A stretch of 64,000 nt of DNA. It comes from Pseudomonadota bacterium (GTDB lineage: Bacteria > Pseudomonadota > Gammaproteobacteria > Acidiferrobacterales > UBA6901). Below, piece after piece: positions 1-64,000 of this stretch. The notes beneath the pieces are model-generated. The model was given only the letters and a program-made list of their open reading frames with translations. It had not been told where the DNA came from and searched no databases. How positions within the stretch are numbered: the stretch's first letter is position 1; each line of letters begins with the position of its first letter. A program made the translations under genes and the position numbers. The stretch lies in contig JAKASJ010000004.1 of assembly GCA_021819085.1 (NCBI GenBank), forward strand, positions 76,728 through 140,727, given 5' to 3'.

Positions 1-1
1 C

Positions 2-244
2 CTTCCGGACATCTTCTACAACCAGACTCCGGGATACACGCGCGGGAAGGTGGGAACCGTTACGGCGCTGGCCTACGAAAGTCCGGCGCCGGAAGACGAG
101 GCCTGGGGTCATATCGACGTGGTCGAATGGTTCTATGTGCTGGATTTCCTGCGGAAGGATCTGTGGGGCGACGATCCGTTGGATGCCAACGAGAACGATA
201 CCGTGCAGGCCGAGATTCCTGAGCGGTGGCTCGAACCGACATAG
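2..244 (+). CDS. scnA: Thiocyanate hydrolase alpha-subunit-like protein (nitrile hydratase beta C-terminal domain family), 5' truncated by the window edge
   Basis: Open frame from base 2: LPDIFYNQTPGYTRGKVGTVTALAYESPAPEDEAWGHIDVVEWFYVLDFLRKDLWG...NDTVQAEIPERWLEPT; matches remembered ScnA pattern (LPDLFYTRT.TYTRG.TGT...YESPA.EDEA...VEWFY...KDLW...NDT...EIPERYLE). Confidence 0.75.
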   Translation, partial: LPDIFYNQTPGYTRGKVGTVTALAYESPAPEDEAWGHIDVVEWFYVLDFLRKDLWGDDPLDANENDTVQAEIPERWLEPT

Positions 245-353
245 CTTTCCGGCTTTATCGAGGAGGCGGGGCGGCGGATGAAGATGTCAGGATGCAGCGC
301 TGTCTGATCGCCCCAAGCGGACATGTCGTGACATCACTTTTTTCGGAGGATTT

Positions 354-749
354 ATGGCGAGAGAACTCGTTGACCGTCCATTGGTGTACAGTTGTTCCGG
401 TTGTTCCAACCTCGCACAGCTTGCCAATACCCTGGCTTTGCGTCTGGACCGCGAAGGCGAAGCGCAAATGTCGTGCATCGCCGGAGTAGGTGGAGACATT
501 CAGAGTTTTGTGCGCCAGGCCACTTCCGGACGGCCCATTCTGGCTCTGGATGGCTGCCCATTGGCTTGCGTGCAGAACACGCTGAAACGTCATGGCGTGG
601 AGCCTGACCGCTACCTGCAGCTGCAGGAACCTGGCCTGAAGAAGCGCTATGGCTATGATGCGGAAGACAGCGATGTGGAGCGGTTCTATCCGCACGTCGC
701 GGAGCTTGCCAGGGAAATTCGTCCGGCTCAGCAGCGCCAGTCTTCCTGA
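354..749 (+). CDS. DGC-domain putative zinc-binding protein
   Basis: 131 aa with CSGCSNLAQLAN, MSCIAGVGGD and LDGCPLACVQNTL cysteine motifs typical of the DGC family. Confidence 0.8.
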   Translation: MARELVDRPLVYSCSGCSNLAQLANTLALRLDREGEAQMSCIAGVGGDIQSFVRQATSGRPILALDGCPLACVQNTLKRHGVEPDRYLQLQEPGLKKRYGYDAEDSDVERFYPHVAELAREIRPAQQRQSS

Positions 750-951
750 TGGACAAAGCGTACGGGTGCGGCACGCCTGTCATTGATCCGTGCTTCGGGC
801 GTGATAGACCGGTGTCTGCCTCCGTGCCTGGCGGTGACGAACGGCTTCCCGGCAGACATCAGCGTGCGGTGTTACCAGTGGATCCCTGTTCCGGTGCGTA
901 AGGCACGGTGATGTGTTTGTCCGGACAGGGACGCAACAGGAGGGGAAGAAC

Positions 952-2727
952 TTGAACAGATCGGTAACCACGAAACTGAAAGACTATTCCGCAGGAGAGC
1001 AGGCGAGCGACGAGCGTCCGCGGCGGAAAATGAAGGGCCAGCAGTACCTGGCTGAGCTGGTGCGCCGCTCGGGATCAAAGGCAGTATTCTTCGTGCCGAC
1101 ATTCCTGTACCCGACGCTGGTCGAATTGGCTGAGGACCCAATCAAGCGCGTCCTGTGTCATTCGGAAAAAGCCGCAGGATATATGGCCGATGGTCACGCG
1201 CAGGCATCGGGCAGGCCGGCCATCGTCATTGCCCAGGGCGGCCCCGGAGCGACAAATCTGTATGCGGGTCTCGTCGATGCCTGGCAGAGCAATACACCGG
1301 TGCTTGCGGTGACCCCGGTTCTTCCGAATTCGCGCTACCAGGGCAACTCCTATCAGGAAGCCTACGTGGATTTCCGGCCGGTGACCAAATACGACACCGA
1401 AGTGCGGACGATTGACCGGATGGCGGAATTCTTCGGCAAGGCCTACAGGGAGATGACAACAGGAGCTCCGCGTCCTGTCCACCTGTACCTGGATGGCGCA
1501 CTTGAAGACCAGGAATGGGAGTTCGATTTCCAGTTTCTGGACCGGCGCTACTTTTCCTATCCGGCGTTCCGGCCGCGGGCGGACGAAGATCTGGTGGAAC
1601 AGGCTGTCGAGGAACTTTGGCGTGCCGAGCGCCCGGTGATCGTATGTGGCCGCGGGGCAATTGTATCCGGTGCATGGAAGGAAGTGACAGCTCTGGCCGA
1701 ACAGCTGGATATACCGGTTATGACGACATTGGGCGGCAAGGGAAGCATCGACGAGCGGCATCCCCTGGCAATGGGAGTGATGGGCTCCTACCGCAGGCCA
1801 TCGACTGATCGCGTGATCGCTGACGCGGACTTGCTTCTGTATATCGGGAGCCATCACGGCGGGGCGAAGACGGAAGCAAGGCAGCTGCCGAAGCCGGGCA
1901 GCCGGGCCATTCACGTTGACATCAATCCGGCGCAGCCTGGCGCCAACTTTCCCAACGTATTGCCGCTCGTGGGCGATGCCCGGACTGTCTTGCAGCAGAT
2001 GCTCATGGTTGCGCTCTCAGAAAAGCGGAGTGCGCACGGTGCCTGGGTAGCGGGCGCACAGAAGGAGCTGCGCGCATGGCGTGAGAAGGAACATCAGCAC
2101 ATTTATGGAAATGCAATCCCGATTCGTCCGGAACAGCTGGTAATCGAACTCACAAAAGCATGCCCGGAGAATACGCTCTACGTCACCGACACTGGCTATG
2201 TCGGTACGTGGGCGGGCGCCTTTATGGATCTTCCGGCAGGAAAAAACTTCCTGCACTGCGAGGGAAGCCTGGGGTGGGCATTTCCAGCAGCGATGGGCGC
2301 CAAAGCGGCTGTGCCGGAACGGCCGGTAGTGGCATTCACCGGCGACGGCGGATTCTTTTACCACCTCGGTGAGCTCGAAACAGCAGTGCGCAACAAGATC
2401 AACTCGGTAACGGTTGTGTTGAACAATCAGGCGATGGCTTTCCAGACGCATTTTCTGCGGTCGCACTGGCCTGGGTCCCGTGACTTGGACAAGCTGTCGG
2501 AATTCGGAAGGACAAATTTTGCCAATATCGCGCGGGATATGGGCGCCTGGGGTGTCCGAGTGTCAAATCCGAATGATATCGGCAAAGCGGTCAAGGACGC
2601 ATTAGATGCAGACATGCCGGCGGTGATAGACGTGATCATAGATCAGACCGCCGTTGCCCCCGTGGCAGTCATGGCAGGGCAGGGGAGCCGCGGAAGTACC
2701 TCCGGAAAAGAGAAAGGCCAGAAGTAG
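952..2727 (+). CDS. Thiamine-diphosphate-dependent enzyme (acetolactate synthase/benzoylformate decarboxylase-like)
   Basis: SEKAAGYMADGHAQASGRPAIV N-terminal glutamate motif and GDGGFFYHLGELETAVRNKINSVTVVLNNQ ThDP motif; TTG start at 952 preceded by aggagggg, ORF is open from 913. Confidence 0.85.
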   Translation: MNRSVTTKLKDYSAGEQASDERPRRKMKGQQYLAELVRRSGSKAVFFVPTFLYPTLVELAEDPIKRVLCHSEKAAGYMADGHAQASGRPAIVIAQGGPGATNLYAGLVDAWQSNTPVLAVTPVLPNSRYQGNSYQEAYVDFRPVTKYDTEVRTIDRMAEFFGKAYREMTTGAPRPVHLYLDGALEDQEWEFDFQFLDRRYFSYPAFRPRADEDLVEQAVEELWRAERPVIVCGRGAIVSGAWKEVTALAEQLDIPVMTTLGGKGSIDERHPLAMGVMGSYRRPSTDRVIADADLLLYIGSHHGGAKTEARQLPKPGSRAIHVDINPAQPGANFPNVLPLVGDARTVLQQMLMVALSEKRSAHGAWVAGAQKELRAWREKEHQHIYGNAIPIRPEQLVIELTKACPENTLYVTDTGYVGTWAGAFMDLPAGKNFLHCEGSLGWAFPAAMGAKAAVPERPVVAFTGDGGFFYHLGELETAVRNKINSVTVVLNNQAMAFQTHFLRSHWPGSRDLDKLSEFGRTNFANIARDMGAWGVRVSNPNDIGKAVKDALDADMPAVIDVIIDQTAVAPVAVMAGQGSRGSTSGKEKGQK

Positions 2728-3132
2728 CGGAAAACGGATCCGGGTGTACCGGTGTGTGGTCTCTTGCGACCACCCTGTTCGGCGTCGATGACGGGAAAAC
2801 CCGGTCCTTGGCAGAAATGCCGGAGGAGGAGCCGGGACGCGACAGTACAAATAGGGCTTTCTCCTATGGGAGCAGCTTTGGGAGCGGGGGGACGCATATG
2901 TCCGTAGAACAACGGTTATTGTCCGCGTGTTGGCGTCGCTCAGGTCGCGCACACCTCCTGGCCACGGAGGATGCCGCGCACCCCTGATCCCCGTCGCGGT
3001 TCATCCGCTCCCGGAGCCTGGCATGACCGTACACCCGCATTATGGCCTGCCAGACGCGTTTGATATCCGGGATCGGGATATCATCGCGCTAGGTACGGGC
3101 ACAGCGCGCGGTTATCGCGCCCCAAGACCTTA

Positions 3133-3342
3133 ATGCGATCAGGTTCTTCGCTGGGCACACCATCACACATGCCGCTGTCAATCTCGTACCGGCGTACCCA
3201 CTCCTGCAATGTCTGAGGTACACAACCGAACTTCGGGGTGATGGACTCGATAATCGCCCCACAAGGACGCCCGGGTGTGTTCCAGCACCATCCGCATGAC
3301 GCGTTCACGGACCTCAGGGGAAAACGTGTTCGCCCTGGTCAT
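3133..3342 (-). pseudogene. IS3-family transposase OrfA remnant (frameshifted/truncated)
   Basis: MTRANTFSPEVRERVMRMVLEH from 3342, then after a frame change IIESITPKFGCVPQTLQEWVRRYEIDSGMCDGVPSEEPDRIKVLGRDNRAL; OrfA-type HTH; no OrfB seen. Confidence 0.8.
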
Positions 3343-3410
3343 GACGCCATTTTCTCAAATGGGTGGAGGCTCCACCAATTCAGCTATGCGCAGACCAGGC
3401 CGTAAACCGG

Positions 3411-3447
3411 CCCGGGCTGTCGGGAAAAAGCCGCCCGACAGCCCGGG
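3411..3447 (-). terminator. Strong hairpin downstream of the FNT gene, possible terminator
   Basis: Perfect 14-bp inverted repeat CCCGGGCTGTCGGG/CCCGACAGCCCGGG with 9-nt loop, just after the stop of the gene at 3455; no T-tract after the stem. Confidence 0.5.
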
Positions 3448-3454
3448 TATGTCT

Positions 3455-4393
3455 TTACGCCTTGACGGCGCCACGACTTCTGAACTTTGCAATCGCAAGG
3501 AAGACCAGGGCCATGAAAACGGTACCGCCAACCAGATTGCCCGCGCCTGATAGCAGCTCGTTGCGCAGGAACCCTGTCGGACCGAGACCCCAGGTGATCG
3601 CGCGCATCGGGCCATCGGCGGGCAGAGTGCCTCCAAGTGCCTGTGCAAGCTTGTTCTGCATCAGCAAGGGCAGTGCAATGAAGCCGACGTTTGCGATGCA
3701 GTGTTCGGTCATGCCGGCGACGAAGGCGAGCGGGCCGTAATAAGCCAGCATCATGCGGCCGACGTCCGTGCGGGCCTTGCAATAGAGAAACAGTGCAGTT
3801 TGAAGGAACCAGGTGCAGATAATGCCCAGAGTGAAAATCGATTCCGTTCCGACCCCTGCCTTTGCAATTCCAAGCATATGCGCTCTCTGCAGGAACGGAA
3901 GCGTCGCGTACGGGCCTGGACCGGCGGCGATTATCCCAATAAATATCAGGGCTCCGATTATGTTTCCTATCCAGCCGACCGTGATGAATCCGAGGTAGCC
4001 GCTGAGGGACATTTTGCGCCGCACCAGGGCGATGAATCCGGCCGCCATGTCAGACGTGATCAAGGTCGAGTTCGAAACCAGAATCACGACGAAGGAGAAG
4101 CCGAAGACCAGGCCGCTCACAAGGTTTGCCAGACCCGGCGTCGTGATGCCGGTGCTGACGGCAATGGCCAGGATCACGCCAAACGCTACCATTGCTCCAC
4201 CAGCCAGCGATTGAAACAGGTAGCTAAGCGGATAATCCCACTTATTTACGGCAACCTTGACGAGCCTGTCGAGAGTTACCTCGACGCTGTGCGGCTCGAA
4301 CGGATCATCTTCGTGCACCACTTCATGCGCAAGGCCTGTTTTAGGCCTCATCTGCGCAGCGATGTCGTTACTGTCTCTGACTATCGTGTTCAC
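3455..4393 (-). CDS. Formate/nitrite transporter (FNT) family protein
   Basis: 312 aa, multiple hydrophobic helices, conserved central-His segment GMTEHCIANVGFI and N-terminal KWDYPLSYLFQSLAGGAMVAFG. Confidence 0.85.
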   Translation of the reverse strand: MNTIVRDSNDIAAQMRPKTGLAHEVVHEDDPFEPHSVEVTLDRLVKVAVNKWDYPLSYLFQSLAGGAMVAFGVILAIAVSTGITTPGLANLVSGLVFGFSFVVILVSNSTLITSDMAAGFIALVRRKMSLSGYLGFITVGWIGNIIGALIFIGIIAAGPGPYATLPFLQRAHMLGIAKAGVGTESIFTLGIICTWFLQTALFLYCKARTDVGRMMLAYYGPLAFVAGMTEHCIANVGFIALPLLMQNKLAQALGGTLPADGPMRAITWGLGPTGFLRNELLSGAGNLVGGTVFMALVFLAIAKFRSRGAVKA

Positions 4394-5969
4394 GCTATCT
4401 CCTCCGATAATGTGGATGAATAAGGGGTGTGGCTCAGGTGTATGCGTTCCGCTGCCGCCTTAATCGGCTTTCCAAACCACACGTCAAGCGAGACATTCGC
4501 AAGTCGGGTGGTCCGTACATCTTGTATCGATTCTCTTTCCTACATCTCCAGCACAAGGAAGCAATCAGTTCTGCGACCACGTCGTGCGATTTCCGCGACG
4601 GCGCGAAAATCGCCGGATACGCTTGCATTAACCTCCGCGGTACCGGACGCAATTAGCCAACGGTTGGAAATTGTCGGAATAGTGCTCATTGCATCAGACC
4701 CATTGCGCAACTGCAGATAGTCCAAATTGTGCATGCTCTTTCTTCCCGATCTGCGACCATGCCATCTTTGGCGTCATTGAATCCGAATGCCGATTCGCCC
4801 GTCGGTTCGCAAACGCCTATGTACCTACGCTCCCGCTACGCGGTTGCGGGCAAAGCTGATCGGAACCGGTATCCGCGACTGGCGCTAACTATGGAACAGG
4901 GGAATTTTTGCCGCCAAGACTAAATTTCGATTTGTGGTATAGGGGATTGCTATGGATGAAAGAGAGGAAAATGCCTCGAAAACCGGGTTGCTATGGCCAA
5001 CGAATATTAGCAAACGCTTTAGTGCCAACGCATAACATTTGAAAGTCCACGCTGCTTTGCCGATTTCAAATCCGACTGTGAGGACAAGTCTCAAGCCGAA
5101 TCCGGCATGCCGGAGTGGTTCGGTGCAGTCTGCAAACGGATATTTTCAACCCCAGCGGCACAGAGCGTATACCGAGCAATTGCCGTCATGCGAATGTGTG
5201 GAGCGGCTTTGCAGGCGGGCAGAACGGCAGAAGCGGCACACTATGCCCTGACCCAGGGAGTGCATGAAACTTCAATTGCAGCTGTACGGCCGTGAACGGC
5301 GGTTAGGCTTGCTGCCGCCCGCCTGTGCCTATAGTGCATGTGCACGGCGCGGGCGAAGCTTGCCGTATGTGCCAGGTGACAGGCTCTGCGCCGTTCAGGC
5401 ATTTTCTTCCATGCCGTCTGCAACGCCCGGATGATAAGAAAGGTTCGCATTGCTGCGTGGCACGTCAAAGAACTGCGCGTGCTGATGGTCAGGCGCCGCC
5501 GCACGACTTTGTGGCATACACCGACCGAGGGGATCGGCCGGTTTGCCTGGCCGGCAGCAGATTTGATAATCGGAGGTGCAGCGGATGCATTCGTGAAATG
5601 AGTCCGGCATGCTTAAGTCGTCAACCTTGGTTTCAGGCATCGATTGTCGATATCGCCAGACTATGCGCGTTGTCAGAATTGGGGGTAGTCGGGCGGATTC
5701 TGCAGGGAGCTTGGTATCGGCGAGGATTGCATCTGGCCGCCCGACAACCCTGCCGGAAGGTGAAGCGGAGCATACGCGGTGCAAGGGCCTGATGTTCATT
5801 GCAGGCGCATCACCTATCGCAAAAGACCGACGAAGAATTCCTGAAGCCCAGTGCAAGCATGACCTAAGATGCGTAGATCAGGCACGTCCAATCGCTCCGG
5901 AACTCTCGGCAACCCCGGCTACGGCGCCATTTTCAGTGCCCTGACCGGGCCACATCGAGAACTCGTGGT

Positions 5970-7040
5970 TCAGACGGCAGCTTTGGAAGCGCCGTCAGGC
6001 TCATTCAGCGGATTCTGGTCGACGTTGCCGCTATCCACCATGCATTTCGGATCGACACACACCTCGGCTTTAGCGCAAATGTCGGGAAGGGGGCAGGGTC
6101 GGAGCCTGTGGGATCCGCGCAGACATCTTGACTCGGTCCATTCAGTGGCCAATTGTCCAAATGCCCGGCAAGCCGGGCTCTTGTACTGTCCCCGGCGACA
6201 GATCAGAACGATGGTGTGACGAGGCAGCTCTGGGAGCAGCGCAATGGAGCGAAGTCCCGGCTGCACGCAGGCGATTACGTCGGGGAGTATCGTCGCGAGC
6301 CGTCCGAAACGGACAATTTCCATGATAACGCTCAGTGACGTCGCTTCAATCGCAATGTTCAGATTGATGCCCTGTTCCATGCAATACTGGTCGATATGGC
6401 GCCGTAACGCATAATCGCTCTTAAACAGCACCAGCGGTTCCTGTTCCAGCACGTGCTTGCTCAATGGCCCGTGCTGTTGTGCGAGCGGGTGACCCGTGCC
6501 GACAACAAGACCGAGCGTCTCGATGAACAGGATATGGTTATCGACTTCTTCCGAACCGTTCTCGATTGAGAGAGCGCTGCTGAAAGCGATGCCCAGGTCA
6601 ACGCGATCTTCCGCCAGGGCGTCTCCAATTTCATGCTGGGGCATTTCCAGCATATTCACCATGACGCCTGGATAGCGCACGCTGAACTGCTCCAGTAACG
6701 GGGTAGCCAGGTAATCAGTGATCGGAGTCATCCCGATACGGAGCGAGCCGCTCTTCAGATCGCTCAGATCCTGAACGGCCCGCTTCGCCGATTCAAGTTC
6801 CCCCAATGCGCGGCGGGCATGACGTACATAGACTTCGCCGGCCGCTGTGAGGCGCACAGCCCTTCCGGAGCGATCCAGCAACTGGACGTCCAATAACTGT
6901 TCCAATTGCTTGATTTGCTGCGAGAGGGTGGGTTGCGATACAAACAGGACTTCTGCTGCACGCGTGAAGCTGCGATGTTCAGCTACCGCAATGAGGTAGC
7001 GAATCGAGCGCGGCAAAACAATGTTTCGATCCATAGCCAC
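5970..7040 (-). CDS. LysR-family transcriptional regulator, CynR-like
   Basis: N-terminal HTH IRYLIAVAEHRSFTRAAEVLFVSQPTLSQQIKQLEQLLDVQLLDRSGRAVRLTAAGEVYVRHARRAL, co-linear with E. coli CynR as remembered; long extra C-terminal tail. Confidence 0.85.
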   Translation of the reverse strand: MAMDRNIVLPRSIRYLIAVAEHRSFTRAAEVLFVSQPTLSQQIKQLEQLLDVQLLDRSGRAVRLTAAGEVYVRHARRALGELESAKRAVQDLSDLKSGSLRIGMTPITDYLATPLLEQFSVRYPGVMVNMLEMPQHEIGDALAEDRVDLGIAFSSALSIENGSEEVDNHILFIETLGLVVGTGHPLAQQHGPLSKHVLEQEPLVLFKSDYALRRHIDQYCMEQGINLNIAIEATSLSVIMEIVRFGRLATILPDVIACVQPGLRSIALLPELPRHTIVLICRRGQYKSPACRAFGQLATEWTESRCLRGSHRLRPCPLPDICAKAEVCVDPKCMVDSGNVDQNPLNEPDGASKAAV

Positions 7041-7881
7041 CTTCTATAACACTCATCAGAATTTAGTCTTGGTACACCATACTCTCATGTTGCATAGTTA
7101 CGCACAATTGCAGAGGTGGTCTTGTACCGTTTGTCAGGAGAACCTGGTTAAGGCTGCGTGTTTTGTTTGTGTGACAACCGGGATGCGCCGGGGTTCAAGG
7201 CCGGGAAAGTGAAATCGTCTTCGAAAGACCATGACGTAAGATGCTGAACAAGCAATGTAATGTCAGGTGTTGCAGCCACGGGCCCGGAGTTGAATCTATT
7301 TCTGCCTGCGCTCCCATTCTCCGGTCGGGGAGTGATTCGCGGCACAGCGGCATTGGCATCCTGCGCGCGTCGACGGAGCGTGATGCGGGAATGGCACCGT
7401 ATTGCGTAAGCGCGCACTGACTGAAAACAGTGTCGGACGCCTGGCGCAGGAGCAGCAGGAGCACGATGTCCTGCAGCGCGGTCCGGATAAGGGCAATGGG
7501 TTTGCGGTGGAATGCGGGACGGGATCAGTCATTCCTCACAAATCCCAGGTGGAGAAGGCAAGAAGCGATTCTTTCGCAATGCGGACGTATCGATGGGCTG
7601 TGTAATTTCGATTGAGCACTCGGTTCGGTGTGATGCGGGCCGGCGGTGTCGCTGATGCGCCAGGCTGCGGGAAAGCTCGGAAAAGTGCACGACGGCATCC
7701 GGCGCTGCAACGGGTCGCCAATTCCCCGAAACCTGACATGCCGGCTTTCTTCGAAGGCTGATATGGAGCCATGCAGCAGAGATGCTGCTGGTGGAAGCAG
7801 GGCGAAAGAACAGTGGGCGCACACCAAAGCGTATTCTTTTCGGAAATTGATCAATCCTGGCAAGAATTGGGAGGTCAGCAC

Positions 7882-8922
7882 ATGATCGCACATCTGCGAA
7901 CGTTCCTCGGCAGCGATGCGGGTCTCAAGAAGAGGGTGATGGGTGTGCTCGGCCTGCTCATCGCGTTCAACGTCGTTGCGTGGACCTGGACGTTGATCGT
8001 GTTTCACGGCAGTCCGGTGCTGCTCGGTACCGCGGTGCTGGCGTATTCCTTCGGGATGCGGCACGCCTTTGATGCCGACCACATCGCTGCCATCGACAAT
8101 GTCACGCGCAAACTGATGCAGCAGAACATGCGGCCGGTGACAACAGGTCTGTTTTTCTCGCTGGGACACTCGCTGGTGTTGGTCATCGCTACAACAGCAA
8201 TCTGTGTAACATTGAGTTCCATAAACGGCAGATTCAGCTCGTTCAACGACTCGGCCGGCATTTTCGGAACCATTATATCGGCGTCGTTTCTTTTCATCAT
8301 GGCGGTGATCAACATCGTCATAGCGCGATCCGCCTATGCAAGTTTCAAGCACGTCCGCAACGGTGGCGTCTACGATGAGGACGAGATGGAATTGCTCCTA
8401 AACAAGCGGGGATTCCTTTCGCGCATATTCCGGCCATTGTTTCGGCTGGTTACGAAAAGCTGGCATCTGTTTCCGGTCGGCTTTCTCTTCGGATTCGGAT
8501 TCGATACCGCTACCGAGGTCAGCTTGCTGGGCATCGCGGCAGCCGAGGCCACAAAGGGCATGCCTATATGGGTGATCCTGGTGTTTCCAGTCCTGTTTGC
8601 TGCCGGCATGTCTCTCATGGACACGACGGACGGAATCCTGATGTTAGGCGCCTACGGCTGGGCCTTCATGAAACCGATTCGCAAGCTGTACTACAACATC
8701 ACCGTAACGTCCGTTTCGGTAGTAGTCGCCCTGCTCATCGGCGGGATCGAAACCGTCGGACTTGTATCGGAGGAGTTCCATCTAAAGGGATATCTGTGGG
8801 ACCGAATCAATTTTCTGGATGACCATTCGGGAGCGATAGGGGTTCTGATAATTGGCATATTCATCGCGAGCTGGATCGTGTCCGTGACCATCTATCGGAT
8901 GAATGACTACGAGAAATTGTGA
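7882..8922 (+). CDS. Nickel/cobalt permease, NiCoT family (HoxN/NixA/NhlF type)
   Basis: Signature RHAFDADHIAAIDNVTRK, FFSLGHS, LFGFGFDTATEV, GMSLMDTTDG; ATG at 7882 preceded by ggagg; ORF open from 7771. Confidence 0.9.
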   Translation: MIAHLRTFLGSDAGLKKRVMGVLGLLIAFNVVAWTWTLIVFHGSPVLLGTAVLAYSFGMRHAFDADHIAAIDNVTRKLMQQNMRPVTTGLFFSLGHSLVLVIATTAICVTLSSINGRFSSFNDSAGIFGTIISASFLFIMAVINIVIARSAYASFKHVRNGGVYDEDEMELLLNKRGFLSRIFRPLFRLVTKSWHLFPVGFLFGFGFDTATEVSLLGIAAAEATKGMPIWVILVFPVLFAAGMSLMDTTDGILMLGAYGWAFMKPIRKLYYNITVTSVSVVVALLIGGIETVGLVSEEFHLKGYLWDRINFLDDHSGAIGVLIIGIFIASWIVSVTIYRMNDYEKL

Positions 8923-9112
8923 TAGCCGCATTTCGTCTGCGGGGATCCCGGCATCCACTTTTCCGGAATTCCCGGATTCGGAAAAACAGAAGGTCTGGCT
9001 GAAGTCAACCCAGAGGAAACCTTCCTGCGCTCGCGTGCAAGGCCGTCCTTTTAAGACAGCTGCCGTCGGGCGAAGCAACCAAAGAAATGGATCCCAAGGA
9101 GATATAAATATC

Positions 9113-9556
9113 ATGACACGCAATGATGTAACCGAGGCAATTGTTGCAGCCCGGATTCGGAAGGGCTTGAGCTGGGCCGAAGTGGCGCGTACGGTCGGAA
9201 AGAGCAAGGAGTGGACCACTGCGGCATGTTTAGGGCAGATGGTTTTCACGGCGGAACAGGCAGAAGTAGTGGCAAAACTGTTTGATTTGCCTTCGGAGGC
9301 GATAGCCCTGCTGCAGGCAGTTCCTTACAAGGGGTCTCTGCCTACTGCCGTTCCGACGGACCCCCTGATTTATCGATTTTACGAAATGCTCAATGTTTAT
9401 GGAACTACGATCAAGGAACTTATTCACGAGAGATTCGGCGATGGCATCATGAGCGCGATCGATTTCACCATGGACATCGACAAGCAGGAGGATCCGAAAG
9501 GTGACCGTGTCCTGATCAAGATGAGCGGCAAGTTTCTGCCCTACAAGGCATGGTAG
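9113..9556 (+). CDS. cynS: Cyanate hydratase (cyanase)
   Basis: 147 aa, SWAEVARTVGKSKEWTTAACLGQ...PTDPLIYRFYEMLNVYGTTIKELIHERFGDGIMSAIDFTMDI...GKFLPYKAW; Arg, Glu and Ser catalytic positions conserved. Confidence 0.95.
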   Translation: MTRNDVTEAIVAARIRKGLSWAEVARTVGKSKEWTTAACLGQMVFTAEQAEVVAKLFDLPSEAIALLQAVPYKGSLPTAVPTDPLIYRFYEMLNVYGTTIKELIHERFGDGIMSAIDFTMDIDKQEDPKGDRVLIKMSGKFLPYKAW

Positions 9557-9751
9557 GGGCCGCAGGAAGCTGAAGCTTCATTGAATTTGTCATTTTTCCG
9601 GCCCTCGGGGCGTTGTGCGCACTGCCGCAGCGCCCCGGGAGGAACGCCATGATGTCGGCGCCCGATACCTGCTGCTGCCCGGAAAAATGGGGAGGGGACG
9701 GAGCAGGTTTGCGTGTGATATTTTCCGGAATGATGAGGCATGGAGTAAAAC

Positions 9752-10573
9752 ATGGTTGCACGCGATCCCCACCGTTTCGCTAACGAACTGGATCAAGGTA
9801 CGCTCGAGCGCCTTATTGCCCGCCTGGAAGGCCGTTCGCGGGACGCAGTTTTCACGAGATTGTTTGACAAGTACGTGGCCCGCCTGGCCATGCCTCAATC
9901 CCCACGGATACTTGAAGTCGGATGCGGTACCGGAGCCATGCTGCGGTTGCTGGTGCGGCGCGCTGACTTTACCGGTGAGGCCATAGGTGTTGATCATTGC
10001 AGTCCCTTCATTGAGGCCGGGCGTAGATTCGCCGACAATGAGAGAGTAGGAGACCGGATCACTTTCCGGGTCGGAGATGTCCACCACCTGGATTTTCCTG
10101 ACGCATCTTTCGATGTGGTAATCGCCCACACGCTGGTCAGCCACGTTACCGAGCCGGCAATGGTGGTTGGCGAGATGGGAAGGGTGGTCCGTTCGGGCGG
10201 CACAATAGTGATATTTGACGGTGACTACGCCTCTCTGACCTACTCCTTTGCGGATCACAGCTTCGGCCGTCAAATGGATGCAGCACTGGCAAGCGCCACG
10301 TTCAACAATCCGCGGATCATGCGGGACCTGCCGCGACTGCTGCCTGAATTGGGGCTGAGTCTGGTCGACGCCTGGGGCGACGCGGTGGTCGAAATCGGAA
10401 CCGGCAGGTACTTCAAGTCTTTCGCAGAGACATACGTGCCGTACGTAGAGAAAGCCGGCCTGTTGCCCGCGCAGCAGATCGAAGTCTGGCTGAGCGAGCA
10501 GCAACGCGCGATGAGCGACGGCACGTTCTTCGCTGCGTGCAATTATTACACCTATCTGGCCGGACGCAGATGA
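9752..10573 (+). CDS. Class I SAM-dependent methyltransferase
   Basis: Motif I ILEVGCGTGAMLRLL, then VGDVHHLDFPDASFDVVIAHTLVSHV. Confidence 0.8.
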   Translation: MVARDPHRFANELDQGTLERLIARLEGRSRDAVFTRLFDKYVARLAMPQSPRILEVGCGTGAMLRLLVRRADFTGEAIGVDHCSPFIEAGRRFADNERVGDRITFRVGDVHHLDFPDASFDVVIAHTLVSHVTEPAMVVGEMGRVVRSGGTIVIFDGDYASLTYSFADHSFGRQMDAALASATFNNPRIMRDLPRLLPELGLSLVDAWGDAVVEIGTGRYFKSFAETYVPYVEKAGLLPAQQIEVWLSEQQRAMSDGTFFAACNYYTYLAGRR

Positions 10574-10792
10574 TTCCGTCCAGCGTCAAGCAAGGAACGC
10601 GCTGGCTTGCATATACCGGCAGGCCGGCCAGAAGAGGGCAAGCAGTTTCTGGCGCGCCAGGAGCATCCTCTTGCCCGAATCCGCTCCATAGACCCTGGTG
10701 TCGGGAGCGATCGGATCTGGCAGGATGGATGCGCCTACGCTGTGCAGGCCATGGGTGGCCGAAAGGGTTTTCGTCGAAATGCCTTCAGGACA

Positions 10793-11674
10793 ATGATGCA
10801 TATCTACATCGTTGATGTCTTCGCGGAACAGCGATACTCGGGCAATCAGCTGGCCGTCGTGACCGGCGGCGAAGGTCTGTCCGTCGAAACGATGCAGCAG
10901 ATTGCGGCAGAGATGAATTATTCCGAGACCGTATTTGCAGACACCGCACCGGAACACGATGATGGATATCGGGTGCGGATTTTCACGCCGGCGCGGGAAA
11001 TCGCCTTTGCGGGACATCCGGTCGTGGGCACGGCGTGGGTGATCCGGCGGCATGTGGCGTTCGGCAATTCGAACGCCGTGCGGCTTAACCTTTCGGTGGG
11101 ACAGATCCCGGTCACTTTCGAGCGCACCGCCGAGGGCAGCGAGATTGCATGGTTCCTGGCGCCGCAGGTCCGCTTCGGAGCGGTCTGCGATCGTGAATCG
11201 ATCGCTGCCGCGCTTGGAATATCGCCGGGTGACATCGATACCGCGTCTCCCGTTCAGATTGCCACAGCCGGCATCTCGGCGATAATCGTGCCGCTGCGAA
11301 GCCTCCAGGCGCTGAAGCGCAGCATGTTTGACCTGGATGCGTTCACTCCGCTGGCAGCACAGGGGTTTCCGCCGCTCGTTTACCTCTTTTGCCACGAGAC
11401 CCATGATCCGCGAAACGATCTGTGCGTGCGCTTCTTCTTCGAGGCGTATGGCGTGCGCGAGGATCCGGCCACCGGAAATGGTGCGGCATTTCTTGGCGCG
11501 TATCTGCTGGAACACCGTCTGTTGGGCGGGACAGACCTGTCGCTGCGCATCGAGCAGGGCCATGAGGTCCGCCGCCCGTCGCTCATCAGGCTGCGCGCAT
11601 GCATGAACGGCGGATTGCGAGAAGTCAGTGTCGGCGGACAGGTTGTCGCGACGATGCAGGGAGAATTGCTGTGA
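10793..11674 (+). CDS. PhzF-family isomerase/epimerase
   Basis: MMHIYIVDVFAEQRYSGNQLAVV, EMNYSETVF, RIFTPAREIAFAGHPVVGTAWV, EDPATGNGAAFLGAYL. Confidence 0.9.
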   Translation: MMHIYIVDVFAEQRYSGNQLAVVTGGEGLSVETMQQIAAEMNYSETVFADTAPEHDDGYRVRIFTPAREIAFAGHPVVGTAWVIRRHVAFGNSNAVRLNLSVGQIPVTFERTAEGSEIAWFLAPQVRFGAVCDRESIAAALGISPGDIDTASPVQIATAGISAIIVPLRSLQALKRSMFDLDAFTPLAAQGFPPLVYLFCHETHDPRNDLCVRFFFEAYGVREDPATGNGAAFLGAYLLEHRLLGGTDLSLRIEQGHEVRRPSLIRLRACMNGGLREVSVGGQVVATMQGELL

Positions 11675-11755
11675 GTGTCGCACGGCAACGGCGTCATAGC
11701 CGCATCATGCGACCGGTGACGCCGGCCGCCGCCTTCGCCGCAGCAAGGATACGGG

Positions 11756-12256
11756 ATGGAATCAGTCCTCGTTAGCGCCTGTCTTCTGGGCCAGGCTGTC
11801 CGCTACGACGGAAGGGATACGCTCTGCGATCACCCCGTCCTGCAACGCTGGTATCGGGAGGGACGCATCGTGGCAGTGTGCCCGGAGGTTGCCGGCGGCC
11901 TGCCGGTTCCACGTCCGCGCTCGGAGATCGCCTTCGCCGCCGGAAACGTGCTTGACGGTTCGGCGAAAGTTGTCGATTCCGGCGGCCGCGATGTCACGGT
12001 GTATTTCCTTAAGGGGGCAGGGCAGGCGCTCGAGGTTGCGCAGGAGCGGAACATCCGGATCGCGATATTGAAGGAAGGCAGTCCGTCGTGCGGATCGCAT
12101 GTCATTTTCGATGGAAGCTTTACCGGCTCCAAAGTGCGCGGCTCCGGGGTGACTGCCGCGAAGCTGCGCCAGGCTGGTATTCACGTCTTCAGTGAGGATG
12201 AAATCGCAGAAGCGGAAATGCTGCTCCAAAAGCTGGAAACGGGAACCGCAGCCTGA
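11756..12256 (+). CDS. DUF523 domain protein
   Basis: VSACLLGQAVRYDGRD...VAVCPEVAGGLPVPRPRSEI...ILKEGSPSCGSHVIFDGSFTG. Confidence 0.85.
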   Translation: MESVLVSACLLGQAVRYDGRDTLCDHPVLQRWYREGRIVAVCPEVAGGLPVPRPRSEIAFAAGNVLDGSAKVVDSGGRDVTVYFLKGAGQALEVAQERNIRIAILKEGSPSCGSHVIFDGSFTGSKVRGSGVTAAKLRQAGIHVFSEDEIAEAEMLLQKLETGTAA

Positions 12257-12558
12257 TCCGGCGTTTTTCAGCCGTCGGTACGCCGGGTGCTGTCCCGCGA
12301 CCATTGCCAGTGGACCGAGGGGGCCCCTTGTCCTTTACGGCCTTGAGACGCCAGCGGCTTGGTCTGGCGGCATGCCGAACCGGAGCGAGACCTGCCAAAC
12401 ATAATCCAATCCTATTGATGTGATCGATATAAAGTCTTGGAAACAGGAATGGGCTTGTCTCATAGTGTTGAAGCGACTGCAGCTTCCGGAAGCACCCCGG
12501 AACCCCCGGCAGCGGTGCGCTTCCGGCCGAAACTGTTCAAATTCGCGGACCATGCCCT

Positions 12559-13917
12559 ATGAAAGTCGATTTGGCTGAAAATTACCGTGGCACCGATATG
12601 GGACGGGAAGCGGCGGCGCTCCTCGGTCCCTGCGTACAGTGCGGACAGTGTACATTTATTTGCCCCACTTTCCGGCTTCTCGACGATGAATGGGACGGGC
12701 CCCGTGGACGAATCTATCTGATCAAGCAGATGCTCGAGGGCGAGATGCCCAGCGCCGCTTCCTTGCTTCCCGCCTATACGCTGAAGACACTCCAGCATGA
12801 CACGATCGGGGCCAACCTCCGGGAGCATCTGGACCGCTGCCTGACCTGCCGATCCTGCGAGGCCAGCTGCCCGCAGGGAGTCCGCTACGGACGCCTGCTC
12901 GACATAGGCAGGGAACTGGTCGAGGGGGAATCACCGCGTCCGTTCATAGAAAGACTGGTGCGCAGGGCCTTGCGTGCCATTGTCCCGCATCGCCGCAGGT
13001 TTACGGCGCTGTTGCGCATCGGACAATCGTTGCGCAAGTTCCTGCCCCGTGATCTGCAGTCCAGAGTGCCACGGCGCAGGCCGATGGGTGAGTGGCCGGA
13101 CCGGCCGCACGCCCGCAGCATGCTCGTCTGGCAAGGCTGCGTGCAACCGGCTTTGGCGCCGGACATCAACGCTGCAGCGGCGCGCGTGCTGGATCGCCTG
13201 GGAATCCGGCTGATCAGGGCCGGGGATGGGTGCTGCGGTGCGGTCAGCCAGCATATGGGAGCGGCGGATGAGGCGCGCGCATTCATGCGCCGCAATATCG
13301 ACGCCCTGTGGCCGTACATCGAGGCCGGTGCTGAGGCGATCGTCCTCACAGCCAGCGGCTGTGGTGCATTCTTCCGTGAGTACGTTCATCTGCTGCGGAA
13401 CGAACCCGAATATCGAGACAAGGCGAAACGCGTCTCCGAGCTGACAAAAGACATCGCCGAGGTCGTCACGGACGCTTGGAGGAATGACGAGAATGCGTCT
13501 CCTGGACAGCAGCAGGGCCCGCGCATCGCGTTTTTGTCGTCCTGCAGCCTGCAGCACAGCCAGAAACTCAACTCCGTAGCCGAGAAACTCCTGTGCCGGG
13601 CCGGGTTCAAGCTGGTGTCCGTATCCTATTCCTTTATGTGCTGCGGCGCAGCCGGCACCTATTCGATTCTGCAGAGGAAACTATCGGAGTCCTTGCGCAT
13701 GCGCAAACTGGGTACACTGCTGGCTACACGTCCACAGGCCATTGCAACCGCCAATATCGGCTGCATGATGCATGTAGCGGCTGCTTCGCCGGTGCCGGTC
13801 CGCCACTGGATCGAATTTCTTGATGAAACGTTTGCCGCCGGTGACGTAGAAATGAAACCGCAGGGTACGGCTCGGACCCAGGTGCGGCAGGCAATGCAGA
13901 ATGCCCAGGCCGGATAG
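12559..13917 (+). CDS. glcF: Glycolate oxidase iron-sulfur subunit
   Basis: Two ferredoxin-type motifs CVQCGQCTFICPTFR and CLTCRSCEASCPQGVRYG plus cysteine-rich CCG domains (GCVQPALAP, GDGCCGAV, SCSLQH, CCGAAGTYS). Confidence 0.85.
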   Translation: MKVDLAENYRGTDMGREAAALLGPCVQCGQCTFICPTFRLLDDEWDGPRGRIYLIKQMLEGEMPSAASLLPAYTLKTLQHDTIGANLREHLDRCLTCRSCEASCPQGVRYGRLLDIGRELVEGESPRPFIERLVRRALRAIVPHRRRFTALLRIGQSLRKFLPRDLQSRVPRRRPMGEWPDRPHARSMLVWQGCVQPALAPDINAAAARVLDRLGIRLIRAGDGCCGAVSQHMGAADEARAFMRRNIDALWPYIEAGAEAIVLTASGCGAFFREYVHLLRNEPEYRDKAKRVSELTKDIAEVVTDAWRNDENASPGQQQGPRIAFLSSCSLQHSQKLNSVAEKLLCRAGFKLVSVSYSFMCCGAAGTYSILQRKLSESLRMRKLGTLLATRPQAIATANIGCMMHVAAASPVPVRHWIEFLDETFAAGDVEMKPQGTARTQVRQAMQNAQAG

Positions 13918-13984
13918 CAGGGCATGATCGCGCTACCAGCCGGTCTGGGTCTTCCCAAAGTCCAAAAATCTTGACCCGTTGTTT

Positions 13985-14235
13985 CCTGACGTATGTTGCA
14001 AAAAAGAAGGATACACAAGCTGTTCCTTGTTGGTCTTGCCAACACAATGACGCCCGGGGACGTGAATACGGGTTAAAAAAATAGGTGTTTTCGCGAACGG
14101 GTGGTCGTGGAGCTCCGGCGCCGTGAGGGCTACCTGGCCCGCGGCGCTCACGATCTGGCGTTCCGGGAGGTAGCCGTTGCGCACAACCGCGCGCGGGCCG
14201 GTGGAGGTCCCCGGGTTTTCCCGTTGTTCCACCGA
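13985..14235 (-). pseudogene. IS256/mutator-family transposase fragment
   Basis: Minus-strand reading gives STGPRAVVRNGYLPERQIVSAAGQVALTAPELHDHPFAKTPIFLTRIHVPGRH, resembling the VVRNGYLPER...TGIGPV...P..RD segment of IS256 transposases; no full ORF. Confidence 0.6.
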
Positions 14236-14615
14236 TTACGCCAAACGCGCCTCGATGACCTGCCGGGTGCTCCGGCGAACGAGATTGTCCTGCCTGAGGC
14301 GCATTCCCGTAGACCGCGGGAGCGTTTTTCATTACGGTTGAATGACTTTCATTATCGGGGTTCAGGCTCCGGTTACGACAATCAGATCCTCGGCGGAAAT
14401 CCCCACCGCTGCAACTCCTGCTGGTGGAAGGCCGTACACCAGATTCGTACCTTGGCTCTCGACAGCGCTATCGACATCAGCGATAGTCCTGTCCGGGAAT
14501 CCGGATGAAGCGTGTGCTGCGAAACGTCGGATTCGCACGTTAAATTCCTGGCAAGCTGTGTCATTTCATCCAAGTGAAGGATGCGCCATTGTCGGCTCCT
14601 TCAGGTGGGGTCTCC

Positions 14616-15074
14616 ATGCAGGCACGAATGGATTATCACGAGAAGGCGCCGGGTGTTGTCGAGGCAATGCGCCGGCTTGAGGCTTACGTGCGCCAGTGCG
14701 GGCTCGAGCGCCCGTTAATCGAACTGATCAAGGTGCGCGCCTCGCAGATCAACGGCTGTGCGTACTGCATCGACATGCATACCCAGGACGCGCGAGTGCG
14801 GGGCGAAAGCGAGCAGCGGCTGTACGCGCTGGATGCCTGGGAGGAGACGCCGTTTTTCACAGAGCGTGAGCGCGCTGCGCTCGCCTGGACCGAGGCCGTG
14901 ACGCGTGTCGCCGACAGCCGCGTGCCCGACGATGTTTACGATCGCGTGCGCCGGCAGTTCTCCGAAAAGGAACTGGCCGATCTCACGCTGGCGATCGTGA
15001 CCATCAACGGCTGGAACCGGTTGGCCATTGCGTTTCGCATGGTGCCCGGAAGTTACCGGCCGGAGCACGCCTGA
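14616..15074 (+). CDS. Carboxymuconolactone decarboxylase family / AhpD-like protein
   Basis: IKVRASQINGCAYCIDMHTQDAR CxxC motif, ERAALAWTEAVTRV, ELADLTLAIVTINGWNRLAI. Confidence 0.9.
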   Translation: MQARMDYHEKAPGVVEAMRRLEAYVRQCGLERPLIELIKVRASQINGCAYCIDMHTQDARVRGESEQRLYALDAWEETPFFTERERAALAWTEAVTRVADSRVPDDVYDRVRRQFSEKELADLTLAIVTINGWNRLAIAFRMVPGSYRPEHA

Positions 15075-15168
15075 CACATCATGCGATGCGGGCCGCGCGC
15101 CATCGCCGCTCCCGTCCCCGGCAGCCAGGCACAAATCTGCGTCGAGCAGGTTTGCGGAGCATCATCGT

Positions 15169-16782
15169 TCAACCCGGTCTGTGCTGTATCATCTTTTGGG
15201 CCACGGATTCGGCAACCTTCATTCCATCTACCGCGGCGGAGATGATCCCGCCGGCGAAGCCGGCGCCTTCACCGGCGGGATACAAGCCTTTCGTATTCAC
15301 GCTTTCGAATTGCTCGTCGCGCTCGATCCGGACAGGAGAGGACGTGCGTGTCTCGACGCCGGTAAGCACGGCATCGTTCATGCCAAAGCCCTGGATGATC
15401 CGGTCGAACGCCGGGATAGCCTCACGAATGGCGGTGATCGCGAAGTCGGGGAGGGCGTCGGCCAGATCTGTGAGCGTGACACCGGGGGTGTAAGAAGGAA
15501 TCACCGCACCCAGCGCCGTAGAAGACCTGCCAGCGAGGAAATCTCCTACGAGCTGTGCCGGGGCATTGTAATTGGCGCCGCCAAGCTGAAATGCCCTTTT
15601 TTCCAGATCGCGTTGTAATGCGATGCCTGCGAGCGCATGTTTGTCCCCAAAGTCCTGGGGCGTGATGCCAACAACGATGCCGGAATTGGCGTTGCGTTCG
15701 TTACGCGAGTAATGACTCATGCCATTGGTGACGACTGCGCCGGCTTCCGAGACTGCCGCCACCACCTGCCCGCCGGGGCACATGCAGAAACTGTAGACCG
15801 AACGGCCGTTCCTGCAATGGTGCACGAGTTTGTAGTCGGCAGCCCCGAGCGCCGGGTGCACGGCATCCGACCCGAAGCGGCGGGCGTTGATCATGCTCTG
15901 CGGGTGTTCGATTCGGAACCCAATCGAAAATGACTTGGGCAGGATGTGTACACCGCGACGGTACAGCATTTCGACGGTGTCGCGTGCGCTGTGGCCGATG
16001 GCGAGGATTACATGATCGGTGCTGATGGTTTCGCCGCTGGCTAGCATAACACCACGCACCGCGCCGTTTTCGATCACGATGTCCACGACGTGACTTTCAA
16101 ATCGAATTTCGCCACCGAGCTCGATAATCCGGTGCCGGAGGTTTTCCACTACCTTTACCAGACGCAAGGTGCCGATGTGCGGTTTGCTGATGTAGTTGAT
16201 TTCCTCTGGCGCGCCGCAGTCCACGAAGTCCCGCAGTATGTGCCGGATGTGATGACCCCGGTCCTTGATACCAGTATGGAGTTTGCCGTCGGAGAAAGTG
16301 CCCGCACCGCCCTCGCCGAATTGCACGTTGGATTCGGGACAGAAGCGGCGGTGGCGCCAGAAATTCCATACGTCCTGAGTCCGTTGTCGCACGGTTCTTC
16401 CACGCTCGAGAATGACGGGACTGAAACCCATACGCGCGAGCGACAGTCCGGCAAACAGGCCGCACGGGCCGGTGCCGATGACTACCGGGCGCGATTTGAG
16501 TTTTTCGGGTGCCCGTACCGGGAAGCGGTAGGTTTCATCCGGTGCCTTCATCACGTGACGATTGCAGTGCAGGCGCTGGAGAAGTTTTGCCTCGTCGCGC
16601 ACCTCGACATCGATGGTGTAAACGAATACGACTTCACTGGTCTTGCGTGCATCGTGGCCCCGGCGGCACACGCGAAAGCCCAGCAGGTCATGTTCGGCTA
16701 TGCCAAGAGTACGCAGGATTGCAGCCTTGATCTCAATCTCGTGATGATCGAGGCCGAGACGCACTTCAGTCAGTCGTAACAT
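15169..16782 (-). CDS. FAD-dependent dehydrogenase / NAD(P)/FAD-dependent oxidoreductase (COG2509-like)
   Basis: PVVIGTGPCGLFAGLSLARMGFSPVILERG, GEGGAGTFSDGKLHTGIKD, FCMCPGGQVVAA, GLYPAGEGAGFAGGIISAAVDGMK. Confidence 0.85.
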   Translation of the reverse strand: MLRLTEVRLGLDHHEIEIKAAILRTLGIAEHDLLGFRVCRRGHDARKTSEVVFVYTIDVEVRDEAKLLQRLHCNRHVMKAPDETYRFPVRAPEKLKSRPVVIGTGPCGLFAGLSLARMGFSPVILERGRTVRQRTQDVWNFWRHRRFCPESNVQFGEGGAGTFSDGKLHTGIKDRGHHIRHILRDFVDCGAPEEINYISKPHIGTLRLVKVVENLRHRIIELGGEIRFESHVVDIVIENGAVRGVMLASGETISTDHVILAIGHSARDTVEMLYRRGVHILPKSFSIGFRIEHPQSMINARRFGSDAVHPALGAADYKLVHHCRNGRSVYSFCMCPGGQVVAAVSEAGAVVTNGMSHYSRNERNANSGIVVGITPQDFGDKHALAGIALQRDLEKRAFQLGGANYNAPAQLVGDFLAGRSSTALGAVIPSYTPGVTLTDLADALPDFAITAIREAIPAFDRIIQGFGMNDAVLTGVETRTSSPVRIERDEQFESVNTKGLYPAGEGAGFAGGIISAAVDGMKVAESVAQKMIQHRPG

Positions 16783-17327
16783 GGAGGATAGGGGAAAATC
16801 GATAAAACGGGCCGGGATCAATTCGCGCCGTCGCGATCCAATTTTGATTCCGGTATCTGGCCACTCTCTGGAAAACACCGAGGAGAGAAGGGCGCACCTC
16901 CCCGGATACGCTCAACTGCAATAGCTGAAATAACCGTAATGCGGTTTTGTTCCATCAACAGGCCGGACAATGTCATTCGCATATCGTACCTTAAAACAAG
17001 CGTGTATAGCGCGACTGCTATAAATTGTCAGGTTATTGCAGGCGTGGATGGTCACCACTTTTGGCATATATAGAACACCTCCCTTTGTGAAGATGGAGTG
17101 TCTGCTGGAATAAGCCATGCCTGGCCATGCATCCGCCGATGAAGCTTTGGTATTCACAGAAAGTTGACTTTATCAGTAGGAATATGGTACCGGTATGATT
17201 GCTAAGCAAGTGATACGCTGTTCGCTGATTTGCTTGGTTCGATTTCTGGATCCGTGGCTGGCGCTTGAGACAGCCATCCTGGCGTCAGCTTCGTTGACAT
17301 ACGAACTGGCTAATTGGGAGCAATCGA

Positions 17328-18086
17328 ATGTTCACCAGCAATCCCTTCGCCGACCTTACCGTTTTCCTGTCCCCGCGTGTCATGCAGGTTTACATCGTCG
17401 TGATGATCCTCGCGGTTGCCGTGGGCACGGTGCTAGACATGCTGCACAAGGGCAGTGCCGAGTTCTTCGTGCGACAAAGAAAGAAATCAGCAGCGGCAGC
17501 GACGAAACGGCTTGGGGTCGTGGATAACACTTCCCTGGCGGTCCGGACATTCATGAAAGAAGTCCTCACCTCCGGTGAATTCTGCAACCCGAAGCGGCGG
17601 ATTTCGCATCTGCTGATGTTCTACGGCTTCGTGGTCTATCTCGTCACGACCATCGGCATGGTCTTCGCCTATCCCGTTCCGGACACGCCGGTGCCGGCGG
17701 CCTGGCCGGTCCTGTGGAACATCGGTGCGCTGATGGTCCTGAGCGGTGGTTACTGGTTCTTTTTCTTCATCCGGGTGGACGTCGCCAAGGAGGGCCATTC
17801 GCCGTTTCGCCTGATGCGCGCCGACCTGTTCATCGTCAGCCTGCTGGCGAGTGTCACGTTCGCGCTCATATGGGAGTTCGTGCAGACAACGGGCAATCTG
17901 CGGGCAACACAGATCGCCTTCGCCCTCTACATCTTCTGCTCCACGGTGCTGTTTGTCGGCGTTCCCTGGTCCAAGTTCGCTCACATGTTCTACAAACCCG
18001 CGGCGGCTTTCCAGAAAAGAGTGGAAGAGGCGAACGGTTCCTCTAGCCTGCCGCGACCCGCTGAAGTCCGCTATATAAAGAGGTGA
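17328..18086 (+). CDS. aprM: Adenylylsulfate reductase membrane anchor subunit
   Basis: Polytopic protein with heme/quinone-type helices (RRISHLLMFYGFVVYLVTTIGMVFAYP), directly upstream of aprB and aprA. Confidence 0.85.
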   Translation: MFTSNPFADLTVFLSPRVMQVYIVVMILAVAVGTVLDMLHKGSAEFFVRQRKKSAAAATKRLGVVDNTSLAVRTFMKEVLTSGEFCNPKRRISHLLMFYGFVVYLVTTIGMVFAYPVPDTPVPAAWPVLWNIGALMVLSGGYWFFFFIRVDVAKEGHSPFRLMRADLFIVSLLASVTFALIWEFVQTTGNLRATQIAFALYIFCSTVLFVGVPWSKFAHMFYKPAAAFQKRVEEANGSSSLPRPAEVRYIKR

Positions 18087-18090
18087 ACCC

Positions 18091-18540
18091 ATGCCCACCT
18101 TCGTTTACATGACGCGCTGCGACGGTTGCGGCGAGTGCGTGGATATCTGTCCGTCCGACATCATGCACATCGATCGGACCTACCGGCGTGCGTACAACAT
18201 GGAGCCCAACTTCTGCTGGGAATGCTATTCGTGCGTCAAGGCCTGCCCGCAGCACGCGATCGACGTCCGCGGCTATGCGGACTTTGCCCCGCTCGGCCAC
18301 AGCGTGCGGGTGCTTCGGGAGGAGGACAAGGGAACGGTGTCCTGGAAGATAAGATACCGCGACGGACGGATAAAGGAATTCATGTTCCCGATCCGCACCA
18401 CGCCCTGGGGTTCCATCAAGGGGCCGGCCGAGTACGCGGTGCCTGACCCGAAGGGGCTGAACTCGGTCCTGCTGGCACACGAGCCCGAGGCGCTCATGGT
18501 CGGATCGCTCCCCACCCTGACCGCCATGAAAAAGGAATAG
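18091..18540 (+). CDS. aprB: Adenylylsulfate reductase beta subunit
   Basis: MPTFVYMTRCDGCGECVDICPSDIMHID...FCWECYSCVKACPQHAIDVRGYADF two [4Fe-4S] motifs. Confidence 0.95.
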   Translation: MPTFVYMTRCDGCGECVDICPSDIMHIDRTYRRAYNMEPNFCWECYSCVKACPQHAIDVRGYADFAPLGHSVRVLREEDKGTVSWKIRYRDGRIKEFMFPIRTTPWGSIKGPAEYAVPDPKGLNSVLLAHEPEALMVGSLPTLTAMKKE

Positions 18541-18544
18541 CGCC

Positions 18545-20392
18545 ATGGGACTATTTTCATCCAGAAAGACCCGGTTCGTTGATTGTGACATCCTTGTCAT
18601 TGGCGGCGGCTTTGGCGGCTGCGGCGCCACCTACGAATCCCGCTACTGGGGACGCGATCTGAAGATCGTGCTGGTCGAAAAGGCCAACATCGAGCGCAGC
18701 GGCGCGGTGGCGCATGGCCTGTCGGCGATCAACTGCTACATGGGCATGCGCTGGAACGAAAACCAGCCGGAAGACCACGTGCGCTACGCGCGCGGCGACC
18801 TGCTGGGCATCGTCCGGGAAGACATCGTCTATGACAACGCCCGGCACGTAGACTCGACCGTCCACAAGTTCGAGGAGTGGGGCCTGCCGATCATGAAGGA
18901 CGAAAAGACCGGCCGTTATCTGCGCGAAGGGAAATGGCAGATCATGATCCATGGCGAGAGCTACAAGCCGATCGTCGCCGAGGCCGCGCGCAAGGCGGCG
19001 AGCGAGGTGCACAACCGCATCATGGTGACCCATCTGCTGATGGACCGGAAGAAACCCAATCGCGTCGCCGGCGCCGTCGGCTTCAGCGTACGCAGCGGGG
19101 ATTTCTATGTCTTTCGGGCGAAGGCGGTGATCGTCGGGGCGGGCGGCGCTTCGCATATCTACCGCCCCCGGGCGATCGGCGAAGGCACGGGCCGGACGTG
19201 GTATGCGCCGTGGAGCAGCGCCTCGGCCTATGGCCTGTTGATACCCGTCGGCGCCAAGATGACACAGATGGAGAACCGCATCGTGCTCGCCCGCTTCAAG
19301 GACGGCTACGGCCCGGTCGGCGCCTGGTTCCTGCTGCTGAAATCCGTGGCCACCAACGCCAAAGGCGAGCAATATGAGGCAAGGTGGCTGGAGCACACCA
19401 AGGCCATCGTCGGAGAGAAATACACGACCAGTCACCCGTTCCCGACCTGCCTGCGCAATCACGCGATGCTGGAGGAGATGAAGGCCGGCCGGGGCCCCAT
19501 CTACATGCAGACGCCGGCAGTGCTCGATACCCGGGAGAAGGAGGAGATCGGCTGGGAGGATTTCCTCGACATGACTATCGGTCAGGCGGTGGTGTGGGCC
19601 GCTCAGAACATCGATCCCAGGGAGAAACCGTCCGAGCTGATCACCTCCGAACCCTACGTCATGGGTTCGCATGCCACCTGTTCCGGCGCCTGGGCGAGCG
19701 GCCCGGAGGACTGCGCGCCGGATGACTACCAGTGGGGCTACAACCGCATGACGACTGTCGAAGGGCTCTTCGGGGCCGGGGACACGATGGGCGGTGCGCC
19801 GCACAAGTTCTCGTCCGGGTCCTTCACCGAGGGCCGACTGGCCGGAAAGTCGGCGGTCCGCTATGTCAGGGATTTGAAAGGCGACCAGCCCGAGGCCGAT
19901 GAACACGAAGTCAATAAACTCAGGGAGACGGTGTTCAAGCCGCTCGAAAACTACAAGCTGGGCCGCAACGAGATCGTCGCTGGCACCGTATCGCCGAGTT
20001 ATCTGCTGCCGCTCCACGGTCTGCAGCGTCTGGAGAAGCTCATGGATGAGTACGTGGGCGGCTACAGCACCTTCTATGTCACCAGCAAACCGCTGCTTGA
20101 CCGGGGTCTGGAACTGCTCGCGATGCTGAAGGAGGATCTCAGCCACCTCGGCGCCGAAGACCTGCACCAGCTGCAGCGTGCCTGGGAGCTCCATCACCGG
20201 GTCTGGACGGCGGAATCCGTCACCCGGCATACGCTGTTCCGGGAGGAAACCCGCTGGCCCGGCTACTATTATCGCGCCGATTGTCCCAAGCTCGACGACA
20301 AAGACTGGCACGTGTTTACTGGTTCCCAGTACGACGTGAAGACCGGCGAATGGCGCATGGAAAAACTGCCTGTGCATCACATTATAAAATAA
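18545..20392 (+). CDS. aprA: Adenylylsulfate reductase alpha subunit
   Basis: CDILVIGGGFGGCGATYESRYWG, SGAVAHGLSAINCYMGMRWNENQPEDHVRYARGDLLGI, GSHATCSGAWASGPEDCAPDDYQWGYNRMTTVEGLFGAGD. Confidence 0.97.
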   Translation: MGLFSSRKTRFVDCDILVIGGGFGGCGATYESRYWGRDLKIVLVEKANIERSGAVAHGLSAINCYMGMRWNENQPEDHVRYARGDLLGIVREDIVYDNARHVDSTVHKFEEWGLPIMKDEKTGRYLREGKWQIMIHGESYKPIVAEAARKAASEVHNRIMVTHLLMDRKKPNRVAGAVGFSVRSGDFYVFRAKAVIVGAGGASHIYRPRAIGEGTGRTWYAPWSSASAYGLLIPVGAKMTQMENRIVLARFKDGYGPVGAWFLLLKSVATNAKGEQYEARWLEHTKAIVGEKYTTSHPFPTCLRNHAMLEEMKAGRGPIYMQTPAVLDTREKEEIGWEDFLDMTIGQAVVWAAQNIDPREKPSELITSEPYVMGSHATCSGAWASGPEDCAPDDYQWGYNRMTTVEGLFGAGDTMGGAPHKFSSGSFTEGRLAGKSAVRYVRDLKGDQPEADEHEVNKLRETVFKPLENYKLGRNEIVAGTVSPSYLLPLHGLQRLEKLMDEYVGGYSTFYVTSKPLLDRGLELLAMLKEDLSHLGAEDLHQLQRAWELHHRVWTAESVTRHTLFREETRWPGYYYRADCPKLDDKDWHVFTGSQYDVKTGEWRMEKLPVHHIIK

Positions 20393-21767
20393 GCAGCATC
20401 AATCAGTTATGCAGGACAATTCAGGCAGAACATCAATCTCTGGCAAGAACCGTTACGTCGAGACGAGAAGAAGAACGGCGCATGCGGCCTGCGCATGAAC
20501 GCAGTCCAGGTAATTATAATTCTGGCGTTTCAGGATTGGGGGCAAGCGGGATATCCGGGATAGAGATCGAGGTTATCACGCGGTGTTTCTTAACTTCGCA
20601 TAATGTATATTATGTTAAATAATGGTCGGCACAGGGTCCCCACGTGCGGGATGTTTCCGAACTTCATTGGCAACCGGTGGTTCTGTCGTCCGCCGGCGAC
20701 CCCGGCAACACACCTGAGTGTTTGTGCTCCGCGTAATCATTAACACCTAATCTATCTATTACTACAATTTTCCGCTGTGACTGATGTACTCGTTGTGTGG
20801 ATGCAACCCGAGGGGCAGCCTTGCATGTACGATATGAATGGCGATTACCCAGGGATCCAGGATCTTGCCGCTCGTCCGGTTCAATGAGCCAATAAGCGAA
20901 TTTATTTACTCGTCGCGGACGTCAAGGATCTGGCGCTCGGCTACACTCGCTATACAGCGGTAACGGAGGAACGCAGAGGCGTCGTAAGGGCAAGTCCTCA
21001 TCTGACTTGGCGGACGCATATTGGCCATATCCGGTCGTGGAAGTGGCTGAATTGTCGACGATGAGTCTGGAAATGAGAGAGGCGACGCGATCTTGCCGGC
21101 GCATGCAACAGAAGTCCGGTAGGTACGGATCGCCCTGGGTATAGGCCGTGATCCTGCTTCTGGCATCACGCCCTGTTTCGCCCGACTACCGGATTCATTA
21201 ATTAAAATAAGTTCGTCTCCCATGATCAGTCGAAAACACTTTAACTCAAATCGCATATCGTATTCATTACAAAGTAATTTCAATCGGATCTTGGACAGAC
21301 TCGGCAGCCTGTCTATGCCCGGGCGGCCGTCATGATCGTCTGCTACAGGCTATACTTCCCTGAAAGGGTCATTAGATTTAAAGCTGATCCAGGATCCTGC
21401 CGGATGCCATTCGGACAGCGATTCACCGCCCAGGGAGCGCAGTCGTGATGTACGGTGTTTTGAACTCATATGGCATGGGGAATTCCGTAACGGCCGTGCC
21501 GTTGACATTCACCCAGATCGATCGCGTGGCACGCCGTTCTCTGCCGAGCAGAAAGGGCTGTGCGGTAATCGCCCGTCGTATTATGAGTCTCTTCTTATGA
21601 GCCTCATCGCGGGTTTTCAAGCTCCTACGCCACCGGATTCGGCGCACCGCGGATCCATCACGGCAGTTTCAGCGTTCCTGGACTCGCCGCCCGCACCGCG
21701 CGGTTCCGGGCCAGGCCACGCGACGCATGGAACTCATGCAAGAGCGCTATGCGGACCGGCGTCGGGG

Positions 21768-22181
21768 ATGCAGCACGGGTTCAGCCTGATCGAGCTTGTG
21801 GTCGTGATGGCCATCGTGGTGATTCTGGCCATCATCACTATTCCCTCTTACCGGCGCTACATCATGAAGTCCGATATCCAGACAGCACAGGCGGCTATGA
21901 TGTCGATGGCAAACGATCTGCGCCAGTACGCACAGGATCGTGAGACCTATGTGGGCGGGTGCCCCGTGACTCCGCCGCCCACCGAGGATTTCACGCTGTC
22001 CTGCCCGACGCTGACAGCGACAACGTATACGATCCAGGCCACAGGCACTGGCAGCCTGAGCGGGTTCACGTTCACGCTCGATCAGAACGGCGACCGGTCG
22101 ACGACTAACGTGGCGTCCGGATGGACGTCAAACAGTACGTGCTGGATTTCGGATCCTCAGGGCGATTGTGCGGTGGAATAG
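21768..22181 (+). CDS. pilE: Type IV pilin, PilE-like
   Basis: Prepilin motif MQHGFSLIELVVVMAIVVILAIITIPSYRRYIMKSDI. Confidence 0.85.
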   Translation: MQHGFSLIELVVVMAIVVILAIITIPSYRRYIMKSDIQTAQAAMMSMANDLRQYAQDRETYVGGCPVTPPPTEDFTLSCPTLTATTYTIQATGTGSLSGFTFTLDQNGDRSTTNVASGWTSNSTCWISDPQGDCAVE

Positions 22182-22185
22182 ACCG

Positions 22186-22656
22186 ATGCGGCAGACAGGC
22201 TTCACACTTCTTGAACTGATCGTGACGATCGCGGTGGCCGCGATCATCCTGGCACTGGGCGTGCCCTCGTTTCTTTCCTCGATCCGTCACCAGCAGGTCG
22301 TTTCGGTGACGGAGAATTTCGAGCAGGACGTTGCCTGGGTACGCGGCCAGGCGATTTCGGGCGCGAGCACGGCGACGCTGACGCTCGCGACTGACTGTTC
22401 GTGGGTGGCCAGCACCGGCTCGCCTGCTGCGGATGCGCAGCACTCCATGAGCGCGGCGCAGCTCGCCACGGATTCCCCCGGGATCACCTGTCAGAACGTG
22501 CCGGGCGGAGGTCTGCTATTGAGTTTCGACAATCTGGGACTGGTCCAGTCGACGACCACGAATACCATCACGTTTGCACCGAGCCCCGGCCTGCCGGTCA
22601 GTATCGAAGTGTTCGGCTCCGGGGCGATCGTGGAGGACCCGCAGCATGTGTCCTAG
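22186..22656 (+). CDS. fimT: GspH/FimT-family minor pseudopilin
   Basis: MRQTGFTLLELIVTIAVAAIILALGVPSFLSSI prepilin motif; position in minor-pilin cluster. Confidence 0.8.
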   Translation: MRQTGFTLLELIVTIAVAAIILALGVPSFLSSIRHQQVVSVTENFEQDVAWVRGQAISGASTATLTLATDCSWVASTGSPAADAQHSMSAAQLATDSPGITCQNVPGGGLLLSFDNLGLVQSTTTNTITFAPSPGLPVSIEVFGSGAIVEDPQHVS

Positions 22657-23092
22657 CCGTGCTGTCCGGCGCCAGAGCGGAATCGGGCTGATCGATGTGC
22701 TCGTGGCCATGCTGGTGTTTTCGCTGGGTCTCCTCGGCCTGGCGGCCCTCTATGTGCGCGCCGCCCCTGCCCCGCTGCAGAACATGGATGCGATGGCGGT
22801 GCAGACTGCTGCCGACAGCTTCATGGCAGCGCTCGCGACGGAGACGTCCAGCCTGCCGCTAAACGCATCGAGCGTCACGAGTCCCTCCGGCATGCCCACG
22901 ACACCTCTGCAGCAATGGTTCAGCCAGACGGTACAGAATCTGCCGGGACTGACCGTAACCGTAGTCAGCGGCAATGATGCGCTGGGCAATCCCTGTTCGA
23001 CTTTAAGCTGCGGTATTGACCTAACCCTGGGCTGGACCCAGTTCGGCTCGCTGCGCACACAGGAATTTTATGGACAAATCGGAATCCACTGA
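22646..23092 (+). CDS. pilV: Type IV pilus modification/minor pilin PilV
   Basis: RRQSGIGLIDVLVAMLVFSLGLLGLAALYVRA; overlaps fimT end and pilW start. Confidence 0.8.
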   Translation: MCPSRAVRRQSGIGLIDVLVAMLVFSLGLLGLAALYVRAAPAPLQNMDAMAVQTAADSFMAALATETSSLPLNASSVTSPSGMPTTPLQQWFSQTVQNLPGLTVTVVSGNDALGNPCSTLSCGIDLTLGWTQFGSLRTQEFYGQIGIH

Positions 23093-24332
23093 GCGCGGGC
23101 TGACGCTGATCGAACTGATGGTGTCGCTGGCAGTTGCCACGATCCTGGGGCTCGCGATCCTGGGTGTGATCACGTATGGGGCGGCCCGGGACCGGGCCAG
23201 CAGCAATGCCACCGATCTCAACGACAACGCCCGCGCCGCCCTGACGCTGCTCACCCGGGATGTGGCAAGCGCCGGATTCATGTTCGGCGCAGCGCAGTCG
23301 CAGTGCGCCATAACCCTGTCCTACGACGGCGGTTTCCCCTCCGGCTATGTGCCGATGAACCCGATCTGGACGGTGCCGCAGGCGGCAGGACAGACCCTGC
23401 CCATGGGCGGTTCGCCCATACCGTCCACGAGTGGTGCGATCGAGAATTACCCGGCCAGCACAAACACCAATGCCGCGGGTGTCGCGCAGGTGCTGCTGAT
23501 ATCCTCAGCGCCGTCCGTGAGTACCTATATCGCGCAGACTTCAGCACCGATCTATATCGTGCAGTTCGGCACCACACAGTCGAGCAGCGGGGGCGGCGCG
23601 ATCTCCAGTACCCAGCTGCCGGTGTCCACGCTGCAGCTCAACAGTACCACGGGCATCAGTCAGGGTGACACGGCGTTCCTGCAGGTGCCGATGAATGGGG
23701 GCAACGTCTGCATGCGAATCCCCATCGTCAACATCGGGACAGCGACCGGGGGCGGCGCGACCTACATCGACAGCAAGCCGTCCAGCTATATGCCGCCAAA
23801 CGGCTACAGTGATTTTGCGTCGCAGATTCCCTCAAGCTACGGAACCCTGACCAACAGCAACCTGCTGCACTCCCGCATTCTCGATCTCGGCCAGACTGCG
23901 GACACGCTTGAGATCATTCAGTACTGGATCGACGATAGCCAGGGGTTCCCGGTGCTCTGGCGTGCCACCTACAGTGCGCTCACCGATGCGATGATTCAAT
24001 CCGAAGCGCTCGCCCCCGGCGTGGTGAGCCTGCAGGTGCTGTTTGACACCGTGCCGAAAGGTTCCCCAACGGGGACGCCGCTCACATGGAAGTCGTGGCC
24101 GGACGTGGCATCGACCGACCAGATCGTCACCGCCGACGTGGCCATCGTCGCGCGCAGTCTGCACTCCGATCCCGCGTACACGGCGCCCGCAACCATCGTG
24201 GTACCACAGCCGGCCTCGGGTCTCGTCTCCCCGGATGCATTCGTCAACTACGTGCCGCAGACCAACGAGGTCCACGACCACTTTTCCGTCTACACGGCGC
24301 AGCTCGCACTGCGCAATCTGACATGGAACTGA
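23070..24332 (+). CDS. pilW: Minor pilin PilW
   Basis: ERGLTLIELMVSLAVATILGLAILGVITYGA...ARAALTLLTRDVASAGFMFG. Confidence 0.8.
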   Translation: MDKSESTERGLTLIELMVSLAVATILGLAILGVITYGAARDRASSNATDLNDNARAALTLLTRDVASAGFMFGAAQSQCAITLSYDGGFPSGYVPMNPIWTVPQAAGQTLPMGGSPIPSTSGAIENYPASTNTNAAGVAQVLLISSAPSVSTYIAQTSAPIYIVQFGTTQSSSGGGAISSTQLPVSTLQLNSTTGISQGDTAFLQVPMNGGNVCMRIPIVNIGTATGGGATYIDSKPSSYMPPNGYSDFASQIPSSYGTLTNSNLLHSRILDLGQTADTLEIIQYWIDDSQGFPVLWRATYSALTDAMIQSEALAPGVVSLQVLFDTVPKGSPTGTPLTWKSWPDVASTDQIVTADVAIVARSLHSDPAYTAPATIVVPQPASGLVSPDAFVNYVPQTNEVHDHFSVYTAQLALRNLTWN

Positions 24333-24892
24333 GCATGCAGAAATTGTCCCTTCGGCGGCAGCGCGGCTCCGCGCTGCTCTTCGCGCTGGTCGCCCTGCTG
24401 CTGGTATTTCTCGGCGCAATATTCACCTTGCGCGGCGTGCTGACGGACAGCGGGCTGACCGACCGTTTCTCGGAGCGCCAGAAGGACGTCCAGGCGAGCG
24501 ACCTGGCGCTGCAGTGGATTGCGAACCAGATTGCTCTTCTCGGCACCACGCAGGCGCTGGAGATATCGGCGACCGGCCAGACGTGGTACCTGAGCTCACC
24601 GCCGGTACCGCCGCTGCCGATTGGCTGGCCACTGCCGGCTTACTGGCAAACTTGCTCCAGTTCCAGCACCCGGACCAGCACTGACACCTGTGCCCAGGTA
24701 CCGATGCCGGCCCATGTGCCGCAGTCGGCCCTGGTCTTCGTGGAACCGACCGGGCGGGTCGATCCCTATGCCTGCAACACCCAGGGATTGACCGCAATCT
24801 ATTACGACGTATGGATCCATACGACTGACGCGCGCGGCGGGGTTTCTGCCGATACCGAATCACTGTACAAGCTCTGCGTACTCAGCGGCTGA
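24323..24892 (+). CDS. pilX: Minor pilin PilX-like
   Basis: RQRGSALLFALVALLLVFLGAIFTLRGVLTDSGLTDRFSERQKDVQASDLALQW; overlaps pilW end. Confidence 0.75.
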   Translation: MELSMQKLSLRRQRGSALLFALVALLLVFLGAIFTLRGVLTDSGLTDRFSERQKDVQASDLALQWIANQIALLGTTQALEISATGQTWYLSSPPVPPLPIGWPLPAYWQTCSSSSTRTSTDTCAQVPMPAHVPQSALVFVEPTGRVDPYACNTQGLTAIYYDVWIHTTDARGGVSADTESLYKLCVLSG

Positions 24893-24893
24893 G

Positions 24894-27713
24894 GTGGTTA
24901 TGAATAACTCAAGAAAAATCCGGGATCACGTCATCGGGCCGTGGCTGGCGGTGGTCATCACCTTCGGCCTGATGCCATTGACGGCGTTCGCACAAACAAA
25001 CATCATCCAGGATGACTTCACGGGCTCGTCGGCGATGCTCAACTGGGTTCCCGCAGGCACCCTCAACGGCGTCGTCGGCAACTGGACTCCCTGTCTCACG
25101 GCCGGCAACAACACCGGCTCGATCCCCGGCTGCAACCTCAGTACTCCGGATCCCGTGGGATCCGGGGCGCTGCGCCTGACCAATAACGCGACCAACGAGG
25201 CGGGGGTGATCATGTCGAACTTCACCTATCCGTCCAGCCAGGGGATCCAGGTCACCTTCACGACGTATACCTACGGCGGCAACGGATACACAAACTATAA
25301 CAGTATTCAATCAGGCGCGGACGGCATTGCCTTTTATCTTCTTGACGGGACTCAGGCTCCCAACGTCGGCGCCTTCGGCGGCAGCCTCGGATACAGCTGC
25401 TCCAACACGAATTCTCCCTACAACGGTATGGCTGGCGCCTACATGGGGCTCGGTATCGATGAATACGGGAATTTCCTCAACCAAAGCGACAACACGGCCA
25501 CCGGCATCAACGGCCACGCGAACCCCGGAGAAATCGGCCTGCGCGGCTATGGCAACGTCAACATGGCGGCGCTTCAGGCCATCAATCCCAATGAAAATAA
25601 CCCGAGCGATGTGCAAACTGTCTGCAAAAACGGCGGCACCTATACCTACATGGTGAATGGCGAGCAGCAATCCACGACGCTCCCGGATTACGCCATGATC
25701 CCGGGCGCTTACAAGATCCTTCCTTCGAATGAACCGATCTTCAGTCAGGAAAACAGTTCATCGCCCTCGCGCGCGAAGGCGACACCCATCACCTACAAGC
25801 TGGTCATCTCGCCCACCGGGCTGTTGAGTTTCTGGTACAACTACAACAACACGGGATTCCAGAGCGTCATCTCGCAGCAAAGCATCTCGGCGTCGAATGG
25901 CCCGATGCCGGGCAGCTTTCGCTTCGGATTCGGTGCTTCCAGCGGCGGCGGTTCCAATTACCATGAGATCACCTGCTTTACTGCCAGCCCCGCAAACAGT
26001 TCGGTCGGCGCCCCGGTCGCGCCCCTGTCGATTACCTCCGGCAATTTCATCTACATGCTGACGAGCGGGCTCGATCCCATCGCCGGGCACGCCGATGCTT
26101 ACGCGGTGTCCGCGAACGGGACGCCGTCCACGACGGCCGCCTGGGATGCCGCTGCGGAAATGAACACGACCAACCGGACGGACGATCTGTGGTCGACGGC
26201 ATCCGACAATACGACCCCGGTCCTGTTTACCGCGCTCGACAGCGCCGCCTTCGCGCTGACGCCGACGACCTGCGTTCCCAATACCGGCACGATCATCGAC
26301 TACACGATCGACCCGAGCTACCCCACACCCTCCAACTGTCCAAGCTACCTTGACGGGCGTCAATCCGGCTGGTATCTGGGGGAATTCTCGTCGGACGATG
26401 CCGGCGGGCTGCTCACGCCGCCTAATAATCCGCTGGACCTGACGCTTCCCGGTTACGTGACCTTTTCCCAGAGCGAGTCCACCCGCGCGGATGCACTGTT
26501 GTTCACGAACAACGACGGCTTCCTCTATTCTGTCAATGCGCAGACCGGGGCCCTGAACTGGGGCTGGATGCCCAGGGCGTTCGTTTCCCAGCTGCAGAAC
26601 TACACGGTCATCCCCACGGATTCCCCGGGCCTGCTGGACGGCAACTTCTCCACGGTCGATGCCGTCGACGCATCGGGAAGCTGGGCCACCTATGTCATCG
26701 GCTCGGCCGAAGGCGGCGCCTACTGGTATGACCTCAAGCTCAACAGCAGCGGCGCTCCCGGTGCAGTGATCCCGGCGCCCGCCGTCCCCGCCGGGGCGAC
26801 CTATCCGCAGCGTCAGGCGCCCGTGGTTGCGAACGTACCGGTCGCCACGACCGTAAACGGCCAGAATGTCACGCAGGTCCAGCAAATTGCCGCGTTTGTG
26901 GCGAACACAGGCTCCGGCAGCTCAGCCACGAGCACCTTGTATGAATTCAACGTGGCAACCGGAAGCACAAACTCCTACGCAATCTCGATCGGCCACAGCG
27001 GCATGATCGCCGCGCAGGTGTCGAGCAACCTGTTTTTCGATGCCGCTTCGCAGCAGCTGTATTTCGGAGATTCAGCAGGGAATGTCTACGTCATGCCCAT
27101 CACGGACAACGCCCAGTCCGACGTCGGCAACATTGCGTCGCTCGGGACCACGAAAGACGGGCTGCCGATCGAGTTTCTGGGCTTCCAGCAGGAGAACACC
27201 GCGCCGTATCTTTGGGCCGCGTCGCAAAGCGGGATGACTGTCTTCGGAATCGGGACTGCCGGATGGCAGCCGCTGTGGGCAACCGACACTTCTGCCGGCT
27301 ATGTGTACAATTCCGCGAACAGTTCCTGGACGATCAGCAGCAGCGTCGGGTCTCTTCAGGCCACGGCCCAGATTTCGGCGATGCCGGTGGTGGTCAACAA
27401 CAGCCTGGTCGTCCCGGCGTATGTGCCGCCCTCGGCATCCGCCGCGAGCTGCGGTATCCTGGGCTCGGGTTATTACGATTTCTTCAACCTCACGACTGGA
27501 AGTTTCCCGACAAATACGATCATGGGTTCGAATGGCAGCTATCTCACGGGCGATGAATATATCGGCGTCGGAGTCGCTTATTCACCGACGGTATCGATTT
27601 CGAGCACCGGATTGCCGGTACTCGGCGGGACCCAGCAGACGGTTACACCCACTGCACCGCTCGTGTTTTCAAAAGCCGGGGTGAATGCCGTGGTCCAGTG
27701 GCGCGTGCACTGA
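24894..27713 (+). CDS. PilY1-like pilus tip protein with N-terminal L-type-lectin-like domain
   Basis: Signal peptide; GADGIAFYLLDGTQ...GGSLGYS...GAYMGLGIDEYGNF lectin-like motifs; C-terminal half LLFTNNDGFLYSVNAQTGALNWGWMP and terminal AVVQWRVH as in PilY1 propellers; follows pilX. Confidence 0.75.
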   Translation: MVMNNSRKIRDHVIGPWLAVVITFGLMPLTAFAQTNIIQDDFTGSSAMLNWVPAGTLNGVVGNWTPCLTAGNNTGSIPGCNLSTPDPVGSGALRLTNNATNEAGVIMSNFTYPSSQGIQVTFTTYTYGGNGYTNYNSIQSGADGIAFYLLDGTQAPNVGAFGGSLGYSCSNTNSPYNGMAGAYMGLGIDEYGNFLNQSDNTATGINGHANPGEIGLRGYGNVNMAALQAINPNENNPSDVQTVCKNGGTYTYMVNGEQQSTTLPDYAMIPGAYKILPSNEPIFSQENSSSPSRAKATPITYKLVISPTGLLSFWYNYNNTGFQSVISQQSISASNGPMPGSFRFGFGASSGGGSNYHEITCFTASPANSSVGAPVAPLSITSGNFIYMLTSGLDPIAGHADAYAVSANGTPSTTAAWDAAAEMNTTNRTDDLWSTASDNTTPVLFTALDSAAFALTPTTCVPNTGTIIDYTIDPSYPTPSNCPSYLDGRQSGWYLGEFSSDDAGGLLTPPNNPLDLTLPGYVTFSQSESTRADALLFTNNDGFLYSVNAQTGALNWGWMPRAFVSQLQNYTVIPTDSPGLLDGNFSTVDAVDASGSWATYVIGSAEGGAYWYDLKLNSSGAPGAVIPAPAVPAGATYPQRQAPVVANVPVATTVNGQNVTQVQQIAAFVANTGSGSSATSTLYEFNVATGSTNSYAISIGHSGMIAAQVSSNLFFDAASQQLYFGDSAGNVYVMPITDNAQSDVGNIASLGTTKDGLPIEFLGFQQENTAPYLWAASQSGMTVFGIGTAGWQPLWATDTSAGYVYNSANSSWTISSSVGSLQATAQISAMPVVVNNSLVVPAYVPPSASAASCGILGSGYYDFFNLTTGSFPTNTIMGSNGSYLTGDEYIGVGVAYSPTVSISSTGLPVLGGTQQTVTPTAPLVFSKAGVNAVVQWRVH

Positions 27714-27894
27714 GTCCGGACGGCGGTGATGATCGCTCCCGAAATCCGGGCGGCCATCCGGGGGCGCAGGGACCGAACCGGTCCCGGGTCACGGGGTTCC
27801 GGGAAATCAGCCGGAAGGGGCGCTCTGCCCTGAGAACCGGTGGACGCCGCCACCGCCGGCGTAGCACGACGACGCAACCGTCCGGGCGATACGT

Positions 27895-28749
27895 TTATGG
27901 GATCGGTCCGATCGCCGGTACGGGACGTGCCGCCCGTCCGCCGGTACGCGCTTCGTGCCTGGCCACCTGCAGTACGTACTCTCCGCAAGCCTGATGTGCC
28001 CCGCCCGCTTGATCGCGGTATTGGACGAAGGCGCCACCACCGGCATGGCCTACCCTGCTCACGTGCGCGTCAAGCACCCGCGCACCGCCCTGGCGCAGCA
28101 TCCGTGCCTCAGGCATATGCGCAATTTCCTCGCCGGCTGGCTCAAGAATCCGCAAATCTTCCTCGGGCACGGTCACCCTGACGCCGAAGGCAGCGAAGAT
28201 CTGCGCCAGCGCCACGCCTGCCGGTCCGGCACCGGGAACGACCAGGCCGCGCAGCGGACGCACGCGGTCGAACAGCTGCGCACTGGTAATCAGCCGTGCC
28301 AGTCCGCCGCCCGGCGCCGCCGGTGCTGCAGGCTTCACGCCGGTCGCAATAATGGCGTTGACGAATTCGACCTCGAAAGGATCGCCGGCCGCCGCCTTCA
28401 GGAGCGCCCGGTGCGGATAGAGCAGCGTGACCTGGCCGAACCGCACGTCCAGCGACGGAATCTGCCGTGCATGTCCCGGCTCCCTTCAGGCCCTCTGTTC
28501 CAGCAAGACGTCCTTGCGCGCGAAGATGACCTGCCAGTCGATGCGGGACCCTCCCGGAGGAAGACGCAACCCGGACTCCGCGGCATGCGGCATGGTCCGC
28601 AGGCGCCGTGCGCTTTCATGCAGGATCCTGGAAGGGATGCAGCTTTCGAACAGACCGGTGCCGCCGTGGCCCGCGTTGCGCTCGACGAGCAGAACGCGGC
28701 GTCCGGCCGTGGCCAGCGCCGAAGCGGCCGGCATGCCTGACCGGCACAT
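27895..28749 (-). pseudogene. Decayed dihydrolipoamide dehydrogenase-like flavoprotein
   Basis: Two minus-strand pieces in different frames: SALATAGRRVLLVERNAGHGGTGLFESCIPSRILHESARRL and ...RGLVVPGAGPAGVALAQIFAAFGVRVTVPEEDLRILEP; first redox Cys lost. Confidence 0.7.
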
Positions 28750-28891
28750 CGTGCTTATCGGTCATGGGCAGTCCGGGTTCGGTACCGCCGCCCGGGCATG
28801 GCGAAGACCGACAGCGTCGCGGCGCGCGGCGTCTTTGCGACCTGCGTTGCGTGCTCCCGGAAAAGCCTGCGACCGGACTGAGCCGTCCGGT

Positions 28892-29917
28892 TCAGGCTGT
28901 GCGCTCCATCTCCGGCCGGTATTGGCCGCGGCGCGCGGCACCGGTCAGTGCCGCGCGAAAATGAAATACCCGCTGCGCGGCGGCGACATTTTCCGGCCGG
29001 CCGCGCCAGACATCGAGAACCGGCTGCTGCAAGGCGCGCGCGTAGGAAAAAGACAGCTCCCAGGGGGGCTGCGGAAACAGCGCGTTCATCGCATTGAGAT
29101 TGGCTGTCGCCTGTTCCGCAGTCTGTCCTCCGGAGAGAAAATTGATGCTTGGCACCGCCGCCGGCACGGTTCGTCTGAGCACCTTCACGGTTTCGCGTGC
29201 CACCTCTTCCGGAGCGGCTTTCCGGGCGTGCTCCTTGCCCGGCAACACCATGCTCGGCTTGAGCAGCATGTATTCCAGCATCACGCGGTGGCGGTGCAGG
29301 GCGTGAAACACCGCATGCAACACCGACTCGGTTGCCTCGGCACAGCGTTGCAGGCTGTGATCACCGTCCAGCAGCACCTCGGGCTCCACGATAGGAACGA
29401 TCCCCTGCTCCTGGCACACCGCCGCGTAGCGCGCGAGCGTTTCGGCGTTCACCTCGATTCCAAGCGCCGTCGGATTGCGGTCCGTAATCGGGTAGACCTC
29501 CCGCCATTTCGCGAATCGGGCTCCCTGGGATTTGTAGATCTTCAGTCTTTCGGACAGTCCGTCCAGGCCTTGTGTTACCAGATCTCCGGGGGCGCCGGAC
29601 AAGGGTACGGTGCCCTTGTCCACCTTGACTCCCGGAACGATCCCCTGACGCTGCGCAACCACGGGCAGCAGCGTTCCCTCGTCAGCCTTCTGAAGCAGCG
29701 TTTCCTCGAACAGGATGACCCCGCTCAGAAACTCGCCTACCCCAGGCGTCGTCAGCAGCAGTGTCCGGTAGGCGCGCCGGTTTTCGTCGCTCGATTCCAC
29801 ACCGATGGCCTTGAATCGCTTCGCGATCGTTGGCTGGCTCTCGTCGGCCGCGAGGATCCCCTTGCCCTTCTGCACCAGTGCGCCGACGGTCGCCTGCAGA
29901 TCGTCTTGAATGCTCAT
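28892..29917 (-). CDS. Fructose-bisphosphate aldolase class I
   Basis: GKGILAADESQPTIAKRFKAIGVESSDENRRAYRTLLLTTPG...GIVPIVEPEVLLDGDH...MLLKPSMV...INFLSGGQ. Confidence 0.95.
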   Translation of the reverse strand: MSIQDDLQATVGALVQKGKGILAADESQPTIAKRFKAIGVESSDENRRAYRTLLLTTPGVGEFLSGVILFEETLLQKADEGTLLPVVAQRQGIVPGVKVDKGTVPLSGAPGDLVTQGLDGLSERLKIYKSQGARFAKWREVYPITDRNPTALGIEVNAETLARYAAVCQEQGIVPIVEPEVLLDGDHSLQRCAEATESVLHAVFHALHRHRVMLEYMLLKPSMVLPGKEHARKAAPEEVARETVKVLRRTVPAAVPSINFLSGGQTAEQATANLNAMNALFPQPPWELSFSYARALQQPVLDVWRGRPENVAAAQRVFHFRAALTGAARRGQYRPEMERTA

Positions 29918-30191
29918 GTATACCTCCTTGATATTGGCAGGGAACACCGCAGCGATGCGATCACTCCCCGCCGCATATCGGGCCATGGTGGATTCTTAGC
30001 GCAATTGAAGACCCATCTCTTTGACACCGATCAAACCTGGAAGAATTCCCCGGACGGAAGCAACCCGCGGCGCGCCCGGCTGCGCCCACAGATCCCGGGT
30101 AGCAAAGCAACAACTGGCCGGGGCTTGCCCGATCCCGACGCCCGGCCGAAGCCGGCAACTGGCGGAGGTCCGGATGTGAGTCTACATTTGT

Positions 30192-30579
30192 ATGATTCAT
30201 GGATCCGATACAGCAGCGAAGGTTCTCCGGCACGATCAGGACAGGACCATTCCGGCTCTCAAGGGGCTGGGCGAGCCTACTCGTCTGTGCATCTTGCGCG
30301 GACGGAGGCACGACGGTCGTCTGGTGACGGAGCTCATCAACGCTACGGTTCTGGCACAAACCCCGGGTTTTGTTCCGCCTGCGTGTGCTACGCGAAGCGG
30401 GATTCGTCCGCGCCGAGCGCCGCGGGGCGACCATCTTTTGCTGTCTCGCTGATCTGGAACCGCTGCGCATCGTGCCCGCACGGAAAGGCTGGCTGGACGC
30501 ACACCCGGCTTCGCCTCTGCGTGGCGCAGGTCAGAGCGACCGCGCGACAAGCCGGCGGCCGCGTAAGCCCGCGACGTAG
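30192..30579 (+). pseudogene. ArsR-family regulator, frameshifted
   Basis: ALKGLGEPTRLCILR...LVTELINATVLAQTPG in one frame, FRLRVLREAGFVRAERRGATIFCCLADLEPL in the next; together an ArsR HTH. Confidence 0.65.
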
Positions 30580-30803
30580 CCTGAGGGTGCGGGCGCATGA
30601 ATCGCTGGGACGGCTGGTTTCTCGGGCACAGGCAACGTCTGCCGGACATTCCGTCTGCGGCGCAGGTTTTTCCGGTCCGGTCGGTGCGCGCGTTGCATGA
30701 CAACAGTCGCCAAAGGGACAACGCGCAAATCAGTGCGGCACGCCTGTCCATTGTCATGCTCCACTGCTTTCAAAAAAATAAACGCACGAAGGAGGTTTTC
30801 GAA

Positions 30804-31418
30804 ATGACGTCGCAAGACCGGATGTTTTCAGCCAGCGAAATGCCCGACCGGGACTGGTGGCAGATCCTGTGGCCCGACCCCGAGGGCATCGTCAAAACCC
30901 TGGGCGTGCGATGCGGCATGGAGGTGGTCGACCTAGGTTGCGGGTCCGGCTACTTCACCGCTGCCCTCGCCCGCCAGGCCGGCCCCGGGCACGTCATCGC
31001 CATCGACATCGATTCCGAGATGCTGGAGCGGGCCAGAGTCGCGTGCAGGGCGATGACGAACTGCATCTGGTGTCGTGGTGATGCGATGGAGCTCGGGCGT
31101 CTGATATCTGACCCGGTGGATTTCGTTCTTTTTGCCAATGCGCTTCACGGCGTGCCGGACAAGCCCGCACTGGCCAAGCAGGTTTGGGACATTCTCCGGC
31201 CCGGAGGGCGCATGGCCATCGTCAACTGGCATCCCATTGCACGGGAACTGACGGTTGTCCGCGGCAAACCACGCGGGCCCGACACCCGGCTTCGCCTGTC
31301 CCCCGCACAAACCTGCGAAGCGATGGAACCGCCAGGCTTCAGGCTCGAGGCCGTGGTCGAGTTTCCCCCCTATCATTACGGAGCGATATTCGCCCGCCCG
31401 GAAGAAAGCGTCCGATAG
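30804..31418 (+). CDS. Class I SAM-dependent methyltransferase
   Basis: MEVVDLGCGSGYFTAALARQAGPGHVIAIDIDSEML; ATG at 30804 preceded by ggagg. Confidence 0.85.
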   Translation: MTSQDRMFSASEMPDRDWWQILWPDPEGIVKTLGVRCGMEVVDLGCGSGYFTAALARQAGPGHVIAIDIDSEMLERARVACRAMTNCIWCRGDAMELGRLISDPVDFVLFANALHGVPDKPALAKQVWDILRPGGRMAIVNWHPIARELTVVRGKPRGPDTRLRLSPAQTCEAMEPPGFRLEAVVEFPPYHYGAIFARPEESVR

Positions 31419-31926
31419 CAGGCGGCCGGGTACGCAGATTTCTGTCAGATCTGGCGCGCAACCAGAGCGGACTGATCGGTCCTGGTGCGCCACCAATCTG
31501 CGATGACGACCTCGACCCGGCTTGCGGCCAACACGTCCGGCGCGGACAATGCCTGGGCGTCCATGCCGAGAAAACGGGGTCCGGGAAATGACTGTTCCTT
31601 GCGGTACGCGCAGATGGCCTGGCTGGTGACAGGGATACGTCGCTTACCTAACCCTGCGCGGAATGCGCAACTGCGATGCCCCGGAGACGCCGAACGCGAC
31701 GCACCGCTGCGCAAACGGGTCGGGACCGTGCAGCAATGGGCAGCGATGAGGCGCGGCACGTCGACGCGCATCGATGCGTCGGGGGTTCTTCCAGCGCCTG
31801 GCGTTATATCCATGATGCCTCACCCCGCCGGGATATCCGGGGTCCGGCGGTCTGGCGATCCCTGAAATTGCACACGGCCGTCTTGCCGGCCGCGCTCCGA
31901 ATGTTCCTGTGTGCTGCGGTTGGGGG

Positions 31927-33885
31927 TCAATTCCCCGGCGTGGCCTGTATGCCGGTCTCGCTCTTGCCTGGATCCTCCAGTTCCCGCTGGCCGGATTTTG
32001 CCTGTTCGATGATCCGCTTCGCCTCCTCGCCACTGACGACCTCCTTTTCCTGCAGCACGGCGGCCAGGGCTTCCAGTGCCGGACGCTGCGCGGTGAGAAT
32101 CTCGCGGGCGCGCCGGTGTGCGTCCTCCACCAGTTCTCTCACCGCGGAGTCGATCTGACGCGCGATCTCGTCGCTGTAATTCCTTTCCTCCACGTATTCG
32201 CCGCCCAGATAGGGCGATTGCTGGCGTCGCCCATAGGTGAGCGGCCCGAGTTTCTCGCTCATGCCCAGCTGTGTAACCATGTCACGGGCAATCTCGCTGG
32301 CGCGCTCCAGATCATTGGAGGCTCCGCTCGAAATATCGCCGAAGATGATCTCCTCGGACCCCCGGCCGCCGAGAAGGATGGCGAGCTGGTCTCTGAGTTC
32401 GTTTCCCGTCGACAGAAACTTCTCTCTCACAGGCAATTGCATGGTATAGCCGAGCGCCGCAACACCGCGCGGAATGATCGATACCTTGTGCACGGGTTCG
32501 CCGGTGGGTACCGTCATCGCCACCAAGGCATGCCCCGATTCGTGAAAGGCGACACGCCGTTTCTCGTCGGCATTCAGTACTCTATGCCTCTTCTCCGGGC
32601 CGGCCATCACCCGGTCTATGGCCGCCTCGAAGTCGCCCATGGTCACGGCCGGGTGATCGTGGCGCACCGCAAGGATCGCCGCTTCGTTGGCAATGTTGGC
32701 CAGATCGGCGCCGACGAATCCGGGGGTGCGCTGTGCCACCACGCTCAGATCCACATCGCCCGCCAGGGTAAGTTTGCGTGCATGCAGCTTGAGTATTTCG
32801 ATGCGCGCGATCAGGTCCGGCTTGTCCACTACGATCTGCCGATCGAAGCGTCCCGCGCGCAGCAGCGCTTTGTCCAGCACCTCGGGACGGTTGGTCGCGG
32901 CCATGACCACCACGCCGGTGGAAGGATCAAAGCCGTCCATTTCGGTGAGCAGCTGGTTCAGCGTCTGTTCCCGTTCGTCGTGTCCGCCCATCACGACCGG
33001 CCCGCCACGCGCACGACCGACGGCATCCAGTTCATCGATAAAAATGATGCATGGCGCCTTGGCGCGGGCCTGCTGGAACAGATCCCGCATCCGGGCCGCG
33101 CCGACCCCGACGAACATCTCGATGAATTCCGAGCCGCTGATGCTGAAAAACGGAACTCCCGCCTCCCCCGCCACCGCGCGCGCGAGCAGCGTTTTGCCGG
33201 TGCCAGGCGCGCCGAGCAGCAGCACGCCCTTGGGCATGTGCCCTCCCAGCCGCTGGATGCGTCCCGGATCCCTGAGAAACTGGATGCTCTCCTTGAGCTC
33301 TTCCTTGGCCTCGTCCGCTCCGGCGACATCGTCAAAGGTGACCTTGGGCAGATCGTCGGCATGGATGCGCACGCGGTTGTTTCCGATGTTCAGGAAACCG
33401 CCGGCGGCACCCTGCATTCTGCGCGACAGCCAGGTCCACACCAGGAATATCAGTCCGAACGGCAAAACCCAGGCCAGCAGAATGTCGAGCCAGTGGCTCT
33501 GGTGCTCGACGGTGTACTGGACGCCGTGCTGTTGCAGCAGCTGCGCGAGGGCGTTGTTCTGCAGCGGCACCGTGACGAAGCTGCGGGGTTTGCCGGTCTT
33601 CGGGTCATGGATCGTGAGCTTGCCGCTGATCAGGTTGTCAGTAATGACCGCGTTTTCGACCTGATTCCTGTCGAGGTACTGCAGGAACTGGCTGTAGGGA
33701 ATTTCCGTTTGCGCCACACCGCTCGAGTACTGCCATACGTAGATCATGGCGATAAAGAACAGGACATACATTACCAGTGCTACGTCGGGCCGCTGCCAGA
33801 ACTTCATCTTCGATGGCTTTTCCGGCTTGTTGACTTCGATATCCGGTTTTTTGCTGCCGACATCGAATTTGGTCTGTTTCATCAA
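31927..33885 (-). CDS. ftsH: ATP-dependent zinc metalloprotease FtsH
   Basis: [76 protein letters not shown]-terminal TM segments. Confidence 0.95.
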
Positions 33886-34155
33886 TATCCTCGAAGCATG
33901 AACTCCGGCCAGTACGGCTGGTCACTGCAGAGTGCGCGCTGTCCCCGCCATTCCAGTGCGCCCCGCGGGGGCGGCCGGCCAGCAGTCACCATTGCGCGCC
34001 AATCCGGGCAGCGCAGATCTCCGGGTAACTGCCGGCGCGGCTCCGGGCACGCCGCGCAACGATCCCTCGGTGCCGGAACTGCGGCACCGCGATGAGGCCG
34101 GACCTGCCGCGGCAGGCCGGTGTTCCTGGGCTGCGCCCGCCCTCTTTGCGCGAAC

Positions 34156-34524
34156 CTAGACGACGCTCCCGAAACCCCGGTCTACCGTCCCGGCGGGAGC
34201 CTTGAGTCCGGCCAGCCGGCAGCCCTGGGCTACGGGACCTCCCGGGAAGAGCTCATAGAGGTACCTGATACCGCCCTGCGGGTGGAACTTCTCGTCGAGC
34301 GCGTCGTGCAATTCATGGGTATTGAGCGGCACATCCTGATGCTTCGCATAATATTCCTGCAGTGCCTGGATGGTTGCCCAGTGGTCGGCCCCAAGCGTGA
34401 GTCCTTCCTGTCTGGCGAGATCGGCCGCGGTTTGCTTCGTCCAGTCCGGCGGGGCATGCGGAAAACCCGGTTCTGTCAGGATACCCGCTTCTCCTTGCCG
34501 AATCGCATCAATGAGGCTTGGCAT
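34156..34524 (-). CDS. TusE/DsrC/DsvC-family protein, non-canonical C-terminus
   Basis: LTLGADHWATIQALQEYYAKHQDVPLNTHELHDALDEKF...IRYLYELFPGGPVAQGCRLAGLKAPAGTVDRGFGSVV. Confidence 0.85.
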   Translation of the reverse strand: MPSLIDAIRQGEAGILTEPGFPHAPPDWTKQTAADLARQEGLTLGADHWATIQALQEYYAKHQDVPLNTHELHDALDEKFHPQGGIRYLYELFPGGPVAQGCRLAGLKAPAGTVDRGFGSVV

Positions 34525-34850
34525 TGTTGCGCCCTCCGTTTATGGGATGGAAGATGTGACTCTTACATTTACCTTCTGCCCTGTACTTTGACGAGCATCA
34601 ACTACGCCCGACCAGTATACTCGCGTTCAAACAAAAAAAACGTCAGCGGATCACGCACCATGCCGGGTCCACAGATCATGGCCGGCCGGTTGGGGCGGAC
34701 CGGATATGCCGAATCCCCCGCCCCATTCGAAGTGGAAATACCCGGCAGCATGAGGGCATCCGGCCAATCCGTTCCTGCGGCCGGTCATACCGCCGATGCT
34801 TTGGAAAAAAGCGATTGCAACGTCTGCCGGGCGGCAACCGTCCCGCCTCT

Positions 34851-37550
34851 CTACCGGGCTGCCCGATGTCCCCGCCTGCGCGCCGGGCCAGAGGAATGCA
34901 GCCATTTCTCGACTTCGACCGCCACCGCGCATGTCGCTGCGGTCGCGACGATCCAACCCCAGTCCCGGAAGCCGATCGGTGCGGTCTGAAACGTGCGATT
35001 GAACATCGGCACATAGGTGAAGACCGCCTGCAAGGCCAGCATCGCTGCGCTGCCGATCCATACCCACAAATTGACGCCGGAGGACCAGATGGGGCGGGTC
35101 AGCGAGCGACAGTTGAACAGGTAGGAAGTTTCGACCATGACGAACAGATCGGCGGCGATCGTCCGCGCCTCGTTCACCGGCTGTCCACGATGCAGCGCCA
35201 GTTCGAACAGGCCGAAGGCCCCTCCCAGCAGGAACAGGATCACCAGCACGGTACGCATCAGAAGAACGCGGTCGAGGATCGGTGCATCCGGAGGTCGCGG
35301 TCGACGCTGCATGATGCCGCGTTCGGCCGGCTCGAAGGCCAGCATCAATCCGAGCAGCACGGCCGTGGTCATGTTGATCCACAGGATTTGCAGCGGTGCG
35401 ATCGGCAGGGTCGTGCCCGCGAAAATGGCCGCGAGAATGACAAGCCCTTCGCCGGCGTTGGTCGGAACCGTCCAGACGATGAACTTGACCAGGTTGTCGT
35501 AGATGCCGCGCCCTTCCTCGATTGCCGCTTCGATGGTGGCAAAGTTGTCGTCCGTCAGGACCATGGCTGCCGCCTCCTTGGCCACCTCGGTCCCGACGCG
35601 ACCCATCGCCACGCCGATATCGGCCTGCTTGAGCGCCGGCGCATCGTTGACGCCGTCGCCGGTCATCGCCACCACTTCTCCATTGGCCTGCAGGGCCCGC
35701 ACGAGCCGCAGCTTCTGTTCGGGTTCGACGCGGGCGAACACATCGGTCTGTGCGGCAACCCTGGCGAGGTCCGGATCGGCGATTCCCGCCAGTTCGCGGC
35801 CGGTCAGGACACCGGCATCGTTCCCGACAATGCCCAGCTGACGGGCTATGGCGATGGCTGTTCCCGGATGATCGCCGGTGATCATTTTTACCCGGATGCC
35901 CGCTGTGTGGCAGGCACGGACCGCGGCGATCGCGCCCGGCCGGGGCGGATCAATCATGCCGACAAGCCCGAGGAACACCAGGTCACCGGCAATGCTCGCG
36001 TGCTCCAGCTGCCGGCCCGGTTTCAAGGTCGAGCGGACCATGGCCAGCACCCGCAAACCGCTTTCCGCCATGCGGGCTGCGGCGGCATGGACTGCGACCG
36101 CATCCAGCTTTACCTCGTGCCCCTGGTGATCCAGCAGGGTCGTGCAGGCGGGCAGCAGCTTCTCAACGGCGCCTTTCACATAGACTATGCGTGCCCCTTC
36201 GATCTCGTGCAGCGTCGCCATGTATTGGCGGTTCGAGTCAAACGACAGCTCATCGAGCCGCGGAAAGACCGAAGTCAGCGTACTCTCGTCCAATCCGCCC
36301 TTGCGAGCCAGGACCAGCAGCGCACCCTCGGTCGGGTCGCCGATGATCTTCCATTGCTGCTCTTCACGCACGAGGCGGGCATCGTTGCAGAGAATGCCGG
36401 CCAGCAACGTTTCCCGCAGACTGCTCGCCGGTCCGATGGATACACCGCTTGCCCTGATGTCGCCCACCGGGTCATAGGCGTTGCCGGTGACGGCGAAGGT
36501 CTCGCCTCCGGCCCAGACTTCGCGGACCGTCATTGCGTTTTCGGTCAGCGTTCCGGTCTTGTCGGAACAGATCACCGTCGTGCTGCCCAGCGTCTCGACC
36601 GCAGGAAGTCTGCGGATGATGGCCCGGCGCGCGGCCATGCGCGAAACGCCGATCGCCAGCGTTATGACCAGGGCTGCCGGCAGCCCTTCCGGAATCGCAC
36701 CGACAGCCAGCGCCACCGCCGCCATGAACATCTTAAAAATGGATTCACCGCGCAGAATGCCGACCGCGAAGGTGACTGCGGCAAGCCCCAGAATCATCCC
36801 CAGCAGGCGGCGCGCAAACGCATCCATCTTGCGCGTCAGCGGCGTCGTCAGGTCCGGCGCCTGGGCGATCAGCCTGGAAATGCGCCCGACCTCGGTGGCA
36901 TCCCCTATGGCGACCACCACTCCTGATCCGTGCCCCGCCACCACCAGCGTGCCGCTGTAAAGCATGTTGCTGCGATCAGCGAGCGGCGTATCGGCAGGCA
37001 GTGGTGCAACGTGCTTTGCGACGGGCGCCGATTCACCGGTCAACGCCGCTTCCGCGGTGCGCAGTTCGCGGTCGCCGAGCAGGCGCAGGTCGGCAGGCAC
37101 CTTGTTCCCGGCAGCCAGTACGACCACATCGCCGGGCACCAAATCCGCCGCATCAAGCGCGCGCCGGGCGCCGGCGCGAAGCACCGTCGCTTCGGCTGCG
37201 ACGGACCGCGCGAGGGCGGCCAGCGCGGTCTCCGCTTTTCCCTCCTGGATGAAGCCGACCATGGCGTTGACCAGCACCACCCCGAAAATCACGCCGGCAT
37301 CGACCCATTCGCGCAGCAGGGCCGTCACCGTTGCGGCGGCGATCAGCACGAGCACGAGCGGCTGGATCAGCTGCGAAAAGAACCGGGCGAATCCGCCTCG
37401 CCCCGTGCGGACTGTCGGCCGGTTGGGACCATGAGCCCTCAGGCGGATCGCAGCTTCGGTTTCATCGAGTCCGCTTGCGGGATCGACCGAGAAATGCCGT
37501 GCCACCTCGGTCGCCGCCATTGCATGCCAGCCGGACTGGGTCTCGGTCAC
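34851..37550 (-). CDS. Cation-translocating P-type ATPase
   Basis: CSDKTGTLTENAMTV, MITGDHPGTAIAIARQLG, MTGDGVNDAPALKQADIGVAMG; GTG start at 37550 with upstream ggaggggg; ORF open to 37757. Confidence 0.92.
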   Translation of the reverse strand: MTETQSGWHAMAATEVARHFSVDPASGLDETEAAIRLRAHGPNRPTVRTGRGGFARFFSQLIQPLVLVLIAAATVTALLREWVDAGVIFGVVLVNAMVGFIQEGKAETALAALARSVAAEATVLRAGARRALDAADLVPGDVVVLAAGNKVPADLRLLGDRELRTAEAALTGESAPVAKHVAPLPADTPLADRSNMLYSGTLVVAGHGSGVVVAIGDATEVGRISRLIAQAPDLTTPLTRKMDAFARRLLGMILGLAAVTFAVGILRGESIFKMFMAAVALAVGAIPEGLPAALVITLAIGVSRMAARRAIIRRLPAVETLGSTTVICSDKTGTLTENAMTVREVWAGGETFAVTGNAYDPVGDIRASGVSIGPASSLRETLLAGILCNDARLVREEQQWKIIGDPTEGALLVLARKGGLDESTLTSVFPRLDELSFDSNRQYMATLHEIEGARIVYVKGAVEKLLPACTTLLDHQGHEVKLDAVAVHAAAARMAESGLRVLAMVRSTLKPGRQLEHASIAGDLVFLGLVGMIDPPRPGAIAAVRACHTAGIRVKMITGDHPGTAIAIARQLGIVGNDAGVLTGRELAGIADPDLARVAAQTDVFARVEPEQKLRLVRALQANGEVVAMTGDGVNDAPALKQADIGVAMGRVGTEVAKEAAAMVLTDDNFATIEAAIEEGRGIYDNLVKFIVWTVPTNAGEGLVILAAIFAGTTLPIAPLQILWINMTTAVLLGLMLAFEPAERGIMQRRPRPPDAPILDRVLLMRTVLVILFLLGGAFGLFELALHRGQPVNEARTIAADLFVMVETSYLFNCRSLTRPIWSSGVNLWVWIGSAAMLALQAVFTYVPMFNRTFQTAPIGFRDWGWIVATAATCAVAVEVEKWLHSSGPARRRGHRAAR

Positions 37551-38331
37551 AGCCCCCTCCTGCAGACCCCGGCACGCCGGTACTGCAGCGACCGCATACG
37601 GCACGGCGTGCGGCAGGAATTCCATTGGACCGACCGCTTCATTTCTGAAGCACCAGCGACGCCCTCCCGCAGCCTGCGCACCGGCCCGGGTTTTTCCGTG
37701 GCGGATCCATAAGAAGCACGCCCGGGCAGCCGGCAGGAACCGCGGCAGAAGCGGCACCTCATGGCCGTTCCATCCTGGCCGTCAGCCGGACGTATGCACA
37801 GACACGTCGAGTCCGGATTCGCATGGCGGCCGTGCGCCCTGAGGACGCCCGCCGCCGGCCAGCCGAAGTTCACGCTGCGCCGCTTCAATAGGCCACGGAA
37901 GGCGCGACGGATGGCATCTCTGGCATCCAGGGCATCGTTGCAAACAGGATGCACAATACCGCCGGAATCGGCGATGGTTCCGGTCATCAGATCATTACCC
38001 ACGCCGGCAGGCTGCATTCCTGCCTTCATTTGCGTAAAACAGGAAACCGGTTTTTCGCACCGCATCTGAGATTGGTACACCATCCGTTGCCGCCAGGCAA
38101 CGGAATCGCTCAAATTGTCCGGATCGCGCGGCGTCATCCGGGATGCGCTCGATGACGGTACTGCATGAATGCCGGAACCGCCTGCTGCGTGCCAGAGAAC
38201 GAGACGCGCGGCGCGCGGCTTGCTATGATCCGTGCCGTTGTCATCCAGCATGGTTGGCGTATGGGGCGTTTCTCCAGGCGCCTTTGCGAATCGAACAAGA
38301 TCGTTTCTCCCCGGGGATATCAGCACCATCC

Positions 38332-39468
38332 ATGACAGATCTGAGCGAGCTTTTCGAGCAGGAATTTCCCGTCGACTCGAACCTGTTGTATCTCAATCAC
38401 GCGGCCGTCGCTCCCTGGCCGACGCGTACCGGAGACGCCGTGCGCCGGTTTGCCGCCGAGTGCGTCGACATGGGTGCGCACGACTACCCATCCTGGCTGG
38501 ACCAGGAACACACGCTGCGTGGACAGCTTGCGCGTCAGGTCAATGCCCTGTCATCCGAGGATATCGCGCTCGTCAAGAATACCTCGGAAGGGCTGTCCAT
38601 GATTGCCCACGGATTCCCATGGCGCGCCGGCGATAACGTCGTGATTGCGGCGGGCGAGTTTCCTTCCAACCGCATCGTGTGGGAGTCGCTGAGCCGATAC
38701 GGAGTCGAACTGCGCCAGGTACCGCTGGCACGCTGCGAAGATCCGGAATCGGCCTTGCTGGCCGCGGCGGATGACCGCACCCGCCTGCTGTCGGTAAGCA
38801 GTGTCCACTATGTCACGGGCCTGCGCCTGGATCTCGCCCGCCTGGGGCGCCAGTGCCGCGGGCGCGGCATCGCGTTCTGCGTGGATGCGATTCAGGGACT
38901 GGGTGTGGTACCCCACGATGTGCAGGAAATGGGCATCGACTTTCTGGCTTCCGATGCGCACAAATGGATGCTCGGACCCGAGGGCATCGCAGTATTCTAC
39001 TGCTCCCCCCAATGGCGCGAGCGGCTTACGTTGCACGAATATGGCTGGCACATGACCGACCATCCGGAGGATTTTGATCGCCTCGAGTGGAGCGCGGCCG
39101 CTTCGGCGCGCCGCTTTGAATGCGGTAGTCCCAACATGCTGGGTATCCATGCATTTGCCGCAAGTCTGGAACTGCTCGAAGAGGTCGGCCTGGCCGAGAT
39201 CGAACACCGCGTGCTCGGCCACGCGCGCCTGCTTATGGAGGGCATCAGCGCCAACCCGAGACTGGAGCTCCTCACTCGCAATGAACCGGGACGCTACGCG
39301 GGAATTGTCAGCTTCCGCCACCGGACCATCCCGTCTGCAACGCTCTTTCAGCACTTGCAGGAGCAGCGTGTCGTCTGCGCACAGCGCGGCGGCGGTATCC
39401 GGCTATCGCCGCATGCCTATCACCGGACCGAAGTACTGGAACAGGTACTTGACCTAATTGCGTTATAG
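38332..39468 (+). CDS. Aminotransferase class V-fold PLP-dependent enzyme
   Basis: YLNHAAVAPWPTRT, ALVKNTSEGLSMIAHG, CVDAIQGLGVVPHDVQEMGIDFLASDAHKWMLGPEGIAVFY. Confidence 0.88.
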   Translation: MTDLSELFEQEFPVDSNLLYLNHAAVAPWPTRTGDAVRRFAAECVDMGAHDYPSWLDQEHTLRGQLARQVNALSSEDIALVKNTSEGLSMIAHGFPWRAGDNVVIAAGEFPSNRIVWESLSRYGVELRQVPLARCEDPESALLAAADDRTRLLSVSSVHYVTGLRLDLARLGRQCRGRGIAFCVDAIQGLGVVPHDVQEMGIDFLASDAHKWMLGPEGIAVFYCSPQWRERLTLHEYGWHMTDHPEDFDRLEWSAAASARRFECGSPNMLGIHAFAASLELLEEVGLAEIEHRVLGHARLLMEGISANPRLELLTRNEPGRYAGIVSFRHRTIPSATLFQHLQEQRVVCAQRGGGIRLSPHAYHRTEVLEQVLDLIAL

Positions 39469-39505
39469 TTTATACGTATAAACAATATATTATGAAATAT
39501 ATTTC
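39468..39505. repeat. Two adjacent AT-rich palindromes
   Basis: GTTTATACGTATAAAC (39468-39483, perfect 16 bp) and GAAATATATTTC (39494-39505, perfect 12 bp). Confidence 0.6.
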
Positions 39506-40138
39506 AAGTTGAATCTTGCCAATTTTGAGGGGTCTCAGTCATAGGCCAAGGCAACATCCCTACCGATCGGCGGTCCCGATCAATATCGCAAATACTGCTT
39601 TGGCACTACTTGGCAGTGCAGGTACCGGAGAGGCAGCCCCTGCTCATGGCCACGTGCCTCCTTTTCCGCTCACCGTTACGTTCGGAAGATCTTCCGGGTT
39701 GCCGTCCCCGAAATGGCGACCATTTTTGCCGAACTCTCGTTCAGCTTTAAACCTCCCCATATCCCTATCCCTATAGTTCGTTTCCACGCCTGGTCACCCG
39801 CAGCCGGATCGTAGGTGTCACGTTCATCGCAGAAAAACCCGTGCTGTACGTTTAAATCGACAATCACTTTTATTGGCGGGTTCCCGGCACGCGTTCGTGG
39901 GTAGCCGCCTGCCGATTGCCCCGGCAAGCACCGACGGTGGCGGAGCCGTTGACACCGCAACAAAGCGGGATGGGTTTAATGCAACCGCGCCCGGGTCAGA
40001 TACCGGTTTCTATGCCTTGCTGGCCCGATCCGGCCTGCCGCGGCCTCCTTCAATAGCCGTGCACGGAACAGAAATTGCAAGCCACGGGGTATTGGAAGGC
40101 GCTGTCCGGCCCTGAACCCCTGTTAACCCTGGAATACG

Positions 40139-41707
40139 TTGCGTCACTTGCGAACGCCAAATCCTCTGCCCAGCTACAAACGCCGCATACGCCAGAATTC
40201 TGGCGCTGCGGACGACCCGATTCTGGCGCAGCCGAAGCCGCCTGCGGAGCCGGACGGTGCACAATCGCTCGACCCCCGGGACTGGGAGGCGCTACGCGCC
40301 CAGGGCCACCGGATGCTCGATGACATGCTGGATTACCTGGAAAGGATTCGCGAGCGCCCGGTCTGGCAGCCGGCTCCCGAAGCGGTCCGTCGCCGATTCG
40401 ATCAGCCCCTGCCCCGCCACCCATCGGACCTCGAAAGCGTTCACGAGATGTTCATGGAGTCCGTGCTGCCGTATGCATTGGGCAATGCGCACCCGCGTTT
40501 CATGGGCTGGGTGCACGGCGGCGGCACGGCCGTGGGCATGCTGGCTGAGATGCTGGCAGCAGGACTCAATGCCAATCTGGGCGGGCGCGACCAGGCGCCG
40601 ATTGCGCTAGAACGGCAGGTACTGCACTGGATGCGGGAACTGTTCGGATTTCCCGCCGGCGCAAGCGGACTGTTCGTGACGGGCACCTCGATGGCCAATT
40701 TTATCGCGGTTTTGGTCGCCCGCACCGCTGCCCTCGGCCCGGCAGTTCGTGCACACGGCGTCGCCGCCGCCGGGGCCCGGCTGCGGGCTTATGCGTCGGC
40801 ATCCGCCCACAGTTCGCTTGCCCGCGCGATCGATCTCTCGGGTATCGGGGTCGATGCTCTGCGGAGCATCCCCCTGGACGCCCGGCATCAGATGGACGTC
40901 GGTGCGCTCGAAGCGGCCATCGCCGAGGACCGGAGCGCGGGACTGACGCCCTTTTTCATCGCTGGAACGGCCGGGACCGTTGACGTCGGCGCCATAGACA
41001 ATCTCGAAGCACTGGCGGACGTGGCGCAGCGCGAACGAGTCTGGTTTCACGTGGACGGGGCCTACGGCGCGCTCGGGATGCTGGCTGCCGATATTGCGCC
41101 GCGTCTGGCCGGATTAGAGCGCGCGGATTCGATCGCTTTCGATTTCCACAAATGGGGCCAGGTTCCCTATGACGCGGGATTCGTGATGGTGCGCGATGGC
41201 GCTCTGCATCATGACACGTTTGCCACCCCTGCCCCGTATCTGGCACGTGGACAACGCGGAATGGCTGCCGGATCGCCGTGGCCCTGTGATTTCGGGCCCG
41301 ATCTGTCGCGCGGTTTCCGGGCCCTCAAGACCTGGTTCACGATCAGCGTATATGGCGCAGACCGCCTTGGCCAGGGCATTTCCGGCTGCTGTGCCCGGGC
41401 CAGATATCTTGGCGGCAGGATCGAGGCAGAACCGGAACTCGAACTCCTTGCCCCGGTATCGCTGAACATTGTCTGCTTCCGCTACCGCTGTGAGGCGTCC
41501 GACACGGTGAATGCGAACATCGTTGCTGACCTGCAGGAATCGGGAATCGCCGCTCCATCGACCACGACAGTCGGAGGCCGGCTTGCCATCCGCGCCGCTA
41601 TCGTGAACCACCGCACGGCAGACGAGGACATGGACATCTTCATCGAAGCGACGCTCAGGATTGGCCGCGGATACAGCGCCCGCAACCGGAGGCATCATGA
41701 TGAGTGA
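40139..41707 (+). CDS. Pyridoxal-dependent (group II-type aromatic amino acid) decarboxylase
   Basis: NAHPRFMGWVHGGGTAVGMLAEMLAAGLNANLGGRDQAPIALERQVLHWM, FVTGTSMANFIAVLVAR, FHVDGAYGAL, SIAFDFHKWGQVPYDAGFVMVRD; exact start uncertain. Confidence 0.9.
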   Translation: MRHLRTPNPLPSYKRRIRQNSGAADDPILAQPKPPAEPDGAQSLDPRDWEALRAQGHRMLDDMLDYLERIRERPVWQPAPEAVRRRFDQPLPRHPSDLESVHEMFMESVLPYALGNAHPRFMGWVHGGGTAVGMLAEMLAAGLNANLGGRDQAPIALERQVLHWMRELFGFPAGASGLFVTGTSMANFIAVLVARTAALGPAVRAHGVAAAGARLRAYASASAHSSLARAIDLSGIGVDALRSIPLDARHQMDVGALEAAIAEDRSAGLTPFFIAGTAGTVDVGAIDNLEALADVAQRERVWFHVDGAYGALGMLAADIAPRLAGLERADSIAFDFHKWGQVPYDAGFVMVRDGALHHDTFATPAPYLARGQRGMAAGSPWPCDFGPDLSRGFRALKTWFTISVYGADRLGQGISGCCARARYLGGRIEAEPELELLAPVSLNIVCFRYRCEASDTVNANIVADLQESGIAAPSTTTVGGRLAIRAAIVNHRTADEDMDIFIEATLRIGRGYSARNRRHHDE

Positions 41708-42965
41708 GGCAGTCAGGCGGGCAGACACGGACACCCGCCAAATCCATCAACCGTTGCAGGGCATGGCGGCGCTGATGAAGAAGTTGTGCGCCGGGGAGGA
41801 TCTGAACGCGATCGGATCCGGATTCATTGCACGTGTCCGGCAGGATCCGGGCGATGCCAATGCCCTCATGGACCTGGCCACGATGCTGCAGCTGGTCGGA
41901 AAACCGGATCTTGCGCTCAATGCCCAGCAGCAGGCGTTGGCCCTGAGCAGGCTGTACCGGATCGCGCCGGAAGATGGCCGGGTCGCAATACGCGTGCTGG
42001 CACTCATGGCGCCGGGCGACCTGATGTCGAATACTCCGCTTGAATTTCTGATCCAGGATTCCGATGTGCAGCTGGACATGCTGTACCTGGCTCCGTCCCT
42101 GCAGATTCCGGAGACCATTCCGGAGCACGACCTGCTGTTCGTGGCTATCGGGGAGTCCGAAGCCAACAGACCGCTGCTGAAAGAACTGGTGAACGCGCTA
42201 AAGGACTGGCCACGACCGGTGCTCAATCTTCCTGACCGGATCGCGCGACTGTCGCGCGATGCTGCGTCGGCGCTGTTGCGCGACATCCCCGGAGCCGTCA
42301 CGCCGGTATCGGTGCGCATTGAGCGTGCCGCTCTTCAGCAGATCGCCCGCAGAGCCTTCGATGTCAGCACGATCCTCGGCGACGGCGGGTTCCCCATCAT
42401 CATACGCCCGACTGACTCGCATGCCGGCCGGGGCCTGGAGAAGGTTGACGGTCCCGAAGCGATTCCAGGCTATCTGGAAGGCATGCCGCAGGAGCATTTC
42501 TGCATCGCACGCTTTTTCGACTACAGCGGCCAGGATCATCTGTTCCGCAAATTCCGGATCGCGCTGATCCAGGGCCGTGCCTTCGCCTGCCATATGGCGG
42601 TGTCCGAACATTGGATGATCCACTACATCAACGCCGGCATGATGCAGAGCGCCGAGAAGCGACTGGAGGAGGAGCGCTTCATGCAAGAGTTCGACGACGG
42701 GTTTGCGCTCCGGCATGGCGCCGCCCTGCGTGCCATCAACGAGCGGATCGGACTCGACTATCTCGTGATCGACTGCGCCGAGACACCCGACGGACAGCTT
42801 CTGATTTTCGAGATCGACAGCAGCGCGGTGGTGCACGCAATGGATCCGGTCGATATTTTCCCCTACAAGCAGGCACCGATGCGCAAGGTGTTCCGGGCAT
42901 TCCGCGAACTGCTTGCCGCGGCGGCGGCGCGTGCGCCGCACTCCAGTCCGCGGAGCAATGGATGA
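41697..42965 (+). CDS. ATP-grasp-type ligase with N-terminal TPR-like helical domain
   Basis: GDANALMDLATMLQLVGKPDLALNAQQQAL repeat-like region; C-terminal FPIIIRPTDSHAGRGLEKVD...FRKFRIALIQGRAFACHMAVS...GLDYLVIDCAETPDGQLLIFEIDSSAVVHAM ATP-grasp-like pattern. Confidence 0.7.
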   Translation: MMSEAVRRADTDTRQIHQPLQGMAALMKKLCAGEDLNAIGSGFIARVRQDPGDANALMDLATMLQLVGKPDLALNAQQQALALSRLYRIAPEDGRVAIRVLALMAPGDLMSNTPLEFLIQDSDVQLDMLYLAPSLQIPETIPEHDLLFVAIGESEANRPLLKELVNALKDWPRPVLNLPDRIARLSRDAASALLRDIPGAVTPVSVRIERAALQQIARRAFDVSTILGDGGFPIIIRPTDSHAGRGLEKVDGPEAIPGYLEGMPQEHFCIARFFDYSGQDHLFRKFRIALIQGRAFACHMAVSEHWMIHYINAGMMQSAEKRLEEERFMQEFDDGFALRHGAALRAINERIGLDYLVIDCAETPDGQLLIFEIDSSAVVHAMDPVDIFPYKQAPMRKVFRAFRELLAAAAARAPHSSPRSNG

Positions 42966-44686
42966 GAAACGTGCTTTACAGGGCATCCGCAGCAGCCCGG
43001 CACACAGTGCTCTCGCCGCCACGGCAGACCCGCGCTTTCCCCGCAACCGGTCAGCTGCTCGTCGAAGGCGGGGATGCCCGCATCGCGCTCGATCCGTACA
43101 GTGGCACCAACCGCTATGGCTGCACGCCGTTCCCGGACCCGGGCATGGCCGCTTTCGGATCCACGACGGCATCGGTGATTTCCGGTCCGGCATTTCACGC
43201 CGCCGACCGTCTCCGCGACCGGCTCGCCGGCGCGCCGGGCAGCGCGCGCGCCGGGCTCTATGTCCGGGAACTGGAACGCATGCGCCTGGAGCTGGCACAG
43301 CTTTCCGGCGCCGCTGGTGCCGAGATCATATTTGCCGCCTCTGGCACCGACATTCACCTGATTGCAGCCTGTCTGGCACGTGCCAGCTGCCCGGTGCCAC
43401 CGCTGGTCATCATGATCGACGGAGCCGAAACCGGCGCCGGGGTTCCAGCTGCCGTCACCTGCCGCCATTTCAGCTCGCGCAGCGCACGCGGCGACCGCGT
43501 GGCTGAAGACAGTCCGGTCGGACCGGACGCTGCGCTACCGGTGGCGAACGTCGCCATCCGCCGCGCGGACGGCAGTCCGCTCGCGTTGCAGGACATCGAT
43601 GCGGCGGTCGAGAAGCATGCGATGCAGGCGTCGGCACGCGGCCGCCGCGTTCTCCTGATTCTCAATGATCTGAGCAAAACGGGAATGCTCGCGCCGAGCC
43701 CGGCATGCATGGCGGCATTGCGTACCGCCATGCCGGACAGGATCGATGTGCTTGTCGACGCGTGTCAGTTCCGCATCGCTGCATCGACCGTGCGCGCTTA
43801 TCTGGAACAGGGCTTCATGGTTGCGCTGACCGGATCCAAATTTCTCGGCGGACCCAGTTTTTCGGGCGCCTTGCTCGTCCCGCAGTCGGCCGCTGACCGT
43901 TTTCGCCAGCGGTCTCTCGGCCGGGCGCTGTCGGCCTATTCGGCGCGCGCCGAATGGCCCCGTAACTGGGAGGGCGCCGAGTCCCTCGACCAGGCAGCCA
44001 ATCCCGGACTGTTGCTGCGCTGGGAGGCGGCGCTCGCCGAGCTGCGTGCCTTGCGGGCAGTGCCGGAAACCGAGATCCGAACCTTCCTGCGCACCTTCGC
44101 CACGGCAATTGCCGGCCGGCTGGCGGACGATCCGCTGTTCCGGGCGGTGCCGGTGCCGGACATCGACCGCCGGCCGCTCGCGGGGACGGATGGCTGGGAC
44201 AGCATCCCCACCATCTTTCCCTTCCTGCTGCGCTGCAGTGGAGTCCGTGCCGGCACTGCGTTCCTGGGTCCGGAAGAAACCCAGGCGGTATACCGGCTGA
44301 TCAGGACCCGCCTGACCGATCGACCGGATCTGCCCCGATCATGCGCCGAGGAGAAAGCCGCCGGATTGCGCTGCCAGCTCGGTCAGCCGGTCGCATGCGG
44401 AAGCGATGGCACCACACCGTTGAGCGCCCTGCGTCTGAGCGTTGGCGCGCGGCAGATCATCGCGGCAACGAGGGAAGGCAGGACTCGCGAGATCATAGAT
44501 GAAGCCCTGACGGTGCTCGACAAGACCGCGTGGCTCGTGCGGGCCGGACTGTTTCGGGAGCCCCCGCGCGCCGGCGAACCTCCGCCCGCGAAATGCACCG
44601 CGGCCGGGTCCGGGGAGAACGGATCCACGCAGCTCAGGACTGAGCCGGCTGCAGCGAGGGTCCGTCGGGCATTCGGGCAGCGGTAA
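42962..44686 (+). CDS. Fold-type-I PLP-dependent enzyme (aminotransferase class V-like), function unknown
   Basis: IFAASGTDIHLIAACLA, RIDVLVDACQFRIAASTVRAYLEQGFMVALTGSKFLGGPSFSGALLVP (putative PLP lysine); ATGA overlap with upstream gene. Confidence 0.7.
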   Translation: MRNVLYRASAAARHTVLSPPRQTRAFPATGQLLVEGGDARIALDPYSGTNRYGCTPFPDPGMAAFGSTTASVISGPAFHAADRLRDRLAGAPGSARAGLYVRELERMRLELAQLSGAAGAEIIFAASGTDIHLIAACLARASCPVPPLVIMIDGAETGAGVPAAVTCRHFSSRSARGDRVAEDSPVGPDAALPVANVAIRRADGSPLALQDIDAAVEKHAMQASARGRRVLLILNDLSKTGMLAPSPACMAALRTAMPDRIDVLVDACQFRIAASTVRAYLEQGFMVALTGSKFLGGPSFSGALLVPQSAADRFRQRSLGRALSAYSARAEWPRNWEGAESLDQAANPGLLLRWEAALAELRALRAVPETEIRTFLRTFATAIAGRLADDPLFRAVPVPDIDRRPLAGTDGWDSIPTIFPFLLRCSGVRAGTAFLGPEETQAVYRLIRTRLTDRPDLPRSCAEEKAAGLRCQLGQPVACGSDGTTPLSALRLSVGARQIIAATREGRTREIIDEALTVLDKTAWLVRAGLFREPPRAGEPPPAKCTAAGSGENGSTQLRTEPAAARVRRAFGQR

Positions 44687-45449
44687 ACAGCCTGAAGAAA
44701 TTGTCGGTGGTGACGTCGCTGATCTGCTCCAGGCTCAGGTCGCGCAATGTGGCGAGCCGTTCGGCAACATGTCGCACATAGGCCGGCTCGTTCGCCTGAC
44801 CACGGAAGGGCACCGGAGCAAGATAGGGGGCATCGGTTTCGACCAGCAGCCGGTCTTCCGGAACGCGCACGGCGACAGCGCGCAGGGCGTCGGCGTTCTT
44901 GAAAGTCAGGATGCCGGAGAAGGAGATGTAAAAGCCCAGATCCAGGGCGGCGCTCGCCGTATCCCAGTCCTCGGTAAAACAGTGCATGACACCTCCGACC
45001 CGCTCCGCGCCCTCCTCCCGCAAAATACGCAACGTGTCGGCCGCCGCTTCACGTGTGTGAATGATCAGCGGCTTGCCGCATTCGCGGGCGGCGCGGATAT
45101 GCCGGCGGAAGCGGTCCTGCTGGCGCGCTTCGTTACCGGCCGACCGATAGTAGTCCAGTCCGGTCTCGCCGATCGCCACGACACGCGCGTCGTCGGCCAG
45201 GGCAAGGAGCTGCTCGACCGCCGGGTCCTGGCCTTCGATCTCGCCGGGATGGACGCCAACCGAGGCGTAGACCTGGGGGTGGTCGTGTGCGACCTGCAGC
45301 ACCTGCGGGAACCCTTCGAGATTCACCGATACGCAGAGCAGACAGCCTACCGCGTTCGCACGGGCATTCTGCAGAATCCTGGGAAGCTGGCTGGCGAGAG
45401 GCTCGAAGGTTATATGACAGTGGGAATCCGTCAGAAAAGCCATCGGCAT
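44634..45449 (-). CDS. TatD-family metal-dependent hydrolase
   Basis: FLTDSHCHITFEPLA, YASVGVHPGEIEGQ, AIGETGLDYYR, KPLIIHTREA, VMHCFTEDWDTA, LLVETDAPYLAPVPFRG. Confidence 0.93.
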   Translation of the reverse strand: MPMAFLTDSHCHITFEPLASQLPRILQNARANAVGCLLCVSVNLEGFPQVLQVAHDHPQVYASVGVHPGEIEGQDPAVEQLLALADDARVVAIGETGLDYYRSAGNEARQQDRFRRHIRAARECGKPLIIHTREAAADTLRILREEGAERVGGVMHCFTEDWDTASAALDLGFYISFSGILTFKNADALRAVAVRVPEDRLLVETDAPYLAPVPFRGQANEPAYVRHVAERLATLRDLSLEQISDVTTDNFFRLFTAARMPDGPSLQPAQS

Positions 45450-45817
45450 TACATGGTATGGGTCGGCTTGTCCGAAGTGAGCTGGCCGGCGAGAAGAGCC
45501 TCGATCTTGTTGCGTGCAGTACCCGAGTCCTTTTCGCTGAACTGGATGCCGATGCCCGCGGCGCGGCTGCCCTGGGCCCCGACCGGGGTAACCCATATCA
45601 CATGGCCCGCCACGGGGATCTTCTCCTTGCTGTCCATCAGCGTGAGCAGCATGAATACCTCGTCACCGAGCTTATAGGCCTTGGAGCTGGGGATGAATAT
45701 GCCGCCTCCCTTCACATACGGCATGTAGGCCGCATACAAAGCGTTCTTGTCCTTGATGGTGAGGGAAAGCACGCCGGGTCGTGCGACAGATGCAACCGGT
45801 TTGATGTTTTCGGCCAT
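45449..45817 (-). CDS. PilZ-domain protein
   Basis: GVLSLTIKDKNALYAAYMPYVKGGGIFIPSSKAYKLGDEVFMLLTLMDSKEKIPVAGHVIWVTP; between holB and tatD as in many Proteobacteria. Confidence 0.85.
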   Translation of the reverse strand: MAENIKPVASVARPGVLSLTIKDKNALYAAYMPYVKGGGIFIPSSKAYKLGDEVFMLLTLMDSKEKIPVAGHVIWVTPVGAQGSRAAGIGIQFSEKDSGTARNKIEALLAGQLTSDKPTHTM

Positions 45818-45820
45818 GGG

Positions 45821-46816
45821 CTATTTCTGCTGTGCCAGTCTGCTCCAGCGAATCAGCACGTCCTCGAGCAGCAACAGTTCGTCAGCGGGTCCGTCCAGAA
45901 GATGCCTGCTCTCGGAAACCGCCTCAAGAAAACGGAATAACTGTTTCAAGTTTAACCTCTTTTCCAGCACATGCAACCGCTCGCTGGAATCGCGGTTCGC
46001 CAGGGTTCCGTGCGCGGGCGCCATGCCGATTCTGATCAGATCCATGACCCCGCCCTCCAGCCACTCCAGGCAGCGGCGTGCCCCATGCGATTTCCAGCGT
46101 GCGGCACAGGACACCGGATCTCCCTTCCCGGTTCCGAGCGCCTCGATATCCTCCAGCAATTCACCGCGCACCGCCAGAAAACCGTCCTGTTGCAGCGCCA
46201 CAGCCTGCAACGGCGCGCCGCCGGCCAGTTCCAGCAGCAGCTCGGCCTGTTCTCCGGGAAATCCCTCGATTGCCCGCAGCCAGGCCAGCGCTTCGCTGCG
46301 TGCCGGCCGGGGGAAAGTCACCCGCTGGCAGCGGCTGCGCACGGTGGCCGGCAGTCGTACCGGATCGGAGCTGACCAGGAACAGCAGACTGTCCGGTGGC
46401 GGTTCCTCCAGCAGCTTGAGCAGGCTATTCGCGGCATGGGTGTTCATCGCCTCGGCCGGTGAAATGACGACGATCTTGCGCTGTCCGATATGCGGCCGCA
46501 GGTGCAGAAATTGCGCCAGCGCCCGGATCTGATCGATGGCGATGGCCTTCCCTTCCTCCGCCGGTACTACCCACTGGACATCGGGATGCGTGCCGGCCGC
46601 CAGCAGACGGCAGTTCTGGCAGGTTCCGCACGACGATGGTGCGGCGCCGTCCGGGTGCTCGCAGGACAGGACCTGCGCCACATGGGCAGCGCATGCAGCC
46701 TTGCCCAAACCGCGCGGTCCGGCGAGCAGCAGGGCGTGCGGCAAGCGTTCGGTATCCTGCGTGATGCGGCGCGCCTGGCCCAGCGTCCACGGATACAGCC
46801 GTGCGCCGGTATTCAC
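45821..46816 (-). CDS. holB: DNA polymerase III subunit delta'
   Basis: LPHALLLAGPRGLGKAACAAHVAQ, CGTCQNCRLLAAGTHPD, NSLLKLLEEPPPDSLLFLVSSDPVRLPATVRSRCQ. Confidence 0.92.
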   Translation of the reverse strand: MNTGARLYPWTLGQARRITQDTERLPHALLLAGPRGLGKAACAAHVAQVLSCEHPDGAAPSSCGTCQNCRLLAAGTHPDVQWVVPAEEGKAIAIDQIRALAQFLHLRPHIGQRKIVVISPAEAMNTHAANSLLKLLEEPPPDSLLFLVSSDPVRLPATVRSRCQRVTFPRPARSEALAWLRAIEGFPGEQAELLLELAGGAPLQAVALQQDGFLAVRGELLEDIEALGTGKGDPVSCAARWKSHGARRCLEWLEGGVMDLIRIGMAPAHGTLANRDSSERLHVLEKRLNLKQLFRFLEAVSESRHLLDGPADELLLLEDVLIRWSRLAQQK

Positions 46817-47436
46817 GGCAGGAATTCCTGCAGGATCGCACGGATCGCGTCCTGGACCTGTCCCGGTGTGTGTGCGCCATCGATGACACGGATGCGGCCC
46901 GGCTCGCGGGCAGCGGCCACCAGATAGTGCCGGCGTACGCGTTCGAAGAACTCCCGCTTTTCGCGCTCGAAGCGGTCCGGAACGCTGCGCCTGCCGGCCC
47001 GCGCAAGTCCCTGGTCGACCGGAATATCGAACAGCAGTGTCAGATCCGGCCGCAGCGCGCCCTGCACCCAGTTCTCGAGAATACCGATGCGCTCATCGGG
47101 TATGCCGCGCCCGCCTCCCTGGTAGGCATAGGTGGCGTCGGTAAACCGGTCGCACACGACCCACATGCCCTCATCCAGGGCTGGACGGATGCGTTCAGCG
47201 AGGTGCTGGGCGCGCGCGGCAAACATCATCAGCAGTTCGCTGTCCGCACAGATGTTCGTGCGATCTGCGCGCAGCATGATTTCGCGCAATGCCTCGCCGA
47301 GAACGGTGCCTCCGGGTTCGCGTGTCACGAGATGAGGAATTGCGGCGGACCGCAACAGCTGCTGGATGAACTCCAGGCTCGTGCTTTTGCCGGCTCCCTC
47401 GATGCCCTCGAGCGTGAGGAACCGCCCCCTGATCAT
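46813..47436 (-). CDS. tmk: Thymidylate kinase
   Basis: RFLTLEGIEGAGKSTSLEFI, TREPGGTVLGEALREIML, CDRFTDATYAYQGGGRGI. Confidence 0.95.
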   Translation of the reverse strand: MIRGRFLTLEGIEGAGKSTSLEFIQQLLRSAAIPHLVTREPGGTVLGEALREIMLRADRTNICADSELLMMFAARAQHLAERIRPALDEGMWVVCDRFTDATYAYQGGGRGIPDERIGILENWVQGALRPDLTLLFDIPVDQGLARAGRRSVPDRFEREKREFFERVRRHYLVAAAREPGRIRVIDGAHTPGQVQDAIRAILQEFLP

Positions 47437-48551
47437 GGCGCGCTGTCGCTGTCGCTGACGCGGGACGGCGGACCGGAGTGGCGCACCGGCCGCATCGATC
47501 TCGCCGTGCGCGCCGCTGCCGGCGGTTGCGGTGAACTTCTGCCGTGCAACTGATACTTGATGACGGCCCGATCCTGACCCTGCAGGGTATCGGAAAACGC
47601 ATGGGTGCCATCCCCGCGTGCCACAAAATAAAGCGCCTTGGTGTCAGCCGGATTGAGTGCAGCATGCAGCGCATCCTCGCTCGGCATGGCAATCGGCGTC
47701 GGCGGCAGGCCGGATATGACGTAGGTATTGTACGGTGTCCAGCGGTGCAGATCCGCGGTCGTGATCTTGCCGTGGTAACGGCTACCCATGCCGTAGATCA
47801 CGGTCGGATCGGTCTGCAGCTTCATGCCCATCCGCAGGCGGTTTACGAACACTCCGGCGATGATTCGGCGCTCGGCTGGCAGACTCGCCTCCTTTTCGAT
47901 GATGGAAGCCAGGATCAGGGCCTGACCCGGCGTCTTCAGCGGAACGGTCGGGTCGCGGTCGGCCCATTCCTTCTGCAGCGTGCGCTGCATTCTGAGATAG
48001 GCGCGCTGCAGGATCATCCGATCGGACATGCCCGCCGCATAGTCATAAGTGTCCGGGAAGAACCGCCCTTCCGGAGAAACCCCGGGATGTCCCAGGCTCG
48101 CCATGATCTCGGCCGGCGTCAGATCGCGCAAGGTATGGAGCAGGTGCGGTGCCGCATCGAGCGACTGCATGACCTGGGCGAATGTCCAGCCGTCAACGAT
48201 GGTGAACGGGTACTGAGCCACCTTTCCGGCGATCACCTGCTCGAGAATGTCGAACGCCGTGACGCCTTGGTGGAAGCGATATTCGCCGGCCTTCAGACTT
48301 CGGCTCTCACCGCGCAGGTAGGCCAGCAGCACCAGGGTATTCGGATCCGGCAGGACATGCTGGTCGTAGAGCGCGCGGCTGAAGGCATGCAGACTGGTGC
48401 CGGGCTGCACTACGAAGATCTTGCGCGCCGGCGACAGCGGGGTAATTCCGAACCAGAACAGGTAAGCGGCCATCCCCAGCACCAGGGCCGCCGCTGCCAT
48501 GAGTCCATACTTCAGCACCTTGACGAATTTTCCCAAAATCCGACTCCTCAT
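47433..48551 (-). CDS. mltG: Endolytic transglycosylase MltG
   Basis: N-terminal TM; LEGRFFPDTY-like PEGRFFPDTYDYAAG, ASIIEKEASLPAERRIIAGVFVNRLRMGMKLQTDPTVIYG. Confidence 0.93.
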   Translation of the reverse strand: MRSRILGKFVKVLKYGLMAAAALVLGMAAYLFWFGITPLSPARKIFVVQPGTSLHAFSRALYDQHVLPDPNTLVLLAYLRGESRSLKAGEYRFHQGVTAFDILEQVIAGKVAQYPFTIVDGWTFAQVMQSLDAAPHLLHTLRDLTPAEIMASLGHPGVSPEGRFFPDTYDYAAGMSDRMILQRAYLRMQRTLQKEWADRDPTVPLKTPGQALILASIIEKEASLPAERRIIAGVFVNRLRMGMKLQTDPTVIYGMGSRYHGKITTADLHRWTPYNTYVISGLPPTPIAMPSEDALHAALNPADTKALYFVARGDGTHAFSDTLQGQDRAVIKYQLHGRSSPQPPAAARTARSMRPVRHSGPPSRVSDSDSAP

Positions 48552-49234
48552 GTCGCTGTGACGAGATTTCCTGCGGCCACCACTGCAGTGTGCGGCTTCC
48601 CTGTCCCGTGGGCGCGCACCGCCTGCCGCGGACCGCGGCAGGCGCACAGCGATACCCGGATTCCGGGGTCTTGCAGCGGAACGCGACGATACGCCGCGTA
48701 CCTGCCCTCGGCCGCGGACCGACGCAACACAACTTGCCTGGGGTCGGCATCAAGACGATTCCGAATCGCCGATCCATGCCCGTACGGCTGATTTCGAGTC
48801 CGGCCGGAAAGGCGGAAAAACTGCGGCATGTTCATAACGTTATGATACATTTAGCCGGCAGGAACTGCGAGCAAGAGACGGCGATGTTTCCGCGCCCATA
48901 TCCGCCGGTGGCGAAGGGGCTGGGTGCCAAAACCGCCTTGCCGCACCCTGCGCGGGAATCACGCAATCCCTGTTCGCACCTGCCATCGGCACTGCCCGGC
49001 CGATGCTGGCCTGTCATAAAGACGCCACGGCGAACTTCCGGCCAACCGACTGCCCGGGCCCCGGCTGTGGCAGGTAAAGCGCGTCAAACCCGCCGGCAAG
49101 GGCCAGACGCTGAAATGTCTCGACGCCATCGTCGCACGCGGGCAGTGAAATCGAATGGCGCGCATGGCCAGCGAGGTGATCTCATGGTTCCGGTTGCTGA
49201 GCGGCGATCGGGAAACAGTCATCGCGGCTGAGCG

Positions 49235-49972
49235 ATGGCCCGTTTCTCGCCAACGTGGGTGAAAGCCGCAATTGCGGCGACCGGTCTGCTGTCCGGATGT
49301 GCGTCCGGCGCGCTGCTTTCGCAACCCGCACCACCTGGCCGGCACGCGGCGGCGCGCGCGCAGCACAGCACCCGGGAGGAATCGGTCGGCGTCATCGATG
49401 ACGGTTGGCACACAGGCATCATTTTATCTGCGAAAGCGCTCGGTCCGGGACTGGCTGACCTGCGCCATCGATTTCCCGACGCTCGGTATCTGGTGTTCGG
49501 CTGGGGCAACCGGCGTTTTTACGAGGCAGCCAGCCCGGGCGCAGGGAGGGCGATCGCGGCGCTGTTTCCCTCTTCTAGCGTCATATTCGTCCAGGAAATC
49601 CGAGGACACGAACAATTGAAACCATCGCCCGGCACCGATCTGCGCTGGCTGTGCATTTCAGCATCCGGAATGCGCAGGCTCGACGGGTTTCTCGAGACAT
49701 ATTTCCGAAAGGACAGGCGGGGAAGACTTGTTCGTGCTGAACCCAGCCCATCTCATGGCGAATTCTATACGTCCACCGGCACCTACGATGCCTTGCATAC
49801 CTGCAACACCTGGACGGCTGAGGCGCTGCATGTTGGCGGATTGCCGGTGCATTCGGCGGGAATACTTTTTGCGGCCCAGGTCATGTCGGAAATCCGACCG
49901 CTGCAGCCATGCAGTCCGCATCGTCACCCGGGCCGCAACCACGAACAGCGGGCGGTTCCGGCTGCTCCATAG
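49235..49972 (+). CDS. DUF2459-type lipoprotein
   Basis: Signal/lipobox AATGLLSGCAS; VIDDGWHTGIILSAKAL, YLVFGWGNRRFY, YDALHTCNTWTAEAL. Confidence 0.75.
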   Translation: MARFSPTWVKAAIAATGLLSGCASGALLSQPAPPGRHAAARAQHSTREESVGVIDDGWHTGIILSAKALGPGLADLRHRFPDARYLVFGWGNRRFYEAASPGAGRAIAALFPSSSVIFVQEIRGHEQLKPSPGTDLRWLCISASGMRRLDGFLETYFRKDRRGRLVRAEPSPSHGEFYTSTGTYDALHTCNTWTAEALHVGGLPVHSAGILFAAQVMSEIRPLQPCSPHRHPGRNHEQRAVPAAP

Positions 49973-50011
49973 CGCGCGGGCGACCAGCGGGATCCGCGAT
50001 CCCGGTACGGC

Positions 50012-50878
50012 TCACGATGCATCGCCTTCAAAACACCGGGCTTCGCGGAGGGTCCTGCGCAAACGCCGCGACATCTCTCCGACCGGGTAAGTTCTGCCCG
50101 CCAGGGCCGTGACCGGCCAGAGACCGATGATGCTGTTGGTCAGAAAGATCTCGTCCATCCTTTCCAGATCGGCGGCCGTGATCCACGCTTCCTCGCAGCG
50201 CAATCCCAGGCACCGTGCCGCAGCCATGACTTCGGCGCGCATGACGCCGGCAACACCGGAACGTGACAGTTCAGGGGTGATCAGGCTGCCGCCGGAAACG
50301 GCGAACACATTGCTCATGGTGCCTTCCACCACAAACCCGTCGGGATCGCGCATGAGCCCCTCGGCATATTCGTTTCCCCATTCCGCGCGCGCCAACACCT
50401 GTTCCAGGCGGTTGAGATGCTTGATTCCGGCCAGAGCCGGATTGATCGACGCCGGCGTGCGGCACCAGCGCACAGCCACGCCAAGGCGGGCGTTGCGCTC
50501 AGGATGCTCGGGCCACGGCCAGGCGCTCACCACTCTCGTCGGCGATGCTACCCGCGGCGGGGCATAGCCGCGTCCTGCGCACCCGCGGGTCAGGATGATC
50601 TTGATCACGCTCCGTTCGGGGCGACTGCCCAGGCGCTCGACCTCGGCACGCAGTACCGCCTCGTCGGGCATATCCAGACCGAGGCGCAGGCAGCCGGCGC
50701 GCAAACGCGCCACGTGCCGCTCCCACAGCAGCGGCTGCCCGGCGTGCACAGCGAGGGTCTCGAATATTCCATCCCCGTACTGGAGTGCCCGGTCGAGCAC
50801 CGAAATCCGGTCCGCGTCCGCCCCGTCAACGAGCGTGCTTGTGCCCGGCCCCGGCACGCATTCGGCGCTCCTGTTCAT
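50012..50878 (-). CDS. pabC: Aminodeoxychorismate lyase
   Basis: DRALQYGDGIFETLAVHAGQPLLWERHVARL, IKHLNRLEQVLARAEW, VVEGTMSNVFAV, LTNSIIGLWPV. Confidence 0.93.
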   Translation of the reverse strand: MNRSAECVPGPGTSTLVDGADADRISVLDRALQYGDGIFETLAVHAGQPLLWERHVARLRAGCLRLGLDMPDEAVLRAEVERLGSRPERSVIKIILTRGCAGRGYAPPRVASPTRVVSAWPWPEHPERNARLGVAVRWCRTPASINPALAGIKHLNRLEQVLARAEWGNEYAEGLMRDPDGFVVEGTMSNVFAVSGGSLITPELSRSGVAGVMRAEVMAAARCLGLRCEEAWITAADLERMDEIFLTNSIIGLWPVTALAGRTYPVGEMSRRLRRTLREARCFEGDAS

Positions 50879-52287
50879 CGGATTGCACCCGCCCCAAAAG
50901 CTGCCAGCAGCCCCTTGGCCTTGGCACCGGTTTCGCGCAGCTCGCGATGCGGCTGCGAGTCCGCGACGATGCCACCGCCGGCACGCAGGCGGATGTGCCG
51001 GCCCTGTTGAACGAGGGTGCGGATGAGAATGTTGAGATCCATGCTGCCGTCGCGGTTCAGGTAACCCATGGAACCGGTATACGGGCCGCGCGCCGTCTGT
51101 TCCAGTTCAGCGATAATTTCCTGGGTGCGCACCTTCGGACAGCCGGTGATGGTACCACCGGGAAACAGCGCGCGGATCACGTCTGCGGGGGTGGTTTCCG
51201 CACGCAGGATTCCCTCTACGCTCGAAACCAGATGGTGCACATGGCGATAGGTCTCAACCTGCATCCGCTCGTCCACGCGGATCGTGCCCGGGCGGCAGAT
51301 GCGCCCGAGATCGTTGCGCGCCAGATCGATCAGCATCACGTGTTCGGCCTGCTCCTTGGGATCCCGGTGGAGCGCGCATGCCAGGGCCTGATCTTCGTCC
51401 GGATCGCCACCGCGCGGGTAGGTCCCGGCGATGGGGCGTGTGGAAATGCGGTCACCGCGCACGCATACCAGACGCTCCGGCGAAGAACTGAGCACCGCCT
51501 GCCCTGCCCCGAGGCTTGCCAGGCCGGCGAACGGTGCGGGGTTTGCCTGCCGCAATCTGAGATAAAGATCCACCGGCTGCGGCGCGTCGCGCAGCTCCAC
51601 TTCCCACCCGCGCGACAGGTTGACCTGGAACGTGTCGCCGGCGGCAATATAGCCGAGCGTGCGCCCGATGCGGTCGAGATAAAGCGCCGGATCCTCTTCC
51701 CGCACCGCGAGGACCTCAACCCTGGCTTCCGCCGCAGGCACACAGTCACGCACATCCTCCGACATCGCCGCCAGCCTGCGGGAGGCGGCATGTCCGGCTT
51801 CGGCAACCAGGTAGGCCCTGCGGGCAGCACGATCGTGCACGACGGCCGCATCGAAGCGTGTGGCGAACGCGACCGGGAGTCCGGGCTCGACCGGCAGCGA
51901 TGCGAGTGCCGGCTCGATATTGCGCGTCAGCTCGTAACCCAGGTAGAGGAACCATCCCCCGCGGAACGGGATCCGCGCGCATGCCTGCTCCCGCACAACC
52001 GATTCAGCACGCCACAGCCGCCCGAGATTCGCAAGGAAATCGCCGCCGAGTTCCCGGCCGTCGAGGCTGACCCGCTGGTCAGCCGCGAGCGACAGGGTGC
52101 TTCGGGGGAAGGCAAACAGGATGTCATGGCGCGCCTGCGGCGTGCCGTCCGCCGCACTCTCAAGCAGATGCGGATAGCGTTCGGGACGAAAGCGGTGAAG
52201 CTGCGCAAGATCGGGAATATATTCCAGCGCCTGGATCAGCAATGATTCGCCGCCAGGCGCGGCGCCGGCGGCAGACGACCGGCTCAC
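50875..52287 (-). CDS. pabB: Aminodeoxychorismate synthase component I
   Basis: IAAGDTFQVNLSRGW, STRPIAGTYPRGGDPDED, EHVMLIDLARNDLGRI, LFPGGTITGCPKVRTQEIIAELE; GTGA overlap with fabF stop. Confidence 0.93.
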   Translation of the reverse strand: MSRSSAAGAAPGGESLLIQALEYIPDLAQLHRFRPERYPHLLESAADGTPQARHDILFAFPRSTLSLAADQRVSLDGRELGGDFLANLGRLWRAESVVREQACARIPFRGGWFLYLGYELTRNIEPALASLPVEPGLPVAFATRFDAAVVHDRAARRAYLVAEAGHAASRRLAAMSEDVRDCVPAAEARVEVLAVREEDPALYLDRIGRTLGYIAAGDTFQVNLSRGWEVELRDAPQPVDLYLRLRQANPAPFAGLASLGAGQAVLSSSPERLVCVRGDRISTRPIAGTYPRGGDPDEDQALACALHRDPKEQAEHVMLIDLARNDLGRICRPGTIRVDERMQVETYRHVHHLVSSVEGILRAETTPADVIRALFPGGTITGCPKVRTQEIIAELEQTARGPYTGSMGYLNRDGSMDLNILIRTLVQQGRHIRLRAGGGIVADSQPHRELRETGAKAKGLLAAFGAGAIR

Positions 52288-53525
52288 TTCAATCGCCGCA
52301 TCACCACCGTGCCGTTGGTGCCACCGAACCCGAAGGAGTTGGACAGCGCAACATCGATCCGCATGTCGCGGGCGGTATTGGGCACGTAATCCAGGTCGCA
52401 CCCCGGCTCCGGCGTGAACAGGTTTATGGTCGGCGGCACCACGCCGTGATGGATAGCGAGCGCCGTGTAGACCGCCTCCACGCCTCCGGCGGCACCGAGC
52501 AGGTGGCCGGTCATGGATTTTGTGGAGCTCAACGCCAGGCGGTAGGCATGATCGCCGAACGCGCTCTTGACGGCATTGGTCTCGGCACGGTCACCCAGCG
52601 GCGTGGAAGTTCCGTGGGCATTGATGTACTGGACCTCTCCGTGGTCGATGCCGGCATTGCGCAGGGCATTGCGCATGCAGCGCGCCGCGCCGTCGCCGCT
52701 TTCCTGCGGACTGGTCATATGATACGCGTCACCGCTCATGCCGAAGCCGCAAAGCTCGGCATAGATGCGTGCTCCGCGCCTGCGTGCGAATTCCAGTTCC
52801 TCCAGAACAACGACGCCCGCGCCCTCACCCAGCACGAACCCGTCCCGGTCCCGGTCCCATGGCCGGCTTGCGGTGGCCGGATCGTCATTGCGCGTGCTGA
52901 GCGCACGCGCGTTGCCGAAACCGGCCATGCCGGTGGGTGTAACGGTCGCCTCGGCGCCGCCGGCCACCATCACGTCCGCGTCGCCGTACTCGATGATGCG
53001 TCCGGCGTCGCCAATCGCGTGGGTTGCGGTCGCACACGCCGTAACCATCGCCAGATTCGGTCCGCGCATGCCGAAGAGTATCGACAGATTTCCCGATATC
53101 ATGTTGATGATCGTCATCGGGATGTAGAACGGCGAAATGCGTCTGTGGCCCTTTTCCAGCATCGTGCGCGTTCCGCTCTCGATGCTGTGCAGACCGCCGA
53201 TGCCGGCCCCGATATGCACGCCGATGCGTTCGGCATTGCCTTCGTTGACCTCGAGCCCCGCATCCTTGATTGCCTCGATGCCCGCCGCCATGCCGAATTG
53301 CATGAACCGGTCCATCTTGCGTGCGTCCTTCTCGGTCAGGAACTTCGCGGGATCGAAGTTCCGCACCTCGCCGGCGATGGTCGACGGAAAGCCGGTGGCA
53401 TCGAACTGGGTGATCGTGCCTATTCCGTTCCTGCCGGTCGTGACGCCCAGCCAGTTCTCCTCGACACCGATACCGAGAGGAGAGACTATTCCCAACCCGG
53501 TAATGACAACGCGACGCTTGCTCAA
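52284..53525 (-). CDS. fabF: 3-oxoacyl-ACP synthase II
   Basis: RRVVITGLGIVSPLGIG, MVTACATATHAIGDAGRII, YINAHGTSTPLGD, STKSMTGHLLGAAGGVEA, SNSFGFGGTN. Confidence 0.97.
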   Translation of the reverse strand: MSKRRVVITGLGIVSPLGIGVEENWLGVTTGRNGIGTITQFDATGFPSTIAGEVRNFDPAKFLTEKDARKMDRFMQFGMAAGIEAIKDAGLEVNEGNAERIGVHIGAGIGGLHSIESGTRTMLEKGHRRISPFYIPMTIINMISGNLSILFGMRGPNLAMVTACATATHAIGDAGRIIEYGDADVMVAGGAEATVTPTGMAGFGNARALSTRNDDPATASRPWDRDRDGFVLGEGAGVVVLEELEFARRRGARIYAELCGFGMSGDAYHMTSPQESGDGAARCMRNALRNAGIDHGEVQYINAHGTSTPLGDRAETNAVKSAFGDHAYRLALSSTKSMTGHLLGAAGGVEAVYTALAIHHGVVPPTINLFTPEPGCDLDYVPNTARDMRIDVALSNSFGFGGTNGTVVMRRLK

Positions 53526-53570
53526 TCGGACATCCTCTCGCTCTTTACAAGGCTACGGCACGGCAAGCAA

Positions 53571-53612
53571 AACCAAAAGGGCCGCCCCACGCACCGTGGC
53601 AGGCGGCCCCTT
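53571..53612 (-). terminator. Hairpin between acpP and fabF (terminator/attenuator-like)
   Basis: Minus strand GGGCCGCC...GGCGGCCC stem followed by TTTTGG. Confidence 0.6.
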
Positions 53613-53628
53613 GTGCATAGATCGTTGC

Positions 53629-53865
53629 TTACTTCAGGTGCGCGTTGATGTAGTCGATCGCCTGCTTGACCGTGGTAATTTTCTCAGCCTCTTCGTCCGG
53701 AATTTCGCAATCGAATTCCTCTTCAAGGGCCATCACCAGCTCAACCGTGTCGAGAGAGTCCGCGCCCAGGTCATCAACGAAAGAAGACTCCTTGGTGACT
53801 TCATTTTCGTTGACTCCCAGCTGCTCCACGACGATTTTCATGACGCGTTCATCTACACTGCTCAT
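53629..53865 (-). CDS. acpP: Acyl carrier protein
   Basis: [23 protein letters not shown]...[36 protein letters not shown] phosphopantetheine site. Confidence 0.98.
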
Positions 53866-53980
53866 GGCTACGGTATCCTCCAGGAAATTGCCAAAATTCA
53901 CGCTTGCCGGCCTCACGAGGCCGCATAGTTAACACGATAAGTCCGGCCAAGTCCACCAGCCGCCGACGGTCCCGGCGCCG

Positions 53981-54724
53981 TCAATTCATGAACATGCCTC
54001 CGTTGACATGCAGCGTCAGGCCGGTGATGTAGGCGGCGGCGCCCGACGCCAGAAAAGCTACGGCATGGGCCACGTCCGCCGCACTTCCCAGCCTGCCCAG
54101 TGGAATCTGTCCGGTCAGGGCGGTGCGCTGCCCGTCCGAAAGGCTGCGGGTCATGTCGGTCTCGATGAACCCGGGGGCTACCGCGTTCACCGTGATGTTG
54201 CGCGATCCGATCTCACGCGCCAGCGCATGCGTGAATCCCACGATACCGGCCTTGGCGGCTGCATAGTTGCTTTGGCCAGCATTGCCCGTGTAGCCGACTA
54301 CCGATGTGATGCTTATGATCCGGCCCTTGCGTGCCCTGGTCATCGACCGCAGGCAGGCCTTCGACATGCGAAATACGGACTTCAGGTTCGTATCCAGGAT
54401 CGCGTCCCATTCCTCGTCTTGCATGCGCAACAGAAGATTGTCGCGGGTAATGCCGGCGTTGTTGACCAGAATGCTCGGTGCGCCCCAGGACTTTTGCACC
54501 TGTTCGAGTCCGCTGTCAATGGACGCCTGGTCGGTGACATTCAGCACCAAACCCGTGCCACGAATACCATTCTCCTGCAATAACTTGTGTACTTTTCCGG
54601 AACCTTCTTCTGACGTAGCGGTTCCGATCACCGTGGCACCCTGTCGACCCAGTTCGAGCGCAATCGCGGCACCGATCCCGCGGCTTGCTCCGGTCACCAG
54701 GGCCACCTCCGTTTCCAGCGACAT
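53981..54724 (-). CDS. fabG: 3-oxoacyl-ACP reductase
   Basis: VALVTGASRGIGAAIALELG, NNAGITRDNLLLRM, NYAAAKAGIVGFTHALARE. Confidence 0.97.
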   Translation of the reverse strand: MSLETEVALVTGASRGIGAAIALELGRQGATVIGTATSEEGSGKVHKLLQENGIRGTGLVLNVTDQASIDSGLEQVQKSWGAPSILVNNAGITRDNLLLRMQDEEWDAILDTNLKSVFRMSKACLRSMTRARKGRIISITSVVGYTGNAGQSNYAAAKAGIVGFTHALAREIGSRNITVNAVAPGFIETDMTRSLSDGQRTALTGQIPLGRLGSAADVAHAVAFLASGAAAYITGLTLHVNGGMFMN

Positions 54725-54744
54725 AGCCACCCCCTCCTTCCCGC

Positions 54745-55695
54745 TCATTTCAGCCCCACGGCTGCAAGCGCCTGCTGCAGCGTGTCGGGGTCGTACACCG
54801 GCAGCGCCTGGACATCCTTGACGATGCGCCTGTTCAGTCCCGAAAGCACCTTGCCGGGGCCGCATTCTACCAGCTTGTCTATTCCGTCAGCTGCCATTCT
54901 GAGCACGGTCTCCGCCCACCGCACCGGCGATTCGATCTGTTGCACCAGCGCCGACCGGATTCCTGCCGCACTGGTCTCCATGCGCACATGGAAATTATGG
55001 ATGACGGGCACGCGCGGGTGATGGATTTCGACCCCCTCGAGCCGCTCGCCCATGCGTAGTGCCGCCGGATGCATCAGAGCGCAATGCGACGGCACGCTCA
55101 CTGGCAGGACCACGGCGCGCTTCGCCCCGGCCGCGCTGGCCTGTTCCACCGCGCGCCTGACCGCGCCAGCCGTCCCGGCCACAACCACCTGTCCGGGCGA
55201 GTTGTAGTTGACGGGCTCCAGCACCTCGCCCTGGGCCGCACGCACGCACAAAGCGGCGACGCCCGCATCATCCAGCCCCAGTATGGCGGCCATCCCCCCC
55301 ATGCCGGCAGGTACGGCCTGCTGCATGAAGCGCGCACGGTCGGCCACGAGCCGCACCGCATCCGGAAAGCCCATCGCCTCGGCGCACACAAGCGCGGTGT
55401 ATTCTCCCAGACTGTGGCCGGCCATGACTGCCGGCACCGGACCGCCGCGGCCTACCCATACCCGCCAGACGGCGACGCCGGCGGCCAGCATGGCCGGCTG
55501 GGTAAACTCGGTCTGGTTCAGCTGCTCTTCGGGCCCGCTGCTGGCGAGCGCCCACAGGTCGTAGCCGAGCACCCGCGATGCCTCGCCGAATGTCTCCCTT
55601 ACTTCGGGACAGGTTTCGGCCAGAGATGAAAGCATACCGACCGACTGGGAACCTTGCCCGGGAAATACGAGCGCAAGTTTATCGTTTGGATTCAT
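54745..55695 (-). CDS. fabD: Malonyl-CoA:ACP transacylase
   Basis: KLALVFPGQGSQSVGML, AGHSLGEYTALV, VNYNSPGQVVVAG, VECGPGKVLSGL. Confidence 0.97.
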   Translation of the reverse strand: MNPNDKLALVFPGQGSQSVGMLSSLAETCPEVRETFGEASRVLGYDLWALASSGPEEQLNQTEFTQPAMLAAGVAVWRVWVGRGGPVPAVMAGHSLGEYTALVCAEAMGFPDAVRLVADRARFMQQAVPAGMGGMAAILGLDDAGVAALCVRAAQGEVLEPVNYNSPGQVVVAGTAGAVRRAVEQASAAGAKRAVVLPVSVPSHCALMHPAALRMGERLEGVEIHHPRVPVIHNFHVRMETSAAGIRSALVQQIESPVRWAETVLRMAADGIDKLVECGPGKVLSGLNRRIVKDVQALPVYDPDTLQQALAAVGLK

Positions 55696-55798
55696 CGAAT
55701 TATATACTATAGCTCCAATCTGGATTAGGTTTTCGAATTCGTCGGAAAGCACCAGCAGCCTGCAAGAGGATCTCCGCCCGGCGGCGCCGGCGCGGCTA

Positions 55799-56767
55799 TC
55801 AGTACTTGAGCAGCACGGAGCCCCAGGTGAAGCCGCCGCCGAATGCCTCCATGAGAAGAACGTCTCCCCGGCGGATGCGGCCGTCGCGCACTGCCTCATC
55901 GAGCGCCAGCGGAATAGACGCCGCGGAGGTGTTGCCGTGCCGGTCGACTGTCACGACCACCTGTTTCATGGGCATCCCGAGTTTTTTGGCCGTGGCGCTT
56001 ATGATCCGGATGTTGGCCTGGTGAGGCACGAGCCATTGAATATCACCCTTGCACAGACCATTGGCATCGAGCGTCTCGTCCACGATACGCTCCAGGGTGT
56101 TGACGGCCACCCTGAACACGTCGTTTCCGCGCATTTGCACGAACGCCTGGTTGCTCCGGACCTTGTCATAGCCCTGTGAGATTCCGGCAGGCACCGTGAG
56201 CAGCTCCTTGTAATGTCCGTCGGCATGCAGATGGGAGGAGACGATACCCGGCTCCGTCGCTGCCTGCAGGATTACCGCCCCGGCGCCGTCTCCGAACAGC
56301 ACGCAGGTGCTGCGGTCTGTCCAGTCGAGAATGCGCGACAGCGTCTCGGCGCCGACGATCAGGGCACAGCGGGATGCGCCGGTACGGATGAACTTGTCGG
56401 CGATGTCGAGCGCATAGACGAAACCGGTGCACACGGCCTGCACATCGAACGCCGGGCAACCGTGTATCCCCAGGCGTTCCTGTAGCAGGCAGGCGGTGCT
56501 CGGAAACACCCGGTCGGGCGTAGTAGTGGCCACGATGATCAGATCGATCGCCTTCGAATCGATGCCGGCGGCGGCGATGGCGCGCAATGCCGCCTGTTCC
56601 GACAGATCGCAGGTTGTCTCTCCCGGCGCGGCAATATGCCGCTCGCGGATTCCGGTGCGCGAGAAAATCCAGTCATCGGAGGTGTCGACCATTTTCTCCA
56701 GGTCGGCATTGCTGAGGATCTTCTGCGGCAGGTAGCCGCCGGTGCCGGCGATGCGCGAGTAGTTCAT
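55799..56767 (-). CDS. fabH: 3-oxoacyl-ACP synthase III
   Basis: [72 protein letters not shown]. Confidence 0.97.
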
Positions 56768-57786
56768 GCGGATGCGCTTCGGACCTGCATCGAGGACAGC
56801 TTGCTGCCGATGAGCTGTGGCACCTGGTTGCGAATAGCGGCGATCGCCACGCGTATGGCATTCTGGAAAGCGTAAGCATCGGCGCTGCCGTGACTCTTGA
56901 TAACAATGTTGTTGAGGCCCACCAGGCAGGCACCGTTGTAGCGGCGTGGATCCACCTTGTTGCGCACTGACCGCATTGCAGGCATCGCGATCAGGCCGGC
57001 CACACGCGTGAACAGGTTGCGCATAAACGCCTCCTTCATCAGATGCGAGATCATGCGTGCCAGGCCCTCACTGGTCTTCATGGCGACATTGCCGACAAAG
57101 CCGTCGCAGACTACGACGTCCGCCGTGCCGGTGAAGATTTCATCGCCCTCGACGTAGCCGCCGTAGTTGAGCCCACTCTGCCTGAAAAGCTCCGATGCCT
57201 TCTTGACGGTCTCGTTGCCCTTGATGTCCTCCACTCCGATATTGAGAAGGCACACCTTCGGGGCCGTTTTATGCTCTATGGCTCCGACGAGCAACGATCC
57301 CATGATGCCGAACTGCAGCAGTTGCTGCGGCGAGGAGTCCACGTTGGCGCCGAGATCCAGCACGTGCACATGACCGTGCATGGTCGGCCAGGCGGTAATG
57401 ATGGCCGGCCGGTCGATCCCCGGGAGCGTTTTGAGCACGAAGCGTGCGGTGGCCATGAGCGCGCCGGTGTTGCCGGCACTGACGCAGGCCTGCGCATCGC
57501 CGGACTTGACCAGATCGATCGCCACGCGCATCGACGAGTCCTTCTTGGAGCGCAGCGCCTGGGCCGGCGGTTCATCCATGCCGACCACCTCCGATGCATG
57601 GTGCACCTTAAGCCGCTCGTCCTCGCTGCGATTGAGCCGCTTCAGCTCGGCACGGACCTCGTCGCCCAGGCCGACGAGGATAAGCCTCAGGTCCGGCTGT
57701 TCGCGCAGCATCGCCAGAGCGGCCGGCATGGTCACCTGCAACCCCCGATCGCCCCCCATGGCATCCAGGGCTACCGTTATGCTCAC
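56764..57786 (-). CDS. plsX: Phosphate acyltransferase PlsX
   Basis: [65 protein letters not shown]. Confidence 0.96.
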
Positions 57787-57829
57787 AGCCGGCAGGCCCG
57801 GGCTGCGGATCGGCTGGAACCGGGCCGAC

Positions 57830-58009
57830 TCAGTCGGTCTTGGTGTCGAACACCTTGCGCCCGCGATAATAGCCGCTGGCACTGACATGGTGACGCAGGT
57901 GCGTTTCTCCGCTCGTCGGCTCGATGGAAAAATGGGGCGTCTTCAGCGCGTCGTGCGAACGGCGCATGCCACGCTTTGATGGGGTCTTCCGGCTTTTCTG
58001 TACGGCCAT
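57830..58009 (-). CDS. rpmF: 50S ribosomal protein L32 (59 aa; below the ORF-track cutoff)
   Basis: Manual minus-strand translation [59 protein letters not shown]. Confidence 0.97.
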
Positions 58010-58043
58010 AGGTATTCCTCTCTGTCATCATGGAACTGAAATC

Positions 58044-58556
58044 TCATTGCTTGCGTTTGAGATCCGCCAGGGCCGCAAACGGCCCCGGAGACGTAACGGC
58101 GTCCGTATCCGGACGGCCGGCACGCCCCGCCCCGGGTGAGGGACATTCTCCCTGCGGATGCCTCGGCGTCATCGGCAATGCCAGCAGCAGCTCGTCCTCG
58201 ACCAGTTCCGGCAGGGAAACGGGCGCTGCGACCTCGATAAAATCGACTTCTTCGGCCAGGACCGGGTGCGATTCCCCGGCCTGTAACAGAACCACGCGTG
58301 TCTTCGCCACGATGTCCTGTTCCAGCGCACCGAGACAGCGCTGACAGGTCAATCCCAACCGGGTCGTTATGGTTCCCGCCATCATCCGCCCGTGCGTACC
58401 GCGGTCGAAACGCAGGGCCACCTGCACCTTCGCCGCCGGGTTCTGGCACAATTCCCGCAAGCGTGGCATCGCCTGTACCGACAGCTCGCCCTCCAGGCTC
58501 GATCCTTCGTCGGCAAGCCGGATCGGGTCTATGGCGTCAGGCAAAATGGCGGACAT
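58044..58556 (-). CDS. yceD: YceD (DUF177) family protein
   Basis: VALRFDRGTHGRMMAGTITTRLGLTCQRCLGALEQDI, VEDELLLALPMTPRH; adjacent to rpmF. Confidence 0.88.
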   Translation of the reverse strand: MSAILPDAIDPIRLADEGSSLEGELSVQAMPRLRELCQNPAAKVQVALRFDRGTHGRMMAGTITTRLGLTCQRCLGALEQDIVAKTRVVLLQAGESHPVLAEEVDFIEVAAPVSLPELVEDELLLALPMTPRHPQGECPSPGAGRAGRPDTDAVTSPGPFAALADLKRKQ

Positions 58557-58829
58557 AGGCCGCGCATCATATATTTGCATCGGAAAACTGTCAAAATCGG
58601 TGCGGATTTGGCCGAACACGCCGCCATCAGACTGGAATCTGCCAACCCACTGCGGGCCATGCACGCGTTCGCTGAAACGGGCTGACGGGCCGGAAGGGGT
58701 GGACTTGGCCCGACTTGTTGACACACCCCCGGGCTTTACGTAAAACGGTCAAACGGGCCTTTAATGGGTTTCCCGGCCCTGCCGTTGTGCCGCTTCCGGC
58801 GCAGCCCGCGACTTCCGACGGAGCCTGCC

Positions 58830-60248
58830 TTGTTCAAAAAGATTTTGGTCGCCAATCGGGGCGAGATCGCGGTCCGGATCGTGCGCGCTTGCGCCGAGAT
58901 GGGTATTAAATCGGCGGCGATTTACTCCGATGCCGACCGCAGCGCACTGCATGTAAAAAAAGCCGACGAGGCCTACAACGTCGGACCCGATCCGGTCGGC
59001 GGATACCTCAATGCGCACCGGATCGTGAATCTGGCCGTGACCACGGGCTGCGATGCCCTGCACCCGGGTTACGGCTTTCTCTCCGAGAACCCCGAACTGG
59101 CGGAAGTCTGTGCCCGCCGCGGCGTGACCTTCATCGGACCGCCGCCCGAGGTCATCCGCTGCATGGGAGACAAGGTGCGGGCGCGCCGGGCCATGGCCGA
59201 GGCCGGCATACCGGTGATACCGGGCAGCGATCACAGCCTGAGCGACGTCGCCGAAGCCGCGGAGCTTGCGCGCCGGATCGGCTATCCGGTGATGCTCAAA
59301 GCCACCAATGGCGGCGGCGGGCGCGGCATCCGCCGTTGTGACAGCGAGGATGAGCTGCGCCGCAGTTTCGAACGTGTGGTATCGGAAGCGACCAAGGCGT
59401 TCGGATCTGCCGATGTCTTCCTGGAAAAGTTCATTGCCCGCCCCCGTCATATCGAGGTTCAGATCCTTGCCGACCGCTACGGCAGCATTGTGCACCTGTA
59501 TGAGCGCGACTGTTCCATTCAGAGGCGCCATCAGAAGCTCGTCGAGACAGCACCCTCCCCGCAGCTCACCGAAGATCAGCGCATGCAGGTGTGCAATTTT
59601 GCGGTGCGCGCGGCGCGTGCCGCGGGCTACCAGAACGCCGGTACCGTGGAATTCCTGTTCGATCACGACGACCGCTTCCATTTCATGGAGATGAACACCC
59701 GTCTGCAGGTCGAACACACGGTCACCGAGCAGATCACCGGGATCGACATCGTGCAGGAGCAAATCAATATCGCTGCGGGCGCGCGTCTCGGCTTCAGTCA
59801 GAGCGAGGTCCAGCGCCGCGGCTTCGCCATACAGTTCCGCATCAATGCCGAGGATCCGAAGAACGACTTCCTTCCCGGTTTCGGGCGCATCACGCGCTAT
59901 TACGCCCCCGGCGGGCCGGGCGTACGGACCGACGCCGCGATCTACACCGGCTACGAATTTCCGCGCCACTACGATTCGATGTGCGCCAAGCTTACCGTCT
60001 GGGCGCTGGAATGGGACAAGGCCGTTGCGCGCGCCGCGCGCGCCCTGCGCGACACCGGCGTGGCGGGAGTGAAAACCACCATCCCCTACCATCTTCAGAT
60101 CCTCAGGACAGCGGAGTTCCGCGCCGGAAGATTCGACACCGGCTTCGTCGAACAGCACCCCGAACTGGTAAACTACACCGCGCGCCGGCCGCCGGCGCAC
60201 ATCGCGACGGCCGTGGCGGCCGCGATCGCGGCGCACTACGGCCGTTAA
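58830..60248 (+). CDS. Biotin carboxylase subunit (pyruvate carboxylase subunit A-like)
   Basis: FKKILVANRGEIAVRIVRACAEMGIKSAAIYSDAD, HPGYGFLSENPELAE, GGGGRGIRR, MEMNTRLQVEHTVTEQITGIDIV; TTG start inferred from homology. Confidence 0.92.
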   Translation: MFKKILVANRGEIAVRIVRACAEMGIKSAAIYSDADRSALHVKKADEAYNVGPDPVGGYLNAHRIVNLAVTTGCDALHPGYGFLSENPELAEVCARRGVTFIGPPPEVIRCMGDKVRARRAMAEAGIPVIPGSDHSLSDVAEAAELARRIGYPVMLKATNGGGGRGIRRCDSEDELRRSFERVVSEATKAFGSADVFLEKFIARPRHIEVQILADRYGSIVHLYERDCSIQRRHQKLVETAPSPQLTEDQRMQVCNFAVRAARAAGYQNAGTVEFLFDHDDRFHFMEMNTRLQVEHTVTEQITGIDIVQEQINIAAGARLGFSQSEVQRRGFAIQFRINAEDPKNDFLPGFGRITRYYAPGGPGVRTDAAIYTGYEFPRHYDSMCAKLTVWALEWDKAVARAARALRDTGVAGVKTTIPYHLQILRTAEFRAGRFDTGFVEQHPELVNYTARRPPAHIATAVAAAIAAHYGR

Positions 60249-60269
60249 CCAGTCAGGGATCCCGCCGCA

Positions 60270-62093
60270 ATGAAGTCGAAGAAGGTGTTCGTTACCGAAC
60301 TCGCACTGCGCGACGCGCACCAGTCGCTGATCGCCACGCGCATGCGCACCGAGGACATGCTGCCGGTCTGCGACAAGCTCGACCGGGCCGGCTTCTGGTC
60401 GATCGAGGCCTGGGGCGGTGCCACCTTCGACGCCTGCATCCGATTCCTGAAAGAGGACCCCTGGGAGCGCCTGCGGCACCTCAGGACGGCGCTGCCCAAC
60501 ACCCCGATCCAGATGCTGCTGCGCGGCCAGAACCTTCTCGGTTACCGCCATTACTCGGATGACGTGGTCACCGCTTTCATACACAAGGCTGCGCTCAACG
60601 GCGTCGAAGTCTTCCGCATATTCGATGCCATGAACGACCTGCGCAACATCCAGGTCTCGGTGGCCGCGGTGATCGCCGCCGGCAAGCACGCGCAGGGCGC
60701 GATCTGCTATACCACAAGCCCGGTCCACACGATCGAGCATTTCGTCGAGCAGGCGGTCGAGATCGAGAAGATGGGCTGCCACAGCCTGTGCATCAAGGAC
60801 ATGGCTGGGCTACTCACCCCGGTGCGCGCGAGCGAGCTGTTCGCGGCGATGTCTGCGAGAGTGAAGATTCCTCTCCACTTTCACTCCCACACGACCGCAG
60901 GTATCGCCAACATAAGCATGTACAAGGCAGTCGAGAACGGTGCAAGGCATGTGGACACCGCGATCAGTTCGATGTCCTGGGGGACGAGCCATTCGCCGAC
61001 CGAGTCCATGGTCGTCGCCTTCCGCGGCACTCCCTACGACACCGGGCTTGATCTCGAACTGCTGCAGGATATCGGCAGCTATTTTCATGAAGTACGCAAG
61101 AAGTACCATCAGTTCGAAAGCGAGCACAGCGGCGTAGATACGCGGGTGCAGGTCAACCAGGTTCCAGGCGGGATGATTTCCAATCTGGCTCACCAGCTCC
61201 GGGAACAAGGTGCGCTGCAACGCATGCCCGAAGTGCTGGCCGAGATTCCGCGGGTACGCGAGGACCTCGGCTACCCGCCGCTCGTGACTCCGACCTCCCA
61301 GATCATCGGCACACAGGCCGTGCTCAACGTACTGACCGCGCGCAGATACAAGAACATCACCAGCGAGGTGAAACTGTATCTCCAGGGCCGCTACGGGCGG
61401 GCACCAGGACCGGTGAACGAAACCGTCCGCAGAATGGCGATCGGCGACGAGGAAGTCATCAGCTGCCGCCCCGCCGATACGCTGAAACCGGAGATGGCGC
61501 GACTCACCGCGGCTGCCGGATCCATCGCGAGCAGCGAGGAGGACGTTCTCACCTATGCCATGTTTCCGGAAGTCGGGCGCGCGTTTCTTGAAGCGCGCGC
61601 GGCGTCACTGCTCGTGCCCGAGCAGGTTCAAACCGCGCCGGTCGTACCCGGGCCGGCAACGGCGGCGCCTACCGAATTCAACGTTACCGTGCACGGCGAG
61701 ACCTATCACCTGAAGATCACCGGCGCCGGACACCGCAGCGAACACCGCCGGCCCTTCTACGTCACCGTCGATGGCATGCCGGAAGAGATACTCGTGGAAA
61801 CGCTGACGGAAGGGATCGCTGCCGAAGGCAGCGTTGCCACCCGGCCTTCCCGGGTCTCGCACCGACCCAAGGCCAGCAAGGAAGGACACGTCACCAGCTC
61901 AATGCCCGGGACCGTCGTAGCGGTGATGGTGCAGCCGGGTGAGCACGTCGAAGCGGGAGATCCGGTACTCGTGATCGAAGCGATGAAGATGGAAAACGAG
62001 GTGCCGGCCCCCGTCGCCGGCACGGTCAAGGCGGTCTACGCCTCCAAAGGTGACAGCGTCAATCCCGATGAAGTACTGCTAGAGATCGGCTGA
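60270..62093 (+). CDS. Pyruvate carboxylase subunit B / oxaloacetate decarboxylase alpha-like, biotinylated
   Basis: ALRDAHQSLIATRMRTEDML, FRIFDAMNDLRNI, GMISNLAHQLREQ, C-terminal biotin site VIEAMKMENEVPAPVAGTV. Confidence 0.92.
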   Translation: MKSKKVFVTELALRDAHQSLIATRMRTEDMLPVCDKLDRAGFWSIEAWGGATFDACIRFLKEDPWERLRHLRTALPNTPIQMLLRGQNLLGYRHYSDDVVTAFIHKAALNGVEVFRIFDAMNDLRNIQVSVAAVIAAGKHAQGAICYTTSPVHTIEHFVEQAVEIEKMGCHSLCIKDMAGLLTPVRASELFAAMSARVKIPLHFHSHTTAGIANISMYKAVENGARHVDTAISSMSWGTSHSPTESMVVAFRGTPYDTGLDLELLQDIGSYFHEVRKKYHQFESEHSGVDTRVQVNQVPGGMISNLAHQLREQGALQRMPEVLAEIPRVREDLGYPPLVTPTSQIIGTQAVLNVLTARRYKNITSEVKLYLQGRYGRAPGPVNETVRRMAIGDEEVISCRPADTLKPEMARLTAAAGSIASSEEDVLTYAMFPEVGRAFLEARAASLLVPEQVQTAPVVPGPATAAPTEFNVTVHGETYHLKITGAGHRSEHRRPFYVTVDGMPEEILVETLTEGIAAEGSVATRPSRVSHRPKASKEGHVTSSMPGTVVAVMVQPGEHVEAGDPVLVIEAMKMENEVPAPVAGTVKAVYASKGDSVNPDEVLLEIG

Positions 62094-62118
62094 TGCGCCT
62101 ATTTCCCGTACGCCACCG

Positions 62119-62715
62119 GTGCCCGCTTCCGTGCCACAGCGCGAACTGATCCTTGCCTCCTCTTCGGTATTCCGGCGCGAACTGCTGCAGCGTCTGCAGC
62201 TTCCGTTCCGCGCCATCGCCCCGGAGGTCGACGAACAGCCGCTCGCACACGAGTTGCCACAGGCACTGGTCGAGCGCCTTGCTGTCGCCAAGGCGAATGC
62301 CGTCGCCCGCCTGCATCCGACGGCGCTGGTCATCGGCTCCGACCAGGTAGTGGTCCAGAACGGGCGCATCGTGGGCAAGCCGGCAGGCCACGAAGCCGCA
62401 GTCCAGCAGCTGCGCGAGGCATCCGGGCGCCGGGTCGTGCTCCATACCGGGCTCGCCGTGATCGACGCGGCGAGCGGCCGTACGCAGAGCGAGGTCGTTC
62501 CGTTTGCTACGGTTTTCCGGCGCCTGAGCGACGAGGAAATCGAATGCTACCTGCGCAAGGACAAACCCTACAACTGCGCCGGCAGCCTGCGGTCGGAAGG
62601 GCTGGGCATCGCGCTGCTGGAGCGCTTCGAAGGTGACGATCCTACGGCGCTCATCGGCCTGCCGCTTATCGCCCTGCGCAGAATGCTCGAGAACGAGGCG
62701 GTCCGCATTCTCTGA
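62119..62715 (+). CDS. Maf-family nucleoside triphosphate pyrophosphatase
   Basis: ELILASSSVFRRELLQRLQLPFRAIAPEVDE, VIGSDQVVV, YNCAGSLRSEGLGIALLERFEGDDPTALIGLPLIAL. Confidence 0.93.
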   Translation: MPASVPQRELILASSSVFRRELLQRLQLPFRAIAPEVDEQPLAHELPQALVERLAVAKANAVARLHPTALVIGSDQVVVQNGRIVGKPAGHEAAVQQLREASGRRVVLHTGLAVIDAASGRTQSEVVPFATVFRRLSDEEIECYLRKDKPYNCAGSLRSEGLGIALLERFEGDDPTALIGLPLIALRRMLENEAVRIL

Positions 62716-62805
62716 TGCGGGATTCCGCAGCCGCGGTGGGCCGCTATAATTATTCTGAGATGAAGGCAGATCCCGCGGGGATTGCCCGTTCCCGGAGGTA
62801 CGGCC

Positions 62806-63150
62806 GTGGCCCTGAAACCGATACACAACAACCCGGACCCTCTCTACCGGCTGCTGCGCGAAGCCCGGGTCAAGGATTTCAACGAACGTCGCCAGCACGG
62901 GGACACGCCCGATCTGAGGGATTGCGATTTTCGCGGCCTTGACCTGCGCGGACTCATCACCGAGGGAATCGACTTCAGCGGCTGCTATTTCCGCCAGACC
63001 GATCTGCGCGGCATCGATTTCTCGCACGCCCGCCTGGAGGGCGCCAGCATCAACGGCGCCAAGATTTCCGGCACGCTTTTTCCGCAGGAGCTTTCGGCCG
63101 AAGAGATCACGCTGTCTCTGCTGCACGGAACGCGCATGCGCTACGCGTAA
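62806..63150 (+). CDS. Pentapeptide-repeat protein
   Basis: LRDCDFRGLDLRGLITEGIDFSGCYFRQTDLRGIDFSHARLEGASINGAKI; GTG start at 62806 with upstream ggaggt. Confidence 0.85.
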   Translation: MALKPIHNNPDPLYRLLREARVKDFNERRQHGDTPDLRDCDFRGLDLRGLITEGIDFSGCYFRQTDLRGIDFSHARLEGASINGAKISGTLFPQELSAEEITLSLLHGTRMRYA

Positions 63151-63170
63151 AGCGCCGCGCGCACCGGCGC

Positions 63171-64000
63171 TCAGCGCAGTCGCGGCACCGGCTGGAACAG
63201 GTCGGCTTCGAAGCGCTGTGCGATGCTTGCGCCGATGCGACCGGCCACGCGATCGAAGAAGTTCTGCTGTACCGTGAAATCGACGATGTGCCGGGCGCCG
63301 ATGATCTTGCGCGCCACGTAGCGGGTGCTGCCGAAACCGTCGATCAGGCCGAGCTTGCGGGCGTCTTCTCCGGTCCAGAACAATCCGCTGAACAGGTTCT
63401 TGTTGTTCTTGAGGGCGCTGCCGCGTCCGTGCTTCACGGCGTCGATGAACTGGTGGTGGATCTCGCTCAGCATGCCCAGCGCATAGCTCCGTTCTTTCGG
63501 CGCGAGCGGCGAAAACGGATCCAGTATCCCCTTGTAGCGGCCGGCGGTAAGCAGTCGCCGCTCGATTCCGAGCTTGTGCATCGCATCAACGAATCCGAAC
63601 CCGTCTATCAGCACGCCGATCGACCCGACAATGCTGGCCTGATTCGCATAGATCTTCTTGGCACCAGCAACCGCGTAGTAACAGCCCGACGCACACTCGT
63701 CGCCGATCACTGCGTACAGCGGTATCTTGGGGTATTTGCGACGCAGCCGCCTTATCGCATTGTAGATCTCGGCAGACTGTACCGGGCTGCCGCCCGGACT
63801 GTCCGCGCTCACGATGACCCCGGCGGTCTGCTTGCTGGCGAACGCCGCGCGCAGGCCGGAGATGACGTTGTCGGCGCTCGCCTGGCTGTCGGCCGAAATC
63901 ACGCCATCAAGATGGACCAGCGCGGTGTACTTCCCGACCAGGGCGGTCTTTCCCCAGTTGCCCGTCTCGGACAGGATAATGATGCCGAGCACGATCGCAA
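63171..64000 (-). CDS. sppA: Signal peptide peptidase SppA / S49 peptidase (5' end beyond window)
   Basis: YTALVHLDGVISADSQASADN, VIVSADSPGGSPVQSAEIYNAIRRLR, ASGCYYAVAGAKKIYANQASIVGSIGVL, LTAGRYKGILDPF. Confidence 0.9.
   Translation of the reverse strand, partial: AIVLGIIILSETGNWGKTALVGKYTALVHLDGVISADSQASADNVISGLRAAFASKQTAGVIVSADSPGGSPVQSAEIYNAIRRLRRKYPKIPLYAVIGDECASGCYYAVAGAKKIYANQASIVGSIGVLIDGFGFVDAMHKLGIERRLLTAGRYKGILDPFSPLAPKERSYALGMLSEIHHQFIDAVKHGRGSALKNNKNLFSGLFWTGEDARKLGLIDGFGSTRYVARKIIGARHIVDFTVQQNFFDRVAGRIGASIAQRFEADLFQPVPRLR

Follow-up and report, generated by a model that had tools for sequence, protein, structure and literature searches.

An L-type lectin head on a divergent PilY1 body: a putative glycan-binding tip protein of type IV pili in a gammaproteobacterium

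Introduction

In Myxococcus xanthus, PilY1 and the minor pilins prime the assembly of type IVa pili and PilY1 is located at the pilus tip, according to two reports (PMC7541494, PMC8833165). PilY1 proteins carry different heads on a common C-terminal domain (PMC9109919, PMC13190605), and a survey of published PilY1/PilC proteins in May 2026 identified vWFA and DUF4114 as the only conserved head domains (PMC13190605). The M. xanthus protein PilY1.1, which has a DUF4114 head, is implicated in EPS-dependent motility, and a Ca site was proposed to mediate its binding to EPS (PMC9109919). The minor pilin PilC of S. sanguinis contains a ConA-like lectin module for which glycan binding was measured (PMC9934059).

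Here we describe a PilY1-type protein with an L-type lectin head, encoded in a window of 64,000 nucleotides (the whole stretch of DNA that was analysed) from a gammaproteobacterium of the order Acidiferrobacterales. Our literature search, which covered openly accessible papers, found no paper pairing 'PilY1' with 'L-type lectin', and the sole match for 'ConA-like' together with PilY1 was the S. sanguinis paper. By that survey and this search, an L-type lectin is new as a PilY1 head next to the vWA and DUF4114 heads already known.

Results

The lectin-PilY1 gene and its operon

The open frame spans positions 24894-27713 on the forward strand and its best start is the ATG at 24900, which lies just downstream of GAGGTGG and 7 bases past the pilX stop, giving a product of 937 amino acids (Table 1). 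The motifs quoted in the initial annotation (ADGIAFYLLDGTQ, LGYS, MGLGIDEYGNF and NDGFLYSVNAQTG) were all found in the translation, as was the C-terminal end VVQWRVH, and the signal peptide that it named was recognized by eye as a Sec-type N-terminus that would direct secretion. Homologues of the same architecture occur in six other contigs (44-64% identity), and dN/dS against the relative L002 was about 0.11 for the head and about 0.16 for the body, at a dS near saturation; the frame is therefore not a chance one.

Pfam and NCBIfam returned nothing usable for the 937-residue protein, and a Calponin match (E 0.21) was rejected as chance. A single-sequence phmmer search against the PDB also found no match, and profiles alone succeeded. 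Since both libraries are blind to this protein, the initial annotation caught what they miss.

Table 1. Positions of the lectin-PilY1 gene features and of the upstream pilin genes in the window.
Feature	Position	Strand	Basis
pilE/ComP-like pilin	21765..22181	+	PF16732 ComP_DUS 4.2e-11, PF07963
fimT/fimU-like minor pilin	22168..22656	+	N_methyl PF07963 5.7e-7, GspH PF12019 0.002
pilV, start uncertain	22646..23092	+	TIGR02523 E 7.8e-8, below its cut-off
pilW	23070..24332	+	PF16074 PilW E 5.5e-9
pilX-like gene	24335..24892	+	position and start MQKLSLRRQRGSALLFALVALLLV (GSALL start); no Pfam/NCBIfam match
Sec-type signal peptide, aa 1-31, cleavage after AFA	24900..24992	+	MNNSRKIRDHVIGPWLAVVITFGLMPLTAFA, by eye from translation
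L-type (legume/ERGIC-53-like) lectin head, aa 32-372	24993..26015	+	profile vs PDB lectins, AlphaFold and Foldseek, conserved ADG/GGSLGY/DEYGN/HE
ADG motif, Asp141	25317..25325	+	counterpart of sugar-contacting Asp in L-type lectins; head alignments
DEYGN motif, Asp187-Asn191	25458..25472	+	counterpart of L-type lectin D-x-[FY]-x-N Ca and sugar site; motif match only
divergent PilY1 beta-propeller body, aa 373-937	26016..27710	+	profile to 3HX6, hhalign, AlphaFold propeller

The gene closes a pilE/fimT-pilV-pilW-pilX-pilY operon and, with fimT, pilV, pilW and pilX-like genes directly upstream, it occupies the pilY1 position, as had been proposed. The same minor-pilin operon was observed in L002 and other relatives. 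The pilE-like ORF opens at 21597, where an N-terminal extension of about 56 residues is spurious, and from the prepilin leader the start is more likely near 21765. The window's genome encodes three PilT-family ATPases over cut-off, two of them adjacent, which is consistent with retractable pili. The bacterium also has genes of the sulfur-oxidation type; further upstream of the pilin operon lie aprB and aprA, with which the chemolithotrophy assumed in the initial annotation is compatible.

Fold of the lectin head

Homologues of the head were gathered from six contigs, genomes of the order and one plasmid, and the row of the plasmid record was left out of the alignment used as input for structure prediction. 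In the PDB, the head profile matched the legume-lectin domain from M. jannaschii (7elv, E 1.2e-6) as well as pea lectin and ERGIC-53. The AlphaFold model of the head (pLDDT 74, pTM 0.77) is of medium confidence, and of low confidence around residues 164-176 and 197-203, near the expected site. Foldseek matched this model to peanut lectin (2pel, E 6e-10), to the Pterocarpus and Centrolobium lectins, to ERGIC-53 and to Emp47p, with a probability of 1.00, a TM-score normalised by target of about 0.58-0.67 and a high rmsd (5-10 A) that is probably due to insertions. The predicted fold, which the initial annotation had proposed to check, is a concanavalin-like sandwich; together with the profile matches to PDB lectins, this upholds its claim of an L-type-lectin-like N-terminal domain.

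Neither PF18483 nor PF03388 was matched over threshold by the window protein. Relatives with the same head matched PF18483 below threshold (L092, 2.3e-8; L115, 2.6e-7; L111, 9e-7), as did a plasmid-borne lectin copy. Three related heads (L004, L005 and L006) contain an insertion of more than 100 residues that looks like a tandem duplicate of a 'YPSSL...AVQNTC..G.L.DYS' segment. On a Diaphorobacter plasmid (NZ_CP049911.1; L040:8184-9902), the lectin domain is fused to Ig-like repeats in the place of PilY1, with adjoining transposases.

Predicted sugar and metal site

Four blocks, ADG, GGSLGY, DE[YF]GN and HE, are near-invariant in the head alignments. ADG is invariant in alignment A1, where its Asp is D110 of the domain, and is found in nine of the ten rows of alignment A5, the exception being GTG in the frameshifted G411 copy. 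The residues D156, E157, G159 and N160 of DEYGN (domain numbering) are likewise invariant in A1, and both ADG and GGxLGY align with 7elv in the profile match. We take ADG, GGxLG and D-x-[FY]-x-N to be the motifs that mark the sugar and Ca sites in L-type lectins. Judged by motif and not by geometry, the Asp, Gly and Asn of the sugar site are present (ADG, GGSLG and DEYGN), and the putative Ca ligands are D187 and N191, perhaps with D197. In our reading of GIDEYGN, the head lacks the Glu of the legume Mn site, as does ERGIC-53. At the level of sequence, the sugar- and Ca-binding residues of L-type lectins are thus kept in the head.

We regard it as unlikely that the lectin fold has been kept only as a structural or protein-binding spacer on PilY1, which would bind protein or nothing specific in the manner of sugar-inactive ConA-like domains. 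ConA-like folds are often reused, and the putative site of this head is surrounded by long loops that vary in sequence and were modelled with low confidence, with the large insertion in L004-L006. However, ADG, GGxLGY and DE[YF]GN rank with the best-conserved positions of the head, also when PilY1-borne copies are compared with DUF6701-borne ones (about 30% identical), a pattern that a working site would predict.

The propeller body

The profile of the C-terminal domain gave one good match in the PDB, P. aeruginosa PilY1 (3HX6, E 5.5e-10), and hhalign aligned the window-type bodies with canonical PilY1 bodies over 517 columns (99.7%, E 1.1e-25). The AlphaFold model of the body is a propeller (pLDDT 82, pTM 0.83), for which Foldseek retrieved generic propellers, with 3HX6 absent among the best 50 matches. 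No PF05567 match over the curated threshold was found in the window protein or in its genome, and the wider divergent-body clade yielded a sub-threshold match alone (L093). The body is a divergent PilY1 branch that is missed by the Pfam model PF05567, and with the 3HX6 match the PilY1-like C-terminal propeller described initially holds. As neither a PF05567 protein nor a second PilY1 homologue was found in the window's genome, the 937-residue protein is the only PilY1 found there.

The vWA head is absent from the window protein and the lectin stands in its place, a replacement already suggested in the initial annotation and on which sequence profiles, fold prediction, synteny and relatives agree. 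The closest bodies with another head belong to vWA-like proteins from family f2 of the same order and to the PilY of a Comamonas fluminis plasmid that shares this minor-pilin operon. In f2, the PilY1 of one single-contig genome (G001; L036:5873-9330) is divided between two ORFs that overlap, one of 838 and one of 344 residues, by frameshift or phase variation.

The Ca loop D-x-[DN]-x-D-x-x-x-D that precedes the YxGDxxGNxW strand is absent from that place in the divergent bodies. Its loss was considered as a special mark of this clade and rejected, as several PF05567 members lack the loop too, including those of two genomes from the window's own genus (G054 and G055).

Exchange of heads and bodies

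A sample of 369 genomes of the Gammaproteobacteria was surveyed, with the lectin domain present in 12 and a match to the body profile in 115. At least four further families of this class have the lectin head on canonical PF05567 PilY1 proteins. The carriers are genomes G063, G367 and G411, the relatives of G063 (G423, G439 and G440), and G821. Three such proteins (L091, L092 and L096) have bodies with the Ca-loop motif, and a lectin head on a PF05567 body was also seen at L111 and L115. In G423 and G440 the gene order is fimT-pilV-pilW-pilX-lectin-PilY. The copy in G411, a one-contig genome, lies in two frames with the break within the lectin head (L096:5362-8950), and is either a pseudogene or a sequencing error.

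The arrangement differs even within the genus of the window: the window and G053 have the lectin head on the divergent body, and G054 and G055 (L106 and L107) have a head that is vWA-like by eye on a canonical PF05567 body. Such a difference at the pilY locus within one genus suggests replacement of the whole cassette.

The body tree consists of two clades split at 100/100, in agreement with the division between bodies that match PF05567 and those that do not, and lectin and vWA heads occur in each. Forcing the lectin rows into one clade of this tree was rejected at a cost of 299 log-likelihood units and a p-AU of 2.8e-40, the exact value of which leans on the model because long branches join the two clades. 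The branches of the PilY1-borne lectins have no firm order in the lectin tree, and the most economical reading is at least one transfer of the lectin head, in either direction, between the two kinds of PilY1 body.

It seems improbable to us that the head serves biogenesis instead of adhesion, as it might if it held on to glycosylated pilins, periplasmic glucan or peptidoglycan while the pilus is primed. PilY1 does prime pilus assembly, and deletion of the DUF4114 head in M. xanthus gave a null phenotype (PMC9109919), but a priming role should tie the head to its body, whereas head swaps here are independent of the body, as is typical of ligand modules that face outward.

On a mobilizable plasmid of Comamonas fluminis (NZ_CP066782.1; L039), a minor-pilin/pilY operon with the divergent type of body is present in full, and this is a route by which pilus tips may pass between species.

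Related lectins on MshQ-type proteins

A related lectin occurs on DUF6701 (MshQ-type) proteins, including those of genus g26 of the same order and others elsewhere. The DUF6701 proteins with an L-type lectin in mid-protein come from several families (L033, L034, L037, L095, L097, L098 and L116, all but L037 checked with Pfam), and that of L095 has an additional LamG domain. The MSHA counterpart may also be a lectin adhesin. That the window protein is itself such an MSHA protein, or another surface protein, and not a PilY1 is extremely improbable and was rejected despite the related lectin, as the PF20419 (DUF6701) C-terminal domain was not found in it, its body matches 3HX6 and canonical PilY1, its operon is pilV-pilW-pilX, and PilY1-borne and DUF6701-borne lectins separate at 100/99 in the lectin tree.

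Discussion

The window protein is probably a PilY1-type protein at the tip of a type IVa pilus that can retract, with a lectin head that would act as a Ca-dependent glycan-binding adhesin and with heads that are exchanged as modules. The C-terminal propeller would join the FimT/PilV/PilW/PilX minor-pilin complex, prime pilus assembly and then end at the tip. The N-terminal lectin, in the place of the vWA domain, would bind a glycan in a Ca-dependent manner, which may be EPS of the cell itself or of its neighbours, LPS or a biofilm polysaccharide. Pilus retraction could then draw the cell into a surface coated with glycan or along it, and heads would move as modules between the two kinds of PilY1 body.

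Carbohydrate-directed adhesion at the tip, as proposed in the initial annotation, is the best-supported reading in view of the putative sugar and Ca residues kept by motif and of the analogy with M. xanthus PilY1.1 and S. sanguinis PilC, while nothing in the sequence supports the binding of sulfur or mineral that was suggested with it. EPS is a plausible ligand, to judge from Myxococcus PilY1.1, and EPS or biofilm polysaccharide is more likely than sulfur or mineral.

A broader picture can be drawn tentatively, with somewhat less than even confidence. At least two deeply separated propeller bodies would each take several heads (vWA, L-type lectin and DUF4114, the last of these elsewhere). Lineages would switch the tip specificity between protein and sugar types by exchange of the head alone or of the complete minor-pilin/pilY cassette, and this even within a genus; the lectin would make retraction dependent on Ca and on glycan. 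That one head is found on two distinct forms of the tip protein across the Gammaproteobacteria suggests a trade in heads by which pili alter the target of their grip. The L-type lectin head offers a concrete and testable candidate for a glycan-binding site, and the pairing of lectin and vWA heads with two bodies provides natural swaps that separate the function of the head (ligand) from that of the body (priming and retraction).

With P. aeruginosa PilY1/PilC (3HX6; PF05567) the window protein has in common the propeller body, the signal peptide and the position at the end of a fimT/pilV/pilW/pilX operon, and it differs in having a lectin and not a vWA head, a body below the PF05567 threshold and no D-x-D-x-D Ca loop. 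It resembles the L-type lectins (legume lectins, ERGIC-53 and 7elv; PF18483/PF03388) in predicted fold and in the ADG, GGxLG and D-x-[FY]-x-N motifs, although its head falls below the Pfam thresholds, has extra Cys residues and long inserts, and is fused to PilY1. The MshQ-type proteins (DUF6701, PF20419) have a homologous lectin (about 30% identical) and are putatively associated with pili, with a different C-terminal body. M. xanthus PilY1.1/PilY1.2 also have a non-vWA head, for which EPS binding at a Ca site was suggested (PMC9109919), but this is DUF4114, a different domain from the L-type lectin. Finally, S. sanguinis PilC bears a ConA-like lectin at the tip of a type IV pilus, as the window protein presumably does, whereas its lectin is galectin-like and is grafted on a minor pilin of a monoderm instead of a PilY1 propeller.
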